Assembly: GCF_021228795.1 (NCBI RefSeq)
Contig: NZ_CP089309.1
Span: 1,922,001 to 1,986,000 of the forward strand
DNA length: 64,000 nt
Direction: 5' to 3'
DNA from: Thiocapsa bogorovii
GTDB lineage: Bacteria > Pseudomonadota > Gammaproteobacteria > Chromatiales > Chromatiaceae
In this document: one piece after another, positions 1 to 64,000 of the stretch
Position numbering within the stretch: the stretch's first letter is position 1
How the letters are laid out: the number at the start of each line of letters is the position of its first letter
Translations under genes and position numbers: made by a program
The notes under the pieces: generated by a model
Database searches by the model: none
The model's input: the letters and a program-made list of their open reading frames with translations, nothing else
Told to the model about the DNA's origin: nothing

Positions 1-693
1 AATGGCCACGCTCGCCAGCATGAAGGCGAACGCCGTCAACACGGCCGGGGGAATCGTCGAATGTCCCAACACGGGCGGCAGACCTGAGGCGTATCCGGTG
101 AGCGTCACCTCGCTGATCACGAAAATGCCCCAGGACAGCGCTACGGACGTCAAGAGGCAGGCGGGGCGACGTTTCGACGCCGACCACCGGCAATAGAGTG
201 CGGCGCTTGCGAGCAGAAACGCCAGGGCCGTAAGGGGGGACATACGCCCGACAGGGATCCCCGTTGAGGTTGAGAGATCTCCGACGATCCAATGCTCCAA
301 GAAGGAATTGCCGCCAATGGTCTGCGCGCCCAACAACACGCTGAGAACGATAACGATCGAGAGGCAGCCGATGTTGAAGAGGCGAGCGACAGGGGAAAAT
401 GGCCAGCGGCTGGAGGAGACCAGCACCGTCCCCAGCAATACGAACAAGAATGCCGTGGACGGTGCCATCGGCACATTGCTTGCGCCGAATGCCAGGGCTT
501 GCCAACGATCAAACCACCATGACACCCCGACGACCAGGCCCGAACCGACGGTCAAAAACCCTAGGAGTTGAGCGAGTTGGCGACCTATTATCTCTTCTTG
601 GTTTATGAACTCGGTGTCAGCGTCTAGAGTCCGGGCTGTTTGAGCATTCCGTCGGTCACTGACCGGATGCTCATGGATACTTTGAGTGGTCAT
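1..693 (-). CDS. N-terminal membrane region of a probable sensor protein (partial, runs off left edge)
   Basis: The frame opens at an ATG at 693 and stays open to base 1, so at least 231 residues are visible and the C-terminus is missing. After about 35 polar residues come several hydrophobic segments, including one starting near LLGFLTVGSGLVVG, then FLFVLLGTVL and ALAFLLASAALY. The paired motifs APSTAFLFVLLG and RMSPLTALAFLLAS are of a kind I associate with the N-terminal membrane-sensing regions of histidine kinases and GGDEF/EAL proteins. No output domain is in the window, so kinase versus diguanylate cyclase cannot be decided. It is transcribed away from xseA. Membrane location is well supported; the sensor role is inferred. 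Confidence 0.6.
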   Translation of the reverse strand, partial: MTTQSIHEHPVSDRRNAQTARTLDADTEFINQEEIIGRQLAQLLGFLTVGSGLVVGVSWWFDRWQALAFGASNVPMAPSTAFLFVLLGTVLVSSSRWPFSPVARLFNIGCLSIVIVLSVLLGAQTIGGNSFLEHWIVGDLSTSTGIPVGRMSPLTALAFLLASAALYCRWSASKRRPACLLTSVALSWGIFVISEVTLTGYASGLPPVLGHSTIPPAVLTAFAFMLASVAI

Positions 694-814
694 CGCCGCC
701 CTTCTCTCGTGATCGGCAAGTCCGACGAGTAGGAAACCCAATCGTCTCTAGGTGCAAGAGTACGGCCTGAAGAGGCAGGTTGGCGAGAAACCGATGTGCT
801 TTAAGGTTCGCCGA

Positions 815-842
815 GCTCCATTGCAAACCGCGCAATGGGAGC
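815..842. other. Imperfect inverted repeat in the 306-bp gap before xseA
   Basis: GCTCCATTG (815-823) pairs with CAATGGGAGC (833-842) with one bulged base around a 9-nt loop. It lies between the 5' end of the sensor gene and the 3' end of xseA. No T-tract follows, so a terminator role is only possible. I see nothing else recognisable in 694-999. Confidence 0.3.
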
Positions 843-999
843 GAACGCCTTTAAGGAGAGGAGCCGGAGCGGTTTTGAAAGCAACCCTCGGCGTGACCGC
901 GTGTCGCGTCCGAGTTGATCGAGCGCGTCGGGCGGGGCGCGCATGCATCGAGCAGGCTCTCGGCATCACGCGTCGTGGCGAAACGCGACGGCGATGCCA

Positions 1000-2397
1000 T
1001 CAGGCGCTGCTTTCGGACTCGACGACCGCGATCAAGCGCCCCCGCGCGAGCCGTGCCTCGATCCGTGTACCGGACGGGGCCTGCTCGGGCGCGCGCACGA
1101 TCGCGCCGTCCTGCAAACGGGTGACGATGGCGTAGCCGCGGGCGAGCGTCGCCAAGGGGCTGCGGGCCTCCAAGCCGGCGACCGCGCGCAGCAGCCGCTC
1201 GCTCCGGGTCTCGGCCAGCCGGGCGCGGGCGCGGGCGAGACGCTCGGCGAGCGCGTCGACCCCGATTCCGAGCCCCGCCAACCGTCGCCCCGGCGAGGCG
1301 GGCATCAGGCGTGCCGCCGCCGGGCGCAATCGGGACCGAGCCTGCACCAGCCGGTTCGACAGGAGCGAAACCAAACGCTGTTCGAGCTGATCAAGACGCT
1401 GGGCGCGCTGCTGAAGACGCGCTGACGGGTGGAGCAATGCCAAGTGTCGCGCGACGGCGTTCAGCCGTTGGCCGGCGGCGACCCGGAGACGCGCATGGGC
1501 CGCGTCCAGACGCCGACTCAAGGCGACGAGCCGGTGGCGCAGATGCTCGCCCGAGGGCGCCACCAGCTCGGCCGCGGCCGACGGGGTCGCCCCGCGTCGG
1601 TCGGCGACGAGATCGGCGATGCTGATGTCGCTCTCGTGCCCGACTCCGGTGACGACGGGGATGGCTGAGGCGCGGATCGCCCGCGCGAGGGCCTCGTTGT
1701 TGAAGGCATGCAGATCTTCGAGAGAGCCCCCGCCGCGGGCCAGGATGAGCACGTCGCACTCGGCGCGGGCATTCGCCGCCGCCAACGCGGCGCGGAGCGA
1801 CGCCGGTGCGGCCTCGCCCTGCACCTGAGCCGGATAGATCACCACGGGCAAGGCCGCGAACCGGCGCTTCAAGACGGCGAGCAGGTCACGCACGGCCGCA
1901 CCGCTCGGCGAGGTGATCAGACCCACCTGTCGCGGAAATGCCGGAATCGGACGTTTGACGGCCTCGTCGAAGAGGCCTTCCGCGGCCAATTTTCGCTTCA
2001 GGCGCTCGAATTCGAGCCGAAGGGCACCCTCGCCACCCGGCTCCATGTAATCGATCACCAACTGAAAATCGCCGCGCGGCTCGAAGAAGCTCGCCCGACC
2101 GCGAACCAGCACCTCTTGACCGTTGGCCGGGCGGAAATTCAAGAGCATCCGCTTGTGACGAAACATGGCGCATCGGACCTGCGCCGCCGCATCCTTCAGC
2201 GTGAAATAGATATGGCCGGAGGCCGGCTGGGCCAGATTCGACAGCTCGCCTTGAACCCAGAGCACGGGGAAACTCCCGTCGAGCACGGCGCGGACCTCGC
2301 TCGCCAGTCGGGCGACGCTGTAGATGTCGCGATCATCGTCAAAGGCACGGGCGGGTCGTTGGAGTGGCATGGCGGGATTCGCAATCAAAGGGTTCAA
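1000..2397 (-). CDS. xseA: Exodeoxyribonuclease VII large subunit
   Basis: The product has 465 residues, close to the usual 450-460 for XseA. It is the catalytic large subunit of the ssDNA-specific exonuclease that works with XseB in repair and mutagenesis control. The N-terminal OB-fold (about residues 20-115) is recognisable from IYSVARLASEVRAVL and QGELSNLAQPASGHIYF. The catalytic region carries the conserved block TGVGHESDISIADLVADRRG. The C-terminal part is an Arg- and Leu-rich coiled-coil region, as in the family. The first Met is at 2397; a second Met at 2370 (MPLQRP) is an equally possible start. It is divergent from guaB, with about 95 bp between them. xseB is not next to it. Confidence 0.93.
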   Translation of the reverse strand: MNPLIANPAMPLQRPARAFDDDRDIYSVARLASEVRAVLDGSFPVLWVQGELSNLAQPASGHIYFTLKDAAAQVRCAMFRHKRMLLNFRPANGQEVLVRGRASFFEPRGDFQLVIDYMEPGGEGALRLEFERLKRKLAAEGLFDEAVKRPIPAFPRQVGLITSPSGAAVRDLLAVLKRRFAALPVVIYPAQVQGEAAPASLRAALAAANARAECDVLILARGGGSLEDLHAFNNEALARAIRASAIPVVTGVGHESDISIADLVADRRGATPSAAAELVAPSGEHLRHRLVALSRRLDAAHARLRVAAGQRLNAVARHLALLHPSARLQQRAQRLDQLEQRLVSLLSNRLVQARSRLRPAAARLMPASPGRRLAGLGIGVDALAERLARARARLAETRSERLLRAVAGLEARSPLATLARGYAIVTRLQDGAIVRAPEQAPSGTRIEARLARGRLIAVVESESSA

Positions 2398-2476
2398 GAG
2401 GTTGGCGTCAGACGGAGTTTACCTGCGGCCGTTGAAATTCTATACTTTCGGGTTACTTTCCTGTTCTGGTCACTGA

Positions 2477-4007
<1,531 letters not shown>

Positions 4008-4112
4008 AATACGTCAGTAAGGTTTTCTTGCTTTTTTCTCAAACCTCGCGTCGTCGGATCTCTGTTGTCCTCTCCTTCTTCCCCGCTCGTCGTCCGGAAC
4101 CATCGCCACGTT

Positions 4113-5687
4113 ATGACCAATATTCATGCCGACCGCATCCTGATCCTCGACTTCGGGTCGCAGTACACACAGCTCATCGCGCGCAGGGTGCGCGAGGCCG
4201 GGGTGTATTGCGAGTTGCACCCGCACGACATGGCTCCGTCGGCCATCCGGGAGTTCGCACCGAGCGGCGTGATCCTGTCCGGTGGTCACCAGTCGGTCCA
4301 TCAGGACGAGACGCCCCGCGCCGATTCGCTGGTGTTCGAGCTAGGCGTGCCGGTGCTGGGTATTTGTTACGGCATGCAGACGATGGCCGCACAGCTCGGG
4401 GGCAGTGTTGCCCCGGCCGTCCATCGCGAGTACGGCTACGCGCAGGTGCGCGCGCGCGGCCACTCGCGCCTGCTGCGCGACATCGAGGATCACACCAGCC
4501 CGGAGGGCTACGGCCTGCTGGATGTCTGGATGAGCCACGGCGACCGGGTCGAGGCCCTCCCCCCGGGCTTCCATGTGATTGCCGAGACCGCCAATGCGCC
4601 CTTGGCCGGCATCGCCGACGAGGAGCGCCGATTCTACGGGGTGCAGTTCCATCCGGAGGTCACCCACACCCGCCAGGGTCAGAGGATCATCGAGCGCTTT
4701 CTCCATGAGATCTGCAACTGCGGACGCCTCTGGACCCCCGGCAACATCATCGAGGACAGCATCGCCAAGATCCGCGATCAGGTCGGCAGCGACGCCGTCC
4801 TGCTTGGACTCTCGGGCGGCGTCGACTCCAGCGTCGTCGCCGCCCTGCTGCATCGCGCGATCGGCACCCAGCTGACCTGCGTCTTCGTCGACAACGGCCT
4901 GCTGCGGCTCGGCGAGGGCGATCAGGTCATGAGCACCTTCGCGCGCCACATGGGTGTGCAGGTGATCCGGGTCGATGCCGAAGACCGTTTCCTCGGCCGA
5001 CTCAAGGGCGTGACCGACCCGGAGCAGAAACGCAAGATCATCGGCAACACCTTCATCGAGGTGTTCGACGACGAAGCGAGCAATCTCGTCAACGTTCAGT
5101 GGCTTGCTCAGGGCACCATCTACCCGGACGTGATCGAATCCGCCGGAGCCAAGTCCGGGAAGGCGACGGTGATCAAGTCACACCACAACGTCGGCGGTCT
5201 GCCGGAGGAGATGAACCTCAAACTGGTCGAGCCCCTGCGCGAGCTCTTCAAGGACGAGGTCCGCAAGATCGGCATCGAGCTCGGCCTGCCCTCCGAGATG
5301 GTCTATCGTCACCCCTTCCCGGGGCCCGGCCTCGGCGTGCGCATCCTGGGCGAGGTCCGAAAGGACGACGCGATCACCCTGCGCAAGGCCGACCACATCT
5401 TCATCGAAGAGCTGCGTCGCGCCGACCTCTATAATCAGGTCTCCCAGGCCTTCGCCGTCTTCCTACCGGTCCGCTCGGTCGGCGTGGTCGGCGACAACCG
5501 CCAGTACGCCCATGTGATCGCGTTGCGTGCGGTCGAAACACTCGACTTTATGACGGCGCGCTGGGCACACCTTCCCTACGACTTCCTGGATCTCGTGTGC
5601 CGGCGCATCGTCAACGAGGTACCCGGCGTATCGCGCGTCGTCTACGACATCACCGGCAAACCGCCCGGGACGATCGAGTGGGAGTGA
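4113..5687 (+). CDS. guaA: GMP synthase (glutamine-hydrolysing)
   Basis: It aminates XMP to GMP using glutamine and ATP. The open frame extends upstream to 3963, but the family N-terminus begins at the ATG at 4113 ([20 protein letters not shown]), giving 524 residues, one fewer than E. coli GuaA. The N-terminal class I glutamine amidotransferase domain (about 1-200) has the nucleophile Cys in [10 protein letters not shown] and the His/Glu of the triad in [13 protein letters not shown]. The ATP pyrophosphatase domain follows with its P-loop [11 protein letters not shown] near residue 230. The C-terminal dimerisation domain ends in the family-typical GTIEWE. It is downstream of guaB, separated by the hairpin at 3955-4007. 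Confidence 0.97.
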
Positions 5688-5734
5688 CCGCGCGGCGCGT
5701 CGCACCTTAGACCAGCCACTCGGGGAACTCGTGA

Positions 5735-6418
<684 letters not shown>

Positions 6419-6480
6419 GTTTCCGCGACTTACACTTACGGGCTTGTCGAAGGCGAGCAACTCGCACGACCGACAAACCT

Positions 6481-6571
<91 letters not shown>

Positions 6572-6735
6572 TCACGCTCGAGCAACCGATCGAGAGCCCG
6601 CTTACCGAAGTCGGCTCAACCGCAACCGCCCCCGGACCCGTTCACCACGCGAACCTCGGCCTACGGCGCGTCGACCGGGCTCGGTCGCGCCGTGCTCCGC
6701 TCGCCGAAATCTCCACGCGCCGAGGCGCCCTCTCG

Positions 6736-6903
6736 TCAAGACTCGCCGCCGGTCTTCTCTCGACCGCTCGTCTCATCGTTCCGCGTCTCGTCCTTGTTGT
6801 CGAAGTCCTTGTACGGATTCTTGGAAATGAGGTGGCGAAGCCAAAAGAAGAGTCCGAGGAGAGCAATGGCTTCCACAACCGCGAACGATCGGGTGTACTC
6901 CAT
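6736..6903 (-). CDS. Small single-pass membrane protein, unknown function
   Basis: A 55-residue frame starts with ATG at 6903, with AGAGGA about ten bases upstream as a possible ribosome site. The N-terminus (MEYTRSFAVVEAIALLGLFF) is one hydrophobic helix, followed by a basic stop-transfer stretch (WLRHLISKNPYK) and an acidic, soluble tail rich in D, E, K and R. This is a coherent small inner-membrane protein layout and does not look like a random shadow frame. I do not recognise the family. The architecture recalls small respiratory-complex accessory proteins, but no sequence match supports that. The surrounding stretches (6571-6735 and 6904-7288) hold nothing else I can identify. Confidence 0.45.
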   Translation of the reverse strand: MEYTRSFAVVEAIALLGLFFWLRHLISKNPYKDFDNKDETRNDETSGREKTGGES

Positions 6904-7288
6904 GGAGGCGTCCTCTCGGAAAGTATGTTAGAGGCACGAACGTTGCCACAGGTTGCCTGCATCACAAACAACATTCGGACACCGAGGTGGTGTCGGGGAG
7001 ATCGACGCGAAGTCGAAAACGGCGACGACCTCAGCTGCCGGAGAACCAATGCCGTCGCCGAGTGCCGTCATCTCGTTACGCTCGCCGAGGTCAAAGCGGT
7101 CGGTCCCGGGACTTGGGTTGGCTTTGGACTGCGGCCGGAAACTGCAATAGACTGAGTTTGCAGGGTCAATGATCGAGGTCTCGGAGCCTTCCCGGCCGCC
7201 CGACTCGCGGCGAGGCCCTTTCCGAACCGGCGCATGCCATCGACGGCGAACCCCGGCCCGATCCACGAGGATTCGCGAGGCTCGATCG

Positions 7289-8425
7289 ATGAACAAACAC
7301 CCGTCTGTCGTCGTGCGCCCGATTCGCGCCTGCGCCTGCGGCGCATTGCTGCTCGCCTCGCAGGTCTCGGCCGATCCGGCGGTCGGCGGATCTTGCGAGG
7401 CCGAGGTCGGCGTCATCGCAGGCGATTACATCGCATGTCTGTTGGCAGCCCGCGCCGATAGCCTGAATGGCCAGGCACAGGACCCGGCACGAATGGCCGT
7501 CGGTCTCGAGGACTGCGATCGCGAGCATCTGCGGCGTTACGTCGAGACGGTCCTGCGGGACCCCGCGTCCTGTCCCGGTGCGGAGGAATCCTTGGATGGC
7601 ATCTTCAAGCACCTCCGGCAGTTGCACGATGGCGCCTTGGACGCGGTCGATCAGGTGGCGCTGATCGTCTCCGGTCGGTCGACCACGCCGGTCGCCGGAA
7701 ACATCATCCTATTCAACAACTGCGCCCTGCCCTTGAAGCTGATGTCGGACACCAATGCCACGATCGACGGCAATGTCCTGCAGGCGGGGGATCAAGAGAC
7801 CTTCCCGATCGGCGAACTTCACGTGGGGAGTCCGAACAAGATCTTGGTCGCACCGGTGACCACCAGGGACCAATGCCGAGAACTGGCGTGCGAGGATTGG
7901 ACCGCGGTGCAGCCGAACACAGTGCAACGCGAGCCCGGGATGTGGGAGCACCCGAACCTGACTTACGCGGCCTACTGTCAGCCGACGAATGCGGGTGCCG
8001 CACAATGCTTGAGCGATCCCGCCGAGACGCCATGCTGCGGTCCGAAAATGAACTACGACAAGACATTCGGAACCCATTTGGAGTTGACGCCGGATTTCCA
8101 GGGCCAGGACTTCGTGAACCTCAGCACCAACGCCATGCCTCCCTTGCTTTGCGGCCCTGGGGTCGACCCGAACAACTGTGTAACAGTAAGCGCCAATATC
8201 TTCTTCAACCTGCCGATCCAGGTCGACATGGCCGGCGGAGACTGTGCATGCGACAGCCTTGGAAACCGCACTCAGTTGATTTGTACAACAGTGAGTTGCG
8301 AAGATGCTTACCAATATCCCCTCGATCCGAAGCAATGCGCCTGTTCGAGCGGCGGCCAGCGCGGCTATACCGTGACCTACTGCCCGGAGGGCTCGCCGCT
8401 GCCGCGGATTCCGAGCGCGCCTTGA
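7289..8425 (+). CDS. Secreted Cys-rich protein with a thaumatin-like domain
   Basis: The ATG at 7289 (MNKHPSVVVRPIRACACGA) gives 378 residues with a signal peptide probably cleaved after QVSA. About 100 residues of unrecognised, mainly helical sequence follow. The rest carries thaumatin-like hallmarks: FNNCALPLKL near the domain start, ANIFFNLPIQV with GGDCACDS (compare the family GFNLPM and GGDC), and the C-terminal CEDAYQYPLD followed by GYTVTYCPEG (compare AYSYPKDD and the terminal FCP). About 20 Cys residues suggest an extracytoplasmic disulphide-rich fold. Thaumatin-like proteins are best known from plants and fungi, where some bind or cut beta-glucans; the bacterial role is unknown. It stands alone, with about 240 bp of non-coding sequence downstream. 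Confidence 0.7.
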   Translation: MNKHPSVVVRPIRACACGALLLASQVSADPAVGGSCEAEVGVIAGDYIACLLAARADSLNGQAQDPARMAVGLEDCDREHLRRYVETVLRDPASCPGAEESLDGIFKHLRQLHDGALDAVDQVALIVSGRSTTPVAGNIILFNNCALPLKLMSDTNATIDGNVLQAGDQETFPIGELHVGSPNKILVAPVTTRDQCRELACEDWTAVQPNTVQREPGMWEHPNLTYAAYCQPTNAGAAQCLSDPAETPCCGPKMNYDKTFGTHLELTPDFQGQDFVNLSTNAMPPLLCGPGVDPNNCVTVSANIFFNLPIQVDMAGGDCACDSLGNRTQLICTTVSCEDAYQYPLDPKQCACSSGGQRGYTVTYCPEGSPLPRIPSAP

Positions 8426-8663
8426 GCCGGCGGCGCAAGGGCACGAGCGTCACGCTCATGGCATCGGTATTCCGGCATGGGAAATCGGGGCGGACCCGAC
8501 AGATGCCGTTTCGAGGTGCCCGCACTGTCGCTGGAACTCTATCGTATACGAGCAACTCCACTGGCTGGACTTCGACCAGCAAGTCAATCCGCCTGTTACC
8601 GCGTTAGGTCCATTCTTGTAATCAGCCATTGCATGATTGCAAGACCTAACCCTACTTTCCTTT

Positions 8664-9164
8664 TCATAGCTGATCCAGAATCCGCTTGCGAATCGACTGG
8701 TATTCTTCAGCACTGATCAAGCCCTGTCTGCGCAGCCCCTCCAGTTCCTCCAGACGCTGGGCCGTCGCCCCGCTTCCGCCCGGCGAAGCCCGCGTTGCCG
8801 CCGCCGGCTGTGCGGGCACCGCTTGGGATGCGCTCACCATGGGCGCGTCAGGGCGGCAATCCAGGTCCACGGTCAGGCTGCGCTTAAGCAGTTCGTTGTC
8901 GACCTCCATGGTTTCGGGCGTGCACCCTGATCGTTCAAGCGTAAGGGTTCCTTCCCGATGCCAGTCGAGTCCCTTGCGCTGGTGCGGAAATACGCGATCC
9001 GCGTAGATCTGCATGGGCGTGGTCCCGATCACCTGGCCATTTGCCAACACGGTCGCGCCAGTCGGATCAGACCGAATGTTGACGGGAATCGATAAACAGC
9101 CTTGCAGCGTCAGCGCCAGGGCGGTGACACCCAGGACGGCGACCTTGGATCGGATAGTAGTCAT
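8664..9164 (-). CDS. Lipoprotein with PEGA-like and SHOCT domains
   Basis: It is a 166-residue protein with a lipoprotein signal: a basic N-terminus, a hydrophobic core and lipobox LQGC with the acylated Cys near residue 23. Residues about 25-75 (SIPVNIRSDPTGATVLANGQ, then GTTPMQIY) match the PEGA-type surface beta-domain pattern, in which a short repeat presents PxGAxV and GxTP. A low-complexity Ala/Pro/Ser linker follows. The last 30 residues (LEELEGLRRQGLISAEEYQ and so on) are a SHOCT motif, a short C-terminal oligomerisation module. It is probably anchored to the envelope; function unknown. A transposase remnant lies just upstream. Confidence 0.7.
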   Translation of the reverse strand: MTTIRSKVAVLGVTALALTLQGCLSIPVNIRSDPTGATVLANGQVIGTTPMQIYADRVFPHQRKGLDWHREGTLTLERSGCTPETMEVDNELLKRSLTVDLDCRPDAPMVSASQAVPAQPAAATRASPGGSGATAQRLEELEGLRRQGLISAEEYQSIRKRILDQL

Positions 9165-9190
9165 GTAAGCTTATGTTCCCAAAGCTGGCG

Positions 9191-9290
9191 TTACAGAAGA
9201 CCAAAGAGCTGGCGTGGCAACTGCTGGGCCAGCAGGGCAGCTTGAGCCATCAGCAGCCGGTCCAGATTGTACGCCACCAAGGAGTCCCAA
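9191..9290 (-). pseudogene. C-terminal remnant of an IS4-type transposase
   Basis: Reading on the minus strand, about 30 codons spell VAYNLDRLLMAQAALLAQQL then PRQLFGLL and a stop at 9191-9193. This resembles the C-terminal helix region of IS4-family DDE transposases (AYNLxRxLMAxAA, then a LPRxLSF-type motif). Nothing recognisable of the catalytic domain remains upstream. It is one of several broken pieces between 9.19 and 10.4 kb. Confidence 0.45.
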
Positions 9291-9495
9291 GGCGGCCTAG
9301 GTGTTGCGATTTGCTTCGCGCATCCTCGGGAGCCGAACGATTGACGCCAAGTTCCCAGCGGATACTCTGCGGGCCGACTTCGGGTCGCCTCCGGGCCGCG
9401 GATCTCGACAAGTTCGATTCGGAGATTTGCAGATCACGGAGTCGCTACGCCCGGCCGCGACGCAGCACTTGCCCTCATTCGCGACTGCGCCGGCG

Positions 9496-9723
9496 GAGAC
9501 CGACGTCCTGTTCATCGTCACGGCGGTGTTGGTGCTGTTTGCCCTCATCGGTATCGGTACCTTCTACTTCAAAATCCTCGCGTTGCCGGAGTAGATGCCA
9601 CATCGGTGACAGAAGGTGCAGTTCGAGCTCGTCGCGGTGCTGGCCGCCGCTCCCCCAAACGGACAGCCGATCGAAGAGCGGGGGCCTAGGCGGTCTTGGA
9701 CCTGCTTCTTTGCTCGATGCTGA
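9496..9723 (+). pseudogene. Decayed gene for a small inner-membrane protein
   Basis: One frame reads a convincing membrane segment (TDVLFIVTAVLVLFALIGIG then TFYFKILALPE), then a stop. The same frame resumes as QKVQFELVAVLA after a second stop. From memory, intact relatives read a similar helix, then LPE, a short basic stretch, QKVQFE and another hydrophobic helix; I know them mainly beside HlyD-type export genes, but I cannot name the family. Two in-frame stops and loss of the second helix indicate decay. Just downstream, a further frame (from about 9720) contains LPDDLYRRYAQGKRFGREIT, which also looks like a fragment of a membrane protein. Confidence 0.45.
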
Positions 9724-9826
9724 CCGTCCTGCCGGACGACCTGTATCGCCGCTACGCGCAGGGCAAGCGGTTCGGACGCGAGATCACGCTGTTCTTCGAT
9801 GAGACATGTCCCGTCCCTCGTGATTT

Positions 9827-10132
9827 CTATCGGTGTCGGGAGTCCTGTCCCATGTGCTTCACGGTCGCCCTCGCCATGGTCTCTTCCTGGTTGTTGCCGT
9901 CACTGGTGGCGAACCAGGCCACGGCCGTGTCGGTGGACGGCGAGATGTAGACGCCCTGCCCGCAGACGCCGGCTTTGTAGAGATCGCCCTCCGATGTCAC
10001 CGCATCCCACTGGTAGCGGCTGGTGAGCTTGCCCGCGTCGTCAGAGAAGGAGCTGGTGCACTTCTGACCGGCCCAGCCCGTGTCGTACATGTCGAGGTAG
10101 GTGCGATAGAAAAGGCGACAGGTTCGGTTTAT
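9827..10132 (-). pseudogene. C-terminal fragment of a serine hydrolase (beta-lactamase-like)
   Basis: About 100 codons are open on the minus strand, bounded upstream by a stop. The sequence contains SRYQWDAVTSEGDLYKAG, then GQGVYISPSTDTAVAWF. The pattern of DGDLYKAG, GQG and YxSPSxDxxxxWF is the end of class C beta-lactamase-related serine hydrolases (PF00144 type), where GxGGQ precedes the last strands. The SxxK catalytic motif and the rest of the domain are absent. The remnant abuts a RAYT transposase remnant at 10133. Confidence 0.5.
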
Positions 10133-10330
10133 TCACAACGGCAACTTGCCCTGCCCCGTATCGTCGGCTGATTGCGGCTCGTCCTGCTTCCGCGGCCTGC
10201 CGCGCTTGCGCAATTGGCGGCGCTGGCCGGTCGTCGCTTCGATCTCTCGACAGAAGCGATCATTGCCGACGGGCTGGTCTTGATTGCGTGCCATCCGCAG
10301 GTCGCCGAGCGGTTTGTCGATGGCCTGCAC
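10133..10330 (-). pseudogene. C-terminal remnant of a REP-associated (RAYT) transposase
   Basis: The frame reads MARNQDQPVGNDRFCREIEA, then TTGQRRQL and KRGRPRKQDE. The combination GNDRFxxEIEAxTGxR followed by a basic GRPRK tail is characteristic of the C-terminus of REP-associated tyrosine transposases (TnpA_REP/IS200-like). The HUH catalytic domain is missing. A short palindrome of REP type lies 23 bp upstream. Confidence 0.45.
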
Positions 10331-10352
10331 GCCCCCTGTGTACGCTTCGCAG

Positions 10353-10368
10353 GCGGGATCGCTCCCGC
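10353..10368. repeat. Short REP-like palindrome
   Basis: GCGGGA, then TCGC, then TCCCGC forms a perfect 6-bp stem with a 4-nt loop. Its position next to the RAYT remnant suggests a REP sequence, but only this one copy is obvious. The remaining stretch to 10624 holds no gene I can recognise. Confidence 0.3.
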
Positions 10369-10624
10369 ACCACGCAACACTCGGTTCCGGTGGATGGCCA
10401 CTCCTTACCGGCTCGGGACTTGCACCCGGTGGGTCGCAAAAAGGAGTTTCCGATTTGCTTATCCGTTCGCTATCTTCCCCTCCTTCCAGGCTTTGCCTGG
10501 CGCAACGGGCTTACGAGCAAGGCCCCGTCTGCCTCAGAAACCCGCCGTATGGTTGCTCGTTCGCTCATCACCACGCCGCAGACCGAGATCCGGCGACCGA
10601 CTCCTGAAAGCCCGCAGCGACAGC

Positions 10625-11173
10625 ATGTTCGACGATCACGCGCCCGCCGCAAGCCCCCTACCTGTCCAGACGCTCGGCGCCATCGGTGAGCAGATCACGC
10701 AGGTCGTGTCCTTGCTCGGGCGTTTCGGCTTGGGTTTCACCCTTCACGACGCAGGCCAACAGATTCCAGGCTCTTATTGGGGTGAATCGGAAGCCGGCCT
10801 GGTCGGCGACGTTCTACATGCCACACCCGAGACGCCCCTGCACTCGGTTCTGCACGAGGCGGGGCATTGGATCTGTATGGACCCTGATCGGCGTGGGCGC
10901 CTGCATACGGATGCCGGCGGCGACGACCCGGAAGAGAACGCGGTCTGTTATCTCCAGGTGCTGCTGGCGGATGCCGTCCCTGGTCTCGGGCGCGAGCGCA
11001 TCTTCGCGGACATGGATGCCTGGGGCTACAGCTTCCGACTGGGCTCGACCAAGCGTTGGTTCGAGCAGGATGCCGAGGATGCACGACTCTGGCTCTTGGC
11101 GCATGGGCTCGTCGATTCGGCGGATCGCCCGACGTGGCGGGTGCGCCAATGTCCTCGGCCGCCCTATACTTGA
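10625..11173 (+). CDS. Conserved hypothetical protein with an HEAGH motif
   Basis: The start at 10625 (MFDDHAPAASPLPVQTLGAI) gives 182 residues. The upstream open frame runs through the fragment region and is not credible as coding. The protein has no signal peptide. The most informative motif is SVLHEAGHWICMDPDRRGRL near residue 75: an HExxH-like pair of histidines with an adjacent Glu, as in zinc metallopeptidases, followed by an acidic stretch (GGDDPEENAVCYLQVLLAD). A second conserved-looking segment is RWFEQDAEDARLWLL. I do not recognise a named family, and peptidase activity is only a possibility. An exported protein gene follows 33 bp downstream on the same strand. Confidence 0.65.
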   Translation: MFDDHAPAASPLPVQTLGAIGEQITQVVSLLGRFGLGFTLHDAGQQIPGSYWGESEAGLVGDVLHATPETPLHSVLHEAGHWICMDPDRRGRLHTDAGGDDPEENAVCYLQVLLADAVPGLGRERIFADMDAWGYSFRLGSTKRWFEQDAEDARLWLLAHGLVDSADRPTWRVRQCPRPPYT

Positions 11174-11206
11174 CGTATCGGATCCCCGCAGATGTAGGAG
11201 TCACCG

Positions 11207-11884
11207 ATGCGTATCGCCCACATGACCGCCGCGGTTTTAGTCATCGTCGCTTCCGCCCCGACCTTCGCATGGGGCCCATATCGGCCGCCACCGCCCGGCC
11301 CTTACTATCCCGCAGCCCCATGGGCCGGCGGATGGAGCAACCCTGGCCCCTTCGCGGATCCAGGAGACCCGTACGCGCCGCAGTCTTTCGGACCACCGCC
11401 GTTCATGGAGCCGCCAGGGTTGCCTGTGCCGCCGAGCAACCCCTTCGCCGCACAATCGCACGCGCCTTCCGCGCAGCCCGCGACCTCGAACCAGCAGGCG
11501 AGACATCTGTCGATCTCGCGACGAACGACCCCCGACGCCTACCTCGTCGAGATCCGGCTCGCGAACATCAATCCCGAGCAGGTCCAAATCATTCCCCGAG
11601 GACGCGGATTGCGGATTGCTTACCGGACCCGCGCCGAAGAGTATCGGGAAGACCGCTTCGGCGCGGGCTATGGCCGCGGCTACAGCGTCATGAGTGGCTC
11701 GGCCAGTCAGGGCCTGGCCCTGCCGCCGGACGCCGATGTCGCAACCATGTCTCGCGAGGTGACCCCTGACCGGATCCAGCTACGCATCCCGCGGGTGGAT
11801 CTGCGCCGATCGGCGCCTTGGTTTGGCCCACCGGTGCCCGAGCGGAACACGGAATCAGGCCGGAGCGCAGCTGCACCGGAGTGA
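11207..11884 (+). CDS. Exported Pro-rich protein with an Hsp20/alpha-crystallin-like domain
   Basis: It has 225 residues. MRIAHMTAAVLVIVASAPTF is a signal peptide probably cleaved after TFA, so the protein should be periplasmic or secreted. Residues about 22-95 are Pro/Gly/Ala-rich and probably disordered. From about residue 98 the sequence alternates as a beta-sandwich: HLSISRRTTPDAYLVEIRL, then INPEQVQIIPRGRGLRIAY, and finally LPPDADVATMSREVTPDRIQ followed by LRIPR. The ending (LPPDAD, then an IxIP-like motif) fits the small heat-shock fold. Canonical sHsps are cytoplasmic, so an exported version is unusual. It is in line with the HEAGH gene upstream. Confidence 0.6.
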   Translation: MRIAHMTAAVLVIVASAPTFAWGPYRPPPPGPYYPAAPWAGGWSNPGPFADPGDPYAPQSFGPPPFMEPPGLPVPPSNPFAAQSHAPSAQPATSNQQARHLSISRRTTPDAYLVEIRLANINPEQVQIIPRGRGLRIAYRTRAEEYREDRFGAGYGRGYSVMSGSASQGLALPPDADVATMSREVTPDRIQLRIPRVDLRRSAPWFGPPVPERNTESGRSAAAPE

Positions 11885-12023
11885 GCAGTCATCTATTAGC
11901 GATCAGCTAAGGAGGGTTTCCGGAGAGCATCGACGCACCGGGGCGTCCGGCGCACCGGCCCTCCGCCTCGTAAAGGTTCAGAAACAACTTAGCCATTCCG
12001 GTTCATTCTCCCCCTCTCCCCAA

Positions 12024-12048
12024 CCCCTCTCCCGCGAGGGGAGAGGGG
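12024..12048. terminator. G/C-rich inverted repeat downstream of the Hsp20-like gene
   Basis: CCCCTCTCCC (12024-12033) and GGGAGAGGGG (12039-12048) form a perfect 10-bp stem with a 5-nt loop, preceded by a second C/T-rich block. It sits 140 bp after a stop codon and 75 bp before the next gene. There is no strong T-tract. It could be a terminator or one copy of a dispersed pyrimidine-rich palindrome. Confidence 0.4.
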
Positions 12049-12122
12049 CTAAGATGGATCACTTGTTATAGAACGGTTGCCTACCGCCAAGAAGCAACCC
12101 ATCAGCCAGGGAACCGAAGCCA

Positions 12123-12521
12123 ATGCCTTTCGACACACCTCAGGACGCCGAGGACGCCTTCTACGATGCGCTGGAGGCGGGCGACCCCGCGGCCATGAAA
12201 CAGGTGTGGGAGGACTCGGAGAGCATTGCCTGTCTCCTGCCGATGACGCCGCTGGTGATGGGGCATGAGGTTCTGCAGCTTTGGCGATCCATCTTCGAGC
12301 AGGCAGGGGCCTTCGACATCCAGGTGCGTCACATCGCCTGGATCGAGGCCGGAGAGACCTCGATCCACCTGATCGAAGAGCGGATGCAAGGCGGGGCACC
12401 GGGCCAGCCGGGGCCGGCGATCTACGGCACCAACGTCTTCAGGAGAGGGCCCGATGGCTGGCGTCTGCTGATCCATCAGAACTCCCCGACGCCGCAGGCA
12501 CCGAGTGCGCCGGGGGCTTGA
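12123..12521 (+). CDS. NTF2/SnoaL-like fold protein
   Basis: This 132-residue protein has the compact alpha+beta layout of SnoaL/DUF4440-type proteins. The N-terminal helices (TPQDAEDAFYDALEAGDPAA, then MKQVWEDSESIACLLP) are followed by a GHEVLQLWRSIF segment and beta-strands ending in YGTNVFRRGPDGWRLLIHQN. The W-R-L-x-x-H-x-x ending is typical of the group. These proteins form small dimeric pockets; some are isomerases or lyases, many have no known function. The C-terminus overlaps the first codons of mtaB if mtaB starts at its GTG, so the two are probably co-transcribed. Confidence 0.7.
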   Translation: MPFDTPQDAEDAFYDALEAGDPAAMKQVWEDSESIACLLPMTPLVMGHEVLQLWRSIFEQAGAFDIQVRHIAWIEAGETSIHLIEERMQGGAPGQPGPAIYGTNVFRRGPDGWRLLIHQNSPTPQAPSAPGA

Positions 12522-13881
12522 GATCGGACCCGATCGACACGGAGCCGCCCTGAGCCTCGGTCGTCGCGTCCATATCACGACGCTCGGCTGCCGGCTCAAC
12601 GAGGCCGAATCCGAGGAGTGGGCCGAGCGTTTTCGAGACGCGGGGTTTCGCGTGGTCGATGCAAGCGCCCCCGCCGACCTGGTCGTCGTCAACACCTGCG
12701 CCGTTACGCAGGAGGCCGTGCGCAAATCGCGCGGAGTCCTGCGGCGCAGCCAACGCGCCAATCCAGGGGCGCGACTGATCGTAAGCGGCTGTCTCGCCAC
12801 GCTCGGAGACAACGCCGTCTCGGCCGAGACCGGTGTCGATCTGATTGTCGCCAATCGCGACAAGGACCGCCTGGTCGAGATCGCGCTCGCAACCCTGAAC
12901 CTTCCGGCCATGCCCGAGACGGCTAAAAACGATTCCGCTGGAGCACTCTTCGCGCGGGGTCGCCAGCGTGCCTTCATCAAGATCCAAGACGGCTGTCGAT
13001 ACAGCTGCACCTTCTGCATCACCACCGTGGCGCGCGGTGCCGAGCGCAGCCGGACTGATGCCGAGATCATCGGCGCCATCGATCGACTGGTCGCGCAAGG
13101 CATCCGCGAGGTGGTCTTGACCGGCGTGCATCTCGGCGGATACGGCAGCGACTCGGGCAGCACGCTCTCCGATCTGATCGCGCGCATCCTCGGCGAGACC
13201 GGGATCCCCCGTGTACGCCTCGGCTCGCTGGAACCTTGGGATCTCGGCGATGCCTTCTGGCGGAACTTCGAGGATCCGCGCCTGATGCCGCATCTGCACC
13301 TGCCGCTCCAAAGCGGCTCGGACCCTGTCCTGCGACGCATGGCGCGGCGCTGCAAGACCGTGGAGTTCGGCGGACTGGTCGAGGAGGGTCGCGCGCGCGT
13401 GCCGGACCTCAACATCACGACCGACATCATCGTCGGGTTCCCCGGCGAGAGCGAAGAGGACTGGGACGACACGCTCGCCTTTGCCGAGTCGATGCGATTC
13501 GGACACATCCATGCCTTTGCCTACTCGCCACGGCTCGGAACCCGGGCAGCCGAGATGTCGGGGGGGATCGATACCGAGACCAAGCGTCGGCGCTTGGGTG
13601 CGCTTCAGGACATCGGATTGCGCATGCGAGAAGCGATCCTGCGCGAGCAGATCGGCAAAACCGTCGAGATCCTCTGCGAGGGCAACCCCGACGGCGAGCG
13701 GCGGGAAACCCGATTCGGCTACACCCCCAACTACCTGCCGGTCCAGGTCGCGGCACGCGAAACCGCGATCGAGGGCAATCAGCTTGTCGAGGTCGTGCTC
13801 TCGCGCCTGGGCGAAAGCGGGCTCGCGCTGGTCGGGCAGCCGATCGATCCGAAGGATCGGGGAATAGACATCCAGGTCTAG
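12505..13881 (+). CDS. mtaB: tRNA t6A37 methylthiotransferase
   Basis: This radical-SAM enzyme adds the methylthio group to t6A37 in tRNAs reading ANN codons. The product is up to 458 residues if the GTG at 12505 is used. Conserved sequence starts at VHITTLGCRLNEAESEEW, so a later non-ATG start is possible. The N-terminal UPF0004 domain carries Cys ligands (in LGCRLN, NTCAVT and VSGCLA) for the auxiliary cluster. The radical-SAM motif CRYSCTFC lies near residue 166. A C-terminal TRAM-like region follows. The CRYxCTFC motif and the short N-terminus fit MtaB better than MiaB or RimO. Confidence 0.88.
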   Translation: MRRGLEIGPDRHGAALSLGRRVHITTLGCRLNEAESEEWAERFRDAGFRVVDASAPADLVVVNTCAVTQEAVRKSRGVLRRSQRANPGARLIVSGCLATLGDNAVSAETGVDLIVANRDKDRLVEIALATLNLPAMPETAKNDSAGALFARGRQRAFIKIQDGCRYSCTFCITTVARGAERSRTDAEIIGAIDRLVAQGIREVVLTGVHLGGYGSDSGSTLSDLIARILGETGIPRVRLGSLEPWDLGDAFWRNFEDPRLMPHLHLPLQSGSDPVLRRMARRCKTVEFGGLVEEGRARVPDLNITTDIIVGFPGESEEDWDDTLAFAESMRFGHIHAFAYSPRLGTRAAEMSGGIDTETKRRRLGALQDIGLRMREAILREQIGKTVEILCEGNPDGERRETRFGYTPNYLPVQVAARETAIEGNQLVEVVLSRLGESGLALVGQPIDPKDRGIDIQV

Positions 13882-13899
13882 AGGGATGCAAGACCGGGC

Positions 13900-14454
13900 T
13901 CAGAACCCCCGGTCGATCTGCGCAGCACGAGCAGCACTGAGCTCGGTGGCGACATAGGCAAGCGAGAGGCCCATCTCGCGTGTCCAGGACAGCTCGATGC
14001 GCCAGGTCGGCGACGGCGTCCAGACATGCATGGCGATGCCTTCGCCGCGACGGATCGCGACCAAGCGGCGCCCGGGCGTGGTCGCATCGGAGGAGAAGCG
14101 GCTGCGGTCTTCGCCGAGCCCGTAGATATCGCGCAAGGCAGCGTAGGTCTCCTCGTACCGCAGCTGTGTCGAGACGCCGAAGGCCCGCACGACCTTGTAG
14201 ATCTTGCCGTTGAAGGCGAGCACGTAGAGTCGATCCGGACCATCGACGAACACCAAGGCCAAGCTCGCGTCCTGCTCCTGGCGCACAAGCGGAGGCGGAA
14301 CGGCCTGCAACAGTGGTCCGACATCGCCGCCCAGACAATAATGCCCGAACACCATCTTTAGGCACGGCTCGTTGGCGAAGGCACCGGAGGAGGCGAGCGC
14401 GACCAGGAGAAGTGCCGGGATCACGGCGATTCGGATACCCCTAGTCCAGCGCAT
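13900..14454 (-). CDS. Exported hypothetical protein
   Basis: Starting at the ATG at 14454 the product is 184 residues, with a signal peptide (MRWTRGIRIAVIPALLLVAL) probably cleaved after GAFA. The mature part begins NEPCLKMVFGHYCLGGDVGP, with two Cys that could pair. It continues with predicted beta-strands (LALVFVDGPDRLYVLAFNGK) and a WxPSPTWRIELSWTREMGL segment. I do not recognise the family; no enzymatic motif is visible. It is transcribed in the same direction as murI, 35 bp after the murI stop, so it may share its transcript. Confidence 0.65.
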   Translation of the reverse strand: MRWTRGIRIAVIPALLLVALASSGAFANEPCLKMVFGHYCLGGDVGPLLQAVPPPLVRQEQDASLALVFVDGPDRLYVLAFNGKIYKVVRAFGVSTQLRYEETYAALRDIYGLGEDRSRFSSDATTPGRRLVAIRRGEGIAMHVWTPSPTWRIELSWTREMGLSLAYVATELSAARAAQIDRGF

Positions 14455-14489
14455 GATGCCTCCGCAACAAGGTTGTAGGCCGCCGGACA

Positions 14490-15350
14490 TCATCGACTGC
14501 GCCCGGCGCCTTGGGCAATGAGGGCCTCGCCCTCCCTGAAAAACGGTGTCGCCGCCTCTCGGCTCAGCGGATGGAGCTCCAGGGGGGCGCCCCAGAGCCG
14601 CTCCATCACCGCAGCGACCTTGAACGGCTCGCCGCTCGTCCAGAAGCGCTCGGTCCCGACACCGCCGGGCGGTGCCAGCAATCCGGACTCGTCCAGGCGG
14701 CGGCGAACCTGCCGCGCAACGGCAGCGCCCGAGTCCAATACCCGGGTCCGCGGTCCGACGATCTCGCCGATCAGCCCCCCCAGGTGCGGATAATGTGTGC
14801 ATCCCAAGACCAGCGTATCGGCGCCTTTCGCCAAGAGCGGTTCCAGGTAGGCGGCCAATAGGAGTCGTGTACCTTCACCCTCCAGGTCGCCGGCCTCGAC
14901 CCGCTCGACCAGCCCCGGACACGCCTGGAGGAGAATCTCCGGTCCCTCCCCCAAGCGCGCGAGCAGTTGCTTGAAGGTGTGACTGGCCAGGGTCTGTCGC
15001 GTGGCCAGAACCCCGACCACGCCCGAGCGGGTCTGCTCGATGGCCGGCTTGACCGCAGGCTCCATGGCGATGACCGGCACCGTATACCGGTTTCGAAGTA
15101 CCCGGGCCGCCGCGCCCGTGGCCGTATTGCAGGCCACGACGATCGCCTTAGCACCGCACGCGATCAGCCGCTCGGTGACGGCAACGGCGCGCAGCTCGAT
15201 CGCCTCGCTGGACTGATCGCCGTAGGGCGCATAGGCCGAGTCGGCGACATAGAGCAGATCTTCGTCCGGCAGCTCGCGACGGATCTCGCGCAGGACCGAA
15301 AGACCGCCGACACCCGAGTCGAAGACGCCGATCGGCTGATGCGACGTCAT
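14490..15350 (-). CDS. murI: Glutamate racemase
   Basis: It makes D-glutamate for peptidoglycan. The ATG at 15350 (MTSHQPIGVFDSGVGGLSVL) gives 286 residues, in the normal range. The frame extends 48 codons upstream but that part is not family-like and lies next to a repeat. Key motifs are complete: FDSGVGG, the first catalytic Cys in IVVACNTATG, and the second Cys and His in LGCTHYPHLGG. An Asp-containing VADSAYAPYGD segment is also typical. The upstream gap to xthA is occupied by an intergenic repeat. Confidence 0.95.
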   Translation of the reverse strand: MTSHQPIGVFDSGVGGLSVLREIRRELPDEDLLYVADSAYAPYGDQSSEAIELRAVAVTERLIACGAKAIVVACNTATGAAARVLRNRYTVPVIAMEPAVKPAIEQTRSGVVGVLATRQTLASHTFKQLLARLGEGPEILLQACPGLVERVEAGDLEGEGTRLLLAAYLEPLLAKGADTLVLGCTHYPHLGGLIGEIVGPRTRVLDSGAAVARQVRRRLDESGLLAPPGGVGTERFWTSGEPFKVAAVMERLWGAPLELHPLSREAATPFFREGEALIAQGAGRSR

Positions 15351-15429
15351 CGATCGAGCGCTCTTGCCGAAGCACGTTTTCGGGACATGATGTGAGGCAC
15401 TAGGATCGCCGTGTCGATGAAAAAAGAGG

Positions 15430-15623
15430 TTAAACCGCGCCCGGTGCACTATGCGTCTTTTGTTGGATTGGCTTGGCCGCGCAAGCTCCGACAACTGCCG
15501 GAGTTGGCGCGGTTTAAGGCATTAGAGACGCTTAAATTCTAACCGCGTCGCCACAGAGGTCGGAAAAATCCTTGAGCCCGACACAAGCCGAAAATGACGC
15601 ATTTCACTCTGGACGCGGTTTAG
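15430..15623. repeat. Intergenic palindromic repeat, copy A (long form, 194 bp)
   Basis: This copy begins TTAAACCGCGCCCGGTGC and ends GACGCGGTTTAG, so its ends are imperfect inverted repeats of the TAAACCGCG type. Inside is a hairpin built from AGCTCCGAC and a GGAGTTGGCGCGGTTTAA half. It aligns over its full 194 bp with copy C at 37327-37520 (reverse complement, same length) and over its first half with the short copies B and D. It lies between the 3' end of xthA and the 5' end of murI. It encodes nothing and is too short to carry its own transposase. Confidence 0.8.
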
Positions 15624-15660
15624 CCCGGATCCGAATCGTCGTTCGACCTCGGAGGCGGCC

Positions 15661-17421
<1,761 letters not shown>

Positions 17422-17454
17422 TGGGGCTAAGTCAACCCTGACGGAGGACAAGGG

Positions 17455-18879
17455 ATGGGCCAGGAGATCGCGGGGGCGCATTTCACCGAGCAGGACTTCG
17501 TCGAGTTCGCCGCCAGGCTGCGCGAGGAGACGGCGCTCCTGGAACACTGGCTGGACTCCGATCGGTTCGAGACATCCGATCCGACCGCGGGATTCGAGCT
17601 GGAGGCTTGGCTGGTGGATCCTCGGCTGGATCCGGCACCCGAGGTCGAGTCGCTCCTCGCGGGTCTGAACGACCCCTTGGTGGTCGCAGAGCTCGCAACC
17701 TTCAACGCGGAGATCAACGGTTCGCCGATGCCGCTGACGGGCGACTGTCTGTCTCGGCTCGCGACCGAGCTCACGGCGACGCTGCAACGCTGCGACCGCG
17801 TGGCGCAGACACTGGGGACCCGTCTCCTGACGATCGGCATCCTGCCGACCGTGCGCCCGCAACATCTCAGCCTCGGCGCCATGACACCACGACAGCGTTA
17901 CCGGGCCCTCAACGACCAGATCTTCGCCCTGCGGCACGACCGGCCTTTGAAGCTCGACATCGCGGGTCGCGACCGCCTCGCGTTGGAGTGGCACGACGTG
18001 ATGCTGGAGGCCGCCGCGACCTCGTTTCAGATCCACCTTAAGGTGAGCCCCGGCGAAGCGGCGCGCGTCTACAACGCCTCGAAGCTCATCAGCGGGCCCA
18101 TGGTCGCCATCGCGGCCAACTCACCCTATCTCTTCGGGCACGACCTGTGGGACGAGACCCGAATCCCGCTCTTCGAGCAGGCGGTCTCTCTGGGCGGCCC
18201 CATCCTGCAGGAACGGGTGAACTTCGGTTTCCGCTATGCCGAGCGTTCGATCATGGAGACCTTTCGCGCAAACCTCGACCGTTATCCGGTTCTGCTCCCG
18301 CACCTCATGGTCGAGGAGCCGCAGGCACTGGCCCATCTGCGTCTTCACAATGGTACCATCTGGCGCTGGAATCGCCCGCTGCTCGGCTTCGATGCGGCAG
18401 GGCGGCCGCATCTACGCATCGAGCACCGCGTCGTTCCGGCCGGTCCGACGGTGTCGGACATGTTGGCGAATGCGGCCTTGTACCTCGGTGCCGTGCGTGA
18501 TTTGGCCGGGCAACTCGAGCCGCCGGAGGCGCGAATGCCCTTCCTGCAAACCCGCGCAGCCTTTTATGCCTGTGCGCGAGAGGGGCTCGATGCCGAAATC
18601 CCGTGGGTGGACGGCGCAATCCTGCCCGTCACCCACATCCTCGGGAAGGATCTCTTGCCCCGAGCGCGACGCGGGCTGCAGGCTGCAGGCATCGACCCGC
18701 CGGAAATCGCGCATTGGCTCGGCATCATCGAGCGGCGGCTCGAAACGGGCCGGACCGGAGCCCGTTGGCAGCGCGCTTGGGTCGCGCGCCATGGCCCAGA
18801 CATGGCCGGGCTGACCGCCGCCTACCTCGAACAGCAAGGGACGGGGCAGCCGGTACACGAGTGGGCCTTGCGCGACTGA
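17455..18879 (+). CDS. Glutamate-cysteine ligase-like protein (GCS2 family)
   Basis: This 474-residue protein has the carboxylate-amine ligase fold of the GCS2 family (PF04107 type). Recognisable blocks are TAGFELEAWLVDPR (the acidic metal and substrate motif near residue 45), ATFNAEINGSPMPL, LEWHDVMLEAAATSFQIHLK, SGPMVAIAANSPYLFG and HNGTIWRWNRPL with LRIEHRVVPAGPT. It should form gamma-glutamyl or similar amide bonds using ATP. Many GCS2 proteins in proteobacteria are annotated as glutamate-cysteine ligases without proof. The gene begins 33 bp after murU and is followed, after a repeat, by an M14-type deacylase, a pairing consistent with making and cutting amide conjugates. Confidence 0.75.
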   Translation: MGQEIAGAHFTEQDFVEFAARLREETALLEHWLDSDRFETSDPTAGFELEAWLVDPRLDPAPEVESLLAGLNDPLVVAELATFNAEINGSPMPLTGDCLSRLATELTATLQRCDRVAQTLGTRLLTIGILPTVRPQHLSLGAMTPRQRYRALNDQIFALRHDRPLKLDIAGRDRLALEWHDVMLEAAATSFQIHLKVSPGEAARVYNASKLISGPMVAIAANSPYLFGHDLWDETRIPLFEQAVSLGGPILQERVNFGFRYAERSIMETFRANLDRYPVLLPHLMVEEPQALAHLRLHNGTIWRWNRPLLGFDAAGRPHLRIEHRVVPAGPTVSDMLANAALYLGAVRDLAGQLEPPEARMPFLQTRAAFYACAREGLDAEIPWVDGAILPVTHILGKDLLPRARRGLQAAGIDPPEIAHWLGIIERRLETGRTGARWQRAWVARHGPDMAGLTAAYLEQQGTGQPVHEWALRD

Positions 18880-19008
18880 TCGGATCGAGCGGAAGCCACG
18901 GAACCCTCGCATCGACCACGACAGGCTGGATCGGATACTTAGGCCACGTCCTGAGCGAGATGCTCGTTTTCGAGTGAGTTCGACGTTTGGTGCATCCACA
19001 ACCCTTAG

Positions 19009-19131
19009 CGGGGACGCGTTCTAAACAACATCGTTATAACATTTTGAACCGCGCCGGCTCCAACGGCCCTTAAGTCTGCCGGGGCCGATCCCATCCGAAA
19101 ACATCGCATACCGCGCCGGGCGCGGTTTAAA
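19009..19131. repeat. Intergenic palindromic repeat, copy B
   Basis: On the reverse strand this copy begins TTTAAACCGCGCCCGGCGCG and its core ends GGAGCCGGCGCGGTTC, about 88 bp (19044-19131). It closely matches copy D at 40921-41006, sharing GCGGTATGCGATGTTTT and GCCGGCAGACTT. Beyond the core (19009-19043) it still aligns with the second half of copies A and C (AAAATxTT, AACGAT, CGTC). It fills most of the 281-bp gap between the GCS2-type gene and the deacylase gene. Confidence 0.7.
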
Positions 19132-19160
19132 CCCACTCCCGAATCGACGACTTAGACGCC

Positions 19161-20195
19161 ATGCTCCAAGAGCTCGATCACCTTCCGGAAGGCATCCTCA
19201 AGGCCGAAAGCCACGACCTGGATCGGCTGCTCGGAGCGCCGACCTTAATCCATCTGCACGGCGCACGCGAGCCCGCGCTCTTCGTGTCGGTGCTCATGCA
19301 CGGCAACGAGACCGTCGGGTGGGAGGCGATCCGCGCATTGCTGCGCGACCGGCTCGAACGCTTCGGCGAGCTGCGCCTGCCGCGCGCGCTGAGCCTCTTC
19401 ATCGGCAACGTCAGTGCAGCGGCATCCGGGGTGCGCCATCTGCCCGGACAGCCGGACTACAATCGTGTCTGGCCGGGCACCGATCGTCCGCATACCCCCG
19501 AACATGACCTCATGGCAAAGGTCGTGCGCATCATGGCCGAGCGCGGGATGTTCGCCAGCCTCGATCTGCACAACAACACCGGCTCCAATCCACACTATGC
19601 CTGCGTGAACCGGATCGACAACCGATTCCTGAACCTCGCGAATCTATTCGGACGCATCGTCGTCTATTTCACCCGACCGGCCGGCGTACAATCCCTCGCC
19701 ATGGCCGAGCTGTGTCCGTCCGTCACGGTTGAATGCGGCAGGGTCGGCGAACATCAGGGGGTCGAGCATGCCCGCAGCTTCATCGAGGCCGCGCTGCACC
19801 TCGCCCGCATCTCACCGCATCCGGTGGCGTCGCAGGATATCGATCTGTTCCACACGGTGGCCCAGGTGAAGGTGCGCGAGGACGTGGGATTTGGATTCGC
19901 TCCGGAAGAGGCCGACTTGCAGCTCAATCCGACGATCGAGCACCTCAACTTCTGCGAGCTGCCGCGGGGCATGGCCTTCGCTCGCATCAACCCGGGATTC
20001 GGGATCGGTCTGGACGTGCGCGATGAGCATGGCCGGGATGTCGGCGAGCGTTATTTCCATGTCGAGGATCACGAGCTGCGGCTGCGTCAGCCCGTCATGC
20101 CCTCGATGCTGACGACCAATCAGGTCATCATCCGCCAGGATTGTCTCTGTTACCTGATGGAACGCTACAGCGACCATCTGCCGCGCGAAGACTGA
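19161..20195 (+). CDS. Succinylglutamate desuccinylase/aspartoacylase-family (M14-type) protein
   Basis: It is a 344-residue zinc-dependent amidohydrolase of the AstE/ASPA type. The first zinc motif is LMHGNETVGWEAI (HGNE) near residue 54. Substrate-binding Asn and Arg residues lie in LPGQPDYNRVWPG, a second motif is SLDLHNNTGSNPHYAC (DLHNNTG), and the catalytic Glu is probably that in SVTVECGRVGEHQG. These enzymes release an amino acid from an N-acyl conjugate. The true substrate is unknown; the neighbouring GCS2-type ligase suggests a glutamyl or related amide. The gene starts 30 bp after a repeat. Confidence 0.8.
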   Translation: MLQELDHLPEGILKAESHDLDRLLGAPTLIHLHGAREPALFVSVLMHGNETVGWEAIRALLRDRLERFGELRLPRALSLFIGNVSAAASGVRHLPGQPDYNRVWPGTDRPHTPEHDLMAKVVRIMAERGMFASLDLHNNTGSNPHYACVNRIDNRFLNLANLFGRIVVYFTRPAGVQSLAMAELCPSVTVECGRVGEHQGVEHARSFIEAALHLARISPHPVASQDIDLFHTVAQVKVREDVGFGFAPEEADLQLNPTIEHLNFCELPRGMAFARINPGFGIGLDVRDEHGRDVGERYFHVEDHELRLRQPVMPSMLTTNQVIIRQDCLCYLMERYSDHLPRED

Positions 20196-20267
20196 AGATC
20201 GCCCGATGGTGGAGAGGGATGGCGCGGCTGGAGACGCCATGCGTCTCGGGGTCGCGCCGGCCGGTCG

Positions 20268-21263
20268 TCAAACGCCTTCCGATCCCGAGCTGTCGAGCAC
20301 CTCGCTCGCCTGACGATCGGCGTGGTAGGACGAGCGCACCATCGGCGCGCTCGCAACATTGGAAAAGCCGATCGACTCGGCGAAGCGCCGCAGGTCGTCG
20401 AACTCGTCCGGTGTCCAGTAGCGCTTTACGGGCAGGTGATCGCGGCTAGGCTGGAGATACTGGCCCAGGGTGAGCATGTCGCAATCATGCGCACGCAGAT
20501 CCCGCAGCGTCTGGTCGACCTCCTCGCGCATCTCCCCGAGACCGAGCATCAATCCCGATTTGGTCGGAACGCCCGGATGCGCCGCCTTGAATGCAGCGAG
20601 CAATCGCAACGAGCCGGCATAGTCCGCGCCGGGGCGCGCCTCGCGGTAGAGTCGCGGAACCGTCTCGAGATTGTGGTTGAAGACATCCGGCACGCCGGCG
20701 CCGACGAACTGCTCGAGGGCAATCGCCTCGCGACCACGGAAATCGGGCACTAAGACCTCGAGCTTGATTGCCGGACTGCGTTCGCGAACCGCGGCCAGAC
20801 AGGCCGCAAAATGCGCGGCTCCGCCGTCACGAAGATCGTCCCGGTCGACCGATGTGATCACGACATAGCGAAGGCCCATGGCCGCGATCGACTCGGCCAG
20901 ATGTCGCGGCTCAAGCGGATCTAGAGGCTGCGGACGCCCGTGCGCGACATCGCAGAAGGGACAGCGACGCGTGCAGATGTCGCCCAGGATCATGAAGGTC
21001 GCGGTCCCGTGATTGAAGCACTCGCCCAGGTTCGGGCACATCGCCTCCTCGCAAACGGTCGCCAGTTTGCCCTTGCGCAGCAGGCTCTTGATTCGGCTCA
21101 CGCCCGCTCCGAGCGGTGCTTTGGCACGAATCCACGCTGGCTTGCGCAGAATCTCCGTTGCGGGCTCGACCTTGACCGGGATGCGCGATACCTTGTCGTG
21201 CCCGCGCAGGTGGGTTTCGGGGGTTGTCCGCGAAGGGGCATCAAGCGGTTGTTCGAAAGCCAT
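20268..21263 (-). CDS. lipA: Lipoyl synthase
   Basis: This radical-SAM enzyme inserts two sulfurs into octanoyl groups on lipoyl domains. The 331-residue product starts [12 protein letters not shown]. The auxiliary cluster motif [12 protein letters not shown] and the radical-SAM motif [10 protein letters not shown] are both complete, and the conserved Ser ligand appears in RSSYHAD near the C-terminus. Blocks [17 protein letters not shown] and [14 protein letters not shown] are typical. lipB is not adjacent. The upstream gap of 440 bp to idi holds a pentanucleotide repeat and no gene that I can support. Confidence 0.96.
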
Positions 21264-21385
21264 GGCTGATATCGCGCAACGTAGGAGTAAAGAATCGGTA
21301 TCGGATCCGCGCGACCGGCTGGCGGAGCGGATATCGTGTGTTTCGCGGGCGGGTGTTCTTTTTGCGCGTTCGCCCCGCCCCGACC

Positions 21386-21420
21386 GGATCGGATCGGATC
21401 GGATCGGATCGGATCGGATC
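21386..21420. repeat. Pentanucleotide tandem repeat (GGATC)x7
   Basis: Seven perfect tandem copies of GGATC occupy 35 bp, giving a GATC site every 5 bp. It sits in the 440-bp gap between lipA and idi, about 120 bp upstream of the lipA start. A less regular GTTGTC-rich stretch lies about 50 bp further right. A repeat of this kind can change length by slippage; no coding frame here is credible. Confidence 0.9.
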
Positions 21421-21703
21421 CGGCGAATGGTCCAGTGTAGAGATTCCGAGACCGTCCGAGATCAATTTCGTTGTCGTTGGCGTTGTCGTTGTCGAAATCG
21501 TCGTCGGATCGATGGTCGATTACGACTACGGCAATGGACGACCTCGACACATCTGCCGCACTGCTCTAGGAGAATCGCCGCATTTCGTCCAGAGACAGTT
21601 GGGACATGCTCGTCCGATCACCAGTGCGGCCTCGACCTTGGTCGCTTTGCGTGCAGGTTTCGTACTTCGCGCACGCACCCGGCGGGCCTATTTCATCGCG
21701 GGC

Positions 21704-22276
21704 TCATCGCGGGAACAGGCGATTCATCAGCAGTCCGAACCAGGGCGTAAACCACTCGGGCCGGCGCGCGAGAGCGCGGTGGATGGCCGGGACGGACATC
21801 CACCGCCAGGCACCGATCTCGGAGGGATCGGGGCGAGGATCCCCGGCGTAAACGCCGAAGAAAACGTGAAGATACTCGTGCTCGATCAAACCGGAGGCCT
21901 GATCCTCCGCACGGTAGACGAGCTGGGAGCGTTCCGTGAGCGGAACCCGGATTCCGAATTCTTCCTTCAGGCGTCGCCCGGCGGCCCGGGTCGTCGGCTC
22001 GTCCGGCCTGGGATGGCCGCAGCAGGTGTTGGACCAACGTGTCGCGAAATGATATTTCACATCGGCGCGCCGCTGCAGCAAGAGTCGGTCGTCGGCGTCG
22101 AAGACCAGGATCGAGAAGGCGCGGTGCAATTGACCGTCGCGATGCGCGTCGATCTTCCCGGCGGGGCCGAGGATCTGGTCCCGGTCATCGACCAGGATGA
22201 CCTGCTCGCTGGCGTCGCGCTGCGATGCGCGTTCCAAGGCGTCGGCCGCAATCGGGGGTACGATTCGAGCACTCAA
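21704..22276 (-). CDS. idi: Isopentenyl-diphosphate delta-isomerase (type I)
   Basis: It interconverts IPP and DMAPP, feeding carotenoid, bacteriochlorophyll tail and quinone synthesis. The product is a 190-residue Nudix-fold protein. The active-site Cys is in RWSNTCCGHPRPDE and the catalytic Glu in SGLIEHEYLHVF. The Nudix-like helix is RAAGRRLKEEFGI, and the end WFTPWFGLLMN is typical. The last gene of a tight minus-strand run, it starts 48 bp after the RuBisCO-like gene, itself 3 bp after yjbQ, which follows the puf genes. This context links isoprenoid supply to photosystem expression. Confidence 0.92.
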   Translation of the reverse strand: MSARIVPPIAADALERASQRDASEQVILVDDRDQILGPAGKIDAHRDGQLHRAFSILVFDADDRLLLQRRADVKYHFATRWSNTCCGHPRPDEPTTRAAGRRLKEEFGIRVPLTERSQLVYRAEDQASGLIEHEYLHVFFGVYAGDPRPDPSEIGAWRWMSVPAIHRALARRPEWFTPWFGLLMNRLFPR

Positions 22277-22324
22277 ACATGACCTCCAGCGAAACGTCTC
22301 GGCGCGATGCCGATGCAGTGCGGC

Positions 22325-23626
22325 TCAGGCACGACAACCGAAGGCGTCGATCGCGGCGCTCAGCTCCGCGTGTTGAATCGCGTAATCCTCGATCGGGATC
22401 CCGGCAGCAATGGCCTCCCACGCCTGACGGATGCTTGCGGCGCCGCCACGTGGACCCATTGGGTGCCCGAAGACCCCGCGCCCGGGCACGAAACCGAAAT
22501 CACGCGTTCCGAGCTGATCATGGACCCGCTTGAGCGTCCCGGCCCAATCGCTCCCGCCAGGCACCGGCAGACTCGGGCGTAGATGGCCCATCGGCTCCAG
22601 GCACGCGGCGGCGTTGCGACGAACCTCGGTATCCGACATGAACATTCGACCGCCGAACCCCGGCATGATGATGACGTCGAATCCGGCGAGTCGCTGCAAC
22701 TTGGTCATCACCACCGAACCGATGCCGAACCGCTCCAAGCGACTCAGGGCGGCGATCATCGGGAAGTGCGCCACTAAGGGGACGCGGGTCTGCCGAGCCA
22801 GCATTCGAACGGCGCTCAATCCGACAGTCAAGGCATTGACGAGCAGGGCGTTTGCTCCGTTCGCGACCGCCACATCGTGCAGGTCGGTCAATCGATCGAC
22901 CTCGTCGGTGACGTTGGCCAGGTAGACCTTCGCGGTGCCCGTTTCCGCTTCCGCCGCACGACGCGCCGATCCCAAGAGCGCGGAGCGGCGCTCAAGGCTA
23001 CACCAATCGGTATCGCAAAGCATCTCGTCGTCCTTGGCCACGTCGAGCCCACCCAACCACCCGTGGAGGCCAAGCTCCGCCATATCCTCCGGCGCAAGTC
23101 CAATATTCGGCTTGATGACCCCGAAGAAGATCGGACGATCGTAGACCCCGAGCAGGTCGCGAAAACCCTCGACACCGTAGCGAGGGCCGTCGAACTGGCT
23201 CAGATAGACATCGGGAAAATGAATGTCGAGCAGCTTCACGACCGGGGCGCCGGGCGAGAAGAAGGTGCCTTCGCCGCAGACCGCACTGAGAAGATTCGGG
23301 ATTCGGGGACCGAAATTGCGATGTGGATGGGCGATGCGAACGCGACAAGCGTGAATCTCGCCGTCGCCCGGTGCCGTCAAACCGTAGCTGAATTCCGGGA
23401 GCGTCGCATCAACGGAGAGATGGACGACTTTCGCACCGAACTCGCCGCGTAGGTCCTCGCCCGAGCCGACGCGGTGCCACTGGGCGGTCGACTGCTCCGA
23501 GCAGAAGTGTGCAACCGCAACGCGCGGGTCTCCCCGGCACTCCAGGTAATAGTCGAGACGCAGATAGGCGTCGGGATCCAGATTATCCGCATCCGCAAAA
23601 AACCCTTCGAGATCGGCTGCCGTCAT
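22325..23626 (-). CDS. RuBisCO-like protein (form IV, photosynthetic-bacterial type)
   Basis: The product is 433 residues with a RuBisCO large-chain barrel but not a functional carboxylase active site. GVIKPNIGL keeps the first Lys of the KPK motif but has Asn for the second. [10 protein letters not shown] keeps the carbamylated Lys, Asp and Glu ligand set. The His-Arg pair that binds the substrate phosphate reads HF ([12 protein letters not shown]), and loop 6 is not recognisable. This pattern fits the form IV RLPs of green and purple sulfur bacteria, linked in Chlorobium to sulfur metabolism and stress; related RLPs act as enolases or isomerases in methionine salvage. Its neighbours are yjbQ and idi, all downstream of puf. 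Confidence 0.88.
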
Positions 23627-23629
23627 CCG

Positions 23630-24058
23630 CTATTGCTCTCCGCTGATCTGCATCAGAAGCCGGCGCTCATCGCGCGGACCATCCAATTCGATGAAAAAGA
23701 CCGATTGCCAGCCGCCGAGAAGCAAACACCCGTCTGCAACCGGGATGGTCTGCGATGCAGTCATCAGAAGACCGAGCAGGTGGGAATGCGCGTTCAGGCG
23801 ACCGTCGATCGGATTGCGGTTATGCCGGAAATCCGTATCGGCGGGAACGAGACGGTGAAGGAAATCGAGCATGTCACGCTGCAACATCTGCTCTTTTTCA
23901 TTCAAGCACACGAAGGCGGTCGTGTGGGGCGAGAATAAGGTGACTTGACCTTGGACAATTCCGCTTTCTTTGAAGCGTGTCTGAACGAGTGCCGTGATAT
24001 CGATGATCTCGATCGGTGCGGCCGTGCTCAGGACAATCGATTCGCAGAGGAGGAACAT
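23630..24058 (-). CDS. yjbQ: YjbQ/UPF0047 family protein
   Basis: The ATG at 24058 (MFLLCESIVLSTAAPIEIID) gives 142 residues, the usual size. The family motifs are present: SPHTTAFVCLNE, DTDFRHNRNPIDGRLNAHSH with the metal-binding His residues, and GCLLLGGWQSVFFIELDGPR. E. coli YjbQ shows weak thiamin-phosphate synthase activity in complementation, but its true role is not known. The stop is 3 bp before the RuBisCO-like gene and the start is 95 bp after pufA3, so transcription probably continues from puf. Confidence 0.88.
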   Translation of the reverse strand: MFLLCESIVLSTAAPIEIIDITALVQTRFKESGIVQGQVTLFSPHTTAFVCLNEKEQMLQRDMLDFLHRLVPADTDFRHNRNPIDGRLNAHSHLLGLLMTASQTIPVADGCLLLGGWQSVFFIELDGPRDERRLLMQISGEQ

Positions 24059-24153
24059 CGGCAGGGCTTCGGGCGGAGACCTTCGAGCGTCGCGATCTCG
24101 GGCGGGGTCGGCGTTGCCCACCGCCCGCCCGAGATCGCAAACTGCGGCCTGAT

Positions 24154-24357
24154 CTAACGGCCGGCGGGCAGGGGAGCCATCTGAGCCGCAGGCGTCACAG
24201 CGGCAGCCTTGCCGGCAGCAGGCGTGCCGTCGGACAGCCAGTTGAAGTCGGCCGTGCTGAGCAGGATAAAGTGGATCAACAGCCCGAGCACCAACAGGAA
24301 ACCGAACAAAGCGACCAGCGTTCTGCGCGGATCGAAGATCTGCCAAATTTTGTGCAT
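24154..24357 (-). CDS. pufA3: Light-harvesting (LH1-type) alpha subunit, third copy
   Basis: The product has 67 residues and starts [20 protein letters not shown]. One membrane helix carries the BChl-ligating His in LLIHFILLS, followed by [10 protein letters not shown]. The C-terminal tail (about 20 residues, rich in Ala and Pro) is longer than in pufA2. The first 44 codons are close to pufA2 at DNA level, indicating duplication. It follows pufB2 by 87 bp. Confidence 0.95.
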
Positions 24358-24444
24358 GTGTTTATCTCCTAAGGACGTAATGCGGGACGGTGCAGATCGC
24401 TGCGCTCCTCCCGTCGGACTCCATTGCGAGTCTAAAGCGCTCGA

Positions 24445-24588
24445 CTACAGCCAGGGGCGCCAGAGCCATGCAAGGATGTGAGCGACAATGACGACGCCGA
24501 AGAACCCGGTCATGCTCTGCACGAAGATACCGTGGAATTCTTTCGCCTCTTCTTCGGTCAGACCGGACATGCTTTTCACTTCAGCCAT
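24445..24588 (-). CDS. pufB2: Light-harvesting (LH1-type) beta subunit, second copy
   Basis: The 47-residue protein reads [20 protein letters not shown] at its start and ends [14 protein letters not shown]. Both characteristic histidines are present: one in EFHGIF near the membrane edge and the BChl ligand in VAHILAW. Compared with pufB1 only a few residues differ. It pairs with pufA3 downstream. Confidence 0.95.
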
Positions 24589-24721
24589 GGAATTACCCTC
24601 ACTTGTCATGTTTTGGCCAGTTGGCCGTTACCGCGAACTTCCCCGCGGCGGGGACCACAGTGGACCGGACCATCCACGCGTCCTGACGGAGCGCGCGGAT
24701 GCTCCCGATGCGAACACCGGA

Positions 24722-24856
24722 CTAAACGCCCCCGAGCCAGTTGAAGCCCGGACTGCTGAGCAGGATAAAGTGGATCAACAAAGCCAGGACGAGCAGGAAC
24801 CCGAACAAGCCTACGAGTGTTCTGCGCGGATCGAAGATCTGCCAAATTTTATGCAT
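24722..24856 (-). CDS. pufA2: Light-harvesting (LH1-type) alpha subunit, second copy
   Basis: This short alpha polypeptide of 44 residues starts [20 protein letters not shown] and ends [11 protein letters not shown]. The BChl-binding His is in LLIHFILLS. It lacks the long C-terminal tail of pufA1 and pufA3. The beta gene expected upstream survives only as its last five codons (see 24939-24956). The spacing to that remnant is 82 bp, the same as in the intact pairs (80 and 87 bp). Confidence 0.93.
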
Positions 24857-24938
24857 CTGTGTACTCCAGTGACTATTAGATGGGTGCTGCTGCATCAGCA
24901 AACGCCCGTTGGGCCTTCAATCGTGCCCCGCTGCCCGA

Positions 24939-24956
24939 TCAGAGCCAGGGGCGCCA
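24939..24956 (-). pseudogene. 3' remnant of a lost pufB gene
   Basis: Eighteen bases read Trp-Arg-Pro-Trp-Leu-stop, the exact C-terminus of both intact pufB genes, with 14 consecutive bases (TGGCGCCCCTGGCT) identical to them. A stop codon lies immediately upstream in this frame and nothing else of a beta gene remains between here and pufC (ends at 25120). Its distance to pufA2 matches the intact B-A spacing, so chance is unlikely. Confidence 0.6.
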
Positions 24957-25119
24957 TCACCGATCTGTTCCGCTTGACCCGATCTGCCTTGCGGCAACCT
25001 AGGGCAGCGCTTACGGGCACGGCCTGCTGAACCATCTCACCCGATGTGCGCCGGACCGAAATCCGGCGCTGCTTTTGGCCTCCCTGCCTTGTGCCGACCA
25101 GCCAAGCCGGCCGACTTGC

Positions 25120-26202
25120 TTACAACTGCTTCGGCTGGGCCGCAGGCGTTGGTACCGCCGCGGGCTCGACCGGAGCCGCTTCCTCGGGCGCCGCAATCAG
25201 GGTCGGACCTGCGAGTGCGGGGTAGTCCTTGAGCATCTGAGCACCGTAAAGCGGCTTATAAGCGCCCTGATGGCAGGTCGCGCAGCTCACACGGTAGGGA
25301 TCGCCCAGCGGTCCTTTCCGCGTCTCGGGCAACACCTCGTTCAACGGCCAGATATATTCCTGGTTGATCTCGCGCACATGCCGGATCGCATACCAAGCGG
25401 TCGTCCGCTGCGGCGTGCTTTGATCCCAGGCGAAGAAGGACCGGCTGTTGTGGCAGAAGGTGCAGTTGACGCCGAGCGAATCGGAGATCTGCATCATCAA
25501 GCCATAGGTCCACTCCGCTTGCTTGGTCGAAGCCAGGTTGCCGCTCGGCAGAGCCGAGTCGCCGATCACGCGGATCTCGTTCGCCTGATCCAAGAACGGC
25601 GTAAAGGGATCGAACGGCAAAGACGCATAGGCAACCGTCGACGAAGCAATGTTCTGGCCCGTGGGAGACACGCCTGAGGGCAGATCCGGACCGGGATCGG
25701 TCGTCCAGACATACTCAGGTACCGGCTTGCCCCGATGGCAGGTATAGCAGGTCACACCAGTGTTCGCGACATGATCCTTCCATGCGGAATTCGCTTGCTG
25801 CGTCATCTGGAACATCTTGCGAGATACGACCTTCGTATAGATGTCGTCCGACGCCCAGTTGCCGGGCACGTGGCAATAGTTGCAACCCTGCTCCGGAGCG
25901 ACCCAGGTCGTGACGGCCACCATCAGACGGGTGAAATCCGCAACGGTGAGATCACTCAGGACCTGAACGTTCTCATAGACCTCGGAGACCTTCGGCCCGC
26001 CCGGTGCTGCCGCCGGAATCGGCTCCGGAGGCTGGTTCGCTTTAAAGCTTCGAGCCAGGTCGCCGGGGTTTTTGACATGCTCCATCGCAAGACCGCGGTA
26101 ACCCAACTGGACGGTCTCGGGTGGCGGTGCTTCACAGCCGGCGACAAAAACCGAAGCGACAACAGCCGCGAGCGGGATCGACGTGTAATGAGCCATCTTC
26201 AT
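25120..26202 (-). CDS. pufC: Reaction-centre tetrahaem cytochrome c subunit
   Basis: It donates electrons to the oxidised special pair from the periplasmic side. The product has 360 residues with a lipoprotein signal (lipobox FVAGC near residue 23), so it is probably anchored by a lipidated Cys. Four haem sites are present: CNYCH, CYTCH, CTFCH and CATCH. Most have a Met upstream in helices such as KMFQMT and YGLMMQ as sixth ligand, as in the family. A Pro/Ala-rich tail follows. The start overlaps the pufM stop by 4 bp, indicating translational coupling. Confidence 0.97.
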
Positions 26203-27170
26203 TGCGAAACCCCCTGCAACATCGTCGGATCCACAGCACCTTCAAGCGGATAGACGGGAGCAACACCATGCTTTACGGCCCAAAGATACCAGTTGTCGAC
26301 CACGGTTCCGGTCAGGAGAATCCCGATACCGGCGGTGATGACCGTCAAGACCGCAAACCACCAAGCCCAGCGATGAATCGATTCCATCGTGGCATTGAAG
26401 CCCATCGTCCAGCGCCAGAAGAGAGCTGCACGCTCCGCTGCGGTGCCGCGATCCGTGATCTGGTCGATCTCTCGATCGCCGCCAAACCGGCTGACGGAGA
26501 GGATCGTCGCGCCATGCATCGCAAACAGCAGGGCGGAGCCATACAGGAACGCAATCGAGAGCATGTGGAACGGGTTGTAATAGAGGTTCCCGTACCGAAT
26601 CGAGAAGGCCGCCGTCCAGTCAAGGTGAGGGAAGATACCGAAAGGCACTGCCTCCGCCCAACTACCCATCAGAACCGGGCGAATGAAACCCAGGCTCAGA
26701 TAGAAGAAGATCGCCGCCGCAAATGCCCACGATAGCCACTGACTCAAACCAAGATCCGCAGCCCGCTTGTAGGTCCGAATCCACCAAAGGATGATGGACG
26801 TGGTCAGAAAGAATCCTGCGATCAACCACCAGCCACCATCACCCAAAGGAGGGATACTGAGGCCGTAGGATGGTGGCGGCGGCTCAAGCGCCAACCAGAA
26901 GAAGTTCTTCAGAAACTCGATTGGGCTCCAATTTACGGAAGCCGCCATGTTGAAGCCGATGATCTCGATGGCGATGAAGCCGAAGAGCAAGGATGCAACA
27001 CCGGTGAATCCGAGGTAGATGGGACCAATCTGAGCGTCACCGAGCTTGCCTGCCCAGTAGGAGAAGATCGGCTTGCCGATACGCGGCAGGTTGCCTTTCG
27101 GCATCGGCGTTCCGGGGTAAGCCGGAGAGCGCACCTGCACGCTTGTAAAAATGTTCTGATATTCAGCCAT
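26199..27170 (-). CDS. pufM: Reaction-centre M subunit
   Basis: The product has 323 residues with five membrane helices. It binds half of the special pair, accessory pigments, QA and the non-haem iron together with PufL. The start is [20 protein letters not shown]. The His ligands lie in [28 protein letters not shown] and [14 protein letters not shown]. The iron-ligating Glu is in the loop between helices D and E. The 16-bp gap to pufL and the 4-bp overlap with pufC fit the usual LMC unit. Confidence 0.98.
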
Positions 27171-27186
27171 TGTTGTCTCCTAGACC

Positions 27187-28023
27187 CTACCAGAGCGGAA
27201 GCTCAAGCCACCAGTTCCACCATTCCGGCCAGCCGCGCGTCCAGAAGGGTCCGCTGATCACGATACAAACAGCGCTGAAAAACACCGCGGCGAGGGCCAG
27301 GAACAGACCCAAGCGATGGATGCCGAGTGCGCCGATGGAGTAACCGATCAGATCGCGAAAGAAGGTGTTCTCGTGCTCACCGGTCTTGACGGGCTCACCT
27401 TTCTTGGGATTCGTCACCGACAGGATGAGCGAACCGTGCATCGCCAACGCCAAGGTGGTGGTGAAGAAGAAGGTGATCGCCAACATGTGGGCCGGGTTGT
27501 AGTGGAAGTGCAGGTACTGGTACCCGACATTCGATACCCAATCCAAATGGCTCAGAATCCCGTAGGGGAAACCGTGACCCCACGCACCCATCAGGATGGG
27601 ACGAATCACAACCAAGGTGACGTAGGCGCCAATGGCGAACGCAAATGCAAAAGGAACATGGAAACCGATCCCGAGCTTGCGAGCGATTTCGACCTCGCGA
27701 AGTGCCCAAGAGACAAAGGCCCCAATCGCGCAAACGGTAATGAACTGCCAGAGACCGCCTTGATCAAGCGGGGCCATTCCAAGCCCATAGCTCAGATCCG
27801 GTGGAGCGATGTTGATCTGCCAGATATTGAATGTCTGAAGCTCGGGACTCGGGCCCAGGGTGGCACCCCAGACGATCAAGAGCGTACCTAATATGGCGAA
27901 AAAGAGCGTAGCGACCCCGAAGAAGCCGACGTAAAACGGCCCCACCCAGAAGTCGAATAGGTCGCCCCCTATCAGCGTCCCGCCACGGACGCGGTATTTT
28001 TTCTCAAAACTGAGCATGGCCAT
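27187..28023 (-). CDS. pufL: Reaction-centre L subunit
   Basis: It has 278 residues and starts [20 protein letters not shown], as in other purple bacteria. The five helices include [14 protein letters not shown] with the special-pair and accessory-pigment His, [14 protein letters not shown] with an iron ligand, and [17 protein letters not shown] with the second iron ligand. It pairs with PufM in the core of the type II reaction centre. It follows pufA1 after a 115-bp gap containing stem-loops. Confidence 0.98.
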
Positions 28024-28041
28024 CGTAAAATCCTCTGCTGG

Positions 28042-28109
28042 GGAGGCATCCGATCCGGCTGCCTCCTCTTAGCACTGTCGGCGGTAGGTGGGGTCTGGCT
28101 AATGAGCCA
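28042..28109 (-). promoter_or_regulatory. Stem-loops between pufA1 and pufL
   Basis: Two hairpins occupy the intercistronic gap: GGAGGCA with TGCCTCC (28042-28048 with 28060-28066) and TGGCT with AGCCA around a 4-nt loop (28096-28109). In Rhodobacter, hairpins at this position protect the upstream pufBA mRNA segment from 3' decay and so raise antenna over reaction-centre protein levels. The structure is visible; the same role here is inferred. Confidence 0.55.
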
Positions 28110-28138
28110 CGCCTCCCCTGCCACCCCCGAAAAGGACG

Positions 28139-28351
28139 CTATTGCCTTTGCGGCACAACCGGCGTCACTTGCATCTGGCTGACCGCGGACTTCGCCGGGA
28201 CGCCATCTTCGAGCCAGTTGAAATCTGCAGTGCTCAGCAGAATCATATGGATCGCCAGACCAAGGACAATCAGGAATGCAAACAGCGCGATCAGGATGCG
28301 GCGCGGATCCATGATCAGCCAAATTTTCCACAAGCTTTCAGTCGAGAACAT
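28139..28351 (-). CDS. pufA1: Light-harvesting 1 alpha subunit, first copy
   Basis: The product has 70 residues and begins [20 protein letters not shown], with the His ligand in LAIHMILLS followed by [10 protein letters not shown]. It differs from pufA2 and pufA3 at the N-terminus (MFSTES versus MHK) and is the likely main LH1 alpha around the reaction centre, since it is paired with pufB1 directly ahead of pufLM. A C-terminal tail of about 22 residues is polar and Gln/Val/Pro-rich. Confidence 0.96.
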
Positions 28352-28431
28352 ATGCTTTTCTCCACGAATAGGGGCGGGTTAGATGTCCGCGTGACCAGCA
28401 CCCTTTGGCGCCAGTAACGAATAGGTTTCCG

Positions 28432-28575
28432 CTACAGCCAGGGGCGCCACAGCCAAGCAAGGATGTGAGCAACGATGACGATCCCAAAGAACGTGGTCAT
28501 GCTCTGCACGAAAATGCCATGGAACTCTTTCGCTTCTTCTTCGGTCATGCCGGACATGCTGGTGTTTTCAGCCAT
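28432..28575 (-). CDS. pufB1: Light-harvesting 1 beta subunit, first copy
   Basis: This 47-residue beta polypeptide starts [20 protein letters not shown] and ends [12 protein letters not shown], with the conserved His pair. It is the first gene of puf. Its ATG is preceded by CTACTGGAGGAT, with GGAGG as a good ribosome site. Upstream lie a structured leader and then an IS1380-type element that interrupts the path to the promoter. Confidence 0.96.
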
Positions 28576-28640
28576 TGATCGATCCTCCAGTAGGAGATGA
28601 ACCTAAGTGACGCCGCACCGACCCCGTGCGGCGGGGGTTT

Positions 28641-28764
28641 CGTCGCGGACCAATGGACCGCGACGGAGAAGCTGATCGAAACGCCCGAGCAACTTCTCGA
28701 CTCAATCGTCCCGACGAGAGGGACGGGCAATTCATGTCGAGCGGAGCAGTCACTTCGCTCGACA
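28641..28764 (-). promoter_or_regulatory. Structured leader upstream of pufB1 (two stem-loops)
   Basis: Two perfect hairpins occur in the 355 bp between pufB1 and the IS element: CGTCGCGG/CCGCGACG around a 9-nt loop (28641-28665) and TGTCGAGCG/CGCTCGACA around a 12-nt loop (28735-28764). Both would form in the puf transcript. No open frame of interest (for example pufQ) is present here. A role in mRNA stability or translation is an inference. Confidence 0.5.
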
Positions 28765-28930
28765 GACAACACCGGCCAGTGCTCGGCGAAAGACCTCGCC
28801 CGTGGACCTCGACCTCCGAGGGTATGTCTAGCGACGCCGACGGCAGTAAGTCCGGAGCGTCGAATCGTAGATTGTTCAGGTCGGGTCTCACGGGTCCGGT
28901 ACGAAAGCCTTGCAGGGTGACTGGATTTAG

Positions 28931-30664
28931 CCCGAATATTTCATAAAAAAGGGCGACTCTCGTTCAACCCATTGATAAAATGGCTGTTCCGCCAAGAACG
29001 CTTCGGAAGAAGCTAAACGAGGTCGCCCATGCCCGAGTCTACCCCGGAACAGCTGCGTTTTCCCCCGGTCGCCGGTTTCACGGTCCGCGGCGACTTCGAC
29101 GGCGGCGCCATGTCGTCTGACTTTGGCCCCATGATTCTGCGCGGGGTTGATCGGCAGATCGGCCTGACCGAGCGGTTGAGCGCAGCGATCGATGATTGGC
29201 GCCATCCGTCCTACACCACCCATCCGATGCGTGAGCTGATCGCGCAACGGGTCTACCAGATCGCCTGTGCTTACGAAGACGGCAACGACGCCAATGCGCT
29301 GCGCCGTGATGCGCTGTTCAAGCTGGGGCTGGAGCGCAAGCCGCTGGATGCGACGACGGACCTGGCCAGCGGGCCGACCTTCTCGCGTTTGGAGAATGGG
29401 GTCGGCGCGCGCGACCTCTACCGCATGGCGCAGGCCTTCGTCGAGGCCTTCATCGCCAGCTACCCGAAGGCGCCGCAGGTGATCGTGCTCGATATGGACC
29501 ACTCCGAAGACGCCACCCATGGCCAGCAGGAGTTCGCGTTCTACAATCATCACTACGGCAACCATTGCTACTTGCCGCTGTTTCTCTTCGAGGGCCTCTC
29601 GGGGAAGTTCATCACCGCGGTGCTGCGTCCCGGCAAGCGCCCCACCGGCGCCGAGAACGCGATGATCCTCAAGCGCGTGCTCAAGCGGCTGCGGGCCGCG
29701 TGGCCACGCACACGCATCATCCTGCGCGGCGACGGACACTTCTCCAACCCCGAGTTGATGGCCTTGGCGATGGCCGATCCGTTGACGGATTTCATCTTCG
29801 GCCTGGCGGGTAACCGGGCTCTCACGCCACGGGCCGAGCCGTTCTTGGCCGACGCCCGCAAGCTCCATGCGCTGCGCATCGAGAACGCCCGGCGCGCCGA
29901 CGCCGACGTACCCGAGCGGACCCGCACCTACCACGAGGTTGACTACCGTGCCGGTTCCTGGCCCGGCGCGTGTCGGACCATCCTCAAAGCCGAGGTGACG
30001 GCGCGCGGCGACAACCTCCGCTTCGTCGTCACCTCCTTGGACTTGCCCAGTCCCGAGTGCGTCTACCGCGATCTGTACTGCGCGCGCGGCCAGGACGAGA
30101 ACTTCATCAAAATGATCAAGAACGATCTGGCCAGCGATCGCACTTCCGACAGCACCTTCTTGGCCAATCAGATGCGCTTGTTCTTCTCCTGCGCCGCTTA
30201 CGTCTTGCACCAAACGCTGCGCACCGAGGTCCTCGTCGGCACGGAACTGGCCAACGCCCAGCCTGCCACCGTGATCATCAAACTGTTCAAGCTCGCCGTG
30301 CGCGTGGTGCAGTACAAAGACCGCGTGCGCCTGCACCTGCCCTCGAGCTGTCCGGTCAAGACGCTGTTGCAGCAGGTCACCGAGAGGCTCTTCAACGCGC
30401 AGCCCGGGCGGCGCCCGCCTAGACGCACATACATCCCCGCACGGGGATTTCAGCACGCGCACGACGACTATGCCCACCTCGGGCAGGGCATCGTACGCCT
30501 GCGCGGCGACAAAACTACTCGTGCCCCGTTGATCAAGCCCGTTGCCGCTCGGTATTTCCACCATTCAACCCCCGCGGCGTCCCGGTCATCGCCCTCGGTG
30601 ACGCCCAGCGCCGCGCAAATCCGCGAGGCCAGTGTCGGCTGTGTCGGTTTATGAAACATCCGGG
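28931..30664 (+). mobile_element. Complete IS1380-family insertion sequence (1,734 bp)
   Basis: The left end reads CCCGAATATTTCATAAA and the right end, on the reverse strand, CCCGGATGTTTCATAAA (15 of 17 identical), forming terminal inverted repeats. The element is flanked by the direct repeat TTAG at 28927-28930 and 30665-30668, a 4-bp target-site duplication as expected for IS1380-type transposition. It contains one intact transposase gene on the plus strand, opposite to puf and bch transcription. Ends, duplication and gene all appear intact, so the insertion looks recent. Confidence 0.85.
29029..30654 (+). CDS. IS1380-family transposase
   Basis: The 541-residue protein is uninterrupted. 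DDE residues are in VIVLDMDHSEDATHG (first Asp), IILRGDGHFSNPELMALA (second Asp) and YCARGQDENFIKMIKNDL (Glu), the spacing and flanking residues of the IS1380 (DDE_Tnp_1) group. The N-terminal half (GLTERLSAAIDDWRHPSYTT and the HPMRELIAQRVYQIACAYED block) is typical. The C-terminal 90 residues after LPSSCPVKTLLQQVTERLF are Arg/Pro-rich and may be an extension. It ends 10 bp before the right end of the element. Confidence 0.92.
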   Translation: MPESTPEQLRFPPVAGFTVRGDFDGGAMSSDFGPMILRGVDRQIGLTERLSAAIDDWRHPSYTTHPMRELIAQRVYQIACAYEDGNDANALRRDALFKLGLERKPLDATTDLASGPTFSRLENGVGARDLYRMAQAFVEAFIASYPKAPQVIVLDMDHSEDATHGQQEFAFYNHHYGNHCYLPLFLFEGLSGKFITAVLRPGKRPTGAENAMILKRVLKRLRAAWPRTRIILRGDGHFSNPELMALAMADPLTDFIFGLAGNRALTPRAEPFLADARKLHALRIENARRADADVPERTRTYHEVDYRAGSWPGACRTILKAEVTARGDNLRFVVTSLDLPSPECVYRDLYCARGQDENFIKMIKNDLASDRTSDSTFLANQMRLFFSCAAYVLHQTLRTEVLVGTELANAQPATVIIKLFKLAVRVVQYKDRVRLHLPSSCPVKTLLQQVTERLFNAQPGRRPPRRTYIPARGFQHAHDDYAHLGQGIVRLRGDKTTRAPLIKPVAARYFHHSTPAASRSSPSVTPSAAQIREASVGCVGL

Positions 30665-30669
30665 TTAGG

Positions 30670-30713
30670 TGTCAGTCTAGCTTGACTGACGTAGATGTCA
30701 ATCTACATTTACA
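30670..30713 (-). promoter_or_regulatory. puf promoter region with paired PpsR/CrtJ boxes
   Basis: Two palindromes of the PpsR/CrtJ type lie in tandem: TGT-N12-ACT at 30670-30687 (one mismatch) and TGT-N12-ACA at 30696-30713 (perfect), separated by exactly 8 bp, the spacing reported for cooperative CrtJ binding. On the minus strand a sigma70-like promoter overlaps them: TTGACA, 16-bp spacer, TAGACT, pointing toward puf. The predicted start (about 30667) falls in or next to the IS target duplication. Binding by the PpsR encoded at 59185 is inferred. Confidence 0.7.
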
Positions 30714-30827
30714 CCTGTTTTGCAGCACACCTGCGCACGGACAACGAAAGGGGGAAACTTGCCCCCAGGCCGAGGTTGATCACGGGAAAGAGGCCGGGAC
30801 AAGGGCTGCGGAGGGAGTCGTGACGAG

Positions 30828-30912
30828 GCCGTCGAGCCGACGGCACCGGCAGGTCGGTACCACAATCGTCTCACGAGTAGCCAACGAGGACCCGCCGGCC
30901 GAGCCGGCGGGT
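30828..30912. terminator. Hairpins downstream of bchZ
   Basis: ACCCGCCGGC and GCCGGCGGGT (30890-30899 and 30903-30912) form a perfect 10-bp stem on a 3-nt loop, and GCCGTCG/CGACGGC (30828-30844) forms a 7-bp stem. They lie 84-168 bp after the bchZ stop and before the puf promoter region, so they may mark the end of the crtEF-bchCXYZ transcript. No T-tract follows. Confidence 0.45.
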
Positions 30913-30995
30913 TGAGACGGGAATAAGCCTCGCGACGATCGCCCGTCCGATTGGGTGCGGCAGGGATGGCGTGGGCCGAACAGAAGACTCCGGGA

Positions 30996-32435
30996 CTACA
31001 CCGAGCGCTGAGCGTCGACCACGCGAGCGAGACTCACCCGTTCATCCCCTGCATTGCGGGATGCGCGCTCGGCGGCATCGCGCAAGCGTTTGGCTGCCGA
31101 GATGCGCACCAGCACGGGCTGGGCATCGACGATGCGATCGAATGCCACGAGGGCATCCTCGTCCCAGGGCAGCTCGCGATGGAGTCGAGCAGGCGTGGCA
31201 TCGACCTTGTCGAGATCGGTTCCGAGCGGAATGATGTTGAAGAGGGCGTCGAAGAGTGCGTTGCACACCTCTTGGACGATGTAGGTCGCACCCGAGTAAC
31301 CCATGAAGGGTGTCCCCGTGTGCCGACGGATCACGGTGCCCGGAAACGATGCCGGGATATAGGTCGCGCGGGCGCCGATCTCGGACAGATACATGCGCTC
31401 GTTGTAACTCCCGAAGACGATCAGAGGCGTCTTCGTGTGCACTGCGTCGCGCACGGCATCGTTGTCCGGCTTCACGCCGGCCTTGCGCGAGAAGGTGAAA
31501 TGACAAGGCAAACCCAGCTCGTCCTCCAGGAAGTGGCGGAGACCTCGAGCATAGGTGTCGGTGGCGACCACTCCGAAGCTGGCCGTGCCGAAGAAATCCT
31601 GCGTCACCGACCGCCAGAGATCCCAGATCGGCTTGATGGTCGTGTGCTTCTCCTGCTCGATGAAGGGCTCGGGATCCAGCTCAAGCAGCTCTCCGAGGGT
31701 GAGCAGGAACTTGGTCGTGCTGTGCAGACCGATCGGGGCTTGGAGAAAGGGCCGCTCGAGCGCCTCGCAGAGACTGCGACCGAACTCGCGGTACATGCAG
31801 ATGTTGACCTCTGCATTCACCAGCTCCGGCACCCGATCCAGATGGCTCCCGAGCGGGAAGACCTGGTTGACCGTCGCCCCGATGCCTTCCACCAACCGTC
31901 TGATCTCGGCTAGATCCGACGGGGTGTTGAAGGTCCCGTACATGGGTCCGATGATGTTGACGCGCGGGGGCTCTCCCGGCTTGCGCGGCTTGGCCTTGGG
32001 CATCCCGCCTTTCTTCAGTCCGTATTGACTCCAAAGCCAGTACATGGCGCGATTCGCACTCTGCCACTGATCCTCGTCGATGGTGCGTGGCAGGAAGCGA
32101 TGGATATTGGTCCCTTCGGGCGTGACGCCGCCGCCGATCATCTCGGCGATCGAGCCGGTGACCACCACGGCGGGACGCTTCGGATCCAGGGTGGCATAGG
32201 CGCGACGCATCGCCTCCTCGGTCCCCTTCTGGCCCAGCTCTTCCTCGCCCAGGCCGGTCACCACGACCGGAAGCTCGTGCGGCGGCAGTCCATCCGTATA
32301 GTGCAGCACGGCAGTCACCGGAAGGTTCTCGCAACCGACCGGCCCGTCGATGATGACCTGCAGGCCCTTGATGGCCGCAAAGACGTAGACGGAGCCCCAG
32401 TAACCGCCGGCGCGGTCGAGGTCGTTGATCAACAT
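30996..32435 (-). CDS. bchZ: Chlorophyllide a reductase subunit Z
   Basis: BchZ and BchY form the nitrogenase-like catalytic component of chlorophyllide a oxidoreductase (COR), which reduces ring B. The ATG at 32435 ([20 protein letters not shown]) gives 479 residues; the open frame upstream overlaps the end of bchY and is not BchZ-like. Cys in [14 protein letters not shown] and other nitrogenase-like blocks ([46 protein letters not shown]) are clear. A C-terminal segment of about 50 residues ([12 protein letters not shown] and on) resembles the POR-like extension of the family. It lies 25 bp after bchY. Confidence 0.97.
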
Positions 32436-32460
32436 GGGTAAAACGTCCTCGATACCGGAC

Positions 32461-33957
32461 TTAAAGTGGCTTGACGACTGGGGATAGGGCGGGTGCGGTG
32501 ACCGACACGGGCGGCTGATCCCAGATCCCGCAGGTCTCGCCCGCGCCGACGCCCTCGAAGAAGACGCGCATGGCCGTGAAACGATGCCGATTGGCCAGCG
32601 CAGTATTGATGACCTGCGCCAGAGAGCCGGCACCCGCGGGGCCCATCAGCGGACGCGCCGAGATGAGATTCGTGAAATAGAGCGCGGGGATACTCATCTC
32701 CTTCGCCGCCTGCACCACCGGCGTGGTCCCGATCGCCAGATCCGGCTCCAGCGCCTTGACGGCCGCGAGATCCTGCTCCAGAGACGCACGGAACTGTACC
32801 GGCACACCACGCGACTCCAGCCAGGCGAGATCCGTTTCGGACCAGGGGGTTCGCCCGCAGGCCGTACCGACATAGGGCACGTCCGCGCCGGACTCGATCA
32901 GCAGACGCGCGACCAGCAACTCGGAGCCCTCGTAACCGGAGACCGTCACCCTGCCCTTGATCGGACTGCCCGACAGGGCGCCGGCAATGGCCGGCAGGAT
33001 CTTGTTTTTGGCCAGATCGACCTTGTCCTGCGCGATCCCGCAGGCCGCTCCGATCGCGTCGAGCCAGCTCGCGGTACCCTCGCACCCGACCGGCGCGGAG
33101 CCGACGACGGGGCGACCCGCCAGGGCGAACTCGCGCGCACTCGCGGTGTATTGAGGATGAATCGCTGCGGCAACCCGACAATCGAGCGCACCGTACAGCT
33201 CGCGCCATTCGCGGGTCGGCACGACCGGGCCGGGGGCCAGTCCCATCGGCTCGAGCATCATCCCGATGCCGACCGGATCGGCCGGGAACATCTCACCGAG
33301 CAGCGTCACGGTTGGCCGCTCGCTGCGACCGCCGCGCGGTGCCTGCACCGGGCCTTGCTCTGCCTCGGTGCGCGCATACTGCAGCATCGCGCCGGCGAGC
33401 ACGTCCTTCGCCTCGGCATGGGTCGGCACCCCGAATCCGGGGACGTCGATCCCGAGGATGCGGACGCCGTTGAGCTCTTTTGGCAAGAGACGCAGCGGCA
33501 CGCCCGACGCGGTCGGCACGCAGAGATTGATCACCACGATGGTGTCGTAATGATCCGGATCGGCGAGCTTGAGCACCGCCTCGCGCACGTCTTCGAAGAG
33601 CGCGCCCGAGACCAGGGTCTCCGAGTCGAAGGGAACATAGCCGACCGAGCGACGCGCGCCGTAGAAATGCGAGGTGAAGGTCAGACCGTAGACACAGCAG
33701 CCCGAGCCGGCGAGCACCATGGCCGTGCGCCGCATCCGCAACCCGACCCGCAAGGCGCCAAACGCCGGACACATGGTCTGGGGTTGATCGTGCGGGCCCT
33801 TCGGATAGTCCGCCGCGTAGCGCTCCAGCAACTCGCGGTTTCCCGCTGCTGCCGCTGCGGCGTGCAAGGTCTCGGCGCCGCCGTGACAGCCGCCGCCCTC
33901 CCCCGCGTCGGTCGAGCGATTCAACGTCGCCCCTTCGCGCTCGGATGGCTCAGACAT
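32461..33957 (-). CDS. bchY: Chlorophyllide a reductase subunit Y
   Basis: It is the partner of BchZ in the COR catalytic heterotetramer, homologous to NifD/NifE-type proteins. The product has 498 residues; the first 50 are low-complexity and polar. Cluster-binding Cys residues are in [28 protein letters not shown] and [10 protein letters not shown]. Further conserved blocks are [20 protein letters not shown] and [20 protein letters not shown]. The start overlaps the end of bchX by 8 bp, indicating coupled expression. Confidence 0.96.
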
Positions 33958-34948
33958 CGTCGTAGATCACCTCGAGCGAGGGTTTCTTGAAGGTCTCGGC
34001 ACTGCACATATCCTCGGGCCGCGCGGGCTCGAGCACCACATGCCGGCCGACCACGTCACCCGTGAAGAGTCCCAGGAGCCCGTCTTGATCGAGCGGCTTG
34101 GGATGGATCGGCGGGGCCAGCGCGACATTGGTCGCCAGCTCTTCGAACAGCGGTCCCCAGCGATCGCCCGGCCGGCCGATGATCTCGTAATTGGCACTCT
34201 TGCGCCGGATCTCGTCGTGCGCCGGAATGGTGGCCAGGATCGGGATCTCGACGGCCTCGGCAAAGGCCTGTGCCTCGCCGGTACCGTCGTCCTTGTTGAT
34301 CACCATGCCCGCGACACCGACATTGCCGCCCAGTCCACGGAAATATTCCACCGCCGAGCAGACATTGTTGGCGACATACAGCGATTGCAGGTCGTTCGAT
34401 CCGACCACGATCACCTTCTGACAGAGGTCACGCGCGATCGGCAGGCCGAAGCCGCCGCAGACCACATCGCCGAGGAAGTCGAGCAGGACATAGTCGAAGT
34501 CCCACTCATGGAAACCCATGCCTTCGAGCAGCTCGAAGCCGTGGATGATGCCGCGACCGCCGCAGCCCCGGCCCACGTCCGGACCGCCGAGCTCCATCGC
34601 GAAGACACCGTCGCGTTTGAAGCAGACGTCGCCGATGCTGACCTTGTCCCCGGCGCGCTTCTTCTCGCCCGAGGTCCCCAGGATGGTGGGACAGGCACGC
34701 CCGCCGAACAGCAGGGTGGTGGTGTCGCTCTTGGGGTCGCAGCCGATCAACAGGACCTTCTTGCCCTGCTGCGCCATCATGTAGGAGAGGTTGGCGAGCG
34801 TGAAGCTCTTACCGATGCCACCCTTGCCGTAGATCGCGATGATCTGGGTCTCTTTGATGGATGGGGCGGCGATCGAGGGTGCGCCGACCGGATCCTTGGT
34901 CGATTGGCGCCCGGGCGCCAATGCGGGACTCTTGACGGATACACTCAC
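33950..34948 (-). CDS. bchX: Chlorophyllide a reductase iron protein (subunit X)
   Basis: It is the NifH-like ATPase that passes electrons to BchYZ. I place the start at the GTG at 34948 (VSVSVKSPALAPGR), which overlaps the bchC stop as GTGA; the frame runs further upstream but that part is antisense-like. This gives 332 residues. The P-loop is [17 protein letters not shown]. The two Cys that bridge the 4Fe-4S cluster are in GPDVGRGCGGRGI and [13 protein letters not shown]. The switch region (CDPKSDTTTLL) is intact. Confidence 0.97.
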   Translation of the reverse strand: MSVSVKSPALAPGRQSTKDPVGAPSIAAPSIKETQIIAIYGKGGIGKSFTLANLSYMMAQQGKKVLLIGCDPKSDTTTLLFGGRACPTILGTSGEKKRAGDKVSIGDVCFKRDGVFAMELGGPDVGRGCGGRGIIHGFELLEGMGFHEWDFDYVLLDFLGDVVCGGFGLPIARDLCQKVIVVGSNDLQSLYVANNVCSAVEYFRGLGGNVGVAGMVINKDDGTGEAQAFAEAVEIPILATIPAHDEIRRKSANYEIIGRPGDRWGPLFEELATNVALAPPIHPKPLDQDGLLGLFTGDVVGRHVVLEPARPEDMCSAETFKKPSLEVIYDDV

Positions 34949-35898
34949 GAGATCGATCTCCAATCCAGGATCATTTTCAGACAGTTGGGGTCGCCGAAGG
35001 CGGTGCGATAGGCCGCATCGGCTCGGCTTGCGGGCTCGCGATGGGTGATAAGCCCGCCGAGCGACAGACGCCCAGAATCGACGAGCTGTTTGACCGCGAC
35101 GATATCCGGCGGACGCCATTCGGCGGCCACCTGGATGCGCGTCTCGCGCATGAACGCCGGCGGGAACGAGAAGGACAGAGGTTGGCTGTAGAACCCCGCC
35201 AGGATGACCTCGCCTCCAGGGGCCATCCGAGCGATCAGGGTGTCGAGGATCTCCGAGTCGCCGCTGACGTCGCAGATGCGTCGATAGTCGGTACGATGAT
35301 CCTGATCCGGTGCAACGACCTGATAGCCGTGACCTTCGGCGCCTTGCGCCCGCTCCGGATTGGTTTCCCAAACCGTCGGGCGAGCCCCGTCGACGAGTGC
35401 CGCGATGCGCGCCACCAGTCGCCCCAGGACGCCATGGCCGATGATCAGGTCGACCGGGCCTGCACTCAGGCCGCCGATCGCGTGATAGGCCGTCGCCGCC
35501 AGCGCAAGCAGGACGGCTTCCTCGCCGAGGGCATCGCTGACCGGCACGGCCCGCTCGCCGGGCAGGACGATCCGGGAGGCCGCCCCGCCGAAGAGTCCGC
35601 GCGCCTCGTTGTAGCAGCGTGCTCCGGGGACGAAGACGCGCTGACCCACCTCGAGCCCGGAACGATCGCCGGCCCAGGTGACACGACCAACCGATTCGTA
35701 GCCCGGCACCAAGGGATAGCCCATTCCGGGGAAACTCGGCATGCGCCCGGACCAGAGCAGTCGCTCGGTGCCCGTGCTGATTCCGCTCCATTCAATGCTG
35801 ACCATGACATCCGCGTCGCCCGGCGGGGTGAGTGTCAGCGGTTTGAGCGCAAGGAATTCAGGCTGATCGAGAACGACGGCGAGGGTATCGAGGTTCAA
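34945..35898 (-). CDS. bchC: 3-hydroxyethyl bacteriochlorophyllide a dehydrogenase
   Basis: This oxidoreductase of the MDR (zinc alcohol dehydrogenase-like) fold oxidises the 3-hydroxyethyl to the 3-acetyl group. The product is 317 residues. The N-terminal catalytic domain has SIEWSGISTGTERLLWSG and VPGYESVGRVTWAG. The Rossmann domain is around LIIGHGVLGRLVARIAALVD, followed by RICDVSGDSEILDTLI. It heads bchCXYZ, and its stop overlaps the bchX start. About 108 bp separate it from crtF, without a clear PpsR box. Confidence 0.95.
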   Translation of the reverse strand: MNLDTLAVVLDQPEFLALKPLTLTPPGDADVMVSIEWSGISTGTERLLWSGRMPSFPGMGYPLVPGYESVGRVTWAGDRSGLEVGQRVFVPGARCYNEARGLFGGAASRIVLPGERAVPVSDALGEEAVLLALAATAYHAIGGLSAGPVDLIIGHGVLGRLVARIAALVDGARPTVWETNPERAQGAEGHGYQVVAPDQDHRTDYRRICDVSGDSEILDTLIARMAPGGEVILAGFYSQPLSFSFPPAFMRETRIQVAAEWRPPDIVAVKQLVDSGRLSLGGLITHREPASRADAAYRTAFGDPNCLKMILDWRSIS

Positions 35899-36006
35899 TG
35901 TTCGACCCTGATAGTGACGGTGGCAGTGACAATCAAACGCATTGGAGTTTAACCCAACTCGAGCGCGTCCGGCAGAAGATGCCGGACTGAATGCATAGGA
36001 CGGACC

Positions 36007-37122
36007 TTACGCCATGCGCGTCGCGGCCAACAAGCGTGTCAAGATCGGTCGGACGGTCGGGACCAAACGCACCGGATCGAACACGTTGAGCCGCAGCATG
36101 TTCTCGATCTCCACCGGGGTCCGCGGGCGCCCGCTGCCCATAGCGAGAAGGTAGAAACCGAAATAGGCGTCGCCGATCGGCTCCGCCCCGCGCGTCCCGG
36201 ACATCGGCTCGGCGACCAGGAGCGTTCCGCCCGTCGGCAGGACGCGCCGGGCGGCCTTGATGATGGCAAGCGCCTCTTCATCGTCGTGATCGTGCAGCAC
36301 CCGGACGAGAGAGACGACATCCGCGCCTTCCGGCAAGGGATCGCGCATCACATCGCCGCCGACCACGGTCGCCCGATCCGCAAGGCCCTCGCGCTGGAAG
36401 CGGGCACGCGCGCGTTCGGCGACGGCGGGCAAATCGAACAGGATGACCTTCAGATGCGGCCAACGCTTGGCCGCCGTCACCAGGAAGGTGCCGTCGCCGC
36501 CGCCGACGTCCAGGAGACACGTGTGGTCCTTCAAGGAGTAGGCATCGAGGACATCGCCGGCGATCAGCGACTGGCTGTCGGACATCAGCGCCGTGTAGCC
36601 GTCGATCGATTGCTCGTCCACGTTCGCCGCGTCGGCGTTGGCCGCGTAGGACCAATAGCTCGACAAGACCGTGCGCTCGACCTCGCCACGCAGCAAGGCA
36701 ACCGGATCGGCGAGATCCGAATAGACCATCGCGTGATGCTCGACCATGGCGGCAATTCCGGGGTTTCCGATCATGGCCGCACCCAGCTCTCCCAAGGCGT
36801 AGCGCTTGTCCTCGCACGGGGCGACCAACCGCAGACTCACCGCGGCACGCAGCAGGCGGATCGCACCCTCGGGCGGCAGCGACATCCGCTTGGCCAATTC
36901 GTCCGCGCTCTGCGGGCCCTCCGCGAGGATCTCGAACAGCTTCAGACGGACGCACGCGAACAAGATCTGCGAATAGACGAACCCGGCGACGATGTCGAAG
37001 AGCTCGCGTGCACGTTTTTGTGCGATCGGGCGGGTCAAGGGGAAGGCCGAGGCCCAGCGCTGAAAACGGGGGCTTGCCAGCAGATGGTTGCGTACACCCA
37101 ACCAGGAATCAAAGATCGACAC
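36007..37122 (-). CDS. crtF: Carotenoid O-methyltransferase (hydroxyneurosporene/rhodopin type)
   Basis: It methylates the tertiary hydroxyl introduced by CrtC, giving methoxy carotenoids. The 371-residue product has an N-terminal winged-helix dimerisation region (FEILAEGPQSADELAKRMSL, then PPEGAIRLLRAA) and a C-terminal SAM domain with CLLDVGGGDGTFLVTAAKRW as motif I. HDHDDEEALAIIKAARRVLP and LLVAEPMSGTRGAEPIGDAY are typical of plant-type O-methyltransferases. It lies between bchC and crtE, as in other purple bacteria, with a 395-bp gap to crtE that contains repeat copy C. Confidence 0.93.
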   Translation of the reverse strand: MSIFDSWLGVRNHLLASPRFQRWASAFPLTRPIAQKRARELFDIVAGFVYSQILFACVRLKLFEILAEGPQSADELAKRMSLPPEGAIRLLRAAVSLRLVAPCEDKRYALGELGAAMIGNPGIAAMVEHHAMVYSDLADPVALLRGEVERTVLSSYWSYAANADAANVDEQSIDGYTALMSDSQSLIAGDVLDAYSLKDHTCLLDVGGGDGTFLVTAAKRWPHLKVILFDLPAVAERARARFQREGLADRATVVGGDVMRDPLPEGADVVSLVRVLHDHDDEEALAIIKAARRVLPTGGTLLVAEPMSGTRGAEPIGDAYFGFYLLAMGSGRPRTPVEIENMLRLNVFDPVRLVPTVRPILTRLLAATRMA

Positions 37123-37326
37123 GTCAACTACCTCGACGAATGGATAAAAGGCTAAAGGCTAAAGGCGAATCCGGTCGCGAGGACGTACAGGTTGCGCCCC
37201 TGACGACGAACGCCATCGCTGAATATCGCGTCCCGCCCGAGCCGCGTCATTCAACGACACAGACAGGCGGCGCACGACAGGCGCGAAAGACCGAAAGCGG
37301 CTGTTTGACGTGCGAACCGACGCGAC

Positions 37327-37520
37327 CTAAACCGCGTCCAGAGCGAAATGCGTCATTTTCACTTTCGTGTTTGGCTTTGGGGATATCCTCGATCTCGGTG
37401 AGACGGGGTTTAAAATTGAATCGTTTAATATTTTAAACCGCGCCAGCTCCGACATTCGTCGGAGCCGGCGCGACCAAGGCAATCCAACAAACTTCGCACA
37501 TCGCACCGGGCGCGGTTTAA
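37327..37520. repeat. Intergenic palindromic repeat, copy C (long form, 194 bp)
   Basis: Its reverse strand starts TTAAACCGCGCCCGGTGC and ends GGACGCGGTTTAGG; it has exactly the same length as copy A. Strong shared blocks with copy A are TTTGTTGGATTG, GGCGCGGTTTAA and AAAATGACGCATTTC. The repeat boundary overlaps the last codon of crtE, so the crtE stop (37517-37519) is supplied by the TTAAACC end. The rest of the 37123-37516 gap between crtF and crtE (37123-37326) shows nothing further. Confidence 0.8.
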
Positions 37521-38383
37521 GCGCGATCGGCGAGGCCCTTCGGCATAATATGTCGCGATTCCGACATCAGGACCTCTGCAAGTTGCGCGGAGCCCGGACA
37601 TGGCGGGATCGCATCGATGGCGCCCTTGACCAGACCGCGAAGCAGAGCGACCGCGCCGTCCACCCCGAGCTCGCCTGCAGCGCTCGGGCGATTGAGTACC
37701 GCATCGCGCCCGACCGGCTTGCCGACCTCTTGGGCACTGGCGGCGACGTCGCGCAGATCATCCGCGACCTGGTAGGCTTCGCCGATCTTGTCGCCGACCA
37801 CACGCCAGGCATCGGCATCGGCCCCGGCCACTTGAGCACCGGCGGCGGTTGCAGCGGCAAAGAGCGCGCCTGTCTTCGCCCGGTGATAGTCTGCGACGGA
37901 GACCTTGGGCTCACACTCCCAAGCCTGACCGGCGACGATGCCGGACGGCATCCCGACAGCTCGGCTGACGGTCATCAGGAGTGGCGCCAGACGCTCCGGG
38001 CTGTTGCCCAAGACGCGGGCCAAATTTTCGAAGGCGAGGACGATCAGGGCATCGCCGGCCAACACGGCGAGCGGCTCGCCGTAGGCCCGATGGACCGAGG
38101 GCAGACCTCGACGCAGCGGGGAGTCGTCGAAACAAGGCAGATCGTCATGGACCAGGGACGCGCAGTGGAGCAGCTCGATGGAGGCGCCGGCGGCATCGGC
38201 AGCCTCGACATCGCGGCTGCCGCACGCCGCAGCGACGGCCAAACAGAGCCGCGGTCGCACGCGCGCTCCGCCCGGGAAGACGGCATGGCGAACCGCCTCG
38301 GCAAGCCTGGGCGGGCAGGCCGACGTCGTCACCGACTCCAAGGCTGCCGCCAGTGCTTGCTCGATTCGCGTGGTTGGATCCAT
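37517..38383 (-). CDS. crtE: Geranylgeranyl diphosphate synthase
   Basis: It builds GGPP for carotenoids and the BChl tail. The frame opens at 38428, but that start would lie inside the PpsR boxes; the ATG at 38383 (MDPTTRIEQALAAALE) gives 288 residues, the usual length. The first Asp-rich motif is HDDLPCFDDSPLRRG and the second is YQVADDLRDVAAS. GGARVRPRLCLAVAAACG binds IPP. It is divergent from crtD across a short regulatory region. Its stop codon lies in repeat copy C. Confidence 0.95.
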   Translation of the reverse strand: MDPTTRIEQALAAALESVTTSACPPRLAEAVRHAVFPGGARVRPRLCLAVAAACGSRDVEAADAAGASIELLHCASLVHDDLPCFDDSPLRRGLPSVHRAYGEPLAVLAGDALIVLAFENLARVLGNSPERLAPLLMTVSRAVGMPSGIVAGQAWECEPKVSVADYHRAKTGALFAAATAAGAQVAGADADAWRVVGDKIGEAYQVADDLRDVAASAQEVGKPVGRDAVLNRPSAAGELGVDGAVALLRGLVKGAIDAIPPCPGSAQLAEVLMSESRHIMPKGLADRA

Positions 38384-38409
38384 CGCCGCTCCCCCGGTCG
38401 CCGCCGATC

Positions 38410-38453
38410 TGTAAATATTAGTTGACACTTGTAAGTGTCATGTACAATAGACA
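38410..38453. promoter_or_regulatory. Divergent crtE/crtD control region with two PpsR/CrtJ boxes
   Basis: Two perfect TGT-N12-ACA palindromes occur at 38410-38427 and 38436-38453, separated by exactly 8 bp, the same geometry as at the puf promoter. On the plus strand TTGACA (38422-38427), a 15-bp spacer and TACAAT overlap both boxes and would drive crtD-crtC; the reverse direction could serve crtEF and the bchCXYZ run. This is the arrangement known for CrtJ-repressed crt promoters, so aerobic repression is expected. Confidence 0.8.
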
Positions 38454-38502
38454 CGGACGCCAACGGCGTCAAATACAAATCGTAAAGAGAGGCCATCATC
38501 GG

Positions 38503-39999
38503 ATGCCCACAGAGAAAGTCATCGTCGTCGGCGCCGGCATCGGCGGACTCGTCACCGCAGTTCAACTGGCCTCGCGCGGCCTTGAGGTGCGTGTCCTCGA
38601 ACGGGCTACGGCCCCCGGCGGAAAGATGCGCGAGGTCGTGGTCGGCGATCAACACATCGACGCCGGACCGACGGTCTTCACGATGCGCTGGATCTTCGAA
38701 GAGATCTTTGCCGAGGCGGGCGCATCCCTGACCGACTATCTGACGCTCGAGCCGTTCGAGATCTTAGCACGCCACGCTTGGAGCGAGCATGAGCGCTTCG
38801 ACCTCTTCGCCGACGAGGAGCGCACCATCGATGCGATCGGCGACTTCGCCGGCGCGGCCGAGGCCAAACGCTATCGCGGCTTCTGCGAGCACGCGCGCAC
38901 CATCTTCGAGACGCTCGACGGACCCTTCATCCGGTCCTCGCGTCCGAACCCGATCAGTCTGGTGAGTCGTTGCGGGATCAGCGGCTTTCCGGGCCTGCGC
39001 CGCATCAAGCCGTTCGACAGCCTCTGGCAGTCCCTCGGAGAGCATTTCAAGGATCAGCGTCTGCGCCAACTCTTCGGGCGCTACTCGACCTATTGCGGCT
39101 CCTCGCCCTTTCTTGCACCCGCCACCCTGATGCTGATCGCTCACGTGGAGCGCCAAGGCGTCTGGTCGGTCGAAGGCGGCATGCATCAGACGGCCGTTGC
39201 CTTGGCGCGGCTGGCCGAATCGCTCGGCGCCCGCATTACCTACGGCGCCGATGTGTCGGAGATCCTTGTCGAGCGCGGGCGCGCCCGAGGGGTTCGGCTC
39301 GGCTCGGGCGAGCAGCTCCAAGCCGACGCGGTCGTCTTCAACGGCGACGCCGCCGCACTCGCCAACGGGCGCTTGGGCGCAGGCGTCGGACAGGCCGTCG
39401 CCAAGACCGCACCGTCCGAGCGCTCGCTCTCCGCGATCACCTGGAGTCTGGTCGCACGCACGGAAGGCTTCCCGCTGTTGCGCCACAGCGTCTTCTTCTG
39501 CCGCGACTACCCGGCCGAATTCGAAGACATCTTCGGCCGCGGCCAGGTCCCGCGCGAGGGCACCGTTTACATCTGCGCCCAAGATCGCGGCGCCCACGAC
39601 GACGCAGCACCGCAGGGACCCGAGCGTCTACTTTGCCTCCTCAACGCCCCTGCAAAGGGCGACCGGCACCCATTCGACACCGCGGAGATCGAGCAATGCG
39701 AGCAGCGGGCATTCTCACTCCTGGAGCGCTGTGGGCTCCAGGTCCATCGGACACCCGAGACGAGCGTCGTCACGACGCCGGCCGTCTTCAACCAGCTCTT
39801 CCCGGCGACGGGCGGGGCCCTTTACGGCCAGGCGTCACACGGATGGAGGGCCTCCTTCACGCGTCCTCCGTCGCGCAGCAAGGTGCCGGGGCTCTATCTG
39901 GCCGGGGGGAGCGCGCATCCGGGAGCCGGGGTACCGATGGCGGCCATGTCGGGACGCCTGGCGGCAGCGACCCTGCTCGCGGACCTCGCTTCGACCTGA
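38503..39999 (+). CDS. crtD: 1-hydroxycarotenoid 3,4-desaturase
   Basis: This is an FAD-dependent phytoene-desaturase-like enzyme that desaturates the 3,4 position of hydroxylated or methoxylated carotenoids. I start it at the ATG at 38503 (MPTEKVIVVGAGIGGLVTAV), giving 498 residues; the frame upstream overlaps the PpsR boxes. The N-terminal dinucleotide-binding fold (VVGAGIGGLVTAVQLASRG), GGKMREVVVGDQHIDAGPT and the C-terminal FAD motif LYLAGGSAHPGAGVPMA are complete. The C-terminal half (HSVFFCRDYPAEFEDIFG, and FPATGGALYGQASHGW) and its place beside crtC favour CrtD over CrtI. Confidence 0.9.
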   Translation: MPTEKVIVVGAGIGGLVTAVQLASRGLEVRVLERATAPGGKMREVVVGDQHIDAGPTVFTMRWIFEEIFAEAGASLTDYLTLEPFEILARHAWSEHERFDLFADEERTIDAIGDFAGAAEAKRYRGFCEHARTIFETLDGPFIRSSRPNPISLVSRCGISGFPGLRRIKPFDSLWQSLGEHFKDQRLRQLFGRYSTYCGSSPFLAPATLMLIAHVERQGVWSVEGGMHQTAVALARLAESLGARITYGADVSEILVERGRARGVRLGSGEQLQADAVVFNGDAAALANGRLGAGVGQAVAKTAPSERSLSAITWSLVARTEGFPLLRHSVFFCRDYPAEFEDIFGRGQVPREGTVYICAQDRGAHDDAAPQGPERLLCLLNAPAKGDRHPFDTAEIEQCEQRAFSLLERCGLQVHRTPETSVVTTPAVFNQLFPATGGALYGQASHGWRASFTRPPSRSKVPGLYLAGGSAHPGAGVPMAAMSGRLAAATLLADLAST

Positions 40000-40913
40000 G
40001 GATCACGCCCGGCGGCTATCTCTGGTGGTATCTGGATGCACTGAGCGATGACGGAGACCATGGCCTAACCATCATCGCCATGCTCGGCAGCGTCTTCTCG
40101 CCGTACTACGCGTGGGCGCGACGGCGCGGCAATCCGGACCCGCTCAATCACTGTGCGCTCAATGTCGCGCTCTACGGCAAAGCAGGGAAACGCTGGACCA
40201 TGACCGAGCGCGGGCGCAAGGCACTGCGTCAGGCGCCGGGCCGGCTCGACATCGGTCCGAGCCATCTGACCTGGGACGGCACGGCACTGACCATCGACGT
40301 CAACGAGATCACCGCACCCATCCCCTCGCGGGTGCGCGGACGCATTCGGGTGATTCCGGCCGCCGTCAACGCGCGCGAGTTCACGCTCGATCCGGCGGAA
40401 CGCCATGTCTGGTGGCCGATCGCGCCGATCTCGCGCGTCGAGGTCGACCTGGAAAAACCGGCATTGCGCTGGAGCGGCCATGGCTATCTCGACTCAAATC
40501 GCGGGGAGGAGCCGCTCGAAGACGCCTTCCAGTGTTGGGACTGGTCGCGCGCCAATACGCCGTCAGGCACCACCATGCTCTACGACGTGACCGCGCGTCA
40601 CGGGACCGGCGCCAGCCTCGCGCTGCGCTTCAATGCCTCGGGCGAGGTCGAGGAATTCCCCCCGCCGCCGCGGGTGCGGCTGCCCACGACCGGGATCTGG
40701 CGCATCAAGCGCGGGACCCAGTGCGAGGCGGGGCATCAGGCGCGCGTCGTGGAGACGCTGGAAGACACGCCCTTCTACGCACGCTCGCTCGTGGAGACAC
40801 GCCTGGCCGGCGAGACCGCAACCTGCGTTCACGAGAGCCTCTCGCTCGATCGCTTTGCCTCGCCCGTCGTGCAACTGATGCTGCCGTTTCGGATGCCACG
40901 CGTCGGCGGCTGA
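39996..40913 (+). CDS. crtC: Carotenoid 1,2-hydratase (hydroxyneurosporene synthase)
   Basis: It adds water to the terminal 1,2 double bond of acyclic carotenoids. Recognisable sequence starts immediately at GGYLWWYLDALSDDGDHGLT and continues with GSVFSPYYAWARRRGNPDPL, NHCALNVALYG, HVWWPIAPISRVEVDL and GHGYLDSNRGEEPLEDAFQC. No ATG or GTG lies at the expected position. A CTG at 39996 overlaps the crtD stop as CTGA and gives about 305 residues, matching family length; the nearest in-frame ATG is about 48 codons further upstream, inside crtD. The start is therefore uncertain. Function confidence is high; start confidence is low. Confidence 0.88.
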   Translation: MRITPGGYLWWYLDALSDDGDHGLTIIAMLGSVFSPYYAWARRRGNPDPLNHCALNVALYGKAGKRWTMTERGRKALRQAPGRLDIGPSHLTWDGTALTIDVNEITAPIPSRVRGRIRVIPAAVNAREFTLDPAERHVWWPIAPISRVEVDLEKPALRWSGHGYLDSNRGEEPLEDAFQCWDWSRANTPSGTTMLYDVTARHGTGASLALRFNASGEVEEFPPPPRVRLPTTGIWRIKRGTQCEAGHQARVVETLEDTPFYARSLVETRLAGETATCVHESLSLDRFASPVVQLMLPFRMPRVGG

Positions 40914-40920
40914 GAAGACA

Positions 40921-41006
40921 CTCAACCGCGCTCAGCGCGGTATGCGATGTTTTGGATGGGATCGACGCCGGCAGACTTGACGACCGTTGGAGCCGGCGCG
41001 GTTGAG
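40921..41006. repeat. Intergenic palindromic repeat, copy D (short form, 86 bp)
   Basis: The repeat begins CTCAACCGCGC and ends GGCGCGGTTGAG, a good terminal inverted repeat. Inside it shares GCGCGGTATGCGATGTTTT and GCCGGCAGACTTGA-like sequence with copy B. It fills the gap between the convergent 3' ends of crtC and the MenE-like gene, 7 bp after the crtC stop and 22 bp before the other stop, so it may serve as a bidirectional terminator. Confidence 0.75.
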
Positions 41007-41028
41007 GATACGAATAGAAATACAATCT

Positions 41029-42435
41029 TTAAGGGCCGGATACGGATTCAAGGGCAAAGGCACGGATCGCAATTCGATCATACTTGCCCGAATCCAGCAG
41101 CGGGAGCCCGGCGACCCGCTTGAAGGCGCGGGGTCTCTCGGCGCCCGAGAGGGCACCGTCGCACCAGCGCTCGAATGCCTGCTCGTCGAGATCGCCGCTG
41201 TAGACAACGACCAAGCGATGCCCCCAGGTCGCATCGTCGAGAGCGACGACGGCCAGGTCCGAGACGCCGGGGGCCGCGCGGAGGAGCTCATCCACGCGGG
41301 TCAGCGAGATGTTGTTGCCGCCGATGACCAAGACGTCGTCGGCGCGTCCGACAACTCGGAGATCACCCTCCGCGTCGAGGCCGCCCAGGTCCGAGGTCTC
41401 GAACCAGCCCTCCTTGAGCCCCTGCCCAGGACGGCGTCCGGGGTTGGCGTAACCGGCCATCAACATGGGTCCGCGGACCCGAAGCCGACTCGGACCATCG
41501 CGCCCGTCGTGCCGATCGATCTCCACGTCCGGGAGCAACGGACCCACGCGACCGTCGCACGGGACGCGCTCCAGCGAACACGCCGAGGTCGCGATCTGGG
41601 ATGCGGTCTCGGTCATGCCGTAGGTGAGGAAGAGCGGCCAACCGGCGAGGAGTGCGCGCTCGGCCAACACTGGATTCAGGGCTTGTCCGCCTACCAGAAC
41701 CACGCGCAGGGAGGGTGGAGGCGCGGCACCCGACTCGAGCAAGCGGCCCAACATCGGCGGCACCAGAGAGATATGAGTCACCGCGTAACGTTGCAGATCC
41801 TCGGCGACGGCCTGCGCGTCGAATCCTTCATGCAGGATCAAGCTCGCCCCCGCGAGCGCCCAACGATGGATAATCGCCAGACCGCCGATATGACTCAGCC
41901 GTAGGCAACAAAGCCAAAGGTCCCCGGATCCGAAACCGAGGCGGCGATTTACAGCCGCAGCCGAGGCAAGCAGGTTATGGCGGGTCAACATCACAACCTT
42001 GGGCCCGCCGCTGCTGCCGCTGGTCTTCAGGAGCAGAGCCAGCTCCGAAGCCGAGGTCCCGGTACCCGGGGATGCGTTCCCGGTTGCGACACCGATCGGA
42101 AGGCCCGTCGGGATCAGGGTCTCTGACTCGGGAGACCAACGCCACTCCGCCCCGGTCGCGGCGGCCAGCGCGAGTAGCGCGCTCGGATCCAAACCGGTGC
42201 GATACGGCAGCAAGGCCGCCCCGACCCGCATAAGCGCCAGGTTCATCACGACCGGCTCGATCACGGGGGTATCCGGACAGAGGACGACCTGTGCCGGCCG
42301 AAGCCCGTGCTTCGTCAACCCGAGCACACGCTCGCGCAGCTGCGTCTCTCGCTCGAGCGGATCCAAACAGGTGCCGCCGAAGAGAAGGCGGCCGTGACAA
42401 CCGAATCGATCGGACAAGACGATGGATGGAGACAA
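41029..42435 (-). CDS. MenE-like acyl-CoA ligase (o-succinylbenzoate-CoA synthetase type)
   Basis: This is an ANL-superfamily adenylate-forming enzyme. The frame extends to 42660, but that part overlaps bchJ; the TTG at 42435 (LSPSIVLSDRFGCHG) is a plausible start, giving 468 residues, short as in MenE. The AMP-binding loop is KTSGSSGGPKVVMLT, the A5 motif LTYGMTETASQIA, and the A8 hinge VVGRADDVLVIGGNNISL. The Lys in DSGKYDRIAI ends the protein. The CLRLSHIGGLAIIHRWALAG block is MenE-like. Chromatiaceae contain menaquinone, so an OSB-CoA role fits, but no other men gene is nearby; it sits in a bchE-hemN-bchJ run. Confidence 0.72.
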   Translation of the reverse strand: MSPSIVLSDRFGCHGRLLFGGTCLDPLERETQLRERVLGLTKHGLRPAQVVLCPDTPVIEPVVMNLALMRVGAALLPYRTGLDPSALLALAAATGAEWRWSPESETLIPTGLPIGVATGNASPGTGTSASELALLLKTSGSSGGPKVVMLTRHNLLASAAAVNRRLGFGSGDLWLCCLRLSHIGGLAIIHRWALAGASLILHEGFDAQAVAEDLQRYAVTHISLVPPMLGRLLESGAAPPPSLRVVLVGGQALNPVLAERALLAGWPLFLTYGMTETASQIATSACSLERVPCDGRVGPLLPDVEIDRHDGRDGPSRLRVRGPMLMAGYANPGRRPGQGLKEGWFETSDLGGLDAEGDLRVVGRADDVLVIGGNNISLTRVDELLRAAPGVSDLAVVALDDATWGHRLVVVYSGDLDEQAFERWCDGALSGAERPRAFKRVAGLPLLDSGKYDRIAIRAFALESVSGP

Positions 42436-42493
42436 TCGGTCGCGAATGGGTCGACGAGGGAACCGAGAAGGCCGGGCTATCGGGCGGAGTGCC

Positions 42494-43120
42494 CTACCAG
42501 CGCACCTCGAAGACACAGGATTCGTCACCGTTGGCCTGGCAGGCAACCTCGGTGACCCGCGCGTTCGGGTGGACGAGCCTGGAGAACAGGCGCTCGAAGC
42601 TCCCGGCATAGAAATCACAGAGAGGTTCGTTGGCCGAAGCGCCTCGGCAGATCGGACCATCCGTCACCGTCAGCCTGGTCGGACGACCGGGCTTGCCGTC
42701 GAAGACACCGCTACCGACAAAGGTCCAGGCGTTACGACGAATCGCCGAAATCAGTACGCGGCTCGCGAGACGAGCCGGAAGGATGACGAGGAGGCGCTGG
42801 ACCGGACGAGGGATGCGGTTTGCGAGCAGATAATCGCCCGTACGCAATCCAGCATCGTGGGAAACGGAACGCGCTTCAGCGAGACCCAAGTGCTCGCGCA
42901 GCGCGGCCTGGAGCCGAGTGACCTCGAACTCGTCGACCATCTCGGACGGGGGTGTCTTCAGATAGTGCTCGAGGCCGGCGGCTCGGAATACCTGAGCGAC
43001 GACATCTGGTCCGCGCGCCTCATCCAACGCCTCGGCGACGCGGATGACGGCGTTGGGTCCCACCCGCGCGGTCGCACCAAGATCGGCGGGCGCGTTCAAG
43101 GCCCTGCCGTCGCGCGCCAC
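42494..43120 (-). CDS. bchJ: BchJ, 4-vinyl-reductase (V4R) domain protein
   Basis: The product has 208 residues from a GTG at 43120, overlapping the end of hemN by 25 bp. Its C-terminal part is a V4R domain: PLCDFYAGSFERLFSRLVHP then VACQANGDESCVFEVRW, with the Cys pair of the V4R pocket. BchJ was once taken as the 8-vinyl reductase. Later work on Rhodobacter gave that role to BciA and suggested that BchJ assists early BChl steps, possibly as a substrate carrier. Its context (bchE, hemN) is the usual one. Confidence 0.88.
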   Translation of the reverse strand: MARDGRALNAPADLGATARVGPNAVIRVAEALDEARGPDVVAQVFRAAGLEHYLKTPPSEMVDEFEVTRLQAALREHLGLAEARSVSHDAGLRTGDYLLANRIPRPVQRLLVILPARLASRVLISAIRRNAWTFVGSGVFDGKPGRPTRLTVTDGPICRGASANEPLCDFYAGSFERLFSRLVHPNARVTEVACQANGDESCVFEVRW

Positions 43121-44466
43121 TGGGTGCTTCCCCAGTCAACGGACGCGTCCTGCTCGACACAGAGCCCATGCAGGAGATAACGTCCCTCTTCGGTGACCCG
43201 GATCCCATCGTCCGTCACCTCAAGCAGGCCACGTCCGCCGTCGCGGCAAAGGCTTTCGTACTCGCGCTCCAAGCCGTGCGCAGATGACGCGGGTAGCTCA
43301 AGGTTGCACATGAGATAAAGGATGGCCTCCCGACGGCGCCGATCCTGATCACTCAGCCGCCGGCCCCAGGACACGGGAAGCAGACCGGACGACACGCAAC
43401 GCTGCCAGGTTTTGAGGTCCGGCGCGTTTTGAACCAAAGCGCCACCGACCTCCCCGATCCCGCTCGGACCGAAGGCGAGCACCTGCTTGGCCGGCATCGG
43501 GGTGTAGCCGATTGCGTTGCGATAGAGTCGGCGCTCGTCTTGGGCGCTGGTGAGCTCGTCCGCCTCGCGCGCGAAGACATCCAGACCGACCCAGCGATAA
43601 CCTGCTGCCGAAAAGCACTCGACGGCCTGATGGAACAGGGCCAGCTTTTCGGCCACCGACGGAAGGTGGTCCGCGCTGATGGCATGTTGATGAGGCCTGC
43701 TGACGGGATCGTGCGCGTAGCTGAAACAGGCGACCCGATCCGGCCCGAGCGCGACGATCTGGTCGAGCGTCTGCTGAAACCCCTCCGGCGTCTGGAAGGG
43801 CAAACCGTAAATCAGATCGAGATTGATGCTCTCGAACCCGGTGTCCCGCGCGGTCAGAAAGACGTCGCGCACCATATCGAGTGACTGGACGCGACCGATG
43901 GCCCGCTGTACGTCTGAGTTGAGGTCTTGCACACCGAAACTGATGCGCTTGAATCCGAGCCCGTAGAGGAGGTCGAGCTGGCCAGCCGAGGTGCGTCGCG
44001 GATTACATTCGATCGACGTACAGGCTCGATCCGAAATCCGGAAATAGCGCTCGACGATTTCCATCAGCCGAGCCAGTTGGGGTTCGTTGAGATGGTTCGG
44101 GGTGCCGCCTCCGACGTGAAGCTGATCGGTGACCCGACCGCGGCCGATGATGTCGGCAACCAGCCCCATCTCCCGGTCGAGAGTATCGAGGTACTGATCG
44201 ACCTTCTCCTCGCTGTGCGTGATGGTTGTATTGCACGCACAGTAGAGACAGCGCACGTGACAGAAAGGGACGTGCACGTACACGGAGACATGCTCGTCGG
44301 GGCTGTTGCGCAGCCCCATGAGCGCTTCTTTGTAGTTCGAATCCGAGAAGGTCGCGTCGCCGCCCATTTGCGATGTCGCCAAGGCGCACCCGGGCGGCAA
44401 ATGTCCGAACCGCTCGAGGAGCTCGAGCGGCAGACTTGAGGGGAGTGGAGGCGCCATGTCTTGCAC
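43096..44466 (-). CDS. hemN: Oxygen-independent coproporphyrinogen III oxidase
   Basis: This radical-SAM enzyme converts coproporphyrinogen III to protoporphyrinogen IX without oxygen, needed for pigment synthesis in anaerobic light. The 456-residue product has the cluster motif CHVRCLYCAC near residue 69, the GGGTPNHL SAM-binding motif, and HemN-type blocks VYVHVPFCHVRCLYC and FSYAHDPVSRPHQHAI. The C-terminal HemN domain (YLMCNLELPA and on) is present, which argues against a HemW-type protein. The start is 4 bp from the bchE stop. Confidence 0.93.
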   Translation of the reverse strand: MQDMAPPLPSSLPLELLERFGHLPPGCALATSQMGGDATFSDSNYKEALMGLRNSPDEHVSVYVHVPFCHVRCLYCACNTTITHSEEKVDQYLDTLDREMGLVADIIGRGRVTDQLHVGGGTPNHLNEPQLARLMEIVERYFRISDRACTSIECNPRRTSAGQLDLLYGLGFKRISFGVQDLNSDVQRAIGRVQSLDMVRDVFLTARDTGFESINLDLIYGLPFQTPEGFQQTLDQIVALGPDRVACFSYAHDPVSRPHQHAISADHLPSVAEKLALFHQAVECFSAAGYRWVGLDVFAREADELTSAQDERRLYRNAIGYTPMPAKQVLAFGPSGIGEVGGALVQNAPDLKTWQRCVSSGLLPVSWGRRLSDQDRRRREAILYLMCNLELPASSAHGLEREYESLCRDGGRGLLEVTDDGIRVTEEGRYLLHGLCVEQDASVDWGSTQWRATAGP

Positions 44467-44470
44467 CCGG

Positions 44471-46126
44471 TTAGTCAGGTTGGACTGCCGTCATCTTGGG
44501 CTTGGAGGCTGCGGCTTTGACCGGCAGATCCGATTCGGAAACCTGCAGATCGTCCGGAGCTCCGCAAGCCACGATCTTGACGGGCGTCCCTTTGAAATTC
44601 ATGTCCGCCGACAGCTCCGGACGATCCCGCTTCAACTGCGCGATCTCGTCTGCAGTGAGGACCTTGGACGCGTCGAAGCCCAAATCGACTTCGGTCGACA
44701 TCCCCTTCATCTTGAGGCGCTCGAGGTCGTAGAACTTTTTCGACGCCGTGGTCTTCGCGAAGGCCTTGAGGCAGCCGAGCATGTAACGTCTGCGGAACTT
44801 GTCCTTGATCCAAGGATACTCCAAGAAGCTCTTGCGCATGTAGAAGCGCGCATAATTCTTCAGGACGCCCTTGAGCACCTGCTCGCGGGTCATCGCCTCG
44901 GGCTTCATGATCGGAGTGACGAAATTGTACTTCGAGTAGTCGCGAACCTCCACCCGGTCACCCAACTCCTCGAACAGCTCCGCGAACGGCCATGGCGTAT
45001 ACATGTTCCAGTTCGCCATGTCGGGCTTCCAGTCCTGGGCGAGCTTGTAGGTCTCCTCGATGGTCTCGGGCGTCTCGTTTTCGAGGCCCATGATGAACTG
45101 GACCTCCGCGACGATTCCGGCCTGCTGCAGGAGCTTGACCGCGAGCTTGTTCTGCTCGACCGTCGTTTGCTTGCGGAAGGTGTCGAGGTTCAACTGCGAG
45201 ACCGCCTCGGTGCCGAGCGAGACATGGACCAGACCGGCCTTACGGTACAAGGGCAGCAGGTTGCGATCGCGCATGATGTCGGTCACGCGCGTGTTGATGC
45301 CCCAATGGAGCGGGAGGTCGCGCTTGATCAACTCCTCGCAGAGTGCGACGAACTTCTTCTGGAAGATCGTCGGCTCCTCGTCGGCGAGGATCATGAAGCC
45401 GACGTTGTAGTCTCGAACCAGGGTTTCGATCTCGTCGACGAATTTCTTCGGATCGCGATGACGGTACTTGCGCCAGAACTTCCACTGCGAACAAAAACGG
45501 CAGGTAAAGGGGCAGCCACGCGCGAAGTTCGGCACGGCGACCCGGCAGTTGAGGGGGGTGTAGATGTACTTGTCCCAGTCGAGCAGCGACCAGTCCGGCG
45601 TCAAGGTGTCCAGATCTTCGATCACCGGACGCGCAGGGGTTGCGACGACTTGGCCGTCGTCATCGATATAGGCAATACCCCAGATACGCTTGCGATCTTG
45701 CCGATGGGTGCCCGCCTCGATCGATTGCAGGAGAGCGACCGCGATCTCCTCGCCCTCTCCGCGCACGATATAGTCGATCCAGGGCGCCTCGCTGAAGACC
45801 TGGGTATACATGAAGGTCGGATGGATGCCGCCGAGCACGGTGACGCAGTTCGGAAGCACCTCCTTGGCGATCTGCAGCGTGGTCTGCGCCTTGTAGATCT
45901 GCGGCGTGATGGCGGTGGCGAGGACGACGTCGGGCTGATTGACCCGAATAATCTCGCGCAGTTTCTCATCCGGAATATCGTAGGTCATGGCATCGATGAA
46001 CCGGATGTTCGTCATGCCCGCGTGCTTGAGCGCACCTCCGATGTAGGCGACCCAACCGGGTGGCCAGTTTCCCGCGATTTCCGCACCACCACAGTGATAG
46101 TTAGGCTGGATCATCAATATACGCAT
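44471..46126 (-). CDS. bchE: Anaerobic Mg-protoporphyrin IX monomethyl ester cyclase
   Basis: This B12-dependent radical-SAM enzyme forms ring E without oxygen, taking oxygen from water. The 551-residue product begins [20 protein letters not shown]. The N-terminal cobalamin-binding region covers about 1-140 and the cluster motif [11 protein letters not shown] is near residue 205. Blocks [19 protein letters not shown] and [20 protein letters not shown] are typical. The oxygen-dependent alternative (acsF) is not in the window, in keeping with an anaerobic phototroph. It leads the bchE-hemN-bchJ-menE-like run, after a 389-bp upstream gap. Confidence 0.96.
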
Positions 46127-46369
46127 GAGAATTCCTCAGGAACGGGTCGAACGGCAAACGGCCATTCGAGCCTGACCGCATCAGTCCGATCTCGGGCGTC
46201 ACCGAGCGCTAGAGCCAACGGCGCCGGCACCGAGACGCGAGGCCACCGGGTACGATGCCTCGGCGATGCCTTGGCCTAGAGCTCGAACGTTTCCGAATCG
46301 GGTCGTTTCGTATCGCGCCTTCCGGACGCGCATTGCCTCACACCTTAGCTGATTCCCGAGCAGCTCGAT

Positions 46370-46383
46370 ATGATTCGCGTCAA
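46370..46383. promoter_or_regulatory. Possible FNR-type site upstream of bchE
   Basis: ATGAT-N4-GTCAA matches the FNR consensus TTGAT-N4-ATCAA at 8 of 10 positions. It lies about 245 bp upstream of bchE in the otherwise empty 46127-46515 gap. Anaerobic control of bchE-hemN would make sense, but the match is imperfect and the distance long. No TGT-N12-ACA box was seen in this gap. Confidence 0.3.
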
Positions 46384-46515
46384 CCGCGCCGAGCGCGACG
46401 ACATCGTCTCTCCGACACCGCCTCGACCGATATGCCCACAAGCGTAGCCGAGACTCCGGCTCGGATCAAAGTCTGCAACCGGGCGGGCGCGTGCGCCCTT
46501 CACCGAGGTCGAGGT

Positions 46516-47454
46516 TCACGGAAGCTCCGCGATTGGAGCCCCGCTTCGAGCCTTCCCGACGCAGCGGCCGGGTGACGGCGATGTCGTTTGCGGCCGCAAC
46601 ACTTTTCGGGTGGCGGCCATTGCCCGCTTGGGCCCATCGGAACGCGTTTCCCCCTGTCCAGGTTGGCGACTCGGTTCCCCGCCGGGTTTCCCGTCTGCAT
46701 CCCGAGAGGGCAGAGCCCACGCCCAGAGCGCCTCGTCCGGCAAGGGAAGCACGAGGAACCAGTGTTCGAGGATGCCCAGCGCCAAAAGGCTTGCCACCAA
46801 GATCAGGCTGACCACTTCAAACTCGCTCGCACCGGGACTCAGCGCCCGCGACACCATCAGCACCACGACCAGAGTGGGCACCGTCACCGAGATCGGAAAC
46901 AAGAGATTCATGCTCCGCTTCGGCATGTAGGACTTCAGATAGGCGAGGTGCTCTGGCAGCCAGTCGTTCAGATTTGGAACCCCCAGGAAGAGATTGAGCT
47001 TCGCGCTCCAGCGCATCAGCCAGAGCACAACGAAGGTCCAGGTTCCGACCTGATTGGGCTCGCCCCAGGAGATCACGACGAGGAAGGCCACCGCCGACAG
47101 AACGGCAAACTCATGATAGAGGCTGGTCAAGATGGCGAGGCCGAAACGCTTCCAGGCCGGGCAACCGGGCGGGCAGGGTGCCTTACGCGGCCCGGTCAGG
47201 AGTCCCGTGAAATAGCTCATCTCCAAGACACCCCAAACGATCACGCCGGAGGTGAAGGCAATGTAGGTTGCGCTCAGCGAGGTCGAGGTGCTGCTGACGA
47301 CAAGCGCAAAGACGGCAAACGCCAGCACTGCAGCGCCGCCGAGCATGGTCCACCCGAAGGTGCGTCCGGGCAGATTGTCCAGATAGAGCACCAGACCCGT
47401 GCTGAACCACCAGAGCCCGAGCGCGAAAAGAACGGGGTAACCATATTCGAGCAT
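46516..47454 (-). CDS. puhE: Photosynthetic complex assembly protein PuhE
   Basis: This 312-residue integral membrane protein has about seven hydrophobic segments, starting MLEYGYPVLFALGLWWFSTG. The blocks LTSLYHEFAVLSAVAFLVVI, RWSAKLNLFLGVPNLNDWL and EHWFLVLPLPDEALWAWAL are characteristic of PuhE (putative photosynthetic complex assembly protein 2). A C-terminal tail of about 60 residues is polar and unstructured. In Rhodobacter, loss of PuhE changes BChl levels and LH1 assembly. It closes the puh run, 262 bp after puhC; that gap shows nothing I recognise. Confidence 0.9.
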   Translation of the reverse strand: MLEYGYPVLFALGLWWFSTGLVLYLDNLPGRTFGWTMLGGAAVLAFAVFALVVSSTSTSLSATYIAFTSGVIVWGVLEMSYFTGLLTGPRKAPCPPGCPAWKRFGLAILTSLYHEFAVLSAVAFLVVISWGEPNQVGTWTFVVLWLMRWSAKLNLFLGVPNLNDWLPEHLAYLKSYMPKRSMNLLFPISVTVPTLVVVLMVSRALSPGASEFEVVSLILVASLLALGILEHWFLVLPLPDEALWAWALPSRDADGKPGGEPSRQPGQGETRSDGPKRAMAATRKVLRPQTTSPSPGRCVGKARSGAPIAELP

Positions 47455-47716
47455 GAAATGCGCCCTATTCTCTGGCCGATGGCGATCGGAATGTTCCCGC
47501 TTCCGGGATCACCCCTGCCCTCAAGCGAAGGACCTCGCCGACGCCGTATCGAGGAACGACCGATGTGTCGCTCGGTTGGAGCCGATCCCGCGGACGCGGA
47601 ATGTCGAGGTCGGGGAGCCGGATAATACCAGGCGAGACATCGCGCGAGCATTGTTCGCTGCGTCGCGACGGCGGCCGGGCAGAGGACGTCGCGCGCCCCG
47701 ACACCCGGCCACAACC

Positions 47717-48172
47717 TCACTGAGCCGACGGGGGTGCCGATAGGAATCGACCTACGGAGGCTTCGTTCGTCGGTCCGAATGCCCTGAGGTCGATAAAGAA
47801 GTCGGTCGTTTGATCCTCCAGCGTAAAACGACCGTTCTCGCGCAGGCTTAGCCGGTAGGGTCGATCCATCGCCACGCTATGCATCCGACGCTCGCGCTCC
47901 AGCGTCCGAAGCACCCCGCGGATGAAACCGTCTTCGCCTGGCGGAAGCCTCTCCAACAACTCCCCGGAGGCGGCATCGTAGACCGCCAGGTCGCCTTGGC
48001 CGACCTCGACAAAGCTCAAATCCCGAACCGCAACCTCGGGCGAGATAGGACCCTGGCTTGGATCGAAGCCAATGAGCCTTGCGACAGCGACGGCCAGGAT
48101 CGTAAACCCGATCAGCGAGGCAACCGCAATCAGCATGCCCCGCGGAAACGGACGATCATGCAATTCAGTCAA
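47717..48172 (-). CDS. puhC: Photosynthetic complex assembly protein PuhC
   Basis: The product has 151 residues with one N-terminal membrane segment (FPRGMLIAVASLIGFTILAV) and a periplasmic domain containing RDLSFVEVGQGDLAVYDAAS, GEDGFIRGVLRTLERER and FTLEDQTTDFFIDLRAFGPT. These are the PuhC family motifs. PuhC is needed for normal LH1-reaction-centre organisation in Rhodobacter. It starts 15 bp after the puhB stop. Confidence 0.9.
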   Translation of the reverse strand: MTELHDRPFPRGMLIAVASLIGFTILAVAVARLIGFDPSQGPISPEVAVRDLSFVEVGQGDLAVYDAASGELLERLPPGEDGFIRGVLRTLERERRMHSVAMDRPYRLSLRENGRFTLEDQTTDFFIDLRAFGPTNEASVGRFLSAPPSAQ

Positions 48173-48187
48173 GATTCAACCTCTTCT

Positions 48188-48844
48188 TCAGGATGTCGGA
48201 ACGGCATCGGGACCGGCGCGATCGTCGGCGCCCGCTTCGGCAGGCTCCCCGCCTTGCTCGTTTTGGGCGAGGTAACGGTTGAGGGCGTCCGAGAGGATCC
48301 CGGCGACCCGCGCCACGTCGGGAACCGCCCTCAGCATCGGCTGCGGTTTCGCGAAATGCCACGGCCGAACATGCGGCCACAAGACCATGTACGACGTGCG
48401 CGTGGATGCCACCAGGATGATGGGGATGTCACCGGTTTCGTCGCGATAGCGCTTCATCTGCGCGGAATGGACCTGAGCGAACGGGAAGTTGACGATCATC
48501 GGCAGTGCAACACCAAAACGCATCACGACGCGACGCGTCGTGATGGTATAGACCGTGGACCTCGCATTCGCCCAGGCAAGCAGCAATAGCCCGCCGATCG
48601 AGACGACCCCGAGGGCCAGGATCCAGAGCGCACCGACCACGACCTCGGCCGCAGTCTCCCCCGCGGAGAGATCAGCAAAGATCCTCCAGCCGAGGATGAT
48701 GGCGAAATAGACGGCGACCTTCCGAACGTGAAAGGCGCGCCGCGCCAGAGCGATCCAGCGCGGCGCGCCCTGCCAGAGCATCTCCTCTCCGGGAGGAAGA
48801 TGCTCGGGCAAGCCCCGAATGGGCTCGAACTCATACTCTCTCAC
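48188..48844 (-). CDS. puhB: Photosynthetic complex assembly protein PuhB
   Basis: The 218-residue membrane protein reads [20 protein letters not shown], then a PH-like (YdbT/bPH2) domain with [20 protein letters not shown]. This is the layout of PuhB, a dimeric assembly factor for the reaction centre. Segments [16 protein letters not shown] and [20 protein letters not shown] are shared with the family. The start overlaps the puhA stop by 4 bp. Confidence 0.92.
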
Positions 48845-49608
48845 AGCAGAGGCTCAGACCGATCCGCGGTTGCGTAGAGTTGACCACCGGCGTAATAGGC
48901 GCAGACCTTGTCCTCTTCGTAGAGGGTGACCTGGTCCGGCTTAGCCAAACCCGGCACATTGGCGAAGTGCTTGCCGGCGATCGACTGAACCTTAACCTTG
49001 CGGTTCTTCTTGTCGAAACGCGTGAAGTTGATCGGCAGCAGGACCTGCTTACCGCCCTTCGCGACCTTCACCTCCAGATACCGGATCTGCGGCTCGGAGC
49101 GGTCGACCCAAACGTCGGTCACGGTACCGCCCACTTCGCCGTCGCATCCGACAACCGTCATACCGCGCGGGTCCGGATCCTTCTCGGCGATCGAGAAGTC
49201 GGTGGCGACGCGCAGCGGGACGATCTTTGGCGCACCTTCGAAGGTCAGATCCGGGTGCTTCTCGCGATCCGGGGAAGCGGACGGACCGAATCCGGACAGC
49301 ATCGGATCGCCGTTCGGGATCAGCGGCGAGCCCGCGCCCGGCTGAGTCGGCGTGGCATTGACCTTCTCGACAGCCTCGACGCGAGGCGCGGAGACGGTCC
49401 CGCCGTTGTGCGGCAGCAGATAGGTCTTCGGCTCCGGCATGGACGGGAAGCCTTCGATCTTGATCTTACCGCCGCGCGTGGACTCGAGCGGATAGCCTTC
49501 ACGCTTGTTTTCGCGATGCAAATAGAAGACGAGACCGGCGAAGAAGAACCAGAAGACATAGAGAACGAGCTGTGCGACGTCGATATAGCTGGTGATGGCT
49601 GCTGACAT
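48841..49608 (-). CDS. puhA: Reaction-centre H subunit
   Basis: The product has 255 residues with a single N-terminal membrane helix ([20 protein letters not shown]) followed by KREGYPLES and a cytoplasmic PRC-barrel domain. Conserved blocks are [37 protein letters not shown] and [20 protein letters not shown]. It caps the LM core and controls proton delivery to QB. It follows bchM after 282 bp, where lhaA is found in many relatives but is absent here. No gene is evident in that gap. Confidence 0.97.
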
Positions 49609-49890
49609 GATGTGACCTCCGTAGGACGAAAGACTAACCGCTGAAACCGGTTAGGCCGAAGCGCGAGAACTGCCGATGACCGGATTCGTTCGGGGGAGCG
49701 ACGAGCGGATCAAGGGCGGTCAACGCGGCGAAAGATGCTCTGGATCTCGATGTAATAGACGCCCCCCTAGCCAGTGAAAGGGCCGGCGCACGCCGGACCG
49801 AGACGACACCCGAGCGCCGCGCCGCAACAGGCAGCGGAGCCACACGCATGGGCGCGCGAACCGCAGTCTCGACACACAACACTCGACTGC

Positions 49891-55211
<5,321 letters not shown>

Positions 55212-55237
<26 letters not shown>

Positions 55238-56816
55238 CGTAGAGCGTCTCCACAGTGATGGTCTGAATGCCCTGTTCCTCCGCGAAACGCTCGGTATTCC
55301 GACGCGCCTTGCCGCGCACGAAGAAAGGGATCTTTTTCAGCTCCTGCTCGGCTTCCGCTGCCCAAGTGATGGTGGAAGCATCGGCCGAAACCGGCATATC
55401 CGCCGGGTCGACCGCTGCTTGCGACTCGGATCCGGGCGACTCGGACCCGGCCGGCCAATTCGTGCTGCCCCCCGAGCCGAGATGAGACGGTGTCGCCGAA
55501 TCGTGAAACTCGAAGTCCTCCCGGAACATGGTGATGAGATGCTCTTCGAGCCCCATCATCAAGGGGTGGACCCAGGTGTCGAAGATCACGTTCGCACCCT
55601 CGAAACCCATCTGCGGCGCATACCGCGCCGGAAAATCCTGCACATGCACGGGCGCCGAGATGACCGCGCAGGGAATACCCAACCGCTTGGCGATGTGGCG
55701 CTCCATTTGGGTGCCCAACATCAGCTCGGGCTGCAGCTCCGCCGCCCGTTTCTCGACCTCGAGGTAGTCGTCCGTGATCAACGGCTCGACGCCGTAGCGC
55801 TTCGCACACTCGCGCACGTCGCGCGCAAACTCGCGGGCATAGGTGCCGATGCCGACGACGGCGAACCCCAACTCTTCGGCACACATCCGGGCGGCCGCGA
55901 CCGCGTGGGTTGCGTCGGCAAAGATGAACACACGCTTGCCGGTGAGGTAGGTCGAGTCGACGGACCGCGAGTACCAAGGCATTCTAGACGAAATCGGCGA
56001 CTTGGCATCAGCCACGTCGATCCCGGCGATGCGACCGACCTCGTCGAGAAAATCGTGCGTTGCACCGATGCCGATCGGCACCGTCTTCACCGTCGGCTGA
56101 CCGAACATGCGCTCCAGCCACAGGCAGGTCTGATCGGCCGTCTCGGGATAGAGACAGACGTTGAAATCCGCCTCCGGGATCCGGAGCAGGTCCTCGGGGG
56201 TCGCGCCCAAGGGCGCGACCACATGGACATCGACACCGACCGAGGCGAGAAGCCGAGTCACCTCTTCGATGTCGTCGCGGCATCGAAAACCCAGCGCCGT
56301 CGGGCCGAGCAGATTGGCGCGCGGACGCCGGTCGGCCGGTCTCGGCTCGGGGTGACGCCCCGCTTCCGGGACCCGCGGTTTGAGCAGACCGCGCACGAGT
56401 TGGTAGAAGGTCTCGTTCGCGCCCCAGCACTCCTTGCGCGCGTAAGCCGGCAGCTCCAGCGACAGCACCGGCACCGGCAGCCCCATTCCGCGGGCCAACG
56501 CACCGGGCTGGTCCTGGATCAGCTCGGCCGTGCAGGCCTCGCCGACCAACAGCACGCGTGGTTTGAAGCGCTCGAAGGCGTCGCCGACACTGGTCTTGAC
56601 CAGTTCAGCGGTATCGCTTCCAAGCTCGCGCGCCTGAAAGGTCGTGTAGGTCACGGGCGGGCGTGTACCGCGCCGCTCGATCATGGTGAAGAGCAGATCG
56701 GCATAGGTGTCGCCCTGAGGCGCGTGCAGAACGAGATGCACACCTTGCATGGAGGCGACGACACGCATCGCGCCGATGTGCGGGGGGCCTTCGTATGACC
56801 AGAGTGTGAGTTGCAT
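55212..56816 (-). CDS. bchB: Dark protochlorophyllide reductase subunit B
   Basis: BchB and BchN form the nitrogenase-like component of DPOR. Starting at the ATG at 56816 ([20 protein letters not shown]) the product is 534 residues; the open frame runs 27 codons further upstream into bchN. Asp36, the unusual oxygen ligand of the NB-cluster shown for Rhodobacter DPOR, is present in [10 protein letters not shown]. The C-terminal light-independent reductase tail ([20 protein letters not shown]) follows a long Ser/Gly/Pro-rich linker. Confidence 0.97.
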
Positions 56817-56820
56817 CGCG

Positions 56821-58628
<1,808 letters not shown>

Positions 58629-58715
58629 CAGTGGGCGAACTAGGGTATGATCCCTCGTCGCGTTCTACATATGACGAATCTAGTCCGCTTTCAGGGATGC
58701 GTCAACCAAACTTTA

Positions 58716-58755
58716 CGTAAACCTGACTTGACAACCCCGCACCAGGCACCACAAT
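58716..58755 (+). promoter_or_regulatory. Possible promoter with a weak PpsR-like box between bchF and ppsR
   Basis: CGT-N12-ACA (58716-58733) is one base off the TGT-N12-ACA palindrome. It overlaps TTGACA (58728-58733), which with a 16-bp spacer and CACAAT (58750-58755) could form a sigma70 promoter reading toward ppsR. No second box at 8-bp spacing was found. The rest of the 58629-59184 gap, including about 430 bp ahead of ppsR, holds no gene that I can support. Confidence 0.35.
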
Positions 58756-59184
58756 AGGGTAGCGAGCCCGACAGTGGTGAACCGGCGTTTCTGCATTGCC
58801 ATCAGCAGCAGCTTCGCCCCGCAGCAGACGCACACAGGCTGCTGTACAAACCCCCGACTCGGACTCCGCACAACGGCGGCGCTCGGCCGATCCGGCATGG
58901 ATCGACAGGGCGGCATGCACCTCGCGCCTCGGCGTGTTTTTCGTTGACGACTGACGTCCCGAGCAGCGCAAGCGGTCTCTTGTGATCATCGATACGAGAC
59001 AGGATCCGGTCGAAGCCGGAAGCCGCGTCGAGCGATGCGCTCGAGACCGCCGGGCGCAATGGCGCATGTGTCGGGTGCCCATGGGCACGCCGCCCTATCA
59101 GGAGCGCTCCGGCGAGCCGACCGCAATCGGCACCGAAAACGGGTTGCGCGGGCGCGCCCAGAGGCATTGGAGGGTCTGGTCGTC

Positions 59185-60609
59185 GTGAGTCCGTTCAGAG
59201 CCCCGAAGGAATCGTTCGGCACCCTCGATGCCGAAACGGCGGCGGCGCTGGTTGAAGGCGCAACCGACATCGCGGTCGTGGTGGACCAGGCGGGCATCGT
59301 CTGCGACATCTCGTTCGGCAGCGAGGATCTCTCGAGCGAGCTCACCAGGGACTGGATCGGACAACCCTGGCTGACCACCGTGCTCCCGGAGAGCCGCGCA
59401 AACCTCGAAGCCTTGCTCAGCGAGGCATCCGGGACCCGCGTCACCCGATGGCGCCAGGTCAACCATCCCTCCGTGCGCGGGACCGATATCCCGATTCAGT
59501 ACAGAGCGTTACGTTTGGGAACGAGTGTCGTGGCACTGGGGCGCAACCTCCAGGGCATGGCAGCCCTGCAACAGCAGCTCGTCGATGCACAACAAGCCCT
59601 TGAGCGCGACTATTGGCGATTCCGGCAGGTCGAGACCCGGTATCGATTACTGTTTCGTATGGTTTCGGAGGCCATCCTGATCATCGATGCGCCGACCCAG
59701 CGGGTTGTCGAGGCGAATCCGGCCGCCGGACAGCTCCTCGGCGAATCGCCCACACGTGTGATCGGCCGTCCCTTCCCGGAAGGATTCGACACCGAGGGCA
59801 CACAGTCGATCAATGGTCTTCTGGCCGGCGTCCGGGCCGCCGGTCGGGCGGACGACGTGCGGGCCAAGCTCGCCGACGGCATGCAGGAGTTCTTGGTCTC
59901 GGCCTCCCTGCTGCGTCAGGAAAACCTCTCTTTTCTCCTCGTGCGGCTGTCGCCGATCGTCGCCGAGAGTGCCACCTTTACCCTCCCGGAGAACCGGGCG
60001 CGCTATCTCCGCGTCCTGGAGAACGCACCGGACTGTGTCGTGATCACGGATGCAGACGGACGCGTCTTGAGCGCCAACAACACCTTCTTGGCCTTGACCG
60101 AGATCGCCGCGGAACAACAGGCGCGGGGCGAATCGCTGGACCGTTGGCTCGGACGTCCGGGCGTCGACCTGAATGTGCTGATGGCGAATCTGCGCCAACA
60201 CGACACGGTCCGCCTCTTCGCGACCACGTTGCGCGGCGAATATGGATCCACGACCGATATCGAGATCTCGGCCGCCGCGGTTCGCAACGGGGAGCGTCCC
60301 TATTTCGGCTTCTTCATCCGAGATGTCGGTCGCCGGCTGCATGCCGAGCAACCGACGAGTCCGGAACAGCCTCGCTGGCTCGATCAGCTTACGGACCGGG
60401 TCGGGCGGGTTCCCCTCAAGGAGTTGGTGCGCGAATCGACCGATACCATCGAGCGCCTGTGTATCGAGGCGGCACTGAAACTGACCGGAGATAACCGCGC
60501 CTCGGCGGCCGAGTTGCTGGGCTTGAGCCGCCAAAGCCTATACGTCAAAATCGACCGTTACGGCATTTCCGACCAAGCAGCCGAGCCATCGGCGCCATCC
60601 GACAAGTGA
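59185..60609 (+). CDS. ppsR: Transcriptional repressor of photosystem genes
   Basis: It is the PpsR/CrtJ repressor of bch, crt and antenna genes. The GTG at 59185 (VSPFRAPKESFGTLDAETAA) gives 474 residues, close to the usual 465; the frame upstream to 59035 is Arg-rich and unlike the family. PAS domains lie at about 20-130, 150-270 and 270-390, with a helical Q-linker (QQQLVDAQQALERDYWRFRQ) after the first. The C-terminal Fis-type HTH is RASAAELLGLSRQSLYVKID. Cys426 (ERLCIEAAL) matches the redox-active Cys of the DNA-binding domain in CrtJ and PpsR. The stop overlaps bchG as GTGA. Targets with 8-bp-spaced boxes lie at 30670 and 38410. Confidence 0.94.
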   Translation: MSPFRAPKESFGTLDAETAAALVEGATDIAVVVDQAGIVCDISFGSEDLSSELTRDWIGQPWLTTVLPESRANLEALLSEASGTRVTRWRQVNHPSVRGTDIPIQYRALRLGTSVVALGRNLQGMAALQQQLVDAQQALERDYWRFRQVETRYRLLFRMVSEAILIIDAPTQRVVEANPAAGQLLGESPTRVIGRPFPEGFDTEGTQSINGLLAGVRAAGRADDVRAKLADGMQEFLVSASLLRQENLSFLLVRLSPIVAESATFTLPENRARYLRVLENAPDCVVITDADGRVLSANNTFLALTEIAAEQQARGESLDRWLGRPGVDLNVLMANLRQHDTVRLFATTLRGEYGSTTDIEISAAAVRNGERPYFGFFIRDVGRRLHAEQPTSPEQPRWLDQLTDRVGRVPLKELVRESTDTIERLCIEAALKLTGDNRASAAELLGLSRQSLYVKIDRYGISDQAAEPSAPSDK

Positions 60610-61523
60610 GCGGCATGAATCGAAGCGCGTTACCCGCGGCAACGTCCGCCTATCCGTCCATGCCCGCGATCCTGGAAGTGTCGCACCCCATTACCTGGTT
60701 CCCGCCGATGTGGGCCTTCGCGTGCGGGGTCGTCTCCTCCGGCGCGCCCGTCCTGCAGCAGTGGTGGCTCCTGCTCGCCGGCGTGCTGTTGGCCGGCCCC
60801 CTGATGTGCGGAACCAGTCAGGTCGTCAACGACTGGTACGATCGTCATGTCGATGCCATCAACGAGCCGGACCGCCCGATCCCCTCGGGCCGAATCCCGG
60901 GGCGCTGGGGTCTCTATCTCGCACTGATCTGGACTACGGTCTCGCTGCTGCTCGCTTGGATGCTGGGACCCTGGGTCTTCGGGGCATCGCTGATCGGCAT
61001 GGCCCTGGCCTGGGCCTACAGCGCGCCGCCTTTCCGGCTCAAGGGTAACGGCTGGTGGGGCAACCTCGCTGTCGGATTCTCCTACGAGGGATTGGCGTGG
61101 GTGACCGGCGCCGCCGTCATGCTCGGCGGCGCCATGCCGGACTGGCGGATCCTCGCACTCGCCGTGCTCTACAGCATCGGCGCACACGGCATCATGACGC
61201 TCAACGATTTCAAGGCGATCGAGGGCGACAAGCAGATGAACGTGCGCTCGCTACCCGTTCAACTTGGTGTCGACGGGGCCGCGCGCCTGGCCAGTCTCGT
61301 GATGGCCGTTCCTCAGGTGATCGTGATCGCGCTCTTGTTCGCCTGGGACAAGCCGGCCCACGGGATCGCCGTCGGCGTGGTCCTGATGATTCAACTGCTG
61401 CTGATGGTTCGCTTCCTGCAAAGTCCGCGCGAGCGGGCGACCTGGTTCAGCGGCCTCGGCGTCAGCGTCTACGTCACCGGGATGATGATCAGCGCATTTG
61501 CTCTGCGCGGGCTGCTCGTGTGA
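60606..61523 (+). CDS. bchG: Bacteriochlorophyll synthase
   Basis: It attaches the geranylgeranyl or phytyl tail to bacteriochlorophyllide a. The product has 305 residues and belongs to the UbiA superfamily with multiple membrane helices. The prenyl-diphosphate motif is NDWYDRHVDAINEPDRPIPS, and the second Asp-rich region is LNDFKAIEGDKQMNVRSLPV. The start may be the GTG at 60606, overlapping ppsR, or the ATG at 60615 (MNRSALPAATSAYPSMPAIL). Co-transcription with ppsR is likely. Confidence 0.95.
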   Translation: MSGMNRSALPAATSAYPSMPAILEVSHPITWFPPMWAFACGVVSSGAPVLQQWWLLLAGVLLAGPLMCGTSQVVNDWYDRHVDAINEPDRPIPSGRIPGRWGLYLALIWTTVSLLLAWMLGPWVFGASLIGMALAWAYSAPPFRLKGNGWWGNLAVGFSYEGLAWVTGAAVMLGGAMPDWRILALAVLYSIGAHGIMTLNDFKAIEGDKQMNVRSLPVQLGVDGAARLASLVMAVPQVIVIALLFAWDKPAHGIAVGVVLMIQLLLMVRFLQSPRERATWFSGLGVSVYVTGMMISAFALRGLLV

Positions 61524-61632
61524 TCCGAACCCGACCCTGCAATCTCCGTTGAGACGCTCGATCGTGCCGGGGCGGCACGGACAGCGGTCTTCCCAATACC
61601 TCGCTTTTTCCCAACATCAGGGCCAGCAATCG

Positions 61633-62838
61633 ATGACAAATCTTGAAACATTCGACGTTGTAATCGTCGGCGGCGGGCCCGCCGGTGCAACCGCTGCAAC
61701 CGATTTGGCCCGGCGCGGCCGGCGCGTCCTTCTGCTCGATCGCGGCGGGCGCATCAAGCCCTGCGGCGGCGCCATTCCGCCGCAAGCGATGCGTGAGTTC
61801 GAGATTCCCGAATCCATGCTGGCGAACCAGGTCAACTCAGCGCGAATGGTCTCCCCGTCCGATCAGCGTGTGGACATGCCCATCAACGGCGGCTACGTCG
61901 GCATGGTGGATCGCGAGCATTTCGACGAGTGGCTTCGGGAACGCGCCGCGCAAGCCGGGGCCGAGAGACGGACCGGAACCTTCGAGGCGGTCGAGCGCGA
62001 CACCGACGGTACGGCACTCATCCGCTATCGACCGGGCGCCGGGCGCAGCGGCAACGAGTCCGAGCGGGTCCGCGCGCGCGCCGTGATCGGCGCCGACGGG
62101 GCACACTCGTCCGTCGGCAAGCAGTGTGTGCCGGGCGCAGACATGATCAAATATGTCGCCGCGTATCATGAGATCGTGCGGACCCCGGCCAACGGCGGTC
62201 CGGCCGATTTCGACGGCACGCGCTGCGATGTCTACTACCAAGGCGACATCTCGCCGGACTTCTACGGCTGGGTCTTCCCGCACGGGGACACGACCAGCGT
62301 CGGTGTGGGCACTGCGGTCGAAGGCTTCTCTCTGAAAAGCGCGACCACCGAGCTGCGGCGGCGCGCCGGATTGGAGCACGCCGAGACCCTACGCCGGGAG
62401 GGCGCGCCCATCCCGCTGAAACCGCTCAAGCGCTGGGACAACGGACGCGATCTGGTCCTGGCCGGCGATGCCGCCGGTGTCGTGGCTCCCGCCTCTGGCG
62501 AGGGCATCTATTACGCGCTGGTCGGCGGACGGCTGGCCGGGGACGCGGTCGACACCTTTCTCGCCACCGGCGATGCGCGTGCGCTCAAGACGGCACGGGC
62601 GCGCTTCATGAAGGCACACGGCAAGGTCTTCTGGGTGCTCGGGATGATGCAGTACTTCTGGTACTCCAGCGATAAGCGTCGCGAGCGCTTCGTGAGCATG
62701 TGCAAAGACCCGGACGTGCAATCTCTGACCTGGGATGCCTACATGAACAAGCGTCTGGTCCGCGCCAAGCCGGCGGCCCATCTGCGGGTCTTCTTCAAGG
62801 ATATGGCGCACCTCTTGGGCTTCGTCTCGGCACGCTGA
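61633..62838 (+). CDS. bchP: Geranylgeranyl diphosphate/BChl reductase
   Basis: This FAD- and NADPH-dependent enzyme reduces the geranylgeranyl tail to phytyl. The ATG at 61633 (MTNLETFDVVIVGGGPAGAT) gives 401 residues. It has an N-terminal GGGPAGATAA dinucleotide motif, LLDRGGRIKPCGGAIPPQAM and the FAD motif LAGDAAGVVAPASGEGIYYA. The C-terminus (MMQYFWYSSDKRRERFVSMC) is BchP-like. It starts 109 bp after bchG; in between is a small inverted repeat, CGTGCC/GGCACG at 61563-61579. Confidence 0.95.
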   Translation: MTNLETFDVVIVGGGPAGATAATDLARRGRRVLLLDRGGRIKPCGGAIPPQAMREFEIPESMLANQVNSARMVSPSDQRVDMPINGGYVGMVDREHFDEWLRERAAQAGAERRTGTFEAVERDTDGTALIRYRPGAGRSGNESERVRARAVIGADGAHSSVGKQCVPGADMIKYVAAYHEIVRTPANGGPADFDGTRCDVYYQGDISPDFYGWVFPHGDTTSVGVGTAVEGFSLKSATTELRRRAGLEHAETLRREGAPIPLKPLKRWDNGRDLVLAGDAAGVVAPASGEGIYYALVGGRLAGDAVDTFLATGDARALKTARARFMKAHGKVFWVLGMMQYFWYSSDKRRERFVSMCKDPDVQSLTWDAYMNKRLVRAKPAAHLRVFFKDMAHLLGFVSAR

Positions 62839-62857
62839 TGCGAGCACCTTGGACATC

Positions 62858-63124
62858 ATGGCCGAGCTCTTCGCAAGCGGGCGCTTGATCGATCTGATCC
62901 TCGGCCTGGTGCTGGTGGAGGCGATCGCGTTGGGTGTCCTTCACCGTCTGACGGGCAAAGGTGTCGCACCGCGCGATCTGGTCGGACTGCTCCTCGCGGG
63001 CGCCTTTCTCTTGGTCGCGGTCCGTCTGGCCTTGACCGGCGCCGAGTGGTTCTGGATCGGACTCTCGCTGGGCTTGGCTCTGGTCGCTCATCTCGCCGAT
63101 TTGGCCCTGCGCTGGCGAACCTGA
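62858..63124 (+). CDS. Small membrane protein next to bchP, unknown function
   Basis: From the ATG at 62858 (MAELFASGRLIDLILGLVLV) the product is 88 residues; a TTG three codons upstream is also possible. It has three hydrophobic segments (LIDLILGLVLVEAIALGVLH; LVGLLLAGAFLLVAVRLALT; WFWIGLSLGLALVAHLADLA), with a basic loop between the first two. No conserved functional motif is visible and I cannot name the family. It lies 19 bp after bchP on the same strand and faces the bacteriophytochrome gene, so it is probably co-expressed with ppsR-bchG-bchP. Confidence 0.65.
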   Translation: MAELFASGRLIDLILGLVLVEAIALGVLHRLTGKGVAPRDLVGLLLAGAFLLVAVRLALTGAEWFWIGLSLGLALVAHLADLALRWRT

Positions 63125-63134
63125 CCCAGCCGCG

Positions 63135-64000
63135 TCAGTTGCCGATAGGCGGATCGTCCTTTGTGTTCTGCGCCGAGTACCAGGCGAGGTGCTCGAGGAG
63201 CTGCGTGGTCCGGTGCACCGAGGACTGAACTGCATCGACCAAGGCGGGCACGCGACCTAAATCGACGCCGTCGGTCACCTCGAGCGCGGCAAGCTGCGCA
63301 TTCCCGACAATCGCCGAAAGCAGCTCGCGGTACATGGGATTGGCACTCCACTGCAACTGCTGGCGCATCAGTTTTTGCTGTTCCAGCAGACCCGCCTGAA
63401 CCCGATGCCGGGCATCCTCGGCGCTCTTGCGCTCGCTCAGATCGGTGAGCAAGATCACGAATCCCAAGACACTTCCCGGCGATGAAAAGACCGGATCGGC
63501 GCGCACCAGAAAGGGACGAAGGCCGATATCCCTGGTGTTCAACTCCACCTCGCCGCGCCAAGCCCGACGATGGTTCACCAATTCGTTGAGGCGGCGGCGA
63601 GCCTCCGCCGGCTCGGAGAACAGGGCGAGCAGATCATCAAGACACTGCGGCGGCGGTTGGTCCGGATGCAGGAGTCGCTCGAAGGACTGCGTGGTCAGTA
63701 AAAAGACGCCATCTGCATCGGCGATCAGGATGGGCTGCTCCGAAACACGAACCTGAGAGCGAACCTGAGCGAGCTGCGCTTGGGCGATCAGCACACGGAC
63801 CGAGCGAAACTGCTGGATGACATCCGCCACGGATTCGCCGATCAGCCTGGCGGTCGCTAGATTTGCGGAGGTCCAGGGGTCGGACGTGCCCTCCACCACT
63901 TGGTGCCATTGCGCGAAGGAGCGCCGCGGCGAAAGCTGCGCGGGATCGTTTCCGCTGAAGACAGGCTTAAAGGGATTGCCACCCCAAGTAACGGTCCTAA
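63135..64000 (-). CDS. Bacteriophytochrome, C-terminal part (partial, runs off right edge)
   Basis: The frame is open from base 64000 to a stop at 63135, about 288 residues. The first visible part (RTVTWGGNPFKPVFSGND, then LSPRRSFAQWHQVVEGTSDP) is the end of a phytochrome PHY domain, with TWGGNP and PRxSF of the tongue region. A PAS domain follows (SEQPILIADADGVFLLTTQS to VILLTDLSERKSAED). Then comes a two-helix segment (LLSAIVGNAQLAALEVTDGV, then VHRTTQLLEHLAWY) with no H-box and no ATPase domain. This PHY-PAS-helical output matches BphP1-type photoreceptors of Rhodopseudomonas and Bradyrhizobium, which bind and antagonise PpsR. The chromophore-binding GAF domain is outside the window. Confidence 0.8.
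   Translation of the reverse strand, partial: RTVTWGGNPFKPVFSGNDPAQLSPRRSFAQWHQVVEGTSDPWTSANLATARLIGESVADVIQQFRSVRVLIAQAQLAQVRSQVRVSEQPILIADADGVFLLTTQSFERLLHPDQPPPQCLDDLLALFSEPAEARRRLNELVNHRRAWRGEVELNTRDIGLRPFLVRADPVFSSPGSVLGFVILLTDLSERKSAEDARHRVQAGLLEQQKLMRQQLQWSANPMYRELLSAIVGNAQLAALEVTDGVDLGRVPALVDAVQSSVHRTTQLLEHLAWYSAQNTKDDPPIGN

Follow-up and report, generated by a model that had tools for sequence, protein, structure and literature searches.

Insertion of an IS1380-family element where puf transcription is expected to start in Thiocapsa bogorovii BBS

Introduction

Strain BBS is a type strain used in hydrogenase and sulfur research. It is a strain of Thiocapsa bogorovii, once named roseopersicina, and its genome sequence is CP089309.1 (PMC10892978). 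The genome consists of one contig of 5,649,927 bases, of which a window of 64,000 nucleotides (positions 1922001 to 1986000) was analyzed here; coordinates below are those of the window. An insertion sequence (IS) present in this window separates the antenna and reaction-centre genes of the puf operon from a promoter with PpsR-type boxes, raising the question of how puf is transcribed. Insertion of an IS into a promoter is a common event, but this case is informative because the element occupies the start of the sole reaction-centre operon in a strain that was grown in the light. A literature search of titles and the starts of abstracts found no paper on an IS at a puf promoter, and a search for puf start sites found no relevant paper among those listed. 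In sections 4, 8, 11 and 15 and part of section 27 of PMC10892978, the words "insertion" and "mobile" are absent and "transpos" occurs once.

Results

The minus strand of the window carries, in order, crtE, crtF, bchC, bchX, bchY, bchZ, an interrupted region and puf, with gene names taken partly from Table 4 of PMC10892978. Domain and profile matches identified pufB1 (28432-28575), pufA1 (28139-28351), pufL (27187-28023), pufM (26199-27170) and pufC (25120-26202), all on this strand. The nearest named match to PufL was from T. marina (98%), in a comparison that may omit entries from the BBS genome itself. The order of the extra pufB and pufA genes was read at six loci with a pattern script. 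The first extra pufB, in the pufB2 place, seems to be missing after pufC in BBS (24902-25119, minus strand), and the order 3′ of pufC is A-B-A in both BBS and T. roseopersicina DSM 217 (L024); the order is B-A-B-A in KS1, M. gracile and A. palmeri, and the first B is present in T. marina too. A whole-genome search detected a single pufL and a single pufM. The sequenced DNA was derived from a colony cultivated under anaerobic, photoheterotrophic conditions (PMC10892978, section 4). As the source cells were phototrophic and pufL and pufM are single-copy genes, puf works despite the insertion. In Table 4 of the same paper, the gene between pufB and bchZ (LT988_08890) is labelled a pseudogene, and from the gene order we infer that this gene is the IS1380 transposase of the window.

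The interrupted region contains an IS1380-family element of 1,734 bp (28931-30664, plus strand), delimited by transposase models, inverted repeats and a target duplication. The transposase frame (29029-30654, plus strand, 541 aa) matched the IS1380 model NF033539 with 397.4 bits, against a cut-off of 180, and matched PF13701 with 501 bits over the complete domain. The terminal inverted repeat, as is typical of the family, comprises 20 nt with 85% complementarity when the outer target bases are included; inside the element, 15 of 17 positions are complementary by eye. TTAG is present on both sides, at 28927-28930 facing puf and at 30665-30668 facing the promoter. The original prediction of an IS1380-type element with a clean TTAG duplication and good inverted repeats was thereby confirmed. 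The BBS genome contains 29 copies of this IS with identities of 99.88 to 100%, every one of which is flanked by matching 4-bp sequences, in keeping with the short duplications of IS1380 elements. The duplicated sequences were CTAG (15 copies), TTAG (5), CTAA (3), CTAC (2), ATAG (2), CTTG (1) and TTAA (1). A full copy was absent from all 10 other genomes of the genus that were searched, and fragments were detected in G007 (606 bp at 94%), G003 (28 bp) and G004 (37 bp). The near identity of the 29 copies and the absence of a full copy from these 10 genomes indicate that the element probably multiplied recently within the BBS lineage.

The length of the transposase frame varied among the 29 copies, being 541 aa in 12, including the puf copy, 464 aa in 16 and 545 aa in 1. 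The C-terminal tail of the puf copy is out of frame relative to the 464-aa form, and this changed tail renders doubtful the earlier description of the element as intact. Five copies were inspected for a homopolymer difference, and CCC was present in the puf copy, L002 and L131, with CCCC in L007 and L014; a residual homopolymer error within the repeat is as likely an explanation as a real change. Four copies (L002, L011, L131 and L133) have an identical right flank, ctagatccggcagt, and are therefore probably located in copies of another repeat.

The locus was compared with those of 15 relatives, comprising 10 members of the genus, G014 of the same family, Marichromatium gracile, Thiorhodococcus drewsii, Allochromatium palmeri and Chromatium okenii. 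In none of these genomes did the puf-upstream query align over its IS portion. In the closest congeners, both flanks aligned side by side with an overlap equal to the duplicated bases, and most congeners have a single TTAG at the corresponding position. This comparison showed that the element is missing from puf in 15 of 15 and that the BBS flanks match an empty site. An assembly error placing the IS wrongly at puf might be favored by the 29 genomic copies and by a mean Nanopore read of ~1.9 kb (calculated from PMC10892978), which is near the length of the IS. Such an error is, however, very improbable because matching 4-bp duplications are present at 29 of 29 copies, and the puf flanks fit the empty site of relatives. 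Another explanation is a mixed population, wherein uninterrupted chromosome copies, or cells lacking the insertion, provide puf while the assembly shows the other allele. Recent IS activity, as suggested by the near-identical copies, would be compatible with such a mixture, but the DNA source was a colony grown phototrophically and this explanation is improbable.

The puf promoter, TTGACA-N16-TAGACT, is located on the far side of the element (30674-30701, minus strand), with the −35 element at 30701-30696 and the −10 element at 30679-30674. With a sigma-70 weight matrix, this promoter scored 14.2, a value exceeded by no minus-strand site in the window and reached in 2 of 2,000 shuffles of its 76-nt surroundings. 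An upper PpsR-type box, TGTAAATGTAGATTGACA, with an exact TGT-N12-ACA pattern, is present at 30696-30713, and a lower, degenerate box, AGT-N12-ACA, overlies the −10 element at 30670-30687 (both minus strand). A spacing of 8 bp separates the two boxes, which cover the −35 and −10 elements in a paired operator layout of 18+8+18 bp. The TGT-N12-ACA pattern alone was no rarer in the window than expected by chance (5 found versus 4.99 expected), and the significance of the puf box derives from its conservation in 14 of 15 relatives. TGTAAATGTAGATTGACA was exact in these 14, with G014 lacking the box, and AGTCAAGCTAGACTGACAC over the −10 element was invariant in an alignment of BBS with the same 14 relatives. 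The paired operator with TTGACA-N16-TAGACT was likewise kept in 14 of the 15 relatives, representing five genera, so that the predicted PpsR-type promoter is supported, the lower box being degenerate.

Between genera, the upstream sequence and most of the leader were unconserved, except for ~15 nt immediately following the core and a block beside pufB; the T. marina row of this alignment, overlong as pufB was missed by the script, was retained. The ~15 nt after the core (AATCCAG-N-CACCC, 28910-28926) are fairly conserved between genera and are now 1.74 kb from the promoter. A pattern combining TGT with the −35 and −10 elements was detected, within the first 9,000 bases, in 12 of 80 PufL-matching loci. 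It was ~0.8 to 1 kb before pufL in eight of these loci and 5.5 to 6.2 kb before pufL in the other four (L041, L082, L089 and L094), a distance indicating that in the latter it is not at the puf start. The −10 region of BBS (30670-30687) also forms a palindrome, GTCAGTC-N6-GACTGAC, which could serve as a non-PpsR operator, as an alternative to the degenerate PpsR box. A second box pair with equal spacing was found near crtE (38410-38453), and two matches above the cut-off to TIGR02040, a PpsR-type regulator, were detected nearby, one of them in the window at 59251-60567.

The boxes of the mapped Rhodobacter capsulatus bchC promoter extend from −47 to −30 and from −21 to −4 (PMC5362033). As the puf layout matches this promoter, the native +1 would, by analogy, be expected at 30666, inside the TTAG duplication on the promoter side; the earlier estimate was a start at about 30667, in or next to the duplication. 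The −35 element, the −10 element and both boxes are on one side of the IS and the leader is on the other. Separation of puf from its PpsR-type promoter by the IS, as originally proposed, is supported by the comparison with the 15 relatives.

At the end of the element facing puf, a hairpin (28951-29028) is followed by U6 (28950-28945), a terminator-like arrangement (28945-29028, minus strand) for transcripts that exit the IS in the direction of puf. The predicted fold had a free energy of −37.7 kcal/mol and a z score of −5.6, with 0 of 200 shuffles matching it. Read on the plus strand, the stem extends as far as the start codon of the transposase gene, whose likely −10 element is located in the loop. 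This hairpin with U6 may terminate read-through RNA; the loop is ~50 nt with inner hairpins, and hence termination may be weak. A terminator scan limited to loops of 3 to 8 nt found none in the IS. In order to compare left ends across IS1380 elements, 13 loci were taken, 12 of which had an N-terminal match; exclusion of L125 and L165, in which the 5′ arm is absent, and of L170, which duplicates L150, left nine, or 10 with the BBS element. A hairpin with a z score of −3 or lower was present in 8 of 10 but not in L150 (−0.9) or L160 (−1.5), and the U run was missing from the left end of L148. The arms varied in sequence but remained complementary and ended 0 to 6 nt before the transposase start, as placed by alignment. 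A left-end hairpin reaching the transposase start was observed in BBS and in L146, L148, L151, L152, L154, L159 and L171. Such a hairpin is not known to have been described for the IS1380 family. The folding pattern is read as a putative conserved device that blocks incoming external transcription and that in this orientation would be located between the old promoter and puf.

These structures bear on read-through, in which transcription of puf from the native promoter would cross the IS, lengthening the leader by 1.74 kb and preserving PpsR control. The promoter is complete and scores highest among minus-strand sites in the window, and an antisense frame of 545 aa covers most of the IS. C-rich, Rho-type stretches were considered and rejected as a barrier, C exceeding G in 22% of the windows along the read-through RNA versus 38% in puf itself; the RNA thus has no C-rich, G-poor excess relative to puf. 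Set against read-through are the hairpin with U6 at the exit from the IS and 1.7 kb of RNA without known translation, and we consider this route unlikely but deserving of some weight.

Members of the IS1380 family such as ISEcp1 and ISPme1 drive neighbouring genes via outward promoters (PMC9330008). Scoring of the left end of the BBS element detected a candidate outward promoter, TTGAAC-N18-TGAAAT (28938-28967, minus strand), but its score was reached by 581 of 2,000 shuffles of the same 75 nt and it is only a weak candidate; for its two versions, 13 and 14 minus-strand sites in the window scored higher. At the right end, searched in the manner of ISEcp1, there was nothing convincing, the best score being 7.9 versus 14.2 for the puf promoter. 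A complete outward promoter scoring above chance was found at neither end. The puf leader (28576-28926, minus strand) was also examined for a pre-existing promoter that could drive puf. Alignment and scoring detected nothing conserved or strong; the best site, GTGAGA-N16-TACGAT (−35 at 28891), scored 7.8, and 68 minus-strand sites in the window scored higher. While this one weak site is compatible with a leader promoter, the lack of a second conserved promoter in the alignment speaks against one, and this source of puf RNA has little probability. A search of Rfam produced a single match (E value of 0.91; 16.2 bits versus a gathering score of 38), which was taken as chance.

Discussion

These analyses demonstrate that one copy of a recently multiplied IS1380 element has inserted at the expected start of a conserved CrtJ/PpsR-type puf promoter. 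The reading that we favor, which is about as probable as all of the others together, is that puf transcription begins at the IS end or slightly below it and is uncoupled from PpsR. RNA from the old puf promoter would run antisense through the transposase gene and mostly end at the hairpin-U6 facing puf, although some read-through may add to puf transcription. Transcription from the new start would be largely independent of PpsR, and the crtE end of the bch/crt cluster would retain a paired site of its own (38410-38453). The puf leader would be nearly native if transcription began at the IS end. This favored start is supported by the empty site in relatives, the conserved core, the hairpin, the phototrophic culture, the single pufL and pufM genes, the duplications at all 29 copies and the presence of an outward promoter candidate at the IS end; it is weakened by the many shuffles that matched the outward candidate, by possibly weak termination, by the nonsignificant hairpins of L150 and L160 and by the missing U run of L148. 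The original prediction had left several routes to puf expression open. Its suggestion of altered control remains plausible on these sequence comparisons, while the hairpin-U6 argues against simple read-through, the leader is without a conserved promoter and the IS promoter is at chance level.

A more far-reaching proposal, to which we assign a low probability, is that puf is naturally uncoupled from PpsR and that the stranded promoter makes an antisense RNA that could act in trans on all 29 copies, tying transposition to oxygen and light. BBS may run puf without its normal oxygen-controlled promoter, and if puf no longer uses its native promoter, photosystem regulation in BBS is not representative of the genus. 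The locus is also a natural experiment in which a pigment-gene promoter retains its PpsR-type pair and the antenna and reaction-centre genes are severed from theirs. The left-end hairpin, furthermore, suggests a testable rule for the effect of IS1380 elements on genes on that side.

Hairpins of the IS10/IS50 type act against transcription from outside the element. Like these, the BBS stem would mask the start of the transposase gene in transcripts initiated outside the IS; unlike these elements, which belong to other families, the reverse strand of the BBS element also gives a hairpin with U6. The BBS element shares its transposase family and inverted repeats with ISEcp1 and ISPme1, with duplications of 4 bp here. 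Those elements act, in described cases, from the 3′ end, whereas puf is at the 5′ end of the BBS element, where there is a hairpin and no convincing outward promoter. The promoter itself resembles the CrtJ/PpsR-controlled bchC promoter of R. capsulatus, as described in PMC5362033, in having two boxes 8 bp apart over the −35 and −10 elements, but differs in that the lower box of BBS puf is AGT-N12-ACA and that an IS separates the promoter from its operon.
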